From contig JABCPU010000186.1 of assembly GCA_016800925.1 (NCBI GenBank), positions 1 through 64,000 on the forward strand: DNA of 64,000 nucleotides. Reading direction: 5' to 3'. Source of the stretch: Suillus spraguei (Eukaryota > Basidiomycota > Agaricomycetes > Boletales > Suillaceae). Below the pieces are notes generated by a model. The model made no database searches. It worked only from the letters and a program-made list of their open reading frames with translations, and was not told the DNA's origin. Shown here in pieces: positions 1 through 64,000 of this stretch. Each line of letters begins with the position of its first letter. The stretch's first letter is position 1. The position numbers and the translations under genes are program-made.

Positions 1-713
1 CCACACTACATTTTAAACCTCCTACTCTCGACAGTGAGACTTTTTATCCTTGATACATAGTACCGTATTTTTTAATTTCAATAAGAAAACTCGATGAATG
101 CCCTCGACACCAAATTTGTCACCTCACAACGTAATTCGTTACATAGTGTTACAACACTATGTACGTTTTCCTGATTGGCAAGTCACCTGTTTTCAAGTAA
201 AATAATCAGAGGATGTGTAGACCCAGTCAAAAAGAGTTTGGTTTTTTTCTAGAATTCCTTTATATCAATCCTCTCTTCTTCCATATTTTTATTACGACGG
301 TAGAACAGGGTTGCTGTTGTTATCGACTATGCAATCACGACGGTGAGAATCCAGCGTGACAATTGTGAGCGGAGTGCTAATTCATGCCACCGAGGTTTTG
401 GGCGTGGGGTTCAAACGTGCCGTTGTGACAAAGTGTGACACCTGCGCCAAAAGTTTTGCAACTCTCCACTATTTGAGTCGGCATATTATTTCAGCATATT
501 TATTTCTTCTGTAAACTGGAGCTCCATTCTGACAATATAGCTACAGTTCTATGTATTTTCTCATTTTAATATGAAGCAAACAATGAGATATGAAAATGAG
601 GTCGTCAGATATTGCAACTCCTCCCCAACGATAGATCACAGTACAGACAACTAAGGTGAGATACATTTATTAATGGACTATTGAAATACACATTCAGTCT
701 ATATCTTCAATAT
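1..713. other. AT-rich intergenic stretch, no gene recognised
   Basis: I see no conserved coding segment, RNA gene or clear repeat. The stretch lies 3' of the reverse-strand MFS transporter and just before a small transposase relic. Confidence 0.5.
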
Positions 714-905
714 GGAGATGACTCCAAGACATTGATGAAAGTAAATTTTCGCGCTTTAGAAAGTTTACAATAGCTTCGTTAGTGCACCTGCACGACTTAT
801 CCAAGTCTATCTACCAGCAATCGAAGGTCATGTACCAGATAATATGGTTGAACATTTCGATCCTTGATAGAGTTTTACTACATCGCGCGTGCGAATTTGG
901 TCACA
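714..905 (+). pseudogene. relic of a Plavaka/KDZ transposase
   Basis: This short segment matches part of the fuller Plavaka transposase later in the window (about 9838-10010). It reads DDSKTLMK, then an intron-like stretch, then VYLPAIEGHVPDNMVEHF; the fuller copy reads DDSKALMK, an intron, then VYLAAIEGHVPQDVV. Looser similarity continues to about 905 and is then lost. The intron is still present, so the relic comes from a DNA-level copy and not a retroposed cDNA. No terminal repeats are visible around it. The relationship rests on my own alignment of the two places. Confidence 0.7.
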
Positions 906-1094
906 ACAAGCTGAGAGATACCTTAGGCACTTTCATACGTATTACACTATTTTCGACAGCAGTATCCTCTTCGACATTTCCCTGCCCCAACAACACACTC
1001 TCGTCCACTACGAGCTTCTGATACAAATGTCAAATAAGTAAACCCCCAAAGAAAACATAATCGTACATTGTCATCAAGATTGCTCGCCGCATAG

Positions 1095-3560
1095 CTAAGC
1101 TTTGGTCGCTGAGTCAACCGTTGAATCTGTCTCCTTCCTTTCCACATATGGCACAGTTTCAGCTTCGGGAAGACCCATGAGTGAGACATCGAAACCGTGA
1201 TCTTCGAGATATTCCGGAACTATGTTGCGAGGTGTGTAAACGTCGTGGGCGACGGAAAGAACGATCGCGCACCTTGGCATCCTCCTCTTCCATACCATCG
1301 TGATCCAAGGGTGTCACAAGGAAGTATACAACGATTGCACTTAAGATGACGAGACCGCTGGCAACCCAAAAGGGGCCTGTGTTTCCTTTAGCTGAAGATG
1401 AGCCTCCAAAATCCTTGATCATGATAGGGAATACTGAATGGACAAGCAAAACACTCAGTTCACCCGTCGTATGAAAACTGTATGACACTTACCCAAAGTT
1501 CCAATAAGTGCACCGATTTTGCCAGCAGCAGCTGCAATACCGAGATACTGGCCACGCACAGCAGTGGGTCCAGTCTTTGAAGCCAATACAAAAGTGCAGT
1601 TTCCAGGACCTAAACAAAAAGAGTTCAACAGATAGAGAGTGATTGCGCAATCCACGCACCAAACTCGCCAAAGCTCAGGAAGATGCCATAGACCACCTAG
1701 TGAGCCACTCAGCAACAATTATACGTGCTAGAGGGATACCTACAGCAAAAGCGCCAATATGTTGTGACAGCTTGGTATAAAGGCCACTCATGATAAATCC
1801 AATGATCGATTGTGCGAGAAGGCCAGTGATCTAACATAGAATTTAGGAAATGCATTCCATATCTGCCTAATATCACTCACCATGGTGGCCTTGGGACCCA
1901 TATGATCAACCAGGAAGGCGCTCACAACGCACCCTGCAGATGTAATGTGAGCTCTGGAAGTTCATCGTTGTCTAATAGACTAACCTGGAATGTAGAACAA
2001 GCTGTGAAAACCATGTAAGCAGGAGCATAAATCATGAATGGGTGGAAGCTTACTTGATCACAACAGACCAACCAAAGACAACGGTGAGTGATGAACTGCC
2101 GCCGGTAACGCTGCCAAAACAGTTGAGTTCCACTCATGTCAAGAAAACAAATACAAATGCATACGCATCAGTGATTGTGGATGAATAAAGTCCGAACTAC
2201 AGAAAAATTTGATGTTCATGTATCCCGTAAGCGTCTGACAACATACTGGGTATCTGGAGGTATGTGAGCAACCAGTTACAGTGCATAGAAGCGGTTGATG
2301 GCATACGCGATGAAGTCATAGATAAACCATGCCAATGAGATACCAAGCAGGCCACGCCAGTATCTTTTAATCACCAGCATGTACGGGATACGGACATACT
2401 TCATTGAATCGCGCTTGTAGCGAGTAGGTTCTTCCATGCGCAGTCGCCAAAAGAAGACACCAACAGCAGGAACTACACCGAGGCCAAGCGAGAGGCGCCA
2501 GACGGCACGAAGGTGGTTGTTCCCGAAACTGGAAAGTGACTGTTAGATATGGATTGCAAGATATGGAAGCGAATGGCGACACGGACATCCAGTAAAGTAC
2601 CAATGGTACGAATGCTCCGATAACAAAACCGGTATTAATCATAGTGTCTGGGCAGCGTGTTTTAGAATACTAGTGATAAGACAATTCATTACATCAGCTC
2701 ACTCGTTGCGAGCACGAGCCATCGGTGATGCGCGTTCTTAGCAATGCCTTCTTCCTCCGTTTGTTCAGATGCGGATACAGCACCGCAAGGGTACTCAGCA
2801 CCGAGGCCAATTCCGAGAAGGAAGCTGTGTTCAAGAGATAATGAACGACACAGATTATCTCGGACCGGTACATATACTTACCGACATGCAATAAGCATAG
2901 AAAGCATGCCGTCGAGGCTGTGATTAGCACCAGACGAAGCGGCCGAGAGACCAGCAAATAGTATAATGATCCCAGTTGGAAACATCTATTTGAAAAGCAT
3001 GGCTTACGGGTTGCTCGATTAGACTTGATATCTACTTACCATACCGAATTTGCGCCCAACTTTGTCTGAGATGTAACCAAAGCCGAGCATACCCACCACG
3101 AAACCTGAATTGTTTTAATTAATATTGTAGAAGGAGGCTCAGATACGCACCTGCGAAGGCGACACTAGAGAGTGTGGTGCTGTAATTTGTAGTAATGCCG
3201 CCAGGACCAGTGCCGTATATGCGTTTAAGAACTGTAATTGACATTTAATCTTCAGTGTACTTGATGATAAAAAGCGCTCACTTGTATTGACTGGAAGATG
3301 ATCGAATTTTTGGTCAAAGAAGGCTCATCAAGTTGAATGCATTACCCACCAGAACCAATGACATTGTTGGAATAACCTGCGAACGATTATCAAATTCACG
3401 TCAGACGTACGTTGTGTCTGCTCACCATCAGAGAACAGGGCCGTTCCACAGCTGTGAGAATAGATTCGAGCATTGTGATCAGTTTGAAGATGAAAAACCA
3501 AAAGATAACATACGCAAAGATAAGGGAAACACGACCAAGGGTGACCTTCTTCTCAGCCAT
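1095..3560 (-). CDS. MFS phosphate:H+ symporter-type transporter (PHO84/GIT1-like), multi-exon
   Basis: This is a multi-exon 12-helix major facilitator transporter of the plasma membrane. Conserved blocks on the reverse strand are, in order: CGTALFSDG spliced to YSNNVIGS; a [15 protein letters not shown] loop (the MFS helix 2-3 motif); [53 protein letters not shown]; and [20 protein letters not shown]. This order matches fungal PHO84/GIT1-like proteins, which import inorganic phosphate or glycerophosphodiesters; the substrate here is not resolved. I start at the Met of [10 protein letters not shown] (3560). An in-frame Met lies upstream at 3623, and an unspliceable fragment, MAEKIQVGG, lies at 3722. 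The last exon ends near [16 protein letters not shown]. The intron before that exon (about 1230-1265) does not join cleanly in frame with standard sites, so the C-terminal junction is uncertain. Confidence 0.85.
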
Positions 3561-4241
3561 GGCGTTGAGGGAGGTAGTAGTAGCAGAGGAAGGGTAGCCA
3601 AAGGATTTTTGTATCAACTCCACCTATTATCCACTTATTTAATATATAGAACCTGGTCGAGTATGGGCGATTCGGCCGCCCTGGAGACCCATGCGACCAC
3701 CAACTTGAATTTTCTCTGCCATTTTTGCTCGATGTCAATTGGTGCATGTCGGCAAACGTGTGCTCATTGACACTTCTTCTACTTCGTATGGCAAGTCACC
3801 GCCAGGGCAAGTTTGTACTCTGTCGCCCAAGATGTCTGTCATAGGCATTGCTAGATTCAGTACAAATCAAGATGCTTACCGCCTTTAGGACGTACTTGTC
3901 GCTCGTATTGGGCCCTCACTGCGGCGTTACTGTGTGGTGAATTCAAATCAGTTGATGCAAGTGTGTAAACAGAATTTCTTTTCCTGTAAGCTCAAACGTG
4001 AAGCGGTTTCGTTAAGTAGTGCTTAACGAAACAACTTCACGTTTGAGCTCACCTGGTTCGATAAAAAGTAACTTGTAGCAGTCATATTGGCTGTTATAGA
4101 TGTACTACTGCCGTTCTTGCTACTTCCTTGCTTCTTGGAACTATACAGCGATTCACCTTCGCCACTCAAGCCACCGTTATGGTTATGTAACCATCATTTT
4201 GCACACTACTGTATAGTTTCGACACTAGCTTCAAGCCCATT
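3561..4241. other. intergenic region between the MFS gene and the Plavaka element
   Basis: No convincing gene is visible apart from the possible upstream exon of the MFS transporter at 3628-3722. The stretch contains a long hairpin at 3986-4052, listed separately. Confidence 0.5.
3986..4052. repeat. long imperfect inverted repeat (hairpin)
   Basis: Two arms of about 31 nt (3986-4016 and 4022-4052) are reverse complements apart from about three mismatches, with a loop of about 5 nt. Each arm contains CTCAAACGTGAAG followed by GTTTCGTTAAG or its complement. It could be a foldback/MITE remnant or the end of an element. No target-site duplication was recognised. Confidence 0.8.
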
Positions 4242-4266
4242 ACATCAGGAAAACATCGAGTTCCTT
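4242..4266 (+). repeat. left terminal inverted repeat of the Plavaka element
   Basis: These 25 nt are an exact reverse complement of 12977-13001. The sequence begins ACATCAGGAAAACATCGAG and runs into the AAGG-rich subterminal array. Confidence 0.85.
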
Positions 4267-4510
4267 AAACGCTCCTTATTTGCCTTAATTTGCTCAATAA
4301 GGAACTTTTAAGGCCGTTTTTCGTCCTTAAATTAAGGAGACTAAGGAGATCCATTTCCTTAAACTAAGGAAATAAGGAGGATAAGGAGCGGATAAGGCGG
4401 TCAAGGCATGTTATTATTTCAATAGACACAGAATAATCCAAGTACGCTAAGGCGAAAATAAGGACGTCAACGAGTTCAAGGCGGTCAAGGCGTTCAAGGC
4501 GTGCTATGAA
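4258..4510 (+). repeat. left subterminal AAGGCG/AAGGAG motif array
   Basis: About twenty copies of AAGGAG, AAGGCG, AAGGAA or their complements occur in 250 bp, as clusters such as GTCAAGGCG, TAAGGAGG and TTCAAGGCG in both orientations. A similar array lies inside the right end. Subterminal repeats like this are typical transposase-binding sites in DNA transposons; that role is inferred here. Confidence 0.7.
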
Positions 4511-4587
4511 AATGACAAAAAATATTAAAAACGGTGTAGGACAGCAATCAACGAGAGCAGAGATTGAAGTGAAACGATACGAGGCTT

Positions 4588-6908
4588 TCAGATACGGATA
4601 CGTGTACGTGGATTCACGGGGGTTTCTCCATCGAGAATAGTAGACTCGTCCTTGCGGCGAGCACGCTTCATGTACGCCTGAGATCGTTCCACAATTTCTT
4701 TGATGCGGTCGAAGGGCAGCTCCTCGATTCGTTCCATGTACGCGAGTGTATCAGTCTCCCAATTACCCGCAGAAAAAGCAGTGCCTGTGTTACTCATTTT
4801 GTTTGTAGACTGATTGAGAGTCAACGCGATCTTGTGTTTCCCGTGGTCCAAAGTATCTTCCACAATCAGGTTGTCACGAGCTAAAATAAGTGCACGCTTG
4901 GCCTGCAAATGAAAGTTAGCAAGTTTTGTAAAGGCGCTGCAAAACTCACGGCTGCAGTGGTCAGTGCAAGGGCCGTTTGATATCCAGGTAAGCCGAAGTC
5001 GAGCGAGTCAATTATCTGGCGTCCTTGGGTGGCATTGAGTTGAACAGCGAAGATGCGCAAGATGAATTCCGATAAAAAAGCTCCAGGTGAGTCTTCGTTA
5101 TCTGGATCTTCATATACAAAGCGTGAATCTTCAAGTTGATACTCGGCATAGTCTTTGCGTGCCTCCTTGGTCTTGAATTCGTCCGTGGAGGCGAAAAACG
5201 CCATGAGAATTGTGATAGCGGTGGAACCGAAGTTGCCTCTCCATTCAGAGATCCTTTGGCATACCTGCCAACATAGTTGTCAGCTAGAAGTACCAGAATA
5301 CAATTTACTTATGACGTTGAAGGCGAGATTACAGCCATCATCATTCCTAAAGTCTCCAGGCTGCTTACACACCGCCATGAATATATCCTCGAGAACGTCT
5401 GAGAGTTTCTCATCGGGGATGGTCCATGGATAGCTGTTGTTGCCGACCCAGTACATGACCGTTGGAATAAATATGGAACGAAAGCTGAGATTCTGAACAG
5501 CGCTGGGCAAGTGAGAATTCTTTGGCTTTTCTTTCTTCAGATTGAGTATCGTATGTGGCGCACATCCATTTCCGGTTTTGATGAACTTGGATGTTGGACC
5601 ATCCATCGTGGTATCCATGACGCTAACTGACATCTGCATAGGAATTTGTCAGCATTGTCAGGCGACCTGAGCAAATTCTCCATACAGAGCTTGTGAGTCG
5701 ACTGCTTGAGACCTATAAATCCATGATAGTGGTGAGCGATTCATCTATCTCACAGGACCCACCAGTACTTACCTCAATAATGTCGCCCTGCTGATCCGTC
5801 ATCTCAACATCCTCATCCTCATCCTCAGCCACACCCTCATCCTTGTCCGGAATATATTCGTCGGCATCGTCTTCTTCCATTTCACACGGCTCTTCGGGTT
5901 TGAGGTCATCCAACGAGGTCGTGGACAAGGTACACTTCCGTCCCCTCGTGGCATCATCAATAGTCTCAATCATACGCACGACACCCTGCATTGATTTTAG
6001 CATTCCCCATTCACAATCATGAAGTCACTCACCTGACTACCCCGACTCACAGTTATGCTCTCATCATGATCTTCAGGTAGGTTTTTGTCTTCGGATATGT
6101 CCGCATCCCTGCTTGCAATCACTAAAAACTGTTAGCAATGTGTGCAGACATGAAACTGAACCTACCACTGGCACGTGCACTTGGTGGCGCAGATGGCTTC
6201 CGTTGGGACTTCGATGCCACGCTTTTAGCCCACTTCCCCACTTCCACCTCCTCTGTCGATATGGCGTGTTCAGATCCCCTACATTGCAGTGAGTGAAATA
6301 TGTCGAAGTAATAAAGAGTCAGCTCTGATAAGAGTAACATCGCAGTTAAGACGAACTTACAACGACCTTCGATTTTTCCCACTGTCACTGCCCCTGCCCA
6401 CGCTTAGTACAACGCACGTTGTAGATGATGTACCATTGTTGGACACCTTTCGATTGGCGTTGACACCATCCTTGAAGGTGAGTTTCAAGCCTGGATATTT
6501 CTTCTTTGGGGCATCAGTGCTTTTGGACACTAGTTTTGCCCCAACAGCTGTATCAATGTCAAAGAACTGGTAAGTCTTGCAACAGCATTGTATTGCATAA
6601 GGCTTACGCGTATTGTTGGGGTTTGCAGTTGGCGCTGCCTTGGTCACTGGGCGCGGCTTAGGCTTTGGTCTGACAAGGCGTCCTGGGCCAGCACGTTGAG
6701 CCGTCTGCTCAACAGCCATAGCATCTTCCGTTGCAGCGACCTTCTTTTGAGCATCTTCTAAGGCGGTTGCCTTGGCTGATTTCTCTGCTGACGCCTTTTT
6801 TATTTCAGCTGCAAGTACATCCTTTGGACGTGCTACGCGACTCGCTTCAAGAACTATCTGTCCAGGATGTTTGTTAGCATTCCCTGGGCGCGTTGCAGGT
6901 CGAGCCAT
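4588..6908 (-). CDS. Plavaka-associated companion protein of unknown function, multi-exon
   Basis: A reverse-strand, multi-exon gene divergent from the transposase and inside the same terminal repeats. It starts at MARPATRPGN (6908) and ends PVNPRTRIRI. The N-terminal part (residues about 25-70) is Ala/Lys/Glu-rich and probably a coiled coil. It is followed by a basic Pro/Lys stretch, a Ser/Pro-rich linker, and a strongly acidic segment of about 30 residues (5775-5905). The C-terminal half looks globular: it includes a block around VMYWVGNNSYPWTIPDEKLSDV and GALGL-type helical sequence (GFQTALALTTAAV-like), and ends in a block with AFSAGNWETDTLAYMERIEELP. I recognise this C-terminal pattern from hypothetical proteins of Agaricomycetes that recur near Plavaka transposases, but I know no assigned function. 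Exon joins are approximate. It could assist transposition or be a captured gene. Confidence 0.65.
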
Positions 6909-7124
6909 GGTGAGATCTAGGACAAGCTGTTGGAGGAATGCTGGTAGCAAGGTGTTGAAAGAATATGGATGCTAGCAAAAGGTGGCAACGAACGGGTGAA
7001 GTTATATTTTTTTTCGATTGAGCATGTCATAATTTCTGATTCACACACTTAGTATTAGTCTAGTCTGCATTCTACGTATTCTGCTCCCTGGTATCCATCT
7101 CACTGCGACTACCCACTGTCCAAC

Positions 7125-10100
7125 ATGGCCCCAGCTGTCACCAGGCTCGTTTGTCGGTTTCCAAACTGCAATCGGGTCTTCAAAAACAAGTCTGGCCTCA
7201 CTCAGCACACACATGTGAAGCATGGTACCCCACAAATACAAAACCTCAATCGCACAGCTCCACTCGCAGGTCCCGGATTTATACCTCCACGGAGTCGTTC
7301 TCCCACTCCGGCAGGTGTTATCGATGACAATATTTATGATGACCCAGCTGGCGACCAGGGTTTTGTACCTGAGGAAGGTACTTGGGCGGATATGGGGCGC
7401 TTATTGCGTACTTTCCATCCGCACCTCACAGGTGGGCGTTTTTAAGGAGTTCATATTACTGTTACTCATTTTTTGTCTTAGGACTCAAATGCGATGCTAA
7501 TGGGGCATTTATTGACCAGGATGCACCCCCGCCACCTCACACGGATGCCCCCCCAACCAATTGGACGCCTTATGACAATCGTGTTGAATTTGAGACGGCG
7601 GAATTCTTATTCACGCGCAATCAAATGTCTGCAAGGCAGATTGATACACTTCTCGACTTGTGGGCCGCGACTCTCATAAAGCACAATGACGCCCCCCCAT
7701 TTGCAAACCATAGGGACATGTACGCTACAATTGATGCAACACCACTCGGCGATACCCCTTGGAAGAGCTTTACGTTGTGCTACAACAGAGCCAAACCCGA
7801 ACAAGACGTACCGCCGTGGATGGATGGACAATATGATGTCTGGTATAGAGATCCATTGGAGATGACGCGCGGCATTTTGGCAAACTGTGATTTCGATGGA
7901 GGAATTGAGTATTCACCCTACCGCGATTATACTACCGAGGACAAACAATATTGGAAGAACTTTATGTCTGGTGACTGGGCGTGGAATCAGGCAGTACATC
8001 TCTTTCATATTTACATTTTTGGCATACTAACAATCATCTCAAGGATGTTATCGCTCAAAATGAGGAGAATCATGGTTCGACATTTGTACCATTGATTATC
8101 GGCAGTGATAAGACTGTTGTTTCTGTCGCTACTGGTCAGACCGAATACCACCCACTCTATCTCTCAATCGGGAACATTTACAATAGCGTACGACGGGCAC
8201 ATCGCAATGGTGTTGTGCTCATTGGATTTCTTGCGATACCGAAATGTAGGTGCTTGTTATTCTCAATGGATCACTGTATCATAACCTTCATTTGTCTAGC
8301 TACGAAGGAACATAATGACGACATCAAATACAGAAATTTTCGACGGCAGCTATTCCAGCGCTCCCTTGCGAAGATTTTCGAGTCTGTGAAACCTTTCATG
8401 GAAAATTTCGATGTCACACGCTTTCCGGATGGCCACTATCGACGAACGGTGTACAGCTTGGGCCCTTACATAGCGGACTATCCAGAACAGATACTTCTCT
8501 CTGGCGTCGTGCAGAACTGGTGTCCACGGTGTGTCATCAAACTTTGTTTTGCTTTTTAACGACTTATTTATTATCAAAATAGGTGTCTAGGAAATAGGAA
8601 GGACCTTGACGGCTGTCATATACCATACTTCTAATCTCAGATCCGATCATATCCATCCAGATCCAATCGTTTCCATATCCGTCCGGTCCACAGATCCTGT
8701 CCGGACACCCATCCGAATAACTCACTTCTCGCACCTTAACTCCCTGGTGAACATCTGTGTCTATCTCCTTTCGTCATTTCTCCTACTACCGGTACTCCGG
8801 CTGTTTATATTTCCGTCCTGTGTTACTGATCCGTTTCCTGTGTTCATTTCCGATTCATGCTTACTGATCCGCTGTGCAATAACTAATAGACTTCCGTTAC
8901 ACTTCGTACATAGCCCTCGGTCCCGGACTTGCTGATTATCCGTCTTAGATACTTACTGTATATAAACCACTTGTAGATCTCCGTAGAACCTTAGTTCGAA
9001 TATCATCTTAGATTCTAATCATTCTGCCTTCTCCGGACTTAAAGCCACTCTCCGCTTTAAAGTCACCTTCCGAGACTTAGGATTGATTCCTATAGTCTAT
9101 ACCTCCGACTCTATCTTTGGATAGTCCATCTCTGTTAGTTTCTAGTTAGGAACTCATTCCGAAACTAGCCTCAATCTCTGTCCTCCCCTTACGTTCCGAA
9201 TAACCTTCGGACGTATCATATCCAACACCTTCAGACACCCGGATCCGTCACGCAACTCCTCCCGGGTCTTCGGACGAATAACTCCTCCCTGAAATAAGGG
9301 GCATTACTCGAGAAAGGGGCACAGTGTACGAACTGAGGCCAAAGCCCTTCGGATCTCTCTACCCTTGAGTACAGTCTTAACAACGGCGCTCAACCATGTC
9401 TCCATCGACGCAAAGCACATACCGAGTTGCTCGTCGAACAACTCACATACAAACAGGCTTGGGAACAGTATGGCATCATTGCCGATCTCGTTGTAAGTTG
9501 CTCGCTGAAACTCGCTAGGTCCAATCTCACCTTTTTGCTTTTCTAGCCATTTACAAATGACTTTCCTCGAGCGGACATCCACGAGCTCCTATCTCCGGAT
9601 ATCTTGCATCAAATAATCAAGGGAACTTTCAAGGATCATCTGGTTGATTGGGTGGGAGAGTATCTTCTGGTCACACACGGTACCTGTCATGTGGCTGAGA
9701 TAATGGATGACATTGACCGCAGGTACGCAAATCTATGATGTTTTGCTGATAACTACTAATAACATACAGGATAGCAGCAGTTGCCCCATTCGCTGGGTTG
9801 CGACGCTTTCCTGATGGGCGAGGTTTTCGGCAGTGGACGGGTGACGACTCAAAGGCATTAATGAAGGTATGCTGTGTATTCCGTTCCAAACAACATGTGA
9901 GCTGACTCGTATTTAGGTCTATCTAGCTGCAATTGAAGGTCATGTTCCTCAAGATGTGGTGCGCACATTCAGTGCATTTCTAGAATTTTGCTACATTGTG
10001 AGGCGCGAGGCTCTCACTGAAGATGACCTCGTAAAACTACAAGATGCCCTCGACCGCTTTCACCAATATCGGGAGATCTTCAAGACAACCGGTGTGGTCT

Positions 10101-11306
10101 CGACATTCTCCCTTCTGCGTCAACACTCCCTGTGCCACTACATAGTACTGATTCGACTTTTCGGCGCACCCAACAGCCTTTGCTCTTCAATTACTGAGTC
10201 CAAGCACATCAAGGCAGTTAAAGAACCTTGGCGCCGATCTAGCAGGTTTAACGCACTCGGACAAATGCTACTAACAAATCAACGCATCAACAAACTTGCA
10301 GCCGCTCGCGTAGATTTTGAGGCACGTGGTATGCTTCGTGGCTCTTGTCTGTCCAATGCTTTGGGAGAACTCAGGAGATGTACGTGATCTTTCGCTGACG
10401 ATGTAGCCCTTCTCATATCCCCAATAGGTCAGAATATTCCTGCAGACGACGACTTAGAACTGGATGACGACACGGAGGCTAATATGGCGCAAGAAGGCCA
10501 TCATGGGCGACTGCGTATCCACGAGCCTCAAAATCAATCCATTGAAGTGGATGCTGGTGAGATTATTGATGGACCGACTGTAGAGTCCCATGTTGAGCTT
10601 GCATTAACTCCTCGTATGTTAAACGTTTTGCTCCTGGACCCTTTCTGACAATGAATAGGTTGTGCACGAAATGTTCATGCACTCAGCCTCGAACTCGACC
10701 TTCCACGCCTCCCGTTTATGATTCAGGAATTCATACATGATCAACACTATTCAGACGATCCCAACCCTCCTGAGTTTGATCCGGCAACAGTGCAAGTATT
10801 CCTAGGGAAACTCACCCTCTTTAATTCTGCTGCAGCCTCGTTCCATGCACCCAGTGATCTGAGTGGTACGGGAGGTATGCGTCGCGAGCACATCAGGGCA
10901 ACACCATCGTGGCGCACTGGCGAACCAAGGCATGACTGTATCTTCATCAACATGGGTGTTGACTTCGACTCTCCCATGAATGGACTCGCAGTTGCGCGAG
11001 TCCTTTGCTTTTTCTCATTTAACTATCGGACCTCATACTATCCCTGCGCCATAGTTCATTGGTATTCTTATGTTCACGAAGAACGCGATCCCGACACAGG
11101 CATGTATGTCGTGCGCCGACGACAACTGGTGACGATGTCCCAGACGTCTCAATTATTCACATCATTGTATCTTTCGCGCTGCCCATCTCATTCCAGTCTA
11201 TGGCCCGGACTTTATCCCAAAAATAAGTCCACACGACTCATACGACATGTTCAACTCCTACTATGTCAACAGATATGCTGATCACCATGCTTTTGAAATA
11301 GCGTGA
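7125..11306 (+). pseudogene. Plavaka/KDZ transposase with N-terminal C2H2 zinc finger, split by a solo LTR
   Basis: The product would bind the element's ends and catalyse cut-and-paste transposition. It begins MAPAVTRLVC. An N-terminal C2H2 finger (CRFPNCNRVFKNKSGLTQHTHVKH) is followed in later exons by blocks typical of Plavaka: DTPWKSFTLCY, PPWMDGQYDVWYRDPLE, FVPLIIGSDKTVVSVATGQ, YHPLYLSIGNI, HGTCHVAEIMDDIDRR, SITESKHIKAVKEPWRRSSR, NQRINKLAAARVDF and a last exon ending YADHHAFEIA at 11306. In the KDZ superfamily the acidic catalytic residues lie in the IIGSDKT-type block and further C-terminal. At least eight introns are present. A solo LTR (8614-9382) with a 5-bp duplication interrupts an exon at ACGGC. 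The final exons also need frame changes, so this copy is inactive as read. A second relic of the same family lies at 714-905. Confidence 0.85.
8614..9382 (+). mobile_element. solo LTR, family L1 (copy 1)
   Basis: The 769-bp sequence begins TGTCATATACCATAC and ends GTCTTAACA. It is flanked by a perfect 5-bp duplication, ACGGC (8609-8613 and 9383-9387). It closely matches 16083-16826 and more loosely 36598-38063. No internal retroelement genes are present, so it is a solo LTR left by recombination. It sits inside the Plavaka transposase gene. Confidence 0.95.
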
Positions 11307-11509
11307 TTGTGGTACGTCCTTGCCTCTCATTTTGTCGTCCTTTTGCTAATTAAATACCCTACAGACCCATCTAGATGACAGAATACAACGCGATGCTCGA
11401 CAACCCCGCCCCTACAACAACCCACATTTCCCCACGCAGGTAGGCTCCAAGACCATATCATCTTCATATGGGTTGTGCGGCTTTCCTGGCCTGCCGCCTT
11501 CAACCTCGC

Positions 11510-12260
11510 TGTTGGGTACAACGTGAAGCAGATGGTCACAGCTGGTTCCAAGGGTTCATACATCAACATCTTGCAAATGTCTATCTGTGTTGGGCAGCAA
11601 AGTGTTGAAGGTCGTGAATCCCATTCAGGTTCCATCATCGTACTCTTCCCCATTTCACCAAGGACGACTTCAGCCTGGAGGCATGTGGCTTCGTCAAGAA
11701 CTCATATCTATGAGGGTTGACGCCACAGGAGTTTTTCTTCCATGCCATGGCTGGAAGAGAAGGTCTTATTGATATGGCCGTCAAGAAGGCAGAGACTGGT
11801 ATCATTATGCGAGATTCAAAAACAGGTAAAGCGTTGCAATTGCGTGATTTCACATGAAATGCATCTTCTTGGACAGGTCGTCTCATCAAGGCATTGGAGG
11901 ACGTGATGGTACACTATGATGGCACTGTTCGCAACTCGCTTGGAGACCTCATCCAGTTCATGTATGGTGAAGACGGTATGGACGGTGCATTCATCAAACG
12001 TCAGAAGATTGAGACGTTTGGCCTTGACAATGAAGCCTTTGAGCACAACTATCGCGTTGATGTCACGGATTCTTGCCTAATACCCTCCAGATTGGCGTTG
12101 ATGATAGCTCTCTGGAGCTGCAGATGAAGTTGGACGAAGAATACAACGAGCTTTTGAACGACCGCCGTCTTCTACGACAATTCATATTTCCCCAGGCAGA
12201 CGGCCTTAATCCTCACTATTATACACTTGTACAAAACTCACTCTACGCTCAAGCCACACG
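11510..12260 (+). pseudogene. RPB1 (fragment): captured fragment of RPB1, the largest subunit of RNA polymerase II
   Basis: This segment encodes a stretch of the central RPB1 core. It reads [16 protein letters not shown], then VGQQSVEG, then (after a 1-nt loss near 11612) [34 protein letters not shown], an intron (about 11825-11880), [52 protein letters not shown] sequence and DRRLLRQFIFPQADGLNPHY. In RPB1 these blocks occur in exactly this order, from the funnel/bridge-helix region onwards. The intron shows that genomic DNA was captured. A TGA stop replaces the Arg of YLRG at about 11716. Both flanks lie inside the Plavaka terminal repeats. The fragment cannot encode a working polymerase subunit. 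How far the copy extends past 12260 is unclear. Confidence 0.9.
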
Positions 12261-12770
12261 TTCTGTCTCGATTCCTGCTCAAATGATAGGTAAGTTCTCA
12301 TCAAATTTGAGATGTACTCGCACTCACCATGGTCTACAGTCACTCGAGGCTCGAGCAATGCGCTCTGTTTCGATTCCTTCAAAAACGGCCCCCCGCCCTC
12401 TTCAAGAACTTGAAGCACAATAATCCCTCTCCCACTCTTGCCTTCATCTCGTTTGCTCTTGCCTCTGCTTCTTCTGCTCTCGCCTCCGCTTCTTCTGCCC
12501 TTGCCTCAGCTCTGATTGCAGCCTCCGCCCAGACAGCCACATCTCCCCACTTGCACGTCTTTCATTGCAGTTGCACGCGAGATCTTGGAGCCATCTGATT
12601 CACTAGCACCTGGTAAGCAATGTTTGACGCGACGATTATCGATTAAAACTTACTATGATGTTTTTTTCTTAGATTTTGTAGATTTCTGTGATTGATGTGT
12701 AGATGACGAGCGAGTTGTTGTCGGCGTGTTGCGCGTCTATCAGTGCTTATTGAAGTAAGCACTAACATAA
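12261..12770 (+). other. Ala/Ser-rich remnant and two related short repeats at the 3' side of the Plavaka element
   Basis: Two similar segments (about 12252-12288 and 12348-12390, both with TCTGTYTCGATTCCT) are separated by an intron-like stretch. They are followed by a low-complexity run encoding Ala/Ser repeats (12455-12535) and a short coding-like tail, REILEPSDSLAP. No function can be assigned. Confidence 0.4.
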
Positions 12771-12784
12771 TACATAACATGTTT

Positions 12785-12985
12785 TTTTTTGGCGCTCAGC
12801 AGGCGCCTTATTTTACTTATTTTACTTTCAAAAATACAACTGCCTTTGATGCCTTAACCGCCTTGAAATGACTTCACTCCTTAAAATACATTTCGCTAAG
12901 GAACACACTAGTTCCTTATTCTCCTTAGCAGCCTTAGAATTAAATTTAAGGAACTTTAAGTAAGCTAAGGACCGAAAAGGAACTC
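12785..12985 (-). repeat. right subterminal AAGG motif array
   Basis: This stretch contains many CCTTA, GCCTT and CTCCTT motifs and their complements. It mirrors the left array at 4258-4510 and lies directly inside the right terminal repeat. Confidence 0.65.
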
Positions 12986-13001
12986 GATGTTTTCCTGATG
13001 T
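12977..13001 (-). repeat. right terminal inverted repeat of the Plavaka element
   Basis: Exact reverse complement of 4242-4266; on the plus strand it ends CGATGTTTTCCTGATGT. Confidence 0.85.
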
Positions 13002-14503
13002 CGTCCTGACTTATTTCAAGTATCTTCACCTATCAAAGTTGATGTCTTTCAATCCATGCTTGAAGCTGCACATCATCCAAATCCCTCGTTCTACCTCTCT
13101 GTTTGTGCAGGGCTCCGAGAAGGTTTCTGGCCTTGGGCCGATACACATTATGGGGATTATCCCTCAACATGGGAAGAGCCTAATCCTGTTCCTTCCACTA
13201 AAATTGAGCGTGCTTTTCTTCGGCTTCAAATCGAGAAGGAAGTTCAAGTTGGATGATATTCATCTAACTTTGGGCCAGACTTACTCCTGGGAATGTATTC
13301 AATGCCAATTCATGCAGTCCCTAAGGATGGAGGAAAATTTCGGCTCGTCACAAACCATAGTGCAGGAAATTATTCACTTAACTCAATGATTGTCAAAGAA
13401 GACATAGCTGGGGTAACATTGGATAATGTCCAGCATTTGGGAAATGCGCTGCGTCAGTTCAGGTTTCTGGAGGGGGATGGTCCTCTGGTAATCTGGAAGG
13501 TGGATGTCTCCGAAGCTTACCAACACATGCCAATGCATCCATTATGGCAAGTTAAGCAAATTGTTTCGTTTGAAGGCTGTCGACACGTTGATTGGTCAAA
13601 TGTCTTCGGAGGAAGAGCTTCTCAGCAAATCTTCCATGCTTTCATGTCTTTGGTCATGTGGCTAGCAGTCTTTGTGCAGCTCATCCTTGCCTATATTTAT
13701 GTGGATGATTCATTCTCATATGCCAGACTTGGCAACTATTCATTCTATGAAAAATACCAAAAAGATTTGCCATCTGATATGGTTAAACTCCTCCGACTTT
13801 GGGATGAATTAGGCATACCACACGAGGAGAAAAAGCAAATTTTTGGTTCACCCTTACCAGTCATTGGTTTCAATGTTGATCCTCAACTAATGTGGGTAAC
13901 CCTCCGAGAAGAATTGAAAGCTCGCCTAGTCTCTGAGCTTAGAACCTTCGCTTGTCACCAGCAGAGACGTACTTTGTGGGAATGTGAGCACATTGCAGGG
14001 TCTTTGAATTGGGCCCTTAATGTTGTGCCTCTCCTGCGACCTGGTCTAGCTGCATTGTATCGCAAAATGGAGGGTAAAAGTCAAACAAAGGCTCTTGTTT
14101 GGCTCAACCGAAGTATAGTTGACGAAATCCTATGGGTAGCAGAGCATCTTGAGCATTCAGATGGAATTTACCTTCTAAAGTCAGTTTCTTGGAACTCAAC
14201 TGATGTGGCATTGGCATGAAATGTCTTGTGAGTGTACTGTGATGCTTCAGGCGTCGGCTTAGGGTTTTGGTATCCATCTTTGAAGCTCGGCTTTCAAGCA
14301 TCCCTTTCACTGCGGCAAGATCCTGATATTTTCTACCATGAAGCATTATGTGTTGCTTCGGCAATCCATGATTCACTTTCTCGGCTTCCATCAGATCACC
14401 GACTGGCCATCTTTACTGACAGCCTTAACACTGTGGCAATTTTCAACTCACTGGCCATGGGAGCTCCATACAATCATCTCCTCAGATTTGTTGTCGACCT
14501 CGT

Positions 14504-15942
14504 TGTAAAGATACAACCTAACCTGGGCTGTAGATAAACTACCTCCTAAGTTAGTATGTGAGTCTTGCGCTCCGTCTAGTCTGCTTCACTTGTGAGAACA
14601 AGAGCGTTCGACCCTAAAGGGGGATGCCTATTAGTATGGTCAAGTTTGAGTCAAACTTATGTGCAAAGGAAGCGCCGTGGTTAGCAGTAAGTTGCCGTGG
14701 TCAGCGATGATACTGCTGGAACTAGCGTCATGTGTAGCGGTGCTACCGTGGTCGAGATATGGTCAGTGACAGTTGCGTCGAGCAAGCGATGTCGAGCGAT
14801 AATATCAGTGGTAACGGTAAAGCTGCGAGCGGTGCGAAGAAACAGTAAAGAAAGCCGCAGTACTTTCAGTGGTAAAGCAGCGGTGTGTGAGAAGTTCAGT
14901 CAAAATAACAGTCAAAAGTCCAGCGGTATGCCAGCAGTAATGGAGAACGAGCGTGATAGATTAATGAGCGATAAGGAACTTTAAAGACTATGTCCACTAC
15001 TGGGTAGATCCAGGGCTAGACAATAATCCTGACCTATAGTACGTGCAATGGTGTAAAATCAGGTACTGTATTGTGCGGGGTATGCGGTGCTTATATCCTA
15101 AATCGTATGTACTCGGAATACTCTAGGCAAGATCAGTAGTGCTGGAGTGTAGTAACTGCCATAAGTAAACATAGTGCGAGGCGCTGTGGCACAAGGCAAC
15201 ATGTAATAAGGCTTGCTGTAGAATCAGTGGTAACGAACATAAAACAAATGACACACCAAATGGAGCTTTGCGGACGCGGCAAGGACATGGGAGGACATCA
15301 GTACGTGGAAAGTGGTGCGGTAGTCAGTACAGTGTGCAGTAAACGTGGGATGCCGCCGGTAATGCTAAAGGGGTAAGATGGCCATGGACAAGTGGTAACT
15401 CCTATAGACATGAGACGTGTTACAATCGTATGTGCCCCTATTCATTTTTCGTCTCCTTTTACCTTGTATATTACGTAACATGACTCTGACTCATATGCTC
15501 AACGCATCTGTACTATAGTTACCTTCCTTCTTTGGATACGCACTTATGTTCTCACGTCTCTCTTGGTCCATGCGCACATATTGGCTTATTTAAGCACACT
15601 GTATTACACTTGTATACCTTACTTTAATCTTACTGGGTTTTACCTGGAATATCCTTCGCTTAGGTCTCCAACCTAAGTCGTCTTGAATCGTCTCTAAGTC
15701 TAAGCACTCCTTAGCCTTAGCCTCTATTCTTGTAGAACCTCGTAGACTTGTCTTTGAGGCTGAACCCTTGATAGTACTCGGAACGCGTTCCTTGTACTTT
15801 CACCTTGTTTTCTTCTGGACATTGTAGAACTTCCCAGCAGACTGTCTGTGTCTTTTCACTGTCGCTGGTGACGCCACCCCAGTTCGTAACAGACGAGTGT
15901 CAAAAGATGGGGTTTTAGCCCAGCGCCAATATGTTTGTTACA
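14504..15942 (-). mobile_element. solo LTR, family L4 (copy 1), itself containing an L2 solo LTR
   Basis: On the plus strand it begins TGTAAAGATACAACC and ends GTTTGTTACA. The flanks share TCGT (14500-14503 and 15943-15946). A second copy is at 28104-29552. Without the nested LTR the length is about 965 bp. It interrupts the RNase H-recombinase linker of the YR retrotransposon; discounting it restores the frame across the site. Confidence 0.85.
15418..15891 (+). mobile_element. solo LTR, family L2, inside the L4 copy
   Basis: The 474-bp sequence begins TGTTACAATCGTATG and ends AGTTCGTAACA, flanked by GACG on both sides. The empty site GAGACGAGTGTC can be seen in the other L4 copy (29500-29512), which proves the insertion. 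It is the reverse orientation of the copies at 28619, 32592 and 35526. Confidence 0.92.
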
Positions 15943-16082
15943 TCGTTCTTGCTACATCTGTTGATTTTCGTGTCTTCCACATCTCTGGTGAAAGGAATAC
16001 AGTTTCTGATCACTTGTGATGTAATCGTGAACAAGAAGCTTTAGAATGTGTTCCTGGTTTACGGATTCTACCTTTTGAACCC

Positions 16083-16826
16083 TGTCATATACCATACTTC
16101 TGATCCCAGATCTGACCATATCCGATCCGATCCGATCAATTCTATTTCTGTCTGGTCCACAGATCCTGTCCGGATCGCTCATCCAATGTGCTCACTTCTT
16201 GCACTCTATCTCCCTTGTGTATATCTGCGTCTATCTCCTTTCATCACTCATCCTGTTTCCGGTACTCCGGCTGTATATAATTCCATCCTGTGTCACTGAT
16301 CCATTACCTGTGTTTCATTTCCAATTCATGCTTACTGATCCGCTGCGCATTAACTAATAGACTTCCGTTACACTTCATACATAGCCCTCAGTCCCGGACT
16401 TGTTGATTATCTGTCTTAGATACTTACCGTATATAAACCACTTGTAGATCTCCGTAGAACCTCAGTTCAAATATCATCTTAGATTCTGCTCATTCTGTTT
16501 CCTCCGGACTTAAGACACTTTCCACTCTAAGTCATCTTCCAAGACTTAGGATTGATTCCTTTAGTCTATATCTCTGACTCTATCTTTGGATAGTCTACCT
16601 CTGTCAGTTTCTAGTTAGGAACCCATTCCGAAGCTAGCCTTAATCCTCTTTCCATCCCTACACTCCAGATAACCTTCGGATGTCCGGATCCACCACGCAA
16701 CTCCTTCCGGATCTTCGGACATATATCTCCTCTCTGAAATAAGGGGCATTACTCGACAAGGGGCACAGTGCACAAACTGAGGCCAAAGCTCTTCAGATCT
16801 TTCACCCCTTGAGTATGGTCTTAACA
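16083..16826 (+). mobile_element. solo LTR, family L1 (copy 2)
   Basis: The 744-bp sequence begins TGTCATATACCATAC and ends GTCTTAACA, with a perfect 5-bp duplication AACCC (16078-16082 and 16827-16831). It interrupts the YR retrotransposon just after PFEP of the polyprotein. Confidence 0.95.
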
Positions 16827-18079
16827 AACCCCCTCAGAATGCACTGGGGGCTGCAAAAAATGATTCCAGGACTTCAACGGGCTAAGCAACCGGTGCGGGA
16901 AGCTTGGCGATGGAACATCTCATTCACAAGCATTCTATCAATTTGGGGATGGCACTTGAACACTCAACAAATCATGCATACACGTCGGCATTAAACTCCT
17001 ATCTAACTTTCTGTGATCTTCATCATTTTCCCATTGAACCAACACCAGACACACTCTCATTCTATGTCACTTTCATGGCAACTCATGTCAACCCTCATTC
17101 AGTTGACAATTACCTTTTGGGGATTTGTAGTCTTCTAGAGGAATTTTTCCCCTCAGTACGCTCAGTCCGTTCGTCTTGCCTGGTTGCTTGTACGTTAAGA
17201 GGAGCGAAGCATCATTTTGGAACTCCTGTGAATTGTAAACTTCCATTGACTCGAGCTGATCTAGCTCGTGTCATGGGTAGTTTGCAGAATTTATCACATG
17301 ATGACAAACTTTTTATAACCTTGCTTCTCAATGGTTTCCATGGGCTGTTACGACTAGGAGAGCTAGTATGGCCGGACAAATGTGATCTCCAATTTCATCG
17401 AAAATTAACACTTCGGACCTCTGTCATTTCTGATGCCAACAAGCATTCATTCGTAATTCCATCTCATAAAACAGATCGTCATTTTGAAGGCTGTACTATT
17501 GTCATTCAGAAATCGCTCAGTCTTCCTGATCCTCACCACACTTTTGTTTCTTACCTGGAATCTCATGACGGGCTCTTTCCATTTCACTTAACATTGTGGT
17601 TGTGCAGCAATGGGATGGTCCCTACCAGATCGTGGTTCATTGGAAGATTATGACACTTCTTTCCGACTTCTATTGCAGGACACTCATTACGAGCAGGAGG
17701 AGCTACTTTGCTTGCAGTGGGTGGAGTGTCTGCTATGGAAATTCAAGCTATTGAAAGATGGTCTTCGGAATCTTTTTGAATTTATATTCGAAATTTTTTT
17801 ACTGTACTACATGCTCTTATCTTTAATGGTCGGTCCGCGCACAATGGCTGTGATCCGTTTGCAGCTGTTGATTAATCTTCTATTGTATTTGTATCTCATA
17901 CATCTCATCATTCTCGAAACTTCTTTATTCTTTTATTTATATTTTTCACCCTCCCTCCCTCCCACAAACACATTTTACAGCTTAATTCACACATTACATG
18001 TATCCCAGACTCATCTTGTGTTTTCTTGTAGTCTCGGTCTCATGTTTTTTGTCCTTAGCTAGTTCTTGGAGTATTCATT

Positions 18080-18111
18080 GGATTTTTTCAGACTCGCGTC
18101 TGGAAAAATCC
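18080..18111. repeat. hairpin at the 3' end of the YR retrotransposon
   Basis: The 14-nt arms GGATTTTTTCAGAC and GTCTGGAAAAATCC pair with one mismatch around a TCGC loop. Its position, about 230 bp after the recombinase active-site Tyr, suggests an element end or termination structure. Confidence 0.6.
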
Positions 18112-18215
18112 TTTTGCTGGCTAAACCTTACTGCCTGCACTCTAGCGAGGTATAGTGAGGCCAATTAGACTGCCCCACGAGGAATTCTTCATGCACACTA
18201 AATTAGTGATAATTA

Positions 18216-18601
18216 TGTGCAATTTCAGGCAAACTTACTACCAAGAATGCTTGACTATCAGTTAGAACATTCATGGCAGGAATTGGAGTCGTTTACAAAA
18301 ACAAATTAGAATTTGATTAAATGAGGGTATACAAACATAGGTTGTGCGTATTTATAGCAACCAATAAATGCAGGCCATACTGTAAGAATGATACATCAAA
18401 TACCTATTCTTATGATTCAGGTTTCGAGCTTAGTAGGAACAGCGACGATAATAGGAGTTTGTAGCGCGCAGAATATATTCAGCCGATTCTGATAATCTAT
18501 TATACTAACTATTTACTCTGCCACTCATATGCTCTTGTAACTCCACTATGAAGTGCATGAACCATGTCAGCCGATTGCAATATTATACTCATGTCACAAC
18601 A
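18216..18601 (-). repeat. probable 3' LTR of a copia remnant
   Basis: On the minus strand a purine-rich tract (GAGGGGGAG) is followed directly by TGTTGTGACATGAG, the usual copia polypurine tract-LTR arrangement. The far end at TGTGCAATTTCAGG (18216, plus strand) is a guess. No matching 5' LTR was identified in the window. Confidence 0.5.
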
Positions 18602-19500
18602 CTCCCCCTCAATTGGAGACATGCCCATCATGTTGGAGAGTCTCTGATGTGATGGTTTAGCTAGCGGTTTAGTGAGTACATCTGCTATCGTCCTTTCTGT
18701 AGGACAGTATACCTCTTGTATTATTTTCTCGCAAATCTTATTCCTGATGTAGTGATTCTTTACATCAAAGTGCTTTGATTTCACTGATATTGAGGGTCTT
18801 GTGTTATCACTAATGCTGCCATATTGTCTCCATACAGGATTGTTGTCCTTCCTGGGCCAATTCAAATCTTCGAATAAATATCGAAGCCACACCATGTCCT
18901 TTGCCCCATATGCCATTGCTGTATACTCTGCCTCTATTGAGGATAGCGAAATGGCATTCTGTTTCTTGGAACTCCAGGTAATGGCTCCTTCACTAAGTTT
19001 AAATACATATCCTGACACTGAGACTCTATCACGGATATCATTAGCATAATCTGCATCTGTCCACCCTTCAAATTTAACTTTGGCATTCGTGGAATCGCTT
19101 CCTTGATACTTTATTCTGAGGTTTTTTGTTCCTGTTAGATATCTTAATACCCGTTTTGCTGCTGACAATGTGCTAGTCCAGGATTTGTGGCAAAAGAACT
19201 CAGCCTTTATGTTGCATACACGATGTCTGGACGTGTCGCTCCTGCTAGATACATCAAAGATCTGACCAACGATGCATAACTATTACTTCATTCGCCTTTT
19301 GCATCAGTATCTTCCTTTTCTGACACAATTTTCAGATCCATGGGCATCCCTACTGCATTGCAGTTCTGGAGACTGTATTTCTGCAGGATTGAATCAATGT
19401 ATCATGCTTAAGACAACTTGATTGTTCTCTCGGCACGATCTCTGGTTATTTCAATTCCTACTATCTTCTTAGGTTCTCCTAGATCAGTAACATCCAATTA
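18509..19500 (-). pseudogene. Ty1/copia pol remnant (RNase H and end of reverse transcriptase)
   Basis: The readable ORF from 19168 begins AAKRVLRYLTGTKNL and contains GWTDADYANDIRDRVSVSGY, ISLSSIEAEYTAM and the ENKSCxKI-type block (NHYIRNKICEKIIQEVY), then ADVLTKPL. This is the copia RNase H domain, with its catalytic Asp and Glu present. Upstream, to about 19500, broken RT pieces such as SLMYLAGATRPDI can be followed across frames. Gag, protease, integrase and most of RT are missing. The polypurine tract overlaps the C-terminal codons. Confidence 0.85.
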
Positions 19501-19744
19501 CAATATCTCTTTTAGTTGTGTTGTCTTGATAACCGAGGGTCTTATATAAAAGTGTGTAAGGAATGTAATAACACCACAATTACACTGGGATAAGACTTCT
19601 TGCCAGTCCTCGATTAACACAGTCTACGACTTTTCTAGTTTTCGTGGTAGATAATGTGTGAGTTCTTGGGAGGCCTGCTAAACCAATCTAGTGATTAACT
19701 TAGCCAGAGCTATCTTCAGAAATCTACTCTTGGAAAACTGAGCC

Positions 19745-20040
19745 TAGGGTAGACTGTCTAGGCTGGGAACTGGGTGTACGTGGATAGATTTGTCTAGGAA
19801 AGATCCTTCTAGACAATAAACTGGGTGTGAAATAGATTGGCCTAGGAATGAACCTTCTAGGCAGTAGACTTGGGCACTTGAATAGATTGGCCTAGAAATG
19901 ATCCTTCTAGGCACTGAACATGGGAACTTGGGAAGATTGTCTAGGAATGATCCTTCTAGACAATAGACTTGGGAACTTGGGTAGAGTTGTCTAGGAATGA
20001 ACCTTCTAGACAATAGACTGGGATAGTATTCTCAAAGATA
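19745..20040. repeat. minisatellite of about 50-bp units with internal palindromes
   Basis: Five to six units of 48-51 bp occur in tandem. Each contains a palindromic core of the form GTCTAGGAATGATCCTTCTAGAC or CCTAGGAATGAACCTTCTAGG, followed by a spacer such as AATAGACTTGGGAACTTGG. It lies upstream (element-wise) of the copia pol remnant and may belong to its 5' region. Confidence 0.85.
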
Positions 20041-20825
20041 TGAGAATAGAATATGTGGACCAGATAGTGGCTGGTCAAAGATATGAACTGGAGAAACGTG
20101 GTCTCTAATATAACTGACTATTTTCCTAGGTATATCATATACCTAGCTTTGAAAATAGTATAACAAAGGGAATTCATTACCCTGCACTTGGTTTAACAAT
20201 GCTTCAAAGTGACTAACTTTGCAAGCCTTGAGAATATTTACTCCTGAAATATAGTGACAAGTGGGAGATCCTATTTTTTGGGGGGAGAATGGGCTCTCCT
20301 TTTATACATGTAGCATGGGAAAATGGTTATGTAAGCTAATATAGAGAGAACCAATCAAAATATTCATCCAAACTCAAAAGAATAGGAATAAAAGGAAAAG
20401 GTGGAGCCATGACATCATATATGACATCATAGTGGAGCAGAATGTTCTAGAAGTGAAATGGAACTGTCCAGAATGAAGTGACATCAGTATGATATCATAC
20501 CCTGTGGGTACAATTTTATGAAGTGTTTGGGGTGTCAAGGCATCCTAATAGTAAGAAATAATGGAGAAGAAGAGACAAGAATAATAGTACAAAGGAAACA
20601 GGTGAAACATAGGTTGTTTTGGTAGGTTTTTGTAGGCTTTGAACTTTTCTCTATGGTTTTCTCTAGCCAAAGTGAATAAGCCAAAGGTAAGGCTATACCT
20701 AAACCTTCAATCTTCTTCTCACATCAACTAGGTCATTATGTGATTCCCATCTCACATATGACTTTTCTTCAAACAATGCAGATTTGTGGATCAGCAGAAA
20801 TGTTTGGAAGTGTTTTGAACCAAGG
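20041..20825. other. unassigned repeat-like DNA between the copia remnant and gypsy element 1
   Basis: No gene is visible. The stretch has a two-part inverted repeat (20126-20163), in which CTATTTTC and GAAAATAG enclose CTAGGTATAT and ATATACCTAG. It also has a TATA-like CTTTTATACATG near 20297 and several TGACATCA/TGATATCAT motifs at 20410-20505. It resembles a decayed LTR promoter region, but I could not match its ends. Confidence 0.4.
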
Positions 20826-21307
20826 TGTCACAACCCACAAACGAATTAACGCAAGGGCAGAGACTAGGACTCAAACAAAGGTTATCACAAAGAGAGAGAG
20901 AGGAGCAAGGACGTCTTGGATTGCTACAGTTGTAGATACAAGAGGTTTGAACTAAAGAACTACTACAGCGAAACTAGCTAACTATATACACATATTGAAA
21001 CTGAGATATAAACTGAGTTTGAAACTACTAACCAATCATAAAATAGAAACGAGAATCGTACGATGTGATAGTTGTGACATTGTTATGACATCATATTCTA
21101 GAAGGTTCTAAGATCATGTGATACTATCTTATCTTATCTTATCTTATCCGATAGCATCATAAAAGATCTCTTCATCTTCATCAGGAAGTTCGGTTATAGA
21201 AGCGGTTATAGGTATTTCGATGGAGTTTGTGTTTGTCTTAGCGCTGGGTTTAGACGCTTTAGGGAAATTTAGAAAAGAGTCATGATTTGTATTTGGAATT
21301 CATGACA
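20826..21307 (-). repeat. 3' LTR of gypsy element 1 (family L3)
   Basis: On the plus strand it runs from TGTCACAACCCACAAA to GGAATTCATGACA (482 bp). It is nearly identical to 25799-26275; the visible differences include an extra TCTTATCTTATC repeat unit near 21130. Confidence 0.93.
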
Positions 21308-21330
21308 TTACCCCCTCTCTAGGATGAGCG

Positions 21331-22260
21331 TCATCGCGAATGTACATATGAAGGTCTGATGTTACGCGTTCTCCATTTCTTGAAATCTTCCGAATTAAGT
21401 ATAGAACCTTGAATTCTTTTGGATTTAGCCGCCGTGGGATTCTTTTTATAAAACTCCACTATAAGAATCGGGGAATTCTTTACGTTTTCTTCTGGTTCCC
21501 ATGTTGATTCTTCTATCGGATATCCTTCCCATTTTACTCGGTATTGCAGCTTTCCTCGGAATAATCGGCTATCCAATACTTCTTCTACAACAAATTCTTC
21601 CTGATCGTCAACTATGTCAGGAGGTGGTCGGGTGGGTTGAGAATGAGGGATCATTTGAGATGCATAGTATGGGGTAAGTAATTGAACGTGAAAAACCAGA
21701 TGGATCTTATAATGTGCTGGTAATTTCAATTTATAGTTCACCTCGCCAATCTTCTCTAGTATTTCAAAGGGCCCAAGACGATGATCTGACAATTTTTGAC
21801 TTAAACGACGTTGTTTAATGTTCTTTGCGTCTAGCCAGACTTTGTCTCCCTTTTTATACTGTGGTGCGTCTTTTACTCCTTTGTCATAGAATCGTTTCAT
21901 TCGTTCAGCCTTATCATTGACTACACCAGGCTTATGTTGGAGTGTAAATTCATACTCCGCCAGGAACAGACTCCATCTGGCTTGCCTTCGTGTCAATTTT
22001 TGACTTGTCATGAAATACTCGAGATTCTTATGATCAGTCCAGATCTCCACAGGATGAGGTGCTCCCTGCACATAGTGCCTCCACTCTTCTAACGCTCGAA
22101 TGATTGCTAACAATTCTTTGTCATGAATATCGTAATTTCGTTCTGCATCATTCATTGACTTTGAATAATAAGCAATGGGATGCCATAGTCCATCTTCCAT
22201 CTGTTGAGAAAGTACTGCACCAGATGCATAATCAGAAGCATCGGTCTCTATTCTTTTCTT
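21331..22260 (-). pseudogene. RNase H fused to integrase C-terminal region and chromodomain (core deleted)
   Basis: The reading frame begins in RNase H ([20 protein letters not shown], then [12 protein letters not shown] and LTRRQARW). After [12 protein letters not shown] it passes directly, without a stop, into [18 protein letters not shown] and KKGDKVWLD, which belong to the integrase C-terminal domain. The HHCC zinc finger and the whole DDE catalytic core, normally about 250 residues or more between these points, are missing. A chromodomain follows ([29 protein letters not shown]), as in chromoviruses, which bind modified histones to choose insertion sites. The junction lies near 21915. 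Without an integrase core this copy cannot integrate by itself. Confidence 0.88.
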
Positions 22261-23270
22261 TTCTCAACATCTGGCATTACTAGGAGTGGAGCTTCTGTGA
22301 ATCGTTTCTTCAATTCATCAAATGCATGTTGTTGTTTCTCCGTCCAATTCCATGGAACATCTTTTCTTAGCAAATCATTCATTGGTCTGGCTATATCTGA
22401 GAACCCCAATATGAATCTTCGATAGAAGTTGGCAAAACCCATGAATGCTTGTATGTCTTTTACGCATTTGGGAACAGGCCATTTTAATACTCCTTCTGCT
22501 TTCACAGGGTCCATAGATACATTGCCCTTTTCCACGATCAACCCTAAGAATTCGACTTTAGACTGTTCGAAACTACATTTCTCTGGTTTCAAGAACAGGT
22601 TGTTATCTTTAATCGTTTGAGTACTTCTCGCACGACTTTTCGGTGTTGCCCCTTGTTTCCATTTGTAAAGACCAAGATGTCATCGATGTAGACACGACCA
22701 TCTTTCCATCAATGAGATCTCTAAATATTTCATTCATCATGGTCTGGAAAGTTGCTGGAGAATTTGTCAACCCGAAATACATTACGGTTGGTTCATGATG
22801 ACCAAAAGGCGTTTTGAAGGCTGCCTTCCACTCGTCTCCTTCTTTCATCTGAATATTATTGTATCCCCATCATACATCCATTTTGGAGTACATTGTGGCA
22901 CCAGTTAAGCATCAATTAAATCTTGAGATCTCGGTAAAGGATACGCATTTTTAACCATTTTCTCATTGAGCTTTCTATAATCCATTACTGGTCGTAATTT
23001 GCCATCTTTTTTGGCCACAAAGAAGAAAGGTGCTGCAACAGGAGATTGTGAATCTCTAATACATCCTAATGCAGTTTCGGCTTTTAACCAATCTTTCAAT
23101 GTGTCCATTTCTTTGGGTGATAAAGGATACGGTTTTGCATTCGGTGGAAGATCATTCTCATCTTTAAGATCTATCGCATGATCCCATTTCTTTCTTTCAG
23201 GAAATCTCTTTGATTCCTCTTCTGAGAATACACCCAGGTAATTGTGAAGCCAGTCTGGAACCATTTCTTC
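22248..23270 (-). pseudogene. gypsy reverse transcriptase of element 1, frameshifted
   Basis: Starting at MVPDWLHNYLGVFSEEE it continues with AAPFFFVAKKDGKLRPVMDY and RKLNEKMVKNAYPLPR, then a stop near 22905. The next piece has [20 protein letters not shown] and [14 protein letters not shown]. The catalytic box (YIDD type) at about 22680-22695 is reached only after a 1-nt frame change, followed by LFLKPEKCSFEQSKVEFLG. At least two disabling changes are therefore present. It also runs into RNase H out of frame near 22250. Confidence 0.85.
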
Positions 23271-23399
23271 TACAGACTTTTTCTTCTTAGTAGCTTCTCT
23301 GCTACTTTTTGTTCTGTGGCGATAGAAGCTTTATATCTAATCCATTCATTCTTTGGACTATCTTCATCTTCTATTTCCTCAACCATCGCCCTCTTCTTC

Positions 23400-24034
23400 G
23401 CCATGCCTTCGTCATCATCTTCCTCTTCCGTGGGAATCAGATCTGGCAAGTCACCCTGTTTTTGGGTTTTTCGTTTTTCTCTATTTTTTTGTCTTTTTTC
23501 TTTTTTAGTCTCACACTTAATTGGGCATCATGTAAGAGCAAATCGTCCTGCGTTCCAATCAATCTCCGGATTATGATACCTTAGCCAATCTATACCGATA
23601 ATAACATCATCACTTCCTAGATCGGTAACCATGAAGGCTGCTTGATCTTCTTCATGATCTCCAATCTTTAATCCTATTTCAGCGAATCTTGTCATAGCTC
23701 CGGCGGCATTTAAGGAACCATCAATGTTCTTGACTGGTATGGGACGCAATAATTTACGACACCGGACATCATTGTTCTTCACAAATCTTTCGCTTATAAA
23801 TAATGTTGATGCACCACAGTCCACAAGTGCTTTTATGTCTACTTGTCTGTTCTTTCCTTTCAGTGTAATCAGAATATAAAAATGCTCTGATTTGGATCGT
23901 ATATACACTTCTGTTACATCTGAAAAACTAGAAAGAATAGAGAATTGATTGTTCGGGTCTAGGTCTGCAGACTCTGACTTTAACCCTTCTAAAAACCCTT
24001 GCCTTCTTTGGAGGATAACCAGTCCTTGAACCAT
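23400..24034 (-). pseudogene. gypsy aspartic protease domain of element 1
   Basis: The readable frame has IKALVDCGASTLFI, where retroelement proteases usually have DSGA(T/S); the catalytic Asp is kept but the next residue is Cys. The hydrophobic-hydrophobic-Gly flap partner appears as DDVIIGIDWLRYHNPEIDW. It follows gag in a different frame and precedes RT, the normal order. Confidence 0.8.
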
Positions 24035-25023
24035 TTAGGCGTGATTTCTTCTTCGGCAGACGATGCCTTCACTTGCACTGGTTTCGGCGCTTCTTTACAG
24101 TTCCTAGCCTGTGGCCTTCTCCACCGCATCTGTAACATTTGAAAGCACCAGGCTTTCCTTGCGGTTTGGGGCAGTCTTTTGCCTTCCGGAGTCGACATCC
24201 ATAGCGTCACTGTTACTGGGTCCAGCCCTTGATGAAGAAGGAACTCCACTGTTAGACTTGGGAGTCCACCAGGTGTTTCACTTCTTCTCTGCGTCCAACT
24301 CTTCAAAGTTTTGCCCAATTTCTACTGCTCTTTCAATCAGTTTGTTAAGAGTATTCTTGTCTTTGAGCGCAACATGAGCGAGTTGTTCTTTGATCCGGGT
24401 TTGTAGACCAGATCGGAGTTTGAGGCGGAGGTCGTAGTCGGAGAAGTTTGTGAATACCGACTTTTGTTTGAAGGATGCAACGTATTCTGGAACAGAACCA
24501 GATCCTTGCCAAAGGGTTTCTAATTCTCTAATGGCCTTTGCTTCTTTGTTCTCATCTTTAAACATGCGTGAGAACTCCTCTAAGAAGTCTTCGAAGATTA
24601 ATTCTCCTGCAGCTTGTTTTTTAACATAAGGTTCTGCCCATTTTCCAGCATTTCCTTAAGATAAGACAACATTAAGCTGAGATGTTGTTGTTGCGTTGCA
24701 TTGGGATATTGTGTGAGGTAAAGGGATACTTGTGCCAGGAATGTTTCGACGTCGATGGAGTCTTTTCCTCCAGTGAACTCTGTTGGCTTCACAATTTTGG
24801 GAGTTCCTCCTGTTGATGTCGGTTTTGCTTCCAGTTCATCAATTCTTTCCCTATATTGACGAAGTTCTTTGTGGACTTTTTCGTTCTGGTCTTGTAAAAC
24901 ATCGTTCATATTCCTGAGCCTTTGAACTTGCTCTTGGACTGGAGCAATCGCAACATTGATAGCATTTGCGATATACTCAGCCAGGGCTTGTTCATTGTGA
25001 ATGGTAGTGGCGGGAGCAGACAT
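24035..25023 (-). pseudogene. gypsy gag of element 1, with zinc knuckle, frameshifted
   Basis: It begins MSAPATTIHNEQALAEYIAN. A coiled-coil-like segment (residues about 30-75, VQRLRNMNDVLQDQNEKV) is followed by the capsid part (PKIVKPTEFTGGKDSIDVE, LSLMLSYLKEML). After a frame change it continues with KAIRELETLWQGSGSVPEY and RIKEQLAHVALKDKNTL, then a CCHC zinc knuckle (CYRCGGEGHR) that is itself frameshifted before its last Cys. At least three frame changes break the ORF. Confidence 0.8.
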
Positions 25024-25798
25024 AGTACCAGTTGTTTTCTGGAACCCGATTTACTGATGTCTGTGGTTGACTAGTCGTAGCGGTCAACCCGAATAGGAAA
25101 GATGGTGAAAAGGAGATGGGAAAAGAAGTACGTAAATGGAAAACTGAGCGGTCCCCGATATCTGATCGGATCTACCACGTACTCAGGTCCTAAAGGGTTC
25201 TTTAATCAACCCAACTAGGCGCTTCCCTATTTACTAACTAGGAAAACTATAGTAAAGGTTTTTGTGATCTTCCAAGTGGGAAAAACTCGAGGGACACGGT
25301 GCTCTTCCAGCTGAAGCTTACAAGCGACCAGTCTATCTTGAACAACGAGGCAATTCCACTAAATACTTTGAAGAAGACTAGACCTTCTATCGTATGAAGA
25401 GAAAACTATCGTAAAAAGGAAACTATCATAGAGCTCAGCAGGCAGGGTCTTGGGCCAACACTGAGGTCACGGATCGAACACCTAATGTTGCTCGTCCACC
25501 ATCTACTAGCAGCAGCAATGTAAGGCTGGGCCTGGTAGAGGTCTACTAACTACAAAAGACTATTGGTAGAAAATGTGCTCAAGTGAGCAAAGGGGAGAAG
25601 AAAGATCGCAACTTTTTAGGGTCGGGCAAGACAAAATGTTTTGTACTAGCCTGCAAGTGCAAGTGCCTTTACAGACGCGTACAGAAGATGATAAGAGACT
25701 TTTGAGAGTCGTCTACAACGGTACTATTGTTGAAGAGGAATCCAAAAGAAAAGTATGCAGCGGTATGCGAGTCGGAGTCCCCTAAAGTTCAAACCTAA

Positions 25799-26275
25799 TG
25801 TCACAACCCACAAAATGAATTAATGCTAGGGCAGAGACTAGGACTCACACTAGGATCATCACAAGAAAGATGGAGGAGCAAGGACGTCTTGGATTGCTAC
25901 AAGTGTAGATACAAGAGGTTTGAACTAAAGAACTACTACAGCGAAACTAGCTAACTATATACACATATTGAAACTGAGATATAAACTGAGTTTGAAACTA
26001 CGAGCCAATCATAAAATAGAAACGAGAATCGTACGATGTGATAGTTGTGACATTGTTATGACATCATATTCTAGAAGGTTCTAAGATCACGTGATACTAT
26101 CTTATCTTATCTTATCCGATAGCATCATAAAAGATCTCTTCATCTTCATCAGGAAGTTCGGTTATAGAAGCGGTTATAGGGATTTCGATGGAGTTTGTGT
26201 TTGTCTTAGCGTTGGGTTTAGACGCTTTAGGAAAATTGAGAAAAGAGTAGTGATTTGTATTTGGAATTCATGACA
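25799..26275 (-). repeat. 5' LTR of gypsy element 1 (family L3)
   Basis: A 477-bp copy of the LTR at 20826-21307 with the same ends. It adjoins the gag leader region (25024-25798), which has no ORF of note. Confidence 0.93.
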
Positions 26276-26296
26276 GGGGCACATACAACTGTAACA
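26276..26296 (-). repeat. 21-bp stub of the 3' L2 LTR of gypsy element 2
   Basis: GGGGCACATACAACTGTAACA matches the end of each L2 copy exactly as oriented at 35978-35998. The remainder of this LTR is missing beyond the element 1 junction. Confidence 0.8.
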
Positions 26297-26735
26297 TTAC
26301 CCCTGTTTTATATGTAAAGTCACCGACTTTATTCATCCTGATTAGCATAATAGACGGGATCGTCGCTATACTCATAGTCTTCTCAAGAACTGAAGCACTC
26401 CTCATATACGCGGCTTCTTCAACACCAGCACGTCGTTGAGAGTCCCGCCTAGCCATTGCTTGAGTTCGTTCATTGTCAAGCTGTCGCTCCCAAGAATGAA
26501 GTGCGTCGTAGAACCCGTTGTCCTTCCAAGTTAATGTAAAAGGGGGAGTTCTGACTCATTGGGGACAGTAAATGGATAAATGAGTTGGCAACCAATACCG
26601 ACAAATGCCACATTGGTACTCTCCACAATTCTTCTGAGGATGCCTGAGTTGTCCGCAGACATGGCATTTCATGTTCTCATCCAGGTTGGAGTGTGCTTTC
26701 CAAAGTGGAGTGGGAGTGACAATACGGCGATGGGG

Positions 26736-27204
26736 TGTCACGAATTCCAAATACAAATCATTACTCTTTTCTCAATTTCCCTAAAGCGTCTAAACCCAGC
26801 GCTAAGACAAACCCAAATCCTATCGAAATTCCCATATCCGCTTCTATAACTGAACTTCCTGATGAAGAGGAAGAGATCTTTTATGATGCTATCGGATAAG
26901 ATAAGATAGTATCACGTGATCTTAGAACCTTCTAGAATATGATGTCATAACAATGTCACAACTATCACATCGTACAATTCTCGTTTCTATTTTATGATTG
27001 GCTAGTAGTTTCAAACTCAGTTTATATCTCAGTTTCAATATGTGTATATAGTTAGCTAGTTTCACTGTAGTAGTTCTTTAGTTCAAACCTCTTGTATCTA
27101 CAACTGTAGCAATCCAAGACGTCCTTGCTCCTCTCTTTCTTGTGATAACCTTAGTTTGAGTCCTAGTCTCTGCCCTTGCGTTAATTCGTTTGTGGGTTAT
27201 GACA
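26736..27204 (+). mobile_element. solo LTR, family L3
   Basis: The 469-bp sequence begins TGTCACGAATTCC and ends GTGGGTTATGACA, with a perfect 5-bp duplication TGGGG (26731-26735 and 27205-27209). It interrupts the extra ORF of gypsy element 2. Confidence 0.95.
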
Positions 27205-28103
27205 TGGGGACTCGTAGAATGTGTACGTTTCTTTCCTCACTTGCGGGTGATACATCTAAGGGCTCGTTCATTACTAGAACGGATGTCCTCGATTTTGTTG
27301 TCATCGACGGTGTAAATAGAGGGAGCTGGTGTCACGGTGGCTGCGGCTAGCAATTCGTCTGGGTCTGAGGAAGTTGTAGGTCCTAAGGCTTCTATGAGGA
27401 TGGGGACGGTCGGGTCGAAAGTATGAGGGATGACCATGGGGGGATGGATATGAAGTTCTTTTAGCTGTTGACTGAGCGCAACAACTCCGATGGATTCGTC
27501 ATCAAATTCTTTTGCTACAGCATTCCCAAGCACGATAATCTCAGCAAGCTCGTTGTGTAGCGTGTTAGTTACAACCGCTTTCTCGTGTGTGGCACGGCAT
27601 TCAGTAAACAGATGAGGAGGTTCTGTGTCCTCACTAAGCATGGTGGTAGTTTCGATTGGGGATGGCGTGGGTTGCGTTTCATAATGGTGGATGGCGTCAA
27701 TTAAGCAAGCTACCAATCCTCTCACTTCTCTAGAATCGACTGTCGCTCCTTCAAGTTCTCCGATGATGGCGTCAGCTGTGTTATTGGCTTCCTGAACAGC
27801 AGCGAGTAAGCCAGTAAGGGCAGCAATATTAGAATGAGTGCCCGAATCATGGGTGGGAGGAGCAGGAATTGGGAGTGGATCTCTTTGCGGAGAGGGAGGT
27901 CTAGCCACGCCTGCTCGATGCTCAGCCATGATGTGAATAGCCGTTTCAACATCAGCAGATAGCATCATCTTGAATGTCATGGCATAAGGTTTCCACGAGG
28001 GCAGCTGTGCGGATGATGTTGGTGAGGAGGATGGTGACGAACGCATCTTTGCCAGTAAGGATCTTTTCAATCTCAGTTGCATGTCCAGGACAGAGGAGGG
28101 TGG

Positions 28104-29552
28104 TGTAAAGATACAACCTAGCTTGGGCTGTAGATACATAAACCACTGCCTAAACTAGTATGTTAGTCTTGCGCTCCGTCTAGTCTGCTTCACTTGTAAG
28201 AACAAGAGTGTTCAACCCTAAAGGGGGATGCCTATTTAGTATGGTCAAGTTCAAGTCTAACTTATTTGCGAAATAAGTGTCGAAGTCAGCGGTAAGTTGC
28301 TGCGGTCAGCGATGATACCACTGGAACTAGCATCATGCGTAGCAGTGCTACCATCATCGAGATAAAGTCAGTAACAGTTGCATCTAGCGAGCGATGTCGA
28401 GCAGTGGTCTCAGCGGTAGCGGTAAGGTTGCGAGCGGTGCAAAGAAACAGTAAAGAAGTCCACGGTACTTTCAGCGGTAAAGTAGCAGAGCGTGAGAAGT
28501 TCAGTCAAAAGTAACAATCAAAAGTCCAGCGGTATGCCGGCGGTAACAGAGAGCGAGCATGATGTATTAACGAGCAATAAGGGAACTTTAAAGACTATGT
28601 CCACTACTGGGTTGATCCTGTTACAAACTGGGGTGGCGTCACCAGCGACAGTGATAAGACACAGACGGTCTGCTGGGAAGTTCGACCACGTTCAAAAGAG
28701 AACAGAGACTACTACTTGAAAGAGGTTCCAAGTAGGATCAAGGGTTCAGTCGAAGAGTCGCGACTCTAAGACAATCGGTAGAATAGAGACTAAGGCTAAG
28801 GAGTGCTTAGACTTAGAGACGATTCAGACAACTTAGGTTGGAGGCCTAAGCGAAGGATATTCCAGGTAAAACCCAGTAAGATTAAAGTAAAGTATACAAG
28901 CATAATACAATGTGCTTAAATAGACTAATATGTGCGCACGGACCAAGAGAGACATGAGAATGTAAGTGCATATCCAAAGAAGGAAGGCAACTATAGTACA
29001 GATGCATTGAGCATGTGAGTCAGAGTCACATTATGTAATATACAAGTAAAGGAGACAAAGAGAGAATGAATAGGGGCACATACGACTGTAACAGATCCAG
29101 AGCTAGACAATAATCCTGACCTTTAGTACATGCAATGGTGTAAAATCAGGTACTGTATCATGCGGGGTACGCGGTGCTTATATCCTAATTCATATGTACT
29201 CAGAATACTCTAGGCGAGATCAGTAGTGCTGGAGTGTAGTAACCGCCGTAAGTATACATAGCGCAAGGCGCTGCAGCATGAGGCAACATGTAATAATGCT
29301 TGCCGTGGAATCAGTGATAACGAACAGGAAACAAACTACACACCAAATGGAGCTATGCGGACGCGGCAAGGACATGGAAGGACATTGGTTCGTGGAACGA
29401 GGTGCAGCAGTTGGTACGGTGTGCGGTAAGCGTGGGATGCCGCCGGTACTGCTAAAGGGGTAAGACAGCCATGGACAAGTGTTATCTCCTGTAGATGTGA
29501 GACGAGTGTCAAAATATGGGGTTTTAAGCCCAGCACCAATATGTTCATTACA
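28104..29552 (-). mobile_element. solo LTR, family L4 (copy 2), containing an L2 solo LTR
   Basis: On the plus strand it begins TGTAAAGATACAACC and ends ATGTTCATTACA. The flanks GTGG and GCGG differ at one base, so the 4-bp duplication is imperfect. Excluding the nested LTR it is about 970 bp and closely parallels 14504-15942. It sits in the extra ORF of gypsy element 2. Confidence 0.85.
28619..29093 (-). mobile_element. solo LTR, family L2, inside the second L4 copy
   Basis: A 475-bp sequence that on the plus strand runs from TGTTACAAACTGG to CGACTGTAACA, with a perfect 5-bp duplication GATCC (28614-28618 and 29094-29098). The empty site is visible in the other L4 copy near 15004. The insertion point and orientation differ from those in that copy. 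Confidence 0.95.
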
Positions 29553-29713
29553 GCGGCTTCGACAAAGGAGTTTCCGTCAATGTTTCTGATGAGGTCGGCA
29601 TAGTGGTCAGTGGTGGTATAAGTTTCTTCAGTGACAGGGTGGATGTAAGCAGTGGGGAATGAGGCGTTTATGGGAGAAGTCATCTTTGAATGGTTTATAG
29701 GACTAGTTCAAAT

Positions 29714-30970
29714 TCAAAGGGCGTGTTGTTTCTTATAAGCGGTCAGGATTTGTGCGGAGTTTGCTAAATTCTTCTTGGGGATCCATTCGTTATCTCCCGA
29801 TGAATATCCTTTCCAAGAGACAAGATAGCGTCGGCGATTGCCGGTTCCTTTGTGGGAAAGAATTGCTTCTACTTCATATTCTTCTTCTTCTTCAATGATA
29901 TCAGGTGGTGGTTCGAGGAAGTTTGGGCTGTGTACGTCGGTTTCGCTATAGGATGATAACACAGAAGCGTGGAAAGTAGGGTGAATTTTCCATTGCGGAG
30001 GGAGTTTGAGCGTGAATGTGATAGGCGATAAGACATTAGTGATTGGGAAAGGTCCGTATCACTTTGGTGCAAGTTTATGCGATGGGAGTTTGAGTCTAAG
30101 ATTAGCAGCAGATAGCCAAACCTTATCTCCAATCTTCCATGGTTGGTACTTATCTCCTCAGGATCGTTCTGCCATTGTTTGCATAGCAATATTGTGGCAT
30201 GCAATGGCTTCTTCTCGGATCTTCTGCAGAGATCGAACTCGATCTTCTGCTGCTGGTACAGTAGAATCAGGGATTAAATGAGGAATGGCATGGGGTTCAT
30301 ATCCCATCATGAGAAAGAATGGTGAGGCGTTTCAGGCATCGTGTTTTCGATGATTGTGAACAAACTCAGCGATAGGAAGATGTTCTATCCAATCTCCAGG
30401 GTTGTTGCGGCAGTAGATATGCAAATATGTTTCTAACTCTTGATTGAGCCGCTCAGTCTGACCATCAGTCTGGGGGTGGTAAGCCGTAGATGGGGCGATG
30501 GCATAGTCAAGAAGTCAGGCAAGTTCTTTTGAGAAACGAGATAGGAACTGCGGTCCACGATCGGAAATGACTTTGTCATGGAGTCCAAATCAGCAATAAA
30601 TGTGCTTCAAAAATAACTTGGCAACACCTTCGGAAGTGATAGTTTTAAGGCAAGGGATAATAATTACCCCCTTCATAAGGCCATGGTCCACCACGACCAT
30701 GATACTATCAAAACCCCCTGAGACGGGGAGGTCCATGATCAAATCAACAGAAAGCTGCGAGAAAGGGCAGGTAAAAGGATCAGAAGTAGCCAATACATCA
30801 AGTAGATCATTGTCAATAAGCTGAATGAATAATGAGGCAGGGAGAAGCACAGTATCTTCGTTATCATGAGAACCATCATCATGATCTGGTCGTCGCGATA
30901 GAGCATCTGGAGCAGCTAGTTTAGTGCCTGCAACATGATGTAGTTCAATGTCGAAGAGTGACAGTGTCAA
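29714..30970 (-). pseudogene. integrase and chromodomain of gypsy element 2
   Basis: The end of RNase H (LHHVAGTKLAAPDALSRRPDH) is followed, after DVLATSDPF, directly by CPFSQLSVDLIMDLPVSGGF and IMVVVDHGLMKGVIIIP of the DDE core. The usual HHCC zinc-finger segment is therefore missing near 30755. The core continues with DKVISDRGPQF (second catalytic Asp) and [16 protein letters not shown] (catalytic Glu), then the C-terminal domain (GDKVWLSAANLRL) and a chromodomain (EAILSHKGTGNRRRYLVSW, NEWIPKKNL). In-frame TGA stops lie at about 30590, 30515, 30332 and 30158 (plus-strand positions), each where Arg is expected. The gene is dead. Confidence 0.88.
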
Positions 30971-30993
30971 TTGCCAGCGAGCTTGTCGTCTTG

Positions 30994-32583
30994 TTAACTT
31001 CTGTGCGGTACGGAAGTACAGAAGGTTTTGTGATCAGTGAAAATGAGGACAGTATGAGCGCTCCCTTCAAGATAGTAACGCCATTTGTTTAATGCACAGA
31101 TGACTGCAAGCAATTCTCGATCAAAAATTTGATAATTATGCTCTGCTGGGTTCAACGATTGAGACAAGTAGGCACATGGGTGATAAGTGCCATTTTCGTC
31201 AGTTTGCAATAGGACACCTCCAGTTGCTACAAGAGAAGCATTGGTTGCGACCGCAAATTGCCGGGATGGATCTGGATTGTGAAGTACCGGCTGTTTGATA
31301 AAGTGTTCTTTTAAATCTTGGAAGGTATCCTGACATTGAGTCATCCAAAGGAAAGGGGTATCCTTCTTTGTTAGATCGATGAGGGGTCATGCAATATCAG
31401 AGTAGTGGGAGATGAACGTGCGGTAGAAGTTGCAAAAGCTGAGGAATGACCGAACATCTCTTACTGATTTCAGAATTGGCCATTCAGCAATTCCCTTGGT
31501 CTTGGCGGTGTCCATAGCAACTTGTCCGGGGCGGATTATCATTCCAAGGTATTCCACTTCTTCTGCATCAAAGGTACATTTTTCCGGTTTCAGGAATAAG
31601 TGTTCATTTCGTATTTGCATCAAAACTCGTCTGGTCCATTCATGGTGTTCTGCCATTGTCATGGAGAAAATCAGGATATCATCCATGTAAATATCCATCC
31701 ATCCTTCATTGATTTCTTGCTGGAAAGTGCGATTCATATATGCTTGGAAAGTTGCCAGGGAGTTGCAAAGGCCGAAGAACATAATGTTCGGTTCAAAGAG
31801 GCCAAATTCCGTAGTAAATGCTGCTTTCCAATGATCTTCGGGATGGATGCGAATATTGTTGTAACTGGACCGAATATCCATTTTCATAAAGAATTGTGCA
31901 TTGTGAAGGCGTGCGACAAGAGAAATGGGAAGTGGAAGTGGGTAAGCATTCTTGACTGTCCAATCATTGATGTAGCGATAATCTTGACAGGGACGCAATT
32001 CTCCACTTTTCTTTCCTACGAAGAAGAAGCCACTAGCTTGAGGTGACTTCAATTCTGAGATGAAACCTTTCGCAATGTTTTCGTCAATAAATGTTTTAAT
32101 GGCAGCACATTCTTTTTCTGACAACAGATAAACCTTAGATGTGCGAGGGATAAAACCGGGTTTGGTATCGATATGATGATCGATACCAGGGTGTTTGGGG
32201 GGTAGTTTGTTCAGACCATCTTTAGCAAAGACATCCGTGAAGTCGTGCAGGTATTCTGGTACCAATTCTTCGAAGGACTTCTTTTTCTTTTCCTTCTCAT
32301 CCATGGCGAATTCCTGAGCTTTATTACTGTATTTCAGAGGAGGAAGAGAGATTGTGGAATAGTTAGGGAGTTGTTTGAGTTGGGAAGTTCCATCCCATGT
32401 GAGGGGTGTATCCATGGATACTTCGTCAATGATTCTCATATTAATTCCGTCGACGTCATACTCCACAAGGAATTCTCCATCTCCGAGCTTGTAAGAAGAA
32501 ATTTCGTGTACTTCCGGTGCATGCCAAACATCCTGCATCGTATTGAATTGTTCATCGTCTTCGGTAGGTATTGTGGTCGTCAT
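30994..32583 (-). pseudogene. reverse transcriptase and RNase H of gypsy element 2
   Basis: A long open segment (32583-31387) carries KHPGIDHHIDTKPGFIPR, GFFFVGKKSGELRPCQDYRY, MKMDIRSSYNNIRIHPEDHW and the intact catalytic box IYMDDILIF, then LKPEKCTFDAEEVEYLGMII. After a short break, RNase H follows with QFAVATNASLVATGGVL; the usual catalytic Asp (TDAS) is Asn here. A further frame change lies near 31010 before LTRRQARW. The RT part is the best preserved of any retroelement in the window. Confidence 0.88.
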
Positions 32584-32591
32584 GGGTTTGT

Positions 32592-33213
32592 TGTTACGAA
32601 CTGGGGTGGCGTCACCAGCGACAGTGAAAAGACACAGACGGTCTGCTGGGAAGTTCTACAATGTCCAGAAGAGGACAAGGTGAAAGTACAAGGAACGCGT
32701 TCCGAGTACTATCAAGGGTTCTGCCTCAAAGACAAGTCTAAGAGGTTCTACAAGAATAGAGACTAAGGCTAAGGAGTGCTTAGACTTAGAGACGATTCAA
32801 GACGACTTAGGTTGGAGGCCTAAGCGAAGGATGTTCCAGGTAAAACCCAGTAAGGTTAAAGTAAAGAATCTACTACAAGTACACTGTGCTTATATAGGTA
32901 CATATGTGCGCACAGACCAAGTAACCGTGGGAATATAAGTGCGTATCCTAATGAGGAAGGCATATATTGTACAAGCGTGTTGAAACGCATGAGTAAGGGA
33001 TGAAAGCACGTGTTTAGCGTACGTGTATGCTAAACCGGCTGAGTCCGAGAATAGAGTCATGGGAATTCATGACATCACATGATATGACATGTCAATGACA
33101 TATATAGTCATGTGATGTCTGATGGGAGTGGAAGTGTCTGAGCAATAAGCTCCATATCACGTGATATACAAGAATAGAAAGGAGAATGAATAGGGGCACG
33201 TACGACTGTAACA
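32592..33213 (-). mobile_element. solo LTR, family L2 (long variant)
   Basis: A 622-bp sequence on the plus strand from TGTTACGAACTGG to CGACTGTAACA, with a perfect 5-bp duplication TTTGT (32587-32591 and 33214-33218). It is about 150 bp longer than other L2 copies because of an extra segment around 33010-33170, rich in CATGTGATGTC-like and CACGTGATAT motifs. It separates the protease and RT parts of gypsy element 2. Confidence 0.95.
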
Positions 33214-33990
33214 TTTGTCTTGATCAGGAATTTCTTCGACAGAAGGGGCAAGCAACTTGGGCGGTACGAAGTACTTAGTTAACTTTGGAATATTATGAGC
33301 TCTTCCTCTGAGATCGTCGTCAGATTTCCACTTTCCTTGTCGTTGCTCTTCAACTGGTCGTTGTTCCACGGGTTGCGATGGGGGTGGTCGAAATTCTGGT
33401 TCATATTCATTTTTTTGTTTTTCTACATGAGGAATGGGCGATGGAGGACGCTGTGGTAGTTTTACTTGTGGAGGAGGGTTGTCGATTATGAACTTGTCAG
33501 GAATGTTAATGGAAGGAGCAATGACAGGTTTCGGAAGTTGTGAATTTTGCCATTTCTTGGGGTGACAATGAAAAGCTGGGGGTAGCCCGTTCTTCTTCCG
33601 ATCTGTATCTAAGTCGAGTTCAATTTCATCAGACTTTGTTGTTCGAGGGAGGACAAGTGTTTCGGCAGCCCAATCTATACTTGGGTTCATGGCGCGTAAC
33701 CACGGGATTCCCAGAAGGATTTGATCTCTTCGTCCGAGTTTAGTGATATTGAACTTTCCATACATGGTCTGTTCATCAATTTTTACCACTAGGAGACAGT
33801 AATGCGTGATCAGCCCTCCCTTGATAAGAGTTCCATCCACCATAGTAACTCAAAACGGTGTCTTAAGTTTTTGTCGTGTGATTTGATGGAGTTTCACAAA
33901 CTCCTTGGAAATGAACGTCCCTGCTGCGCCAGAATCGATAACAGCAGTAGTGTCAACGGATTTTAAGCGAGTTCATGAGTGAAGGGTGAT
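33214..33990 (-). pseudogene. aspartic protease and linker of gypsy element 2
   Basis: The protease motif DSGAAGTFI lies at about 33935, followed after one stop by MVDGTLIKGGLITHYC, GKFNITKLGRRDQILLGIPW and NPSIDWAAETLVLP. A Pro/Gln-rich linker (33300-33480) leads toward RT, where the L2 solo LTR has inserted. The protease catalytic triplet is intact. Confidence 0.8.
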
Positions 33991-34082
33991 AGGGATACAA
34001 AGTTCTTTTCTTTCACCTACAGCATGTACAAGCCTTAGTAATACATTGGGAGAAACATACGTTGAATCCTTGTTTCTCCAAT

Positions 34083-34905
34083 TTAAAAATCCTCTACAAT
34101 CCGCCTTACAGTTTCATCTTCTTCGTCTTTGACTTCGGTTTGACAGAGCGGAGTCTTCTTCTTCCTTTCAGGACAGTTATTAATATGGTGTCTGGTTTTC
34201 TTGCATCCAAAGCATTGTCCTTTTTTCATACACTCGGATCTTTCCATATCGGAGATTCGATCTACTACCATTGCGTTTGAATCTCGACTTGGTGTGTAAT
34301 GTGCATTTCCATAGTTCTTCTTCTTCTGTGGAGCATGACATGCTTGCAATGCCAGAAGGTGTTGGTGGGAGTTGTTGATGGAAATGCATTGCAATACAAT
34401 GTTGCGAAATACTTCTGAGACATCGCCTGGTGCGAAGAGTTTGGTTAGGATACCTAAGTTGAGGCCGTCTTGGAAGAACTGAATCTTCGTTGCATCATCG
34501 GTGATATGGGCCTTAGCTGCAAGTGCCTCAAAGTCAGCGATGTAAGTGTGGAGATTGCCGGTTCCTTGTTTGAGGTCCCTGAGCTTTGTTAATGCAGTTC
34601 CTTTAGTATCCACTGGTTCGAAAGCTTCATTGAAACTTTTCATGAAATCTTTCAACGTCCCATAGCCGACTTTTTGTCCAGAAGTGTCGGTTGATTGGGC
34701 GTGAGCGAGGAATTGTTCTTTCCAAGATTTGGCATTCTTCTTGGTCATGAAGGATGTAATGAAAATGATTTTCTGCTTATCGGCAGTGTAAAGCTTTTCA
34801 TTGATGTCAAAGTACAGGTTGCACGATTGAATGAATTCCAGAGAATTGTTGCGATCTCCATCAAAAGCGGTTGGGAGACCAATTTTATATTCAAATTATT
34901 TGGTG
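34083..34905 (-). pseudogene. gag of gypsy element 2, with zinc knuckle
   Basis: The capsid region begins near 34880 (LPTAFDGDRNNSLEFIQSC, ADKQKIIFITSFMTKKNA) and runs through WKEQFLAHAQ, GYGTLKDFMKSFNEAFEP and LRDLKQGTGNLHTYIADFEA. A CCHC knuckle, CFGCKKTRHHINNC, lies at about 34165-34210 and the ORF ends VRRIVEDF. The N-terminal part continues across a solo LTR (34912-35382) to about 35500, where a stop is present. Confidence 0.85.
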
Positions 34906-34911
34906 GTAGCC

Positions 34912-35382
34912 TGTCACAAATTCCAAATACAAATCATTACTCTTTCCTCAATTTCCCTAAAGCGTCTAAACCCAACGCTAAGACAAACACAAACTCCATT
35001 GAAATCCCTATAACCACTTCTATAATCGAACTTCCTGATGAAGATGAAGAGATCTTTTATGATGCTATCGGATAAGATAAGATAGTGTCACGTGATCTTA
35101 GAACCTTCTAGAATATGATGTCATAACAATGTCACAATCATCACATCGTACGATTCTCATTTTTATTTTATGATTGGCTAGTAGTTTCAAACTCAGTTTA
35201 TATCTCAGTTTCAATATGTGTATATAGTTAGCTAGTTTCGCTGTAGTAGTTCTTTAGTTCAAACCTCTTGTATCTACACTTGTAGCAATCCAAGACGTCC
35301 TTGCTCCTCTTTTTCTCTGTGACAACCTTAGTTTGAGTCCTAGTCTCTGCCCTAGCGTTAATTCGTTTTGTGGGTTGTGACA
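34912..35382 (+). mobile_element. solo LTR, family L3
   Basis: The 471-bp sequence begins TGTCACAAATTCC and ends TGGGTTGTGACA, with a perfect 5-bp duplication TAGCC (34907-34911 and 35383-35387). It interrupts the gag 5' region of gypsy element 2. Confidence 0.95.
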
Positions 35383-35525
35383 TAGCCATAATGATGAATC
35401 GTCTGGTGAGTTATACTTTCTCGGTGCCTACATGCATGGTCTTGCTGTCCATTAGGGCTTTTATCAGGTTTCGAGGAGGTGGGGTCAAAGACTGAATAGT
35501 CAATGATTGAAGGACTTTAATCTTT

Positions 35526-35998
35526 TGTTACGAACTGGGGTGGCATCACCAGCGACAGTGATAAGACACAGACGGTCTGCTGGGAGGTTCGACTACATTC
35601 AAAAGAGAATGAGGACTACCACTTAGGAAAGGTTCCAAGTAGAATCAAGGGTTCTGTCGAAGAGTTGCGACTCTAAGACAATCGGTAGAATAGAGACTAA
35701 GGCTAAGGAGTGCTTAGACTTAGAGACGATTCAGACGACTTAGGTTGGAGACCTAAGCGAAGGATATTCCAGGTAAAACCCAGTAAGATTAAAGTAAGGT
35801 ATACAGGCATAATACAACGTGCTTAAATAAGCCAATATGTGCACACGGACCAAGAGAGACGTGAGAATGTAAGTGTGTATCCAAAGAAGGAAGGCAACTA
35901 TAGTACAGATGCGTTGAGCATATGAGTCAGAGTCATGTTACATAATACAGAAGATAAAGGAGACGAAAGAATGAATAGGGGCACATACAACTGTAACA
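35526..35998 (-). repeat. 5' LTR of gypsy element 2 (family L2)
   Basis: A 473-bp copy on the plus strand from TGTTACGAACTGG to CAACTGTAACA. Unlike the solo L2 copies its flanks (TCTTT and GTTAA) do not match, as expected for one end of a full element: the left side leads into gag and the right side into host or older DNA. Confidence 0.8.
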
Positions 35999-36699
35999 GT
36001 TAATGGAGTTGATTATTGGCCACCCTCAGCGCATCCGCTGTGAACTTGGAGTGCACACACATGTTTTTGAGAAGCTGATCAAGGAGCTTCGTGGTCTTGG
36101 TCATAGTAACTCCTGCTACATCTCACTGGAAGAGCAACTAGCTATTTTTCTGTATACTTGTGTCACTGGTTTGACCATCAGACACGTTGGAGAGCGGTTC
36201 CAGAGATCCAGTGATATGATTTCAAAGTAAGTCTTTAAACTATTTATCAATATAAGTCTGATCTATTGGCATCAGGTGTTTTCGCAAGATATTGTACATT
36301 TTCACTTCCCACCCATTCTATTCAATGCATGTACACTTTCCAGACAGTAGTATCATCCCCAACAAGATTTGCGATAACCCCAAATTCTGGCCTTATTTCA
36401 AAAGCGCTATTTGTGCCATTGATGGCAGTCATATTCACGCATCCCCTCCATCATGTGATCATACCTTCTACCGTAATCGCAAGGGCTTCATATCTCAAAA
36501 CTGTCTATTCGCCTGTGACTGGGACCTGAAGTTTATCTACATGGAGACTGGATGGGAGGGTTCAGTAATGGATGCATGTCTATGGGAAGAGGCTCATTGT
36601 CATATACCATACATTCAGGTCCGATCCATGGACATCCGGACACCCGATCCATACATTCTAGTCCACCCATCCAATCCAGCTCACATGTCCAATCCATCC

Positions 36700-36905
36700 A
36701 TCCACTCCAATCCATATCCATCCATAACTGATCCATATCCATATCCGACTCAGTCCACCCATCTGATCTGTGTTCATATCCGATCCATGACCATATTCGA
36801 TCCATGACCATTTCCGATCCATGACCATATCCAATCTGTGTCCATATCCAATCCATGTCCATATCTGATCCATGTCCATATCCGATCCATGCTCATATCC
36901 AAAAC
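36700..36905. repeat. 18-bp tandem repeats (CCATATCCGATCCATG type) inside the L1 LTR
   Basis: Repeated units such as CCATATCCGATCCATGTC occur at 16-18-bp spacing, with substitutions. The shorter L1 copies contain only one or two units at the same place (8640-8690, 16110-16150). Confidence 0.8.
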
Positions 36906-36953
36906 TATTCCTGCGCACCTGCGCATTACTCCTTTTAGGTTAAATACCTGTGT

Positions 36954-37047
36954 CTGGCTTTTGGTTATCTCTGCACCTCTGGCTTTTGGTTATCTCTGCA
37001 CCTCTGGCTTTTGGTTATCTCTGCACCTCTGGCTTTCGGTTATCTCA
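36954..37047. repeat. 25-bp tandem repeat, about 3.7 copies
   Basis: The unit TGGCTTTTGGTTATCTCTGC plus ACCTC repeats almost perfectly inside the long L1 LTR. Confidence 0.9.
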
Positions 37048-38761
37048 ACTTCCGTCTTGATAAGATATTTCGTACAAGTCTTATTTCCGAGTTCATAGCC
37101 TTGTGTTCCGCAATGCCTCAGACATAGCCTCAGACTATCCTTACTTGCCTTCCAGCATGCTACCTACAGTATATAAACTTGTAGTACAACTCCTGCAGAC
37201 CTCAGTCTGATCATTGCTTTCCTACTTCTGTATATTCCTTTGACTTCTGTATCTTGTTACCATGTCTATATAAATCCGCTTTCATTCTCACACTTGGGCT
37301 CCGGCCCTTGTAAGCTTCCGACTCAGACCTATGAGATCATTCCCTAGGCCGGAGCCTTGATCCTTTGTCCTATATCCTTTTTGGACTTCGTCCATTTCCT
37401 GTCTCTCATCTGATTCACCTCCGACTCTACCTGTGGTAGTCTTATCCTGTCTGTTTCTATTCTGGACCTTGTCCGGAGTAGCCTATACTACCTCTACACC
37501 ATATCCAGACCTACTCCTCTCTAGTAGTTAACACCTCCCCTAAGATCCATAGAGCTACGCTCGTCCAATCATCCAATCATCTGATCATCTGCCCCTCTGC
37601 TCTTCCGCTCCTCTGAGCTCCGGACCTTCGGACCTCTGGTCCTCCGGATCTATCCTATCCTATCCTCCAACATCTATGGATCATCTTTCCCTCCAGAGCT
37701 TTGCTCCTATCCTGCCCTGGACTTTGTCCAGGAGTCCATCCTTCATCCATTCTACTTGGAACTTGTTCCAGTAGTCTTACGATTACTCCCTACCATCCAG
37801 AAATAGTTCTGGCGTGTTCCCGCGCTCATCCGGAAGTCCTTTGGAGCTCTATCGAGCTATCCTGTCCTACAGAGTTCATCCAGACTCCATCTGGACTTCA
37901 CTATAACTCCCCCTTGGACTTCATCCAAAATTAAGGGCACATACTCAGGTAAGGGGCACAGTGTATGAGCTGAGGCCAAGCCCCTTCGACTTTCCGTCCC
38001 TCCGGTACAACCCCATGTAAGACCATGACTTCTTAGTAGCCCCAGTTTTGCATGGTTGTAACGATCATTCAGATGACTTAGATATTCCCCATCAAAAATA
38101 CCTTTTGGGTGATGCAGGATTTCTGTCCTGCAAAGAGCTTCTTGTCCTTTACCATGGCATCCGATACCACCTTGCAGAGTGGGGCCATGCCAGCATTAGG
38201 TATGTTTTATTTATTTTATTTGTAATGTGTTCAATCTTGATTTGTCGATGATAGACCTGCTAACAAGCAGGAGCTATATAACCTTCATCACGCTTCCGCA
38301 TGAAATGTTATTGAATGAATCTTCGGTGTCTTGAAACGGCGCTTTCACATACTGCTATTATCACCCGAGTATAAAATGGACGTTCAGGCTCGCATCCCCA
38401 TTGCGCTATGTGCGCTTCACAATTTCATCCGCACTCATGATGACCAGGAAGGACTTCTACCTGAGAGACGCACCATTTTTGACAATGATAACCCAGAGTA
38501 TCAAGGGCAGCCTGCTGATGCAGCAGAGCTGCCTGAGGTTGTCAATGACACAAACGTACTGCGAGACTGCATTGTGCAAAAGATGTGGGATGATTACCAG
38601 TTGATTTTAGCTGAACGAGGTGCATTAGATGACTTTTCTGTAATGGATATCGACAACGATGACATTGATGATGGCGATGAGTTGTAGTACTGTACATGGT
38701 AGTACTACAAATGAGAACTGCATTTATTGTATGTGATATGATGGACTTCAAGGTATCTGAG

Positions 38762-39867
38762 TTACATGGTGGCAAACGGCTGGATGACGGAGACAACGAA
38801 AGCATGGCACAAAGTGTGATCTGTAGTTTCAATGTAAGAACTGGTCACTGCAGTACTTCTCACAAAGATATTCATCAGCACAACTTTATCCTCCAGCAGT
38901 AGGTCACTATCTTGTTCCTGCATGAAATGAATGGCAAGCTTTTGTTGTTCAGTGATCCGGGTCTCATCAGTGGCGACCATCTGCATCACCAATGTGTCAG
39001 TGAGGTGGTTGAGGGCACCTTGCATGCCTATCATTGCAACCACATTTGTGGGCTTATTGACTTTGACCCCATTACCATTATCATGATCTTCTGGCTGGAT
39101 TTGTGCAATTGCGGCAGGAGCACCAGTGGTAATGGCATTATGGTTGGAGGACTTGATTTTCTTTGACTTTGACCCTTTCTGTGAGACTGATGTGAACATT
39201 GTTGAAGGAGGAGGTGCAAGAGACTGCATGTCCATGCCAGTCATATCAGAATGTGTCTGTTTGCCAATGCTCGATGACTTGGAAAAAGGGAGATCAGAAA
39301 GAGCAGCAGCAGCAAGTTCAGAACTTCCAGTGATAGGCACACACTCATTGTGTGTACATGGCCCCAACCAATGTCTTCTTCAGCCTCAGCCTCACCCATG
39401 TGAACATCTACTGTCGGTCCAGCAACAATATCAGAACATGTAGGGGCTGCAGACACCTTGTCAGATGAGTCGTCCACAGTAGGTGCCACAGCCTTAGATG
39501 CACAATAGGAAGCACGACCTTGAGCACCGCTGCCACTTGGCAGGATGTCTTGAGGCAATAGTTTTCAATGACATGGTAGAGGCTTTTTAACTAGAGATCT
39601 CAAGATCAGTAGTTATTAGATAGTAGAATAGATTGCTCAATAACATACCGATTGCCACTTGTTCTTACAGTGGCTTGCAACCTTTGTTGGGCCAAGGGTC
39701 CAGTGCATTGCGATGGCAGTTGCAGCATCAGTATAAACCTGTGGCCTGAAATTCCCTCCATCGCCTATTTTTGAATGTTGTGAATGGAGGTATGTGACGA
39801 GAGCATCTGTCTCTGCATTGTTCCAGATTGCCTTTGCAGCTCTCTTGGGCTGTGGCTCTTCAGACAT
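38762..39867 (-). pseudogene. Harbinger-associated Myb/SANT-like DNA-binding protein
   Basis: PIF/Harbinger elements carry a second gene whose Myb-like product helps the transposase bind the element and enter the nucleus. Here it starts at MSEEPQPKRAAKAIW (39867) with a trihelix-like domain: WNNAETDALVTYLHSQH, then GGNFRPQVYTDAATAIAMHW and ASHCKNKWQSV. An intron lies at about 39565-39655. The second part runs through AEAEEDIGWG and then needs a 1-nt frame change at about 39360 to continue into HNECVPITGSSELAAAAL. The C-terminal part has a helical segment (TRITEQQKLAIHFMQEQD). It is convergent with the transposase, the usual Harbinger arrangement. Confidence 0.8.
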
Positions 39868-39994
39868 GAGAAGTAGTTGGTAGTGGGCACAAACAATGAT
39901 TCCAATTATGATCGGTATGATCTGCCTGCGCTGGTCCTGTAGATTGAGGATATGAGGCACCTCCGGCCAGTGGTGGAAGAGGTCAAGAACGTTT

Positions 39995-40019
39995 GCCTCG
40001 GCTTGACAGAAGCCGAGGC
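39995..40019. repeat. short hairpin near the right edge of the Harbinger region
   Basis: GCCTCGGCTT and AAGCCGAGGC pair around a 4-5-nt loop. It may mark the end of the transposon, but no matching repeat remains at the truncated left end. Confidence 0.5.
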
Positions 40020-40295
40020 ATCTCAGCTTAGCTACTGCGGCCTAATTTCCACGAACTTTCGGTTATCGTACTAGCTCTTACCTTTTTCCGACAGTGGGTC
40101 TGAGTTCCCGAACACGTATTGTGATCACGTGCCGAAAGTATAACAGTAAGCGCTGGCAACCCTAATGCCGCATCTGAGCTCATCATGTTCGCAGCTGTAA
40201 CACGGTGACCTCCTTCCCAAGCTTTCACTCGTCCAGCATGTCCATACCTGAGTGCCATTAATTTTATATTTTACCAATCGCTGAGATACCTTGGA

Positions 40296-43200
40296 CATGA
40301 AGCAAGAAAAGCGCGGACAAGAGCCACCATCGCCCATATACGAGTCTTTACCTCCGGCCTGGCTACCCAAATCTCACAAGACTGCTGATGTCGGTGAGCA
40401 CCTTCAACTGCGTAAGGAATCTCACCCGATTATTTTTATGCATGCATAGGATATCCCGGTTTCCATCCGCCTCGCCCAGGACAGGACGAGGATGTCTTGT
40501 CCGACAAGCATATAAAGGATGGTTTCCTGTTACCGCTTCCCGTACCTGTAAGCTTCAGGTCAACCGCTGTCGAATTTAATGGCTGATTATGATTAGGATG
40601 AACACCAAAGCGCTGCGGGTATATTTCTACAACAGGATGAAAAGGGTGGCCGCGTGTTCGACCAGAGGGTGCTTGCAGACCTCGAGCACCTCATGAATGA
40701 CATCTTTACTCGAAAGGCAGATAGTGCCCTTGCTATACAGTGAGCTGAATATCTTGATGCTAAACTTCGACCAACGGTTTCGTAGGTCATCAGCATTCAA
40801 GATTCCTTCACGAGTGACCATGAGTGATACCAAGCGACAGACCTGGTTTGCCGAACTTGCAAACCCCGATGTGCCCTTGAGTAAACTCGGGAAAAGTGTG
40901 CCACATGGTGCCAAAGGACATGATCTACTCGACCTTCTTCACACCAACAACGTTGCTATACCTCGTGCGGTCTGGTTTCTTCGAGTGTTCGGTGCCAACG
41001 AGACTGTGAGTGCTGATGTAGTGTTTCTCAACTGCGTGATTTATATGATAAAAGGCTGGTTTAAGAAATAAACCATCTTACAATCCAACCCAGTACAGCG
41101 TAGATTGGGCGACATTGGTGGCAGCCTATATAAAGAAACAGCTTGGTGAAATCGCTCTACCAAGCGCCCCTAGACCTGGAATGAACATAAAACAGACATT
41201 TAAGGGTGTCCTTTCTGACACAGAAAGCAGGGAAAAATGGGTTTCCCGTTTCACGTACTGGTACAGTGTTTGATTCAATTATTCAGCTATTCGCTAACAA
41301 AGTCAGCCTGAAACTATTGCGACCGTTCTATGACGAAGGTCTCGTAGACCATTGCACTTTCCTTACATGGATCGTCCAGCAAATGGCCGCCTGCAACCTT
41401 GCTCAGGCAGGGTTTGTAGCACATTTGGCTGATGAGTATCTCGACGGAGTTCTTGAAAAGCGTCCATTCGCCAAACCACTTTTAGATGCATGCATCGCAA
41501 AATTGAACGAAGTACGTTTTATGGATACATACATTTATTTATCACGAACAATCACAGGTCAGGACGACTTCTGCTCAGGGTCACCTGAACAAACTTGAAG
41601 AGATTCTGAAGTCTCTGATTCAGGTATTCATCAACCTCCCCATTATTATCATATATTAAAATAACAAATCAGCGCATCTTTGTTGCCCTTCCGGACACAT
41701 TTGTTTCTCCTAGTACATGGCTGGCGCATTCGTCGCTCCTGTGTTCTGCACTTACGGGTCCTGCTGATAGTGGTCCTAGCGACTATCGACGACGTGATTT
41801 TCAGCAGTTGATTTCAGATAATTTGATAGATATTCAGCGTCGCAATGATGCTATGCTATTTCGCAATCTCCCGCCCCGAAAACTCGAGCGTCTTGGGTCC
41901 CTGGTCGTTGATATTCAAATTCTAAATTCGATCTGCAGTAGTACGGACATGTCTACTATATCGTTTTTCTCTTCTCCAATTCCTGATTGCACATCAAGCT
42001 CAAGCTTTGTCGACAAACTCGACACTTTATTAACGTGGGCTGTGACACCACTGCAGTATGGCTCTCATCGTCCGTACGCAGCTGTGACGCTTCTCCGAGC
42101 ATATCATGAACGCAACGCACGCCGCGAACTATCTTCAGTCACCCTACACGATCACCTCTTCGATTGGCTCGACTCTAAACCTGTTGTCCGGGAGGCTAGT
42201 AATCTCAGGGCAGTAGCGGGTCTATTTGGAAAATTAATGAAGAGTGGGCTCTTTGATTACGGAGCTTATGTGCAGAGACTCGTTGCGAGAGGCGAGGAGG
42301 GACTTTGTTTGAGCGAAGTATATTATATACCATATTAACGTTGTTCACTGACTCAAATTATTCTTCAGCCTGACAAAACGGCTTCCTTTCATCGTACTCT
42401 CCTTCGCTGGATACCGTTACACAACACAACACCATCTCTTTCAAACCAACGCAAAGTTATTGTTTACGGAGCACGTGCACGACAGACCCCTGAAGATGTT
42501 TGTGAGCGTGAGATGAGAAGGGAAATCCGCGCAATCTTGCCACTTGTGTTTGGTGGTATGTAGGGCCGGTATTTTCATTTGGTTTTTATTGCTAATGAAC
42601 CATAGGTGACACTCTTCCGCCTTCAGTTTCCATGGCATCACTGCGAACTAGCTGTCCTACTGTGCTCGGCGCACCGTGTTTTGAGCAAGTGCGAACGATT
42701 AAGCAGTGGTTGCTTCCAAATTTACACAAATTTGCCTCGAGGTGTGCAAAATCAAATCCTTCATTTGTTATGTTGACGGAGTGCGTAGATCGCAATCGTT
42801 AGATGAGATCAGTGCTCTGAAGACATTCAGTACAGCGGTTGAACTCCTCAAGTACACTCATAGCTATGGCTCCTTGCTGGAGGTGTGTCCAGTTCCTTTC
42901 AAATTTCAAATTATTGACAGCTCTCGTGCAGCTGAGTCTCTCGGTCTTGTCCCAGGCATCCCATGCAGAATTATTGACTGCCGTCGGGGAAGTTTTCCAC
43001 CGCTTTGCAACTATATGGACGGCAATGAACGTCACTGGCACGATTGCTTCCACACTCTATTCTACTTATTTACTCTGGCGAACGCAAGGAGGGAAAACAA
43101 GATATCTTCTGACCTTGATTATTGAGATGGACGGTGGGCGACAGCTGGATGCGACGGCCAGAACTCAGGTGGAGAACGACATTGCGACGTTCACACACGC

Positions 43201-45820
43201 GCTGGCTCCTAAGACTGACCATCCAGAAACCGTTCCGTCGGTCATGCCCGAAATTTTACTTCTAGCTGACGATTCCAAGCCGGACGCTCCATCTAGTCTC
43301 GCAAACAGTCTCTGGTACAGATATCGCACATCCGGAGACTGGGCATGGAAAGTCTGGGACAATATTGTTGCCTCGTTACGCCAAGTTCCTGTTATGAGCG
43401 AGGACCACGAGCGTCGTCACACATATGCGCTTTGCTATGGTCAGTTTCTGCTCAATGTCGACCATTACCTTCCTGGCGGCATCGATAATGACGTGCTCCA
43501 ATGGTTTCTTGGTACTGGAAAAAGTGAAGTGCTTGGATTGACACCTGAAACCTGGGATGTACTTAGAGTCGTCCTTCTCTTCCTATGCGTCCACGGAGCG
43601 CTATCGACAACCACACTGCTTCAAGGACTAGTTTACCCTGCCTGGCAACTAGGAGCTGATGCAAGCCCTCTCTACCAGCCACAGAACATGGAAACGTTTA
43701 TACAGGCGGCCAGTGAGCTTTTTGGCGCGCTTGTGCTCCAGGAGGAGTGTTTCATCAGCTCGATCGTCCCACAAGAACTCCTAGATGCACAACGGATCCA
43801 CACTTGGAGACAGGATGCCTTCCGGGAACCTCATTTCACCCTTCTTGCCAGCAATATACCGAATTTGGTGCTCCTGGAACACAATAATGTTGTTTCGGAT
43901 GAACTTCGCGGGATTGCGCGAGACCTTCGCCTACGGACGTGCGAGAGTCGCGATATCAGGCAATCATGCTATCGTAATCTTGACGCTGTCCGCAAGGGCT
44001 TCGAGCGCCCGATTCAGTCAGGAATGGTCGCAGAAACGCTTTGCGAACCGCTCGTCAATGCGCTGAAAATGATTTTGAGTGAATCAAACGAAGGTACGTG
44101 GAAGATGCAGTATATAATGACTCCGAGATTCATATTCAACCGTAGATACAGATGTTAACTCGTTTTTAAGCACTGGGATATCATCCGTTCTGAGCCCGTG
44201 CACACTAGCGGCAACTGCAGTTCAGCTGCAGTTTGGGCTGAGGCAACTCGGAAGGGCGCTTGCTTGTGAGTCGACGAAACAGGGTGCAAGTGCATCGCTC
44301 GACAAAATGACGTCCTTGATCTTTCACCACTCGATGGCCTCGGAAGAAGCGTATTTCATCGCGGAGATGGCGAGGGGCGTCGATGGACCAGTGGCGATTA
44401 AAGTAAGTGGTTTGATACTCGGGTCTGATGCACACTGAAAACGACAAATAGTTCATAAATAACGGCTTCAAAAGTATCGTCGATATCCTCAATCGAGCCC
44501 CTGCTCCTTCGACTCCCGAATCATTACTGATGAGGGTTGGCCGCGCAGGCGAGGTGCTTCGCGTACTTTCACATGTTTCAGAGCCACTGCGAGAGGAAGG
44601 AACTGGACTAGATCTTGATGTTTCAACGCAAGAGCGGCTCGCTAAAGTCATTCTGGAGTCATTTCAATTTGCAAATGCGACATTTTCCAAAACGACTGAT
44701 CACTCTCTGCGCGTCATCACTGATTCAGTCATATTTTTGGCTCGGCTCCTTCAATTCGACCTTGGTTTCGGTATACGGACGACACACTTTCGGGAAACGT
44801 GTGAGAAGATGACGCCAGTTCTCTTTGACCTTGTCGTGGTATGTACATAACGCATTATGTATACGAGCTAAGATAACATAATCGCAGATTCATGCATGCG
44901 GCCCTGCGCAAGACGCTGTTGCGTTCGCGCTTCTTCTTGATACCTTGTACTTCCTCATCGACGGTATGCTGACCTCCAATCACTGTGTTTTACCTTATTC
45001 AAACGTATTTCTCGTAGATCTTTTCCTGCACTCTAAAATTTCATTGCCAGACCCGTTCAAGTATTATCCCACGAAACTTCAGTCACCTCATCTGCATTCC
45101 CTCCCTAGTTCACATCGTGTACGACTTCTGGCTCTCTTCCCACATCTCCGGCCGAATGCAGTTGTCCAAGACCTTTCCCACGCTCATAGAGACAGTACGG
45201 GCCTTCTCGTTTACGGCGCACCCGTTCAGAACCGCCCATGGGAATGGATCGAGAACCTCGACAAAGATGATGGAATGATCCGGAACAATGCCTCTCTGTC
45301 ACTCGAACTGTTCGGGGCAAAGGCCACAGGCGACCACTTGATCGGCTATGTACAAGATGAAGAACGTTGCATACCAACGAGACTGGAAGGTGTCTTCGAG
45401 GATAATTTGACGGCTGAGAGCGTCTTCCGTCGAGACTGGCGCGAAACACGACTTCCGGCGCACTCCGACGTCCGTGCTGGGGAGCGCGGGGTAGGAGAGG
45501 GGGCAGACGAGCTGGGAACTCTGCCTACTTTTGGATTGCAGAAGCCAGGATCGGGAAGGGTGTCACCTGCCTCGTCAGTACGTTCTCGGGGTTCGGTCAG
45601 CTCGATGCGGCGTAGTCCAGGGTCGCTCTCGGGCAATCGGTCTGCCGTTTCTACGAGGGAAGGTACCGGGGAGAGTGGTATTGGTTCTGGTCCAGCAGCA
45701 GGGCATAAACGAAAGGCTTCGGCTTCTGTGGACGATGACGACGAGGTCGAAATAATCGAGGGGCCAGTGCCAGCAAATCTGAAGAAATCTAAAGGGAAGC
45801 CAAAACCAAAGAAAAAGTAG
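40296..45820 (+). CDS. MED12: Mediator of RNA polymerase II transcription subunit 12 (Med12/Srb8)
   Basis: Med12 is part of the four-subunit kinase module (with Cdk8, cyclin C and Med13) that reversibly binds nuclear Mediator and activates the Cdk8 kinase. The N-terminal Med12 motif is clear: YESLPPAWLPKSHK, an intron, then YPGFHPPRPGQDEDVL. Further conserved blocks are FKIPSRVTMSD, WFAELANPDVPLSKLG, GKSVPHGAKGHDLLDLL, IPRAVWFLRVFGANE, TFKGVLSDTESREKWVSRFT, LVDHCTFLTWIVQQM, AQAGFVAHLADEYLD, and near the C-terminus ASLSLELFGAKATG. The gene has about twelve exons with introns near 50 bp. Joins I could check (for example 42888-42936) keep the frame, so it looks functional. The last exon is a Ser/Arg/Pro-rich tail with a Lys-rich end (KKSKGKPKPKKK), probably disordered. 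Start at the Met of MKQEKRGQEP. About 1,600 residues, normal for the family. Confidence 0.93.
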
Positions 45821-46005
45821 TTGTACAATTGATCCATCTTGATCCAATTTTAATTTGCGTGCTGTCTTGTCTACATTGCGTTTGGTATAATGATGCCTAT
45901 AGTGCGGGTGCTGTACCATAATTTAGTTTATGGTATACATATGTATCGTAGAATATACAAATAACGTAGGAGGATGGAGTATTTGTATAGGTACACCGAA
46001 GCTGA

Positions 46006-47145
46006 TTATTGATGGAAAAAAGCGTCAAATGGACCAGCCTGCTGCCCACGAATATTAGAAGACTCCCGACGAGGGTCGGGTTGTTCAAGGGCTCTCCCGA
46101 CGATAGAAACCATGTCCTTGACTGCAAAATTTACAACGGGTTTCCTCGTGACCTCCGTCCGACATCCCGGACAGGTATACATGGGCTGCTGTCGTCGAGA
46201 AGCATTGTACACTGTAAGTAGTTGCAGCTGAAGCGGATATGAGACATATGGACTAATGGAGTGTAGAGTTTGAGGGAAATCGCGAGGCAAGGGTATGCGG
46301 TTAACGTTATACGTGGGATGTGCGCGAACATGTTTAGTGAGTGTTTCGTTGAACCAGTCTTTGAGGCATCCCTCGCAGTACGAGTGTCCACAGTCAGGGA
46401 GACTAGGGTAGAAAGGTTGGTAAACGAAAGAGAGTGAAGATGAGGACTTACAGGTAAGGAGAGTACATCAAATGCGCGCATATATCACAAGAGAGCCTGT
46501 CGCCCAACTTGGTAGCATCCTAAATAGATGACTTAGAGAGCATCAAAAAAGATGGGAAAGAACACGTACAATAGACAATGCCGATGTGTCTTTCGCTTGC
46601 AAAGCGGCAAGTTTCTCCCGCTGCAATTGGATCTCCTGATGACCAGCAATAATTTCTTGAGATCGTGTGGTAAGCTCTTGACTTTGCTCTTCGAGACGTT
46701 TTTTTCGCAGCGACAAGTAGTGTGCGCTGGTCAGTGACCTGTTTCTTTAGGTTCTCGTTCATCTGATGGTGTTCCGTCAGTCTGAATTAAAATTTTAATA
46801 ATCGGAGAGACGTACCTGCTTCAATTTCGAATTCTCCTGCTGCCAAGATGAACTATCGTCACCTGGCACCTCAGGAAGCATCGGTCTTTCGTCCGACGAC
46901 GAAGATATCTCCAGAACATCCCTGTTCCTATAAGGCTTCTTAATTTTCCTTTTGAATTTTGAGGATGAACCAATCTTGCTCGATTGAGCATTCTCGTCAT
47001 CGGAAGACAGAACGATAACTTCAGGAATAGTAGCTGCGTTCGATTTCGGTTTTGAGTCGTTGGAGATATTGCGTGTAAGTGATGGATAACTGTCTCTTGA
47101 GTGTAGGCGAGAACGCTGTTGACTGGTTGAGCGTGTTGCGGGCAT
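46006..47145 (-). CDS. RING-finger protein with coiled coil and N-terminal SUMO-interaction-like motifs
   Basis: The protein starts MPATRSTSQQRSRLHS. Residues about 40-95 contain two hydrophobic-acidic motifs, PEVIVLSSDDE and VLEISSSSDE, which fit the SUMO-interacting motif pattern. A charged coiled-coil segment follows (LEEQSQELTTRSQEI, REKLAALQAKD). The RING is CDICAHLMYSPYL, an intron (about 46400-46450), PDCGHSYCEGCL, and far downstream TCPGCRTEV, giving the C3HC4-type zinc ligands with a long insert of about 60 residues between the ligand pairs. The C-terminus is GPFDAFFHQ. RING proteins with SIMs act as SUMO-targeted ubiquitin ligases in the nucleus; that function is inferred here. The coiled-coil exon needs a frame change at a run of seven A near 46703, which may be an assembly error. 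Confidence 0.75.
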
Positions 47146-47854
47146 GATGCAGTTAGAAAGAGCTGTAGGAGTTGTTGCGAATTAAGGAGAAATGACCTGT
47201 GCCTTAAATATTAAAGTGCCCCGTGACTCGTGGACCGAGACTGTGGCCAAGCCGGACAATTATGGAGCGTCCACGCTGCCCCATGCCACTTAATTTGATT
47301 ACACATGCTCAGCGGATGCCACAGCGCTAGCTGGATAAATCGAACAACGAGTTTGACTTGACCACATCCAGTCGCTATTCCACTGCTTAGTAAGTACTCA
47401 TTGACCACGCCATGTAATACGATGATTGAATAGCAGTGTCTCTGGTATCTGCAACTTAGTGGACCTACGAGATAAAATACAATGCAATGAGCACCCTCAT
47501 TGAACAAGGTTATCCGAGTCGGAGGTCAGCCTTATCGTAATAGCCTACCAACGTGACAATTGAATCAGGGACCTCCACGTGAAGAGTCTGCGGTAGTCTA
47601 CGGTGATTATAAGATACAGGAATGCCCCCCCACGAAGCTACTATAAAAAGGGGCGTACATTGTCTATCGCAATGCTCAGTTAAACCTCCCTACTTGGTTA
47701 TCTTACTAATATCTTCAGTGACTCTGAACGTATAGAAACTCTGCATGGAATCGTCACATGCTACATCAGGGAAACGTAGTTCACTACAGAGTGCTACAGA
47801 GTGCTACGGAGCACTCCGTAGCACGATCCAACGCGCTGATGTAGGGAGTCACCT
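47146..47854. promoter_or_regulatory. intergenic region with TATA box and operator-like palindrome
   Basis: A good TATA box (TATAAAA, 47643-47649) lies about 205 bp before the start of the MFS pseudogene. Between them is a run of GTGCTACAGA repeats ending in an 11-bp-arm palindrome, GTGCTACGGAG-CA-CTCCGTAGCAC (47801-47824). Confidence 0.55.
47801..47824. repeat. 24-bp palindrome with neighbouring direct repeats
   Basis: Perfect 11-nt arms flank a 2-nt centre. Two GTGCTACAGA-like direct repeats lie immediately upstream. It could be a regulator binding site; no known factor is assigned. Confidence 0.7.
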
Positions 47855-49593
47855 ATGACCTCTTATTGCGGTGTCGAAGTTATCGTTCGACGTCCCACTC
47901 CTTCAAACGCGCGCAGATATACTCTGCTTCTGATCTTCTGCATTACGCAGTTTTTATATGCACTCACCAATTCGACGTTGTTCTCTGCTATCCCTACCCT
48001 TGTCCGGAAGCTTGGATTCACTCAAAGCCAGTCGGTTTGGATCATCAGTGGTGTACCAGTTGGCTTCTGCATCCCTTCTCCTTATGGTGAGTCCTGTCTT
48101 CCGGTAGCCGACGAGAGGATCTTTACCACATATTTGCGGAGTGGAAAAATTAGCGGTATCTACACCCCTAGTCAGTCTGACCGAGGTTGTCTTTATGACC
48201 ATCGTATTAACTTTTACTGAAGAATACACCTTCATAACTGGTAAATTTATTGTAGGGGTAATCTCTATCGGCCTTGGTTTCGTCTCCGATGGCATATTAT
48301 TCCTTGCAATGAGTGCCAATCGGTTGCGTTCCTTCGCTGCAATTGCACGGACTGATTATTACAGCCGCATCGCTCACCGTACCATCGGCTCTAGCCTTGC
48401 TCTTCGGACTTTTCCCTGAGCCTAGGCGTCAAGCAGTAGCTATCGTAGCGTTTGGAGCTTCGGGGGCAATTGCCATCAACGAGCGACTTCTGCTTCGTAA
48501 CGCGGTCTAGGATATGTCAGTGCTGGGTCTAATTACAGGTGCCCTTTTCGTCGAATACGTCAGCTGGAGCTGGATGGTTTGGTTTGTGTCGACGGTGGTC
48601 ATACCAAGCACACTCATTTTATGCGGTACTTATTCCTCCACAAACAATGCATGTGGTTCGAAAAAGCGGCTTCGGGAGTCTTGATATCACCGGAATATCA
48701 ATTCTTGCAGGTCAGTTACAATTTAATATGGTCTGTTTACGCCGTACTGAGTTGCCATCATACTCTTTATATTTGGTATTACAACAGGGTCCATTACGGG
48801 CTAGGGATCAGCCATGACACTAGCACCTTTAGTCATCGCCATCGGTATGACCGCTGTATTATTTTACCGGGGGGCCTTCTAGCCAACTGAATGCGCCGCC
48901 ATGTATGTCTGCTCGATTGTTCAAGGTCTCTCTATTTACACTGATTCGCTAACCATCTTCTACATGGTTCATTCTGAATTTCTCTATTCTATTCGGGACG
49001 GCTCTTCTACCATATTTCTGGTGGGCAACGTATTCACCGCCTGTGTGTCCCCGGCAAGATATTTACTAATGGAGCGCTATGTCCACTGCCATCCACATGT
49101 GAGTATAGATCATGTGCTTAAATTAGACCGGTGGAAGTTGATTATCGGATGACGCTAACGTTATTTTAGGCTTCCAATGGGCATCATTGTCTTTGTCTTC
49201 AACTTTGCCAATAGGGTAAAGGGGCTCAGCAGCACCAGCGCCAAGTGGCCCATACTTTGTGGGGCACTGATGATGATGTCGGCACTAGTGTTATTTGCCT
49301 TCGCCGACGGACCTGACAAGTACTGGGCGTTGGTGTTCCCCGGCTTCATCATCGGTTCCGCCGGTACCATGTTAACCAACATCTCAGCAAAGTGTGTACC
49401 CATCTTATCTTTGGAGCCTCAGCATCATATCAAATTACACAGCATCGCAATCCTCCGAGCTACGTCTCCTGATGAAAAGTGAAACAGATTTTGGTGGCAT
49501 TACGAAAGGGGATGGATCCTTGTCCTGGCGGAGAAGTGAAGGTGGAGTCTCGGATCTGACGAAGGAAGGTACGCTGAATATGACGTGGTAGAG
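47855..49593 (+). pseudogene. decayed MFS transporter (DHA2-like drug efflux type)
   Basis: Segments of a 12-14-helix MFS exporter occur in the right order but in several frames: LLLIFCITQFLYALTNSTL, FSAIPTLVRKLGFTQSQSVW, VPSALALLFGLFPEPRRQAV, GALFVEYVSWSWMVWFV, and at the end STSAKWPILCGALMM with FADGPDKYWALVFPGFIIGS. This matches fungal DHA2/MFS_1 proteins of about 500 residues. Frame changes occur near 48070, 48350-48480 and 48640, and the middle helices (48720-49080) are hard to follow. The last 40 codons are not similar to the usual C-terminus. The upstream TATA box suggests it was once expressed. Confidence 0.75.
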
Positions 49594-50370
49594 GCAAAAT
49601 ATGTTATTCAGACTGACAGATTGTGGATATCAATGCAGAATGTTGACAAGGGTTAGGGGAATTGAAATTCGCAGGGTACTATTTGCTTGCCTCTGCATGT
49701 TTGTTGACGTGGCACGTGGCCAAAGTCAGCTGTGTGCCGGAAGGGTCGTATACATATCTGAAGTCGGCCTGGGTTTAAAGTTGTCGTACATTTTAGGTCA
49801 ACAGTTTATATTCGGTCGTCATGATTAGAACCCTTACTTTTATTATGGGTTGCAATTGGTGATCAATTGGTGATTTGGATAGTCAAAGGTATTTGATGAT
49901 TGTAGGATACATGTTGAGATTGGTGTACAACGGACGTCTGTACAACATTGGTAATCAACTGTCGGCCACACGCTACAAGGCACTATCTGAGATCCAAAGA
50001 GGAAATTAGTCTCCTGTAGTAGACAGTCCAATACTTAGAAGACAGTGGTTCCTTCCATATTTGGAAAGGTACTATGATGGGTGTTGTTTTATGATCGCGA
50101 GGACGAGGGCATGGGTGTGGATATATCTGAACATACAAATACAAGCTGAATCGTAGTAGAGTTCAGACTAAAAATGAGAGGGAGAGAGTTGGGAAGGAAC
50201 ACTTGATGTGTGTGAGCAAGGTGTAGTAGATGTGGATGAGACAAATGAACATAAGGCGCATGATATGATATCAATGTCCGAAGGAAGATATGTGAAGAGC
50301 TGATAGTGTAAGTCTCGGCTTATTTCAACAATTAGGGAAGGAGTGTACGTACCAGATGATCAACACTTGA
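49594..50370. other. intergenic between MFS pseudogene and RRM gene
   Basis: No gene recognised. The right part (50040-50370) is the 3' flank of the RRM gene on the reverse strand. Confidence 0.5.
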
Positions 50371-51271
50371 TCAATAACCACGGCCGTAACCTGGATTGCC
50401 ATTTCCACCTTGCTGACCATAACCTTGTTGGCCACTGTAGCCGGTTGGAGCAAAACCGCCTCCATAACCCCCACCTTGAAAATTACATCAGGAAAGGAGA
50501 TACACGTAAAGTGATGCTCACCTTGGTAGCCTCCATAGCCACCTTGAGGTAGCCACCTTGACCTCCAGCAAAGCCGCCCTGACCTCCATAGCTAGGCTGC
50601 TGACCGTAACCGCCGCCACCTGAAAAATATTATGAAAAGGACCCTCATGTATTTGCAAACTTGCCACGAACCAGAGTAGCCGCCGGCACCACCATAACCA
50701 CCTCCAAATGCTGCACCGCCGCCACCGCCGCCGGTCGCGGAGCTGCGGGGATTAGCGAGATTTACTTTTATCCTCCTACCATCAACCTCCTGCTCATTCA
50801 TGTTGGCAATAGCATTGTTCGCTTCCTCAGTGGTCCCATAGGTGACAAAGCCAAAACCCGAGAACGGCCGGTATCACGGTCACGCATGACGATAGACTGA
50901 ACGGAACAACTCAATCAAAAGGATAAACTGGGAAGATAACTCGCGCACGTCAAGCACTTGTCCAAAACTGCTGAAAGCCTATATTGTGCAAGGTCACAAG
51001 ACCGAAAACGCGTAAGAACATGCATCTCGAGAACAATTTCAGACGAAGATGACATAGCGAAGCAGCCCAAATCAACAGCTCGCCCATCATTATCGTATAT
51101 AACTGACATTGCGCAACGTGTCATCAGTGGTGTTCCAACTCAAATTTCTACATGGAGAAAACAAAGAATTAACGAATCAGTTTCGCCCCTCGACGGGAGA
51201 AGCGTTTGCGAATGAAGTCAGACAGCATAGACTGACCCAACGTAAATTTTTGCACTTGATTGTGAAGACAT
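50371..51271 (-). CDS. glycine-rich RNA-binding protein with one RRM
   Basis: The reading from MSSQSSAKIYVG (51271) through introns gives RNP2 (KIYVGNLSW), TTDDTLRNAF and FGQVLD, then SIVMRDRDTGRSR and RNP1 (GFGFVTYG), followed by TEEANNAIANMNEQEVDGRR and IKVNLANPR. The rest is a Gly/Tyr-rich tail (GGGYGGGFAPTGYSGQQGY, ending NPGYGRGY). This is the small GRP/RBM3-like family, about 160-170 residues, which binds RNA in nucleus and cytoplasm, often in stress responses. Five introns are inferred with standard sites. Two positions lack one base for a continuous frame: inside RNP1 (about 50860, three G where four are expected) and in the Gly tail (about 50550, TACCTC where TACCCTC fits). These are either assembly errors or inactivating changes. 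Confidence 0.8.
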
Positions 51272-54200
51272 AGTGAAGGAGATCACTGGTAATACAATAG
51301 AGAGTCTTGAAACCTGTTACACGAAACCTGAACGAAACGGAGACCAAGAGACAGAGTAACGGGACGTGGAGGTTCGAAAGAGAGTTTGGGCGAAAAGGAT
51401 CTGTCGACGATCACCCTTATATTCGAGCCCCTTTATTTCAAACTCCGGTCTGAACTCTCCAGACTAATTTCTTTTTATGGTTGTATTGATCGAGCTACCT
51501 CCGCACTCCCAATTCGGAACACAAAGTTGTGCTTGGCAAGCGATATGTTTTCTCTCACGATATTTCGACTCAAAAACATGGAGTTTAATTTTGTTGATCA
51601 TAAATTTGTCAGAGCGAACCTGTTTCAAATATCTTCTAGATCAAAAAGAGTTAGGCTTATCTACATACAAGCGCGAGAACGGAGACTGCCATGCTTTCTT
51701 ATCAGATCACCTAGCTACGACGCCGCAAAGAGTTCCTAGTCACCGCTCGCGTGTATATGTTTTTAACATTCGGCAGTCTCCGAGTAGAAGGATTTCCGCG
51801 GCGTTGAAGAGGGACCCGTTATCAACCGGAACGTTGACAAAAGGATCAAATTGGTAGGTGCAAGTAGGTGCAACGAGTATTTCTATATCGGAGAGGGTCA
51901 GAGCACTAAATTTGAGGGTTGACTTCGATTTGCTATCCGTTCGTCAACCTGGAGCGCTTCTCCCGGCTTACACTCCGGATCGTATCTTGCTGCGACTGTC
52001 ATGTCACCTGTTGTGTTTTGGATTGACACAGGAGCTACGCCCCCCAATTTAATTTCTTTCAAGTATCACATGGTCTGCACTCATATTTTTCTCAGGGTGA
52101 CTGTTCACAACATCCCCTACGCCGACTCTCCCTCTGCCGTGTGCCTGGCATTGGTCCAGAGTCCCGCATGGCTAGCCAGTGATTATTTTAGCAGGTGAGT
52201 CAGTTCAGCTGAAAGCTATCGGGGATCAACAACTACCGTTCGGCGGATCTTAATAAATTAACAATCGAGTCCATTCTACCTACGTTCCAACATCAAAACA
52301 CTCATTATTACAAAGGTGGAATAAACGCGACGTAGTAGAATGTAGCCCTTGAAGCTAGTAGATCAGGCAAGATAATTTTTTTTTGGAAAGAGAGGCATAT
52401 GCCAACAATAATTGGTCTCTGGCCTACGAGCACGCAACACATGCTCCACAGGACCAACGTTCTGGTAAGTGCGCTAATTGTCGTGATCAGATCACCATCA
52501 AGGGGAAATTCATTACGGTAACCGCCGGATGTCCATCCTATATGCGTCCCCTCACTAGCGCCTCGTACCAGCTTTTCGTTTGGCTGTCCCTCCCAACGTC
52601 TGAATTTTAAATCCAGTAATCACATAACTCCTCGTGCTTTCTTTTTATTCCAATTGTATCTTGAACCAGACGACCCCGACTCTTATATTAAAAGGAATTG
52701 ATACATTTTTTCCTTTTTGTGAGAGATTATACATTTTGAAGTGATCAGCTTCACTTTGTTCAGCACGGCGGAGTTTGCACCAGCAGCTGATTTATGTCGA
52801 GTTCACGGACTTGCTGTCCTGACAACAACAAAAATGTTACCGGGGCATCTATTTCTATTGTGCATCCCATCCTGGTTCCGAATGCCTGTTTCGCTGCGCA
52901 ACTCTGATAAATAACTGCGACGTCCAGCAAGTCAAGGGCTTAACCGGTCCGCGTCGTACACCAAAAGGGTCGGTCACGCAGGATACAAGTCGGCGCCGTC
53001 TTGAGCGCGTTTTCATTTTAGCGTCCATGTCAAATGCCGAACGGACCTTTTGCAAGATAAGCATGTGGAAGTTGACCCTAGCTTCACGTATCAGTGCGTA
53101 ATGAAAACTGTGACACATGTACGAGTGATCTCAGAGATACAGACCCGTGCAGATCAGTTCCCCGTCATCCCTTACTCTCGTTCAATGAAACAAGCGATTC
53201 GAAGTCTGCACTCTTGTGCTTACTTTTTCCGTCACACGAGTTGCGCCACCTCTCTGCGGCTTTGTAATCGTCTTCTCGATGTGGGGGTGGCGGAGGGAAA
53301 AAACCGTGAGATCCGTTTGAAGGTACGTCCAATCACTTGTTCTCGCAACTGGAGGAAGATCTACCAACGCAATAAGATCGTGACGATTCGCGACGCAGTC
53401 GACGAAAAAATTACAGTGCTACAAGTCATTGAGTGGACTGCATCGATAAACAAAATTGAATTTCTACAGCCAGTCGACTATGGTTCTAGACCTCATCGAC
53501 ACGAATCGCTTTCAATTTGAAAAATCCGGAATAGCTGCTAGCGATGCAATGTTCGATGTACTACGCAGTTGATGGAAACAACATATATGCGATCATAGCC
53601 TGCATGTATATGCTGAAGTTACCAGCATGGCGCAGAGGTCTACAGTAGCCCGCGACAGTCCTCAACCCATGGGTGATACGAGTTTGTGCATTTAAATTTA
53701 CGGTCGCCGGTGGCATCCCACAACTAAACGTTATACTAGGAACACGTCACTGTCCCCTCTCTTTCCCGTCTTAGTACCACAAACGCCGCATACTGCCTGA
53801 CCAAATCGTAAATAGTTTCCAGCAATCTATCCAACGTACGTACCATTACACATCTGGGGAGACATTAGAGTCAGGACCAAATGCGATACGATGGCTGGTG
53901 AATGGATGTACATGCATGCTACAAGCTAGGCGTCTCAAGTTGGGCGATTGGACGTCCCAGAATGACATAACATCGAAATATCCTCGCACAACGTTTGACC
54001 ATTGTGCACACGTTGAACTATTTATCCGAAACCAAGTACTTCCCAGTACATTTGGTTGCGAATAGATAGTCGACGGTTGTGATCACGCGTCTTCCTCTTG
54101 CTGAAAATGTCGGCATAAGTTATGAGTATTTATCCTAGCGTATTTGAATTTAGATTCCTATCACATCAGTACTAGTGGAGGAAGGCAACTTGGCAAAATT

Positions 54201-56291
54201 TTCCCATAACGGTAATTTAGCCCCCCCGCAATTAGGGCGTCCGACAGAAGGACTTCGACCCCAAAGGACACTAAATGACTCCATATATAATCCTCGTGAT
54301 ACTGTAACGTGAGGCTTGTTAGGACAAACCAGGAAGTAGTCGAGCGAGTAAATTAAAGTCAAAGCAGGTATTACCTTATAATGTGAGAGAGCAGCAAGCA
54401 CTTAGTGCGTTACCCAAAGGCAACTGATTTATCATACTTCCTGCAAGTTCAGACTCGTCAAAAAATCAAACCACTTTCAATTATGTACCCACCTAGTTTT
54501 CCCACACTGACATTTATTAGACTATACCATATGCGCACGAGCCAATGACTAAATCAGCAAAACTGACACAGAACCATGAATGATGTCATCTGGTGTCCGA
54601 CTTCAGGTCCAGAGTTTGTGCGCGCACATATCTGATTCGACAGTGAAATGAACCCGGGCATGTGAACAAGCCCGAGGCATCGATGGATAATTTTTATTGT
54701 CATGACGGAGGTACTAGGCTGAATTTAACGGTATGATGATGGCGAGTTCTTTGGAAGTTGGGATTGGGGTGAGGCATGAGGGGCGCGGTGGAGTAGTGTG
54801 TCGGTCTGATGCATTCCTGAAGTTTAGTGCTGACCTCGTAAACAGCTGAATTCAGAGGCACACTTGTGGTTATCCCTGAGCCCCTTTCCCACGAGCCATC
54901 CGTTACTATAAGGAACGACATTGTGTAATTTTGAAAGACTGGGCAGGAGAGACATAGGTGGCGCACATAGATATGGAGGCGGCGTAAGTAGGTAAGCAAG
55001 AGGAACAGGTCCTACTGTCCCAGGCCAGCAGGGACATGACGTGAAATTGAGAGTATTCGGGTAACGTTAATCATTCAAAGGTAACGTGAATCAGCGATGT
55101 ATTAACGGAAACAGGATCAGCGATACATACTGTGCTTCGAAAGTGGTGATAAAATGCCGTATTTCGAAATGCGGTCCAGGGTTTCAATGCCGGCGGGATG
55201 AATACGTGAGTGGAGCGGGAGAAGCGAAAACAAAACCGCCTTCATGCCGATATGACGGGTGTCCGACAAGGTTCGCGAGGTATAAGTGGGTACTGGGGCC
55301 CGTTTGATTGATTTCGGCTTGACCTGTGCCAAACTGAGCAGGATGCCACCAGACTTACAACAGCGGCAGAGTAACGTTGAAGGACTTCCAGTAGATCTGA
55401 TAGATATGCGTGCGAGCGAGTTGTGTCATCATGCAATATGATGTGTAACTGACGTCGACGTCTGCGAAGTGTGAGGTGATAATTAGTATGCTTGTACTCA
55501 TTGGATTTGATATCGGTTCCAACGGCCTGCACTAGATGGGTCACAAAGGACCAAAAGACTAACAGCATCGGATGGGATGATACACCTGAGAGTTGTTGTT
55601 CACAACGACCTCAGGGACTGAAGCGGTCTTGTGTTAAGCCTGCGGCGCTGTCACCGAGCCTGAAAGGGGTTAGTTGGTACCGTGAACAGAGACACTATAC
55701 TTTTAGCAAAACCACCAAAGATGGCTCAAGAAGAGAAGTTGGTAATCATATTGTGCACGAAGAGGCGGTGATTGAAGTTCGTGACTCAGATCAGCGTGTT
55801 AATCACGTTGGGGGTAAGATAGGAAACAGGATCCGAATGTCCAGTGTGAAAGGGACACAGTTTTGGGCGCACTATTGTACGTATGCGCAGTATAGGCCTA
55901 CTAGCACGCGGCTATCACAAAAGAAGGATGGCATGCGGATACGGTGAGGCCTATCGGACTGCCACGTGAGAGTTTAGACCATGAATCACAAGAATTATTC
56001 AAATTTTTTTTACCCGAGCTCGATGTCTGGGCATTCAGCGACGTATATATTGGACCACGATTTTCACTGAGCACTTAGCTTTGCATTAATAATAGCTTTT
56101 ACGCCAGGTCGTTTAAAGTACTTGGTCGTTTGTGGTTGTCGCCTGCCTCGTTCATCGTGGCTTAAAGTTTTGTACCTAATAACGTTGTGACTTCACAGCA
56201 GAGTTTTCGCACAGCCACAAGCTTATATCAAAAACCGAACATCAGAAAAATAATCGGCAGGGCCTCCCTGGCAGGCTTTGATCTTCATTGC
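51272..56291. other. about 5 kb without a recognisable gene
   Basis: Only short ORFs occur and none shows a known domain or plausible exon chain. No LTR ends, transposon motifs, tRNA or long tandem repeats were recognised. The right-most 250 bp probably include the promoter of the ABC transporter gene. Fast-evolving non-coding RNA or heavily decayed repeats could be present and would not be visible to me. Confidence 0.5.
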
Positions 56292-56300
56292 ATGATAACC

Positions 56301-59300
56301 ATGCCTCCCGTCCTCATCACCGCCGCTGTTCTACTCGCTGCGCGTGTAGCCTCGCCCACCGTTGTCCTTCTAGCTACTCTTTCTCTCATATCCTCTAAGC
56401 GCCTTTCTCACCAGTCTCAAAGTCCAATAACTCCCGTCGTCATCACATCTCTCATCCCACGGAGAACTCTTATTCTCGTCCTTCTCAGTATCAGCGCTTT
56501 CACTTTCTTAGCAGATGGTCTCGCATACGTCCTATATGCTGTCCTTAACAAAGTTTGGCTTCAAGGCACTGGTATCGAAGTCGCAAGTGTTTTGGGTCTG
56601 CTAGCGTATGCTGGTTTGGCAGCCCTTGGCGCATGGAAAGACGCCAACGACGATGCGATTTGGAATCGCAGTAGAGTCAAGGCTGCCATAGCCACCGCTC
56701 TTGCACTCGACATTGTTCAGGTCGTATTGTCCTTGTTGGGAGCAGGTCAGTTTCTTACTCGCCTCCATCATTAAATTCATTAACGTTATCAATCAATTAA
56801 ATTCAGACCTGCATCACGTTTGCACATCACCTCGCCAGTTATGCGCAGCCAATCTTTTGCATGTTGTCCTACCACTCGCACGAGTACTTGCACTTCTTCC
56901 TCTGCTTGTGGCGCTCTTCTATCCTCGTGTTGTTTATCTTGCTGCGCAGTCACATGGTTACACAGGAGAAGCTGACGAAACCGCCCCTCTCGTATCACAG
57001 CATGTCCCTCATGACTCGTTGCTGTTGCAACCAGAAGATGCCGACCTTGATGGCCCGAGTAGTACCGCCAAATACGGCACTTTTACGTCCAGAAGCGGTC
57101 CTACCACCCGCGCCGCGTCTCCAATTCCAGGCGTAAGGGAGGCAAATAAGGTCAGTAGCACTACTCATGTAGCGTAGCGCAACTGAACACTTCCACAGAC
57201 AACCCCACGCGAGGTAGCCGTCGATCCCTCATGGCGCGAACTCTTCGCTCGTATATCTCGCATCACGCCCCATCTCTGGCCCTCCCGCTATCCAAAGTTG
57301 CAATTCATCGCAGTACGTGTTTCCATTACATTTTATTACCCAATTAACCATCTTCTAGTTCATCTGTTTCCTCATCCTTGTTCTCGGACGTATAGTCAAC
57401 GCCTTCCTACCTCTCACACTTGGTGCACTCATCAAGACATTTGACACACCAGGCGTAGCTCCATACCCTGCATTCGGTTCGAGTCCATGGCCATACCTAA
57501 TGATCTATGTTCTGCTCCGCTTCCTATCTTCTTCAGGTGGTCTCGCAGCCATCCGCGAGGCACTCTGGATTCCACTCATGCAATACAGCGATCGCAGCAT
57601 GTCAATGCTCTCATTCAACCATATCCTTGCTCTTTCTCTCAGCTGGCACACGAAACGCAAGACTGGCGAGCTGCTCCGTATACTCGACAGAGGAAGCGCA
57701 ATAAACCGCGTTGGCGAGCTTATCGGGTTCACAGTGATTCCTGCACTCGTGGACATATGTGTTGCACTCGTCGTGTTCGTTGTAAGATTCGAACCAGCGT
57801 TGGGCGTTGTGGTTGCAGCCGTGATGGGGAGTTACATTTGGGCGAGTGTCGTGCTTACGAGGTATAGAACTAGAATACGGAGGCGGATGAATGAGCGAGA
57901 TGTGGTGAGTGCTCAGTGTTATCTCATTTTGTCTACGACATGGGTATCAATTGGACGCATGCGCAGGTCACTCGCGGGATCCATACGGATTGTCTCCTTA
58001 ACTATGAGACTGTCAAGTATTTCGGTGGGGAAGAGTATGAGGCGCAGAGATACACTGAGGCTATTGGGGAGTATCAGAGTTTAGAAAAGAGAGTCGTTTG
58101 TGAGTGTTTTGGTTTCATCTCATTTCAATTGCGAATGCAAATGCTGATTGTACCTATAGTATCTCTCAACATCCTGAACCTCGTACAAACGCTCATTATT
58201 ACTTCCGGTCTTCTGGTCGGTTCTTTGATCGTTGCGTCGCGCATCACGAGAGGACAAAGTGACACTAGCGATTTTGTGTGTTCATCACTTATTACGCGCA
58301 GGTGGGTACTGTATATCTTTCGTGTTTCGCAGCGTTGACGTCCTTTGACTACACTAGCTCTACTTCCCTCTGTCGAACTTAGGTGGCGTATACCGTGCAA
58401 TCAACCAAAGCCTCGTCGATACCGAGAAATTGCTCCATCTCCTTAATGAGCCCACTGAAGTCGTCGATGAACCAGGTGCCAAGGAATTGGTAGTCACGAA
58501 TGGCGAAGTTGAATTTGGTGCGCACCCTACTCCATTTCCAAACACATCTATATTCATCTTAACCGAACACAGAGAACGTATCCTTCTCCTATGACAGCCA
58601 GACTTCTGCCCTGCACAACGTGTCCTTCAAGGTCCCCCGTGGTGGACGCGTAGCCCTCGTCGGCGAAAGCGGAGCGGGCAAAAGCACAATCCTTCGCCTC
58701 ATTTACCGCTTCTACGACCTTCAACCAGGCTCAGGGCGTATCTTAATCGATGGGCAAGACATCCGCACAGTAACGCTTTCAAGTCTGCGTCGCGCAATGG
58801 GCGTCGTGCCCCAAGACCCGGTACTCTTCAATGCCAGCATCGGGTACAACATCGCTTATGGCAAACCGTCCACTAATCCCCCTGATGAAGACACCGTTAT
58901 CTCAAGCGCCCAAGCTGCTCAGATGCATGATCGTATTATGAGTTTCCCAGATGGGTATGAGACGAAGGTTGGGGAGAGGGGCGTAAGGCTGAGTGGGGGT
59001 GAGAAGCAACGGGTGGCGATTGCTAGGACTATGGTAAAGAATCCGAGGATTTTGCTTTTGGATGAAGCTACCAGTGCTTTGGATAGTGCAACAGAGCGAG
59101 GGGTGTTGGAGGGTGCGCTTGGGAAACTTGTGGATGGGAGGAGTTGTTTGAGTATTGCACATCGGTTGAGTACGATCAAGGGGGCTGATTTGTGAGTGCT
59201 TTTCTGAGTTTGTTTTGTTGATGCGGTGCTAATTTGTTTTCTTGTGAAGGATTATGGTTCTCAAGGACGGACGGATTGTTGAACAGGGCTCACATAAGGA

Positions 59301-59958
59301 GCTTCTTGAACTCGACGGCCTCTTTGCGTCCATGTGGGCAGACCAGATCAGTGCGTCCGAAGATCCCAAGACCCAAGTTGGATACGAAGTCGATGTCGAC
59401 AACGACGCCCCCGTCGTAGACATTCCTGAACCTGAAACGCGAAGCACAGTAGTTGAAGAGATCATAGTCGCCGATTCTCCCCAAGTCATTCCAGCATCCC
59501 TGGAAGCTCAATCAAATGCACCTATAGCATTCCCCATCTCTGACGACGCACCCCAAGCGTTCCCGACAACAGTATCCATGTCCGACACGCCTTCCATCCA
59601 CAGCCATCCAGAGCTTTCATCCATACCTGCGCACGTGCAAAGTGCAAGTGTGACATTTGACGCGAAAGCGACTACGCCCCCGCGGGTGGCTTCGCCTGAG
59701 CCTAGGAGAGGCCTCTCGACGCACAATATCCAGAGACTCGCTAGGAAGATAAGTCTTAGCGGTAAAGCTCCGAAATTGCCTGCGCTTTTACGCCGGGACA
59801 CAAGCATGCGAGAAGCGAGTATGGCGAGCAGTGGGAGTGTGGGCGGGAGTGCGACTACGCCTCCCACCGGAAGCGCTAGGGAGAGCGTGGATGAGCCGCA
59901 GTCCGAGGCTCTTTCGAAGAAGGAGGATAAGAAGAAGAAGAGGAAGAGTTTCATGTAG
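56301..59958 (+). CDS. half-size ABC transporter, HMT1/ABCB6 type
   Basis: An ABC half-transporter of the heavy-metal-tolerance group, which in yeasts and animals sits in vacuolar or organellar membranes and moves metal-chelate or glutathione conjugates; the substrate here is unknown. Exon 1 encodes an extra N-terminal membrane domain (TMD0) with helices such as [20 protein letters not shown] and [24 protein letters not shown] sequence. The main membrane domain includes [20 protein letters not shown] and [15 protein letters not shown], a motif typical of the ATM1/HMT1 group. The nucleotide-binding domain has Walker [10 protein letters not shown] (about 58662), Q-loop VVPQDPVLF, signature [14 protein letters not shown] (about 58988), Walker [13 protein letters not shown] and H-loop IAHRLST. 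The C-terminal extension of about 200 residues is low complexity and ends [10 protein letters not shown] chose the Met of MPPVLI; two in-frame Mets lie upstream (56187, 56292). About nine exons and 1,050 residues. Joins near 58300-58380 are uncertain. Confidence 0.88.
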
Positions 59959-60494
59959 AAGTTCCTCTCTGTCTGATTCCCATCTTTTTATTGTGTGTTC
60001 CTTTTCTTTCTTTCCCCTTCCTGTCGTATGTTATGACCACCTTCTGACGACCCCTGTTACGACACATCATTATCTTTCTGACATGCATTTTTCAATCACA
60101 TGACTTGTGACTTACGCGTAGTACGACTTGATGATGGCATACACGTGTTGTGGTGCTGTATTGATTCGGAATACTCCTTCAAATCTGGTAGTTATTGCTG
60201 CTCTGATGGTCTATTTAATGAACTTTAGCGAGATTATTCTCTCTTTGTCTCCTCATAAGTATATATATAATGCCGACAGTTTCAAGGTCGGTTCTACTAC
60301 TTACAAGCATGAGTACCTGAAGATAATTGTAAGTGATGCTACTGGTGGGCTACTGTAGTCGATTGAAAAGAAGCACATGTGCTTTGTACAGGATGGCTAT
60401 GAGTTTTCTGATGGAGCCTCGGCCTCTGGGACGGGCCCGAGTTCCTAGTTTGGCAAAGTTTGGCTGAGTTTGAATTTCTGAAACGCGATGGCTT
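59959..60494. other. spacer between the tandem ABC copies
   Basis: It contains the 3' flank of the intact copy and no recognisable gene. Similarity to the intact copy resumes at about 60495 with ACTCGCTTCCACCATTAAATTC, which corresponds to the first intron of the first copy. Confidence 0.55.
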
Positions 60495-63400
60495 GTTGTA
60501 CCTTGCACTCGCTTCCACCATTAAATTCATTTAACCTTGTCAAATTCAGACCCACACCGGCCATGCACAGCCAATCTTTGTACTACCACTCGCAGGAGTA
60601 CTTGCACTCCTTCCCCTACTTCTCGTCTCAAGTGCTGCGCTGGTCACACAGAAAAAGCTGATGGAACCATTCCTTACAACACATTCCTCACGACTTGTTG
60701 TTTGGCAACCAGAAGAATCAAGATGTCGCCGAACTTGATGCGTTGATGTCCACAGTAGTACCGCTCAATACGGCACTTTTACGTTCCGCGGTCATACCAC
60801 CTGCGCTGTGTTCCTAATCCCGGGCGTGCGAGGCAAACAAATAGAGCTGCCAATCCAGTGTGGTGCTACCTAACGCCTCCACAGACAACTCCCCGCGAAG
60901 ATCCCTCATGCACACGGCACGAATTCTTCAGATCGTGCCCCATCTCTGGCCTTCACGCTATCCAGACTTGCAATTCATCGCAGTACGTACCTTCATTACT
61001 TTTCCTCACCCCAATTAACTATTTTCCAGTGGTCCTGTCTTCTCATCCTTGTTCTCGGACGCATAGTTAACGCCTTTCTTCCTCTCACACTCGGCGCACT
61101 CATCACCACATTCACCACATCTAGTATAGCTCCATTCTCTCTATTCGGTTCAAGCCCATGGCCGTATCTAATCACCTATGCCCTGTTCCGCTTCCTAGCC
61201 TCCTCAGGTGGTCTTACAGCCATCCGCGAGGCACTTTATATTCCACTCATGCAATATAGCGATCGCAGCATCTCAATGCTCTTATTCAACCGTGTCCTTG
61301 CTCTTTCTCTCAGCTGCCATACGAAACCCAAAGCTGCCGAGTTACTCCGTATTCTCGACAGAGGAAACGCAATAAACCGTCTTGGCGAGCTTATCGGGTT
61401 CACGGTAATTCCCGCACTCCTCGATATATGGATTGCGCTCCTCGTGTTTGTTGTGAAATTCGAACTTGCATTGGCCCTTGTGGTTGTAGTTGTGATCGGA
61501 AGCTACATCTGGGCAAGTGTCGTGCTTATGAAGTATAGGACTTGGATACGGAGACGGATGGATGAGCGAGGTGTGGTAAGTGCTCGGTGTTGCTTCATTT
61601 TGTCGATGATATGGGTCTCAATTGCACACATGCGCAGATCACTCGCGGGATCCATACGGATTGTGTCCTTAATTACGAGACTGTCAAGTATTTCGGTGGG
61701 GAGGAGTATGAGACGAAAAGGTATGCGGAGGTTATTGGGGAGTATCAGAGTGCGGAGAAGAGGGCTATTCGTAAGTGTTGTCGTCTCATCTTATTTCAAA
61801 AACCACGTCTGTTTCAAGGTCGTTTCTCATTTCCAAATCAAACTTGTGTTTTATTTCAATCACCAGTGTAGATACTGATCGTACTTGTAGTATCTCTTAA
61901 CTTCATGAACATTGTACAAACGCTCATCATTACTTCTGGTCTTCTGGTCGGTTCTTTGATCGTCGCGTCGCGTATCACTACGGGACGGAGTAACACTGGC
62001 GATTTTGTGGTATTCATCACTTATTATGCGCATGTGGGTACTGTATCTCTTTCGTGTGGTGCAGAGTTGACGTCCTTTCATCACACCAGCTCTGCCTCCC
62101 TTTGTCAACCCTAGTTAGCGTATACCGCGCAATCAACCAAAGCCTAGTCGAGACCGAGAAATTGCTTGACATCCTCGATGAACCCACTGAAGTCGTCGAT
62201 GAACCTGATGCCAAGGAATTGGTAATCTCGAACGGCGAAGTTGAATTTGGTATGCACTCTACTCTAATCTCATACACATTCTTATGCATCTGAACCCACC
62301 ACAGACAACGTATCCTTCTCCTATGACAATAAAACTCCCGTACTACACAACGTTTCCTTCAAAGTCCCCCGCGGCGGACGTGTAGCCCTCGTCGGCGAAA
62401 GCGGAGCGGGCAAAAGTACAATCCTTCGCCTCCTCTACCGCTTCTACGACCTCCGACCCGGCTCAGGACGTATCTTAATCGACGGGCAAGACATTCGCAC
62501 AGTAACGCTTTCAAGTTTGCGTTCCGCAATCGGCGTCGTACCCCAGGACCCCGTGCTCTTCAACGCTAGCATCAGGTATAACATTGCTTACGGCCAACAA
62601 TCTACTACTCCCCCTGATGAGAGCACCATCATCTAAGCACCCAAGCTGTTCAGATGCATGATCGTATTATGAGTTTCCCAGATGGGTATGAGACAAAGGT
62701 TGGGGAGAAGGGCGTGAGACTGAATGGGGGCGAGAAGCAGCAGGTAGCAATTGCTAGGACTCTGGTGAAGAACCCGAGGGTTTTGCTTTTGGATGAGGCT
62801 ACCAGTGCGTTGGATAGTGCGACGGAGCGACGAGTGTTGGAGGGTGCGCTTGGCAAAGTTGTGGACGGGAGGAGTTGCTTGAGTATTGCACATCGGTTGA
62901 GTAGACTAAGGGGGCTGATTTGTGGGTGCTTTTTTGGGTGTTGCTTGGTGATGCGGTGCTGATTTGTTTTCTTGTGAAGGATTATGGTTCTCAAGGACGG
63001 ACGGATCGTTGAAAAGGGTTCACATAAGGAACTCCTTGAACTCAATGGCCTGTTTGGATCGATGTGGGCAAACCAGATCAGCACGTCCGGAGATCCTAAA
63101 GCCCAAGCTGGTGACGATGATGTCGATGACGATGCCCCTGTCGTAGACGTGCCCGAATCTGAAACGCGAAGCACAGCAGTCGAGGTGCAAGTAGTCGCCG
63201 ATTCTCCCAAAGTCGTTCCAGCATCCGTAGAAGCCAAACCGGACGTACCTAAAACATTCCCTACCGACGACAACGCAACCCAAGCATTCCCGACGAAGGC
63301 ATCCATGGCCGACACGCCTCGCGTCCCAGCACTCCCAGCGTTCCCGACGAAAGCATCCATGTCCCATAAGCCTTCCATCCAAGCACCCCCAGCGTCCCCG

Positions 63401-63804
63401 ACGAAAGCATCCGAGTCCGACGCGCCTTCCATCCGCAGCCATCCAGAGGTTCATCCGTGCCTGTGCATGTGCAAGGCGCAAGTGTTACGTTCGACGCGAA
63501 AGTGCCGAAGCGTCCGCGGACGGCTGACTCTGAGTCTTCGCCTAGGAAAGTCCTTTCGATCCATAATATCCAGAGACTTGCCAAGATAAGCCTCACCGGT
63601 AGACCTCCGAAATCGCCTGGGCTCCCACACCGGGACCCGAGCATGCGAGACGCAAGTATGGCGAGCAGTGTGAGTGTTACTGGAACCGTGGGTGGGGGTG
63701 CGTTTATCCCTCCTACTACTTGGGAGAGCGTGGATGAGCCGCAGTTGCGGGCCTTCAAGAAGAAGGAGGAGAAGAAGAGGAAGAAGAGGAAGAGTTTTAT
63801 CTAG
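60495..63804 (+). pseudogene. truncated, frameshifted tandem duplicate of the ABC transporter
   Basis: This copy aligns with 56757-59958 throughout, including introns at the same places, so it arose by DNA duplication. It lacks exon 1 (TMD0). The membrane domain is readable ([28 protein letters not shown]). Walker A is intact (GESGAGKST, about 62398), but a 1-nt loss after STII gives a TAA at 62634, where the first copy reads VISSAQAAQ. The signature reads LNGGEKQQ in place of LSGGEKQR, changing the conserved Ser. Another frame change lies at about 63445 in the C-terminal tail, which ends KKRKSFI. The C-terminal region also has an extra proline/alanine repeat (FPTKASM repeated, 63280-63420). 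It is unlikely to make a working transporter. Confidence 0.85.
63280..63420 (+). repeat. in-frame repeats FPTKASM in the tail of the duplicate ABC copy
   Basis: About four units of 42-60 bp contain GCATTCCCGACGAAAGCATC or close variants. The intact copy has a single related unit (59560-59580, FPTTVSM). This is a local expansion after duplication. Confidence 0.75.
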
Positions 63805-63819
63805 AACTTCCTCCTTTCT

Positions 63820-64000
63820 CTTTGATGTCCGTCTCTTTTCGTTATGTTCCTGTTCCTTTCCTATCCTTTCCGGTCCTATCCTCAAGGAGAAGAGGAAGAA
63901 GATAAAGAATCTAGAAGTTTCTCCTTTTTCTCTGATCCTCGTCATGTTCCTTTTCCTGTCCTGTCCTACCCTTTCCTGTCCTTTCCTGTCCTGTCCTTTC
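63820..64000 (+). repeat. pyrimidine-rich repeats and partial duplication after the ABC copy
   Basis: CCTTTCC, TCCTGTCC and TCCTATCC units repeat to the window edge. The stretch 63880-63930 resembles the coding end of the gene (AAGGAGAAGAGGAAGAAG then TCTAGAAG), suggesting a tandem duplication of the gene's last 100 bp or so. Confidence 0.7.

Follow-up and report, generated by a model that had tools for sequence, protein, structure and literature searches.

The window analysed here, 64,000 nucleotides of Suillus spraguei contig C354, holds sequence resembling the RNA polymerase II gene RPB1 inside what appears to be a DNA transposon. Did the transposon capture part of the gene, from which genome was that part taken, and does it serve its carrier in any way? 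Element copies and RPB1 matches were sought across the 86.2-Mb S. spraguei assembly.

Structure and classification of the element

A transposon of 8758 bp can be defined at positions 4243..13000 (+ strand) from its terminal inverted repeats, its Plavaka domains and the existence of seven copies with the same ends. The left (4243..4266, + strand) and right (12977..13000, - strand) terminal inverted repeats lie within a perfect 25-bp inverted match (4242-4266/12977-13001), in agreement with the first-pass annotation, which had placed the repeats at 4242 and 13001. The genome carries at least seven copies (contigs C354, C1029, C394, C442, C358, C558 and C536), and their termini, CATCAGG..CCTGATG, are identical in all seven. 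Target-site duplications of 2 bp match in five of them, while the flanks are unequal in the window copy (TA/TC) and in the C394 copy (GT/GA). About 530 bp of internal sequence is missing from the C442 copy.

The transposase gene (7125..11306, + strand, stop at about 11304-11306) contains introns and encodes the Plavaka transposase domain PF18759 in two exons (1.1e-28 and 4.1e-57 in a profile search). Its frame is open in the C558 copy once the modelled introns are taken out; in the window copy it is interrupted by a nested 769-bp insertion (8614..9382, no strand assigned) with TG..CA ends and a 5-bp duplication, ACGGC. This insertion, probably a solo LTR, is absent from the other six copies, and a stretch related to it lies at 16082-16827 of the window. 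A second gene with several exons was delineated from the open reading frames at 4588..6971 (- strand), one of which, 4881-5279, matches DUF6532 (PF20149, 4.1e-07). Just beyond the left end lies a near-perfect palindrome of about 64 bp (3986-4052). A long open frame directly behind the element (13257-14219) looks reverse transcriptase-like by eye, and a retroelement may have been the insertion site.

PlavakaB elements are described as having ends 5'-CATCA..TGATG-3' and a 2- or 3-bp target-site duplication, and the same source groups Plavaka with CACTA/EnSpm-related elements, away from KDZ (Kojima 2025, PMC12730594). PF18759, the CATCA..TGATG ends of all seven copies and the 2-bp duplications of five agree with this description. 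PF18758 was absent from the hits of nine element ORFs, and the duplications are 2 bp long as opposed to the 8 bp of Zisupton; of the initial label "Plavaka/KDZ type", Plavaka was retained and KDZ abandoned. A Helitron was ruled out by the terminal inverted repeats, and the nine ORFs contain no Rep or helicase domain. A Pack-TYPE element in the strict sense, that is a non-autonomous one lacking a transposase gene, is likewise excluded by the transposase present, although the element works like one.

An RPB1 fragment between the termini

The captured RPB1 fragment spans 702 bp at 11518..12219 (+ strand) in gene order, in keeping with the RPB1 blocks in family order originally read at 11510-12260. 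Aligned with the genome's own RPB1 (L009, contig C1224), as that annotation had proposed, it shows nucleotide similarity in two blocks of 91.0% and 87.6% identity (E 6e-109 and 8e-113), corresponding to positions 3863-4512 of the oriented host locus. There, the host gene is an ORF with a heptad tail, and a single open frame of 1145 amino acids spans the captured region. The fragment has frameshifts and an in-frame stop and is now non-coding: in the window copy its decay amounts to a 1-bp gap, a 13-bp deletion, an in-frame stop and a 78-bp insert. This insert (11799..11876, + strand) has GT..AG ends and stands in the place of 12 bp of RPB1 coding sequence; it had been taken for a retained intron, hence as a sign that genomic DNA was taken up. 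Host RPB1 has no intron at this site, the metagenomic Boletales proteins P0003 and P0007 read through it, and the matches to the insert in the genome are the seven element copies only. Consequently, the insert is no proof of genomic uptake and cannot tell genomic DNA from cDNA.

The fragment begins about 212 bp beyond the transposase stop, somewhat further on than the position "just after" it first reported. Immediately before it, and abutting it, lies an antisense scrap (11439..11516, - strand) that by alignment and reading frame resembles part of an ORF on C300, a host-like gene (81% over 70 bp). In the relatives L045 and L046, similarity to the transposase ends at the same point, near 11305, while in L043, which shares the right end, weak similarity is regained from 12239 on, immediately past the RPB1 piece; the captured block thus covers about 11439-12219. 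No RPB1 match was present in any of the four relatives fetched (L043-L046).

A search of the genome for copies with and without the piece, as first suggested, returned the seven copies already listed, every one of which carries it. A gene part lying between the termini of all seven dispersed copies amounts to transduplication. That the locus is instead a duplicated host segment beside a transposon, a reading with nothing in its favour beyond the RPB1 sequence being present, is refuted by these seven dispersed copies with common termini and by the similarity, which stops inside the termini, 781 bp short of the right one, without reaching the flanks. Capture of RPB1 by the Plavaka element is as good as certain.

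Independent support comes from S. subalutaceus, in which an annotated protein, P0132, consists of a Plavaka transposase joined at its C-terminal motif to RPB1 residues 1156-1272, 30 of them missing. This RPB1 segment differs from that of the window, yet sits at the corresponding position in a related element. P0132 was the only RPB1 match among the 120 transposase proteins listed and the sole fusion among 103 proteins (candidates of up to about 1716 amino acids) in a search for Plavaka-RPB1 fusions. Its reading frame may be a gene-model artefact; the neighbourhood of RPB1 and Plavaka that it implies supports capture nonetheless.

Nature of the donor gene

All seven copies differ from host RPB1 at 47 fixed sites, 38 synonymous and 9 non-synonymous, whereas the variants among copies (minority versus majority) comprise 9 synonymous and 26 non-synonymous changes, or 8 and 26 when scored against the host (38:9 versus 9:26, Fisher p 1.1e-6). 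The contrast persists once CpG-type changes are removed (fixed 27:3 versus among-copy 0:7, p 1.2e-5). The copies therefore mutate without constraint, and the fixed differences would mostly have arisen in a working gene. With dS of 0.32 and dN of 0.018 between fragment and host RPB1, the donor was probably a working gene already diverged (dS about 0.32) from the RPB1 of this host. The capture originally proposed stands, but this substitution pattern speaks against RPB1 of this genome as the parent gene.

Transitions at CpG account for 28 of the 35 among-copy variants in the fragment, and the CpG observed/expected ratio, 1.13 in host RPB1, drops to 0.71-0.83 in the four element copies measured. 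Such an excess of CpG transitions with a lowered CpG ratio is the usual trace of methylated DNA, and the copies are probably methylated.

An old, vertical capture from the own RPB1 of the S. spraguei lineage, with the silent differences representing later changes of the host gene, is the alternative that fares best. It would sit well with the wide distribution of element relatives in Suillus, and seven other RPB1 fragments of the genome do fit such an own-lineage model (p 0.09-0.97 over the six fragment groups taken in, F5 being borderline and F3, F6 and F9 left out). For the fragment in the window, this model would have 36-49% of the differences synonymous, according to the mutation spectrum assumed, against the 81% seen (p from 6e-10 to, at best, 8e-6 by assumed spectrum). 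It would moreover need about 35 silent changes in the host gene against only nine amino-acid changes in an unconstrained element, and we consider it unlikely.

Less likely still is a donor that never left the lineage, namely a second, diverged RPB1 formerly present in it, either a paralogue or the allele of a hybrid ancestor, with no movement between species. Such a gene would account for the silent divergence equally well. The assembly contains one full RPB1 only, and we know of no second RPB1 in Suillus.

Origin of the captured piece

If the donor was a diverged working gene of another species, as we favour, the fixed amino-acid changes might point to that species. Eight of the nine fall at sites where at least 119 of 120 RPB1 proteins have an identical residue. 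The ninth, E to Q, affects a variable site at which six of the 120 have Q. S. luteus, S. brevipes and the metagenomic P0003 share this residue; it additionally occurs in four more distant proteins of the 120, which weighs against a donor assignment by residue. The host, S. decipiens, S. paluster, S. placidus and Rhizopogon have E at this site. Host and S. decipiens RPB1 differ by 6 residues over the 1145-aa open frame.

The transposase offers a second indication. Among 21 transposases compared, drawn from 120 listed of 2287 matches found, the closest from outside the host was that of S. brevipes (488/511 residues), followed by those of S. ampliporus (781/843) and S. subluteus (739/800). Residue Q and the closest outside transposase, two weak signs, thus agree in pointing towards S. 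luteus and S. brevipes; the donor was probably on that side of the genus, an assignment made at protein level from one residue and a partial S. brevipes protein. Capture in a different Suillus, that is from a foreign donor, appears likely on these sequence comparisons. Among the matches listed, many Suillus species have related transposases at 82-93%, so the lineage of the element could go far back in the genus, and its presence may be vertical. The crown of Suillus has been dated to about 40 Ma, or to 71 Ma by another calibration (PMC9009389).

Taken jointly, a transduplicating Plavaka element with a donor in the diverged RPB1 of another Suillus, a later transfer into S. spraguei and subsequent decay of the passenger is the account we hold to be probable. 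In a "Pack-type" event, a transposase-bearing PlavakaB-like transposon would have acquired two adjoining scraps in the interval that separates its transposase gene from its right end: some 80 bp similar in antisense to a host gene, and roughly 700 bp of RPB1. The latter would derive from a working, well-diverged gene, and the species concerned would most likely be a Suillus on the side of S. luteus and S. brevipes. Horizontal transfer or hybridisation would then have brought the element into the S. spraguei lineage, where it reached a copy number of at least seven, its passenger decaying since as non-coding, probably methylated DNA. Interrupted gap repair is one possible route of gene capture by a transposon, and the capture step would have consisted either of this or of an aberrant excision of neighbouring copies. 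The latter has been proposed for plant Pack-CACTA capture (PMC13317346). No diagnostic trace of the capture step was found at the element.

Comparison with known systems

Pieces of housekeeping genes in transposons are already known from plants and some ascomycetes, and each part of the present case has precedents in histone H3 transduplication, TET/JBP genes in Plavaka and plant Pack-CACTA. PlavakaB elements, including those carrying TET/JBP, are described with a like transposase, CATCA..TGATG ends, 2-bp duplications and host-type cargo; their cargo is a dioxygenase gene, whereas the window element holds a dead RPB1 fragment and a second scrap (Kojima 2025, PMC12730594). The ascomycete hAT elements reported to transduplicate histone H3 are likewise fungal DNA transposons that took up and multiplied housekeeping-gene sequence, but they carry a whole H3 with its original in the same genome, while a Plavaka element here carries an internal piece of RPB1 whose donor was probably another species (PMC3538342, PMC6710886). 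Plant Pack-CACTA and Pack-TYPE elements also hold gene fragments between CACTA-related ends, including two-fragment chimeras; they are described as non-autonomous, unlike the window element, which retains its transposase (PMC13317346, PMC8903248, PMC1947982). The Helitrons of Pleurotus ostreatus are basidiomycete transposons too, and an origin in other hosts is suspected for their cargo, but they are rolling-circle elements, unlike Plavaka (PMC4289320). In the literature searched, which covered few subscription papers, we came across no transposon described as carrying an RPB1 fragment, nor any Plavaka element with a dead gene fragment.

What is unusual is a passenger from a barcode gene reporting on a former host, together with the recurrence of RPB1 as cargo. 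RPB1 is a standard barcode gene of fungi, and for this reason a captured piece of it can name the former host species of a transposon, which is rarely possible otherwise.

RPB1 scraps elsewhere in the genome

A 6.5 kb RPB1 query returned at least 58 matches, which after merging correspond to the gene, the seven element copies and 23 further loci (C322, two loci; C503; C473; C858; C357; C658; C1256; C1101; C618; C117; C1214; C662; C588; C581; C532, two loci; C504; C202; C814; C512; C388; C79), the one on C79 matching by the RPB1 heptad tail only. By RPB1 segment and shared flanks, these loci fall into about nine groups; flanks were compared for 17 of the 23, and C357, C117, C1214, C581, C814 and C79 were grouped by segment and score alone. 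Several loci contain partial tandem copies or skip segments of RPB1. Shared amino-acid changes were set aside as proof of a single origin for these other scraps, many being of the CpG-transition type (judged by eye from the codons) and possibly convergent.

Control queries behaved differently. A 4 kb RPB2 query found no further match in the genome, 8 kb with a polymerase large-subunit-like gene detected the window family only, through its likeness to RPB1, and 9 kb at C411 gave no match. The control L047 (9 kb at C325) gave 26 matches which, besides itself, are all short and lie within 6903-7746: a tRNA-Phe gene accounts for three of them, a further one matches at 72%, and the other 21 are short repeats. 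A length-share test of RPB1 against the controls yields p = 1.8e-7, a rough value that takes the nine groups as independent and the count in 30 kb as zero; an excess of RPB1 among such scraps is likely, if not secured. The upstream neighbour of RPB1, L036, with 49 matches, many at 65-84%, was not usable as a control. Its downstream neighbour, L035, gave 22 matches including itself, 16 of them piled on one place in a 767-aa ORF: 76 bp (L035 5755-5830, in ORF 5554-7857) recur at several loci elsewhere, partly in tandem. The existence of these scraps speaks against RPB1 alone being sampled.

This recurrence within one genome makes the choice between a hot donor and selection directly testable. 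RPB1 might be no random cargo: several unrelated transposon families of Suillus might repeatedly take it up and be shielded by their likeness to an indispensable gene, a reading that we regard as very doubtful. Were it true, any silencing that spread across the piece would hit RPB1 as well, at a cost to a host that silences such elements hard; the pieces would be hostages, retained by selection acting on the element and moving from one species to the next. Marginally less credible is a role of the RPB1 piece against host RPB1, whether by giving rise to small RNAs or by forming a silencing shield. In its favour would be the RPB1 scraps seen at 23 further loci, given that the roughly 30 kb of controls show none clearly, together with the CpG decay suggestive of methylation. 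Conversely, the among-copy variants show no constraint, and the sampling of the downstream neighbour fits a donor hot spot. A function of the RPB1 piece appears unlikely.

The ORFs near the RPB1 scraps, 20 of which were scanned, include Ty3-type gag, KDZ transposase, TET/JBP-like, DDE_Tnp_4 and DUF6570 matches, such that the contexts of the scraps are mixed. About 2.3 kb from one scrap, an ORF (L018 486-1058) has a weak TET/JBP match under the Pfam cut-off. About 1.2 kb from another, an ORF with weak AMP-binding and PP-binding matches (L019 1873-2784) is perhaps another captured gene piece.
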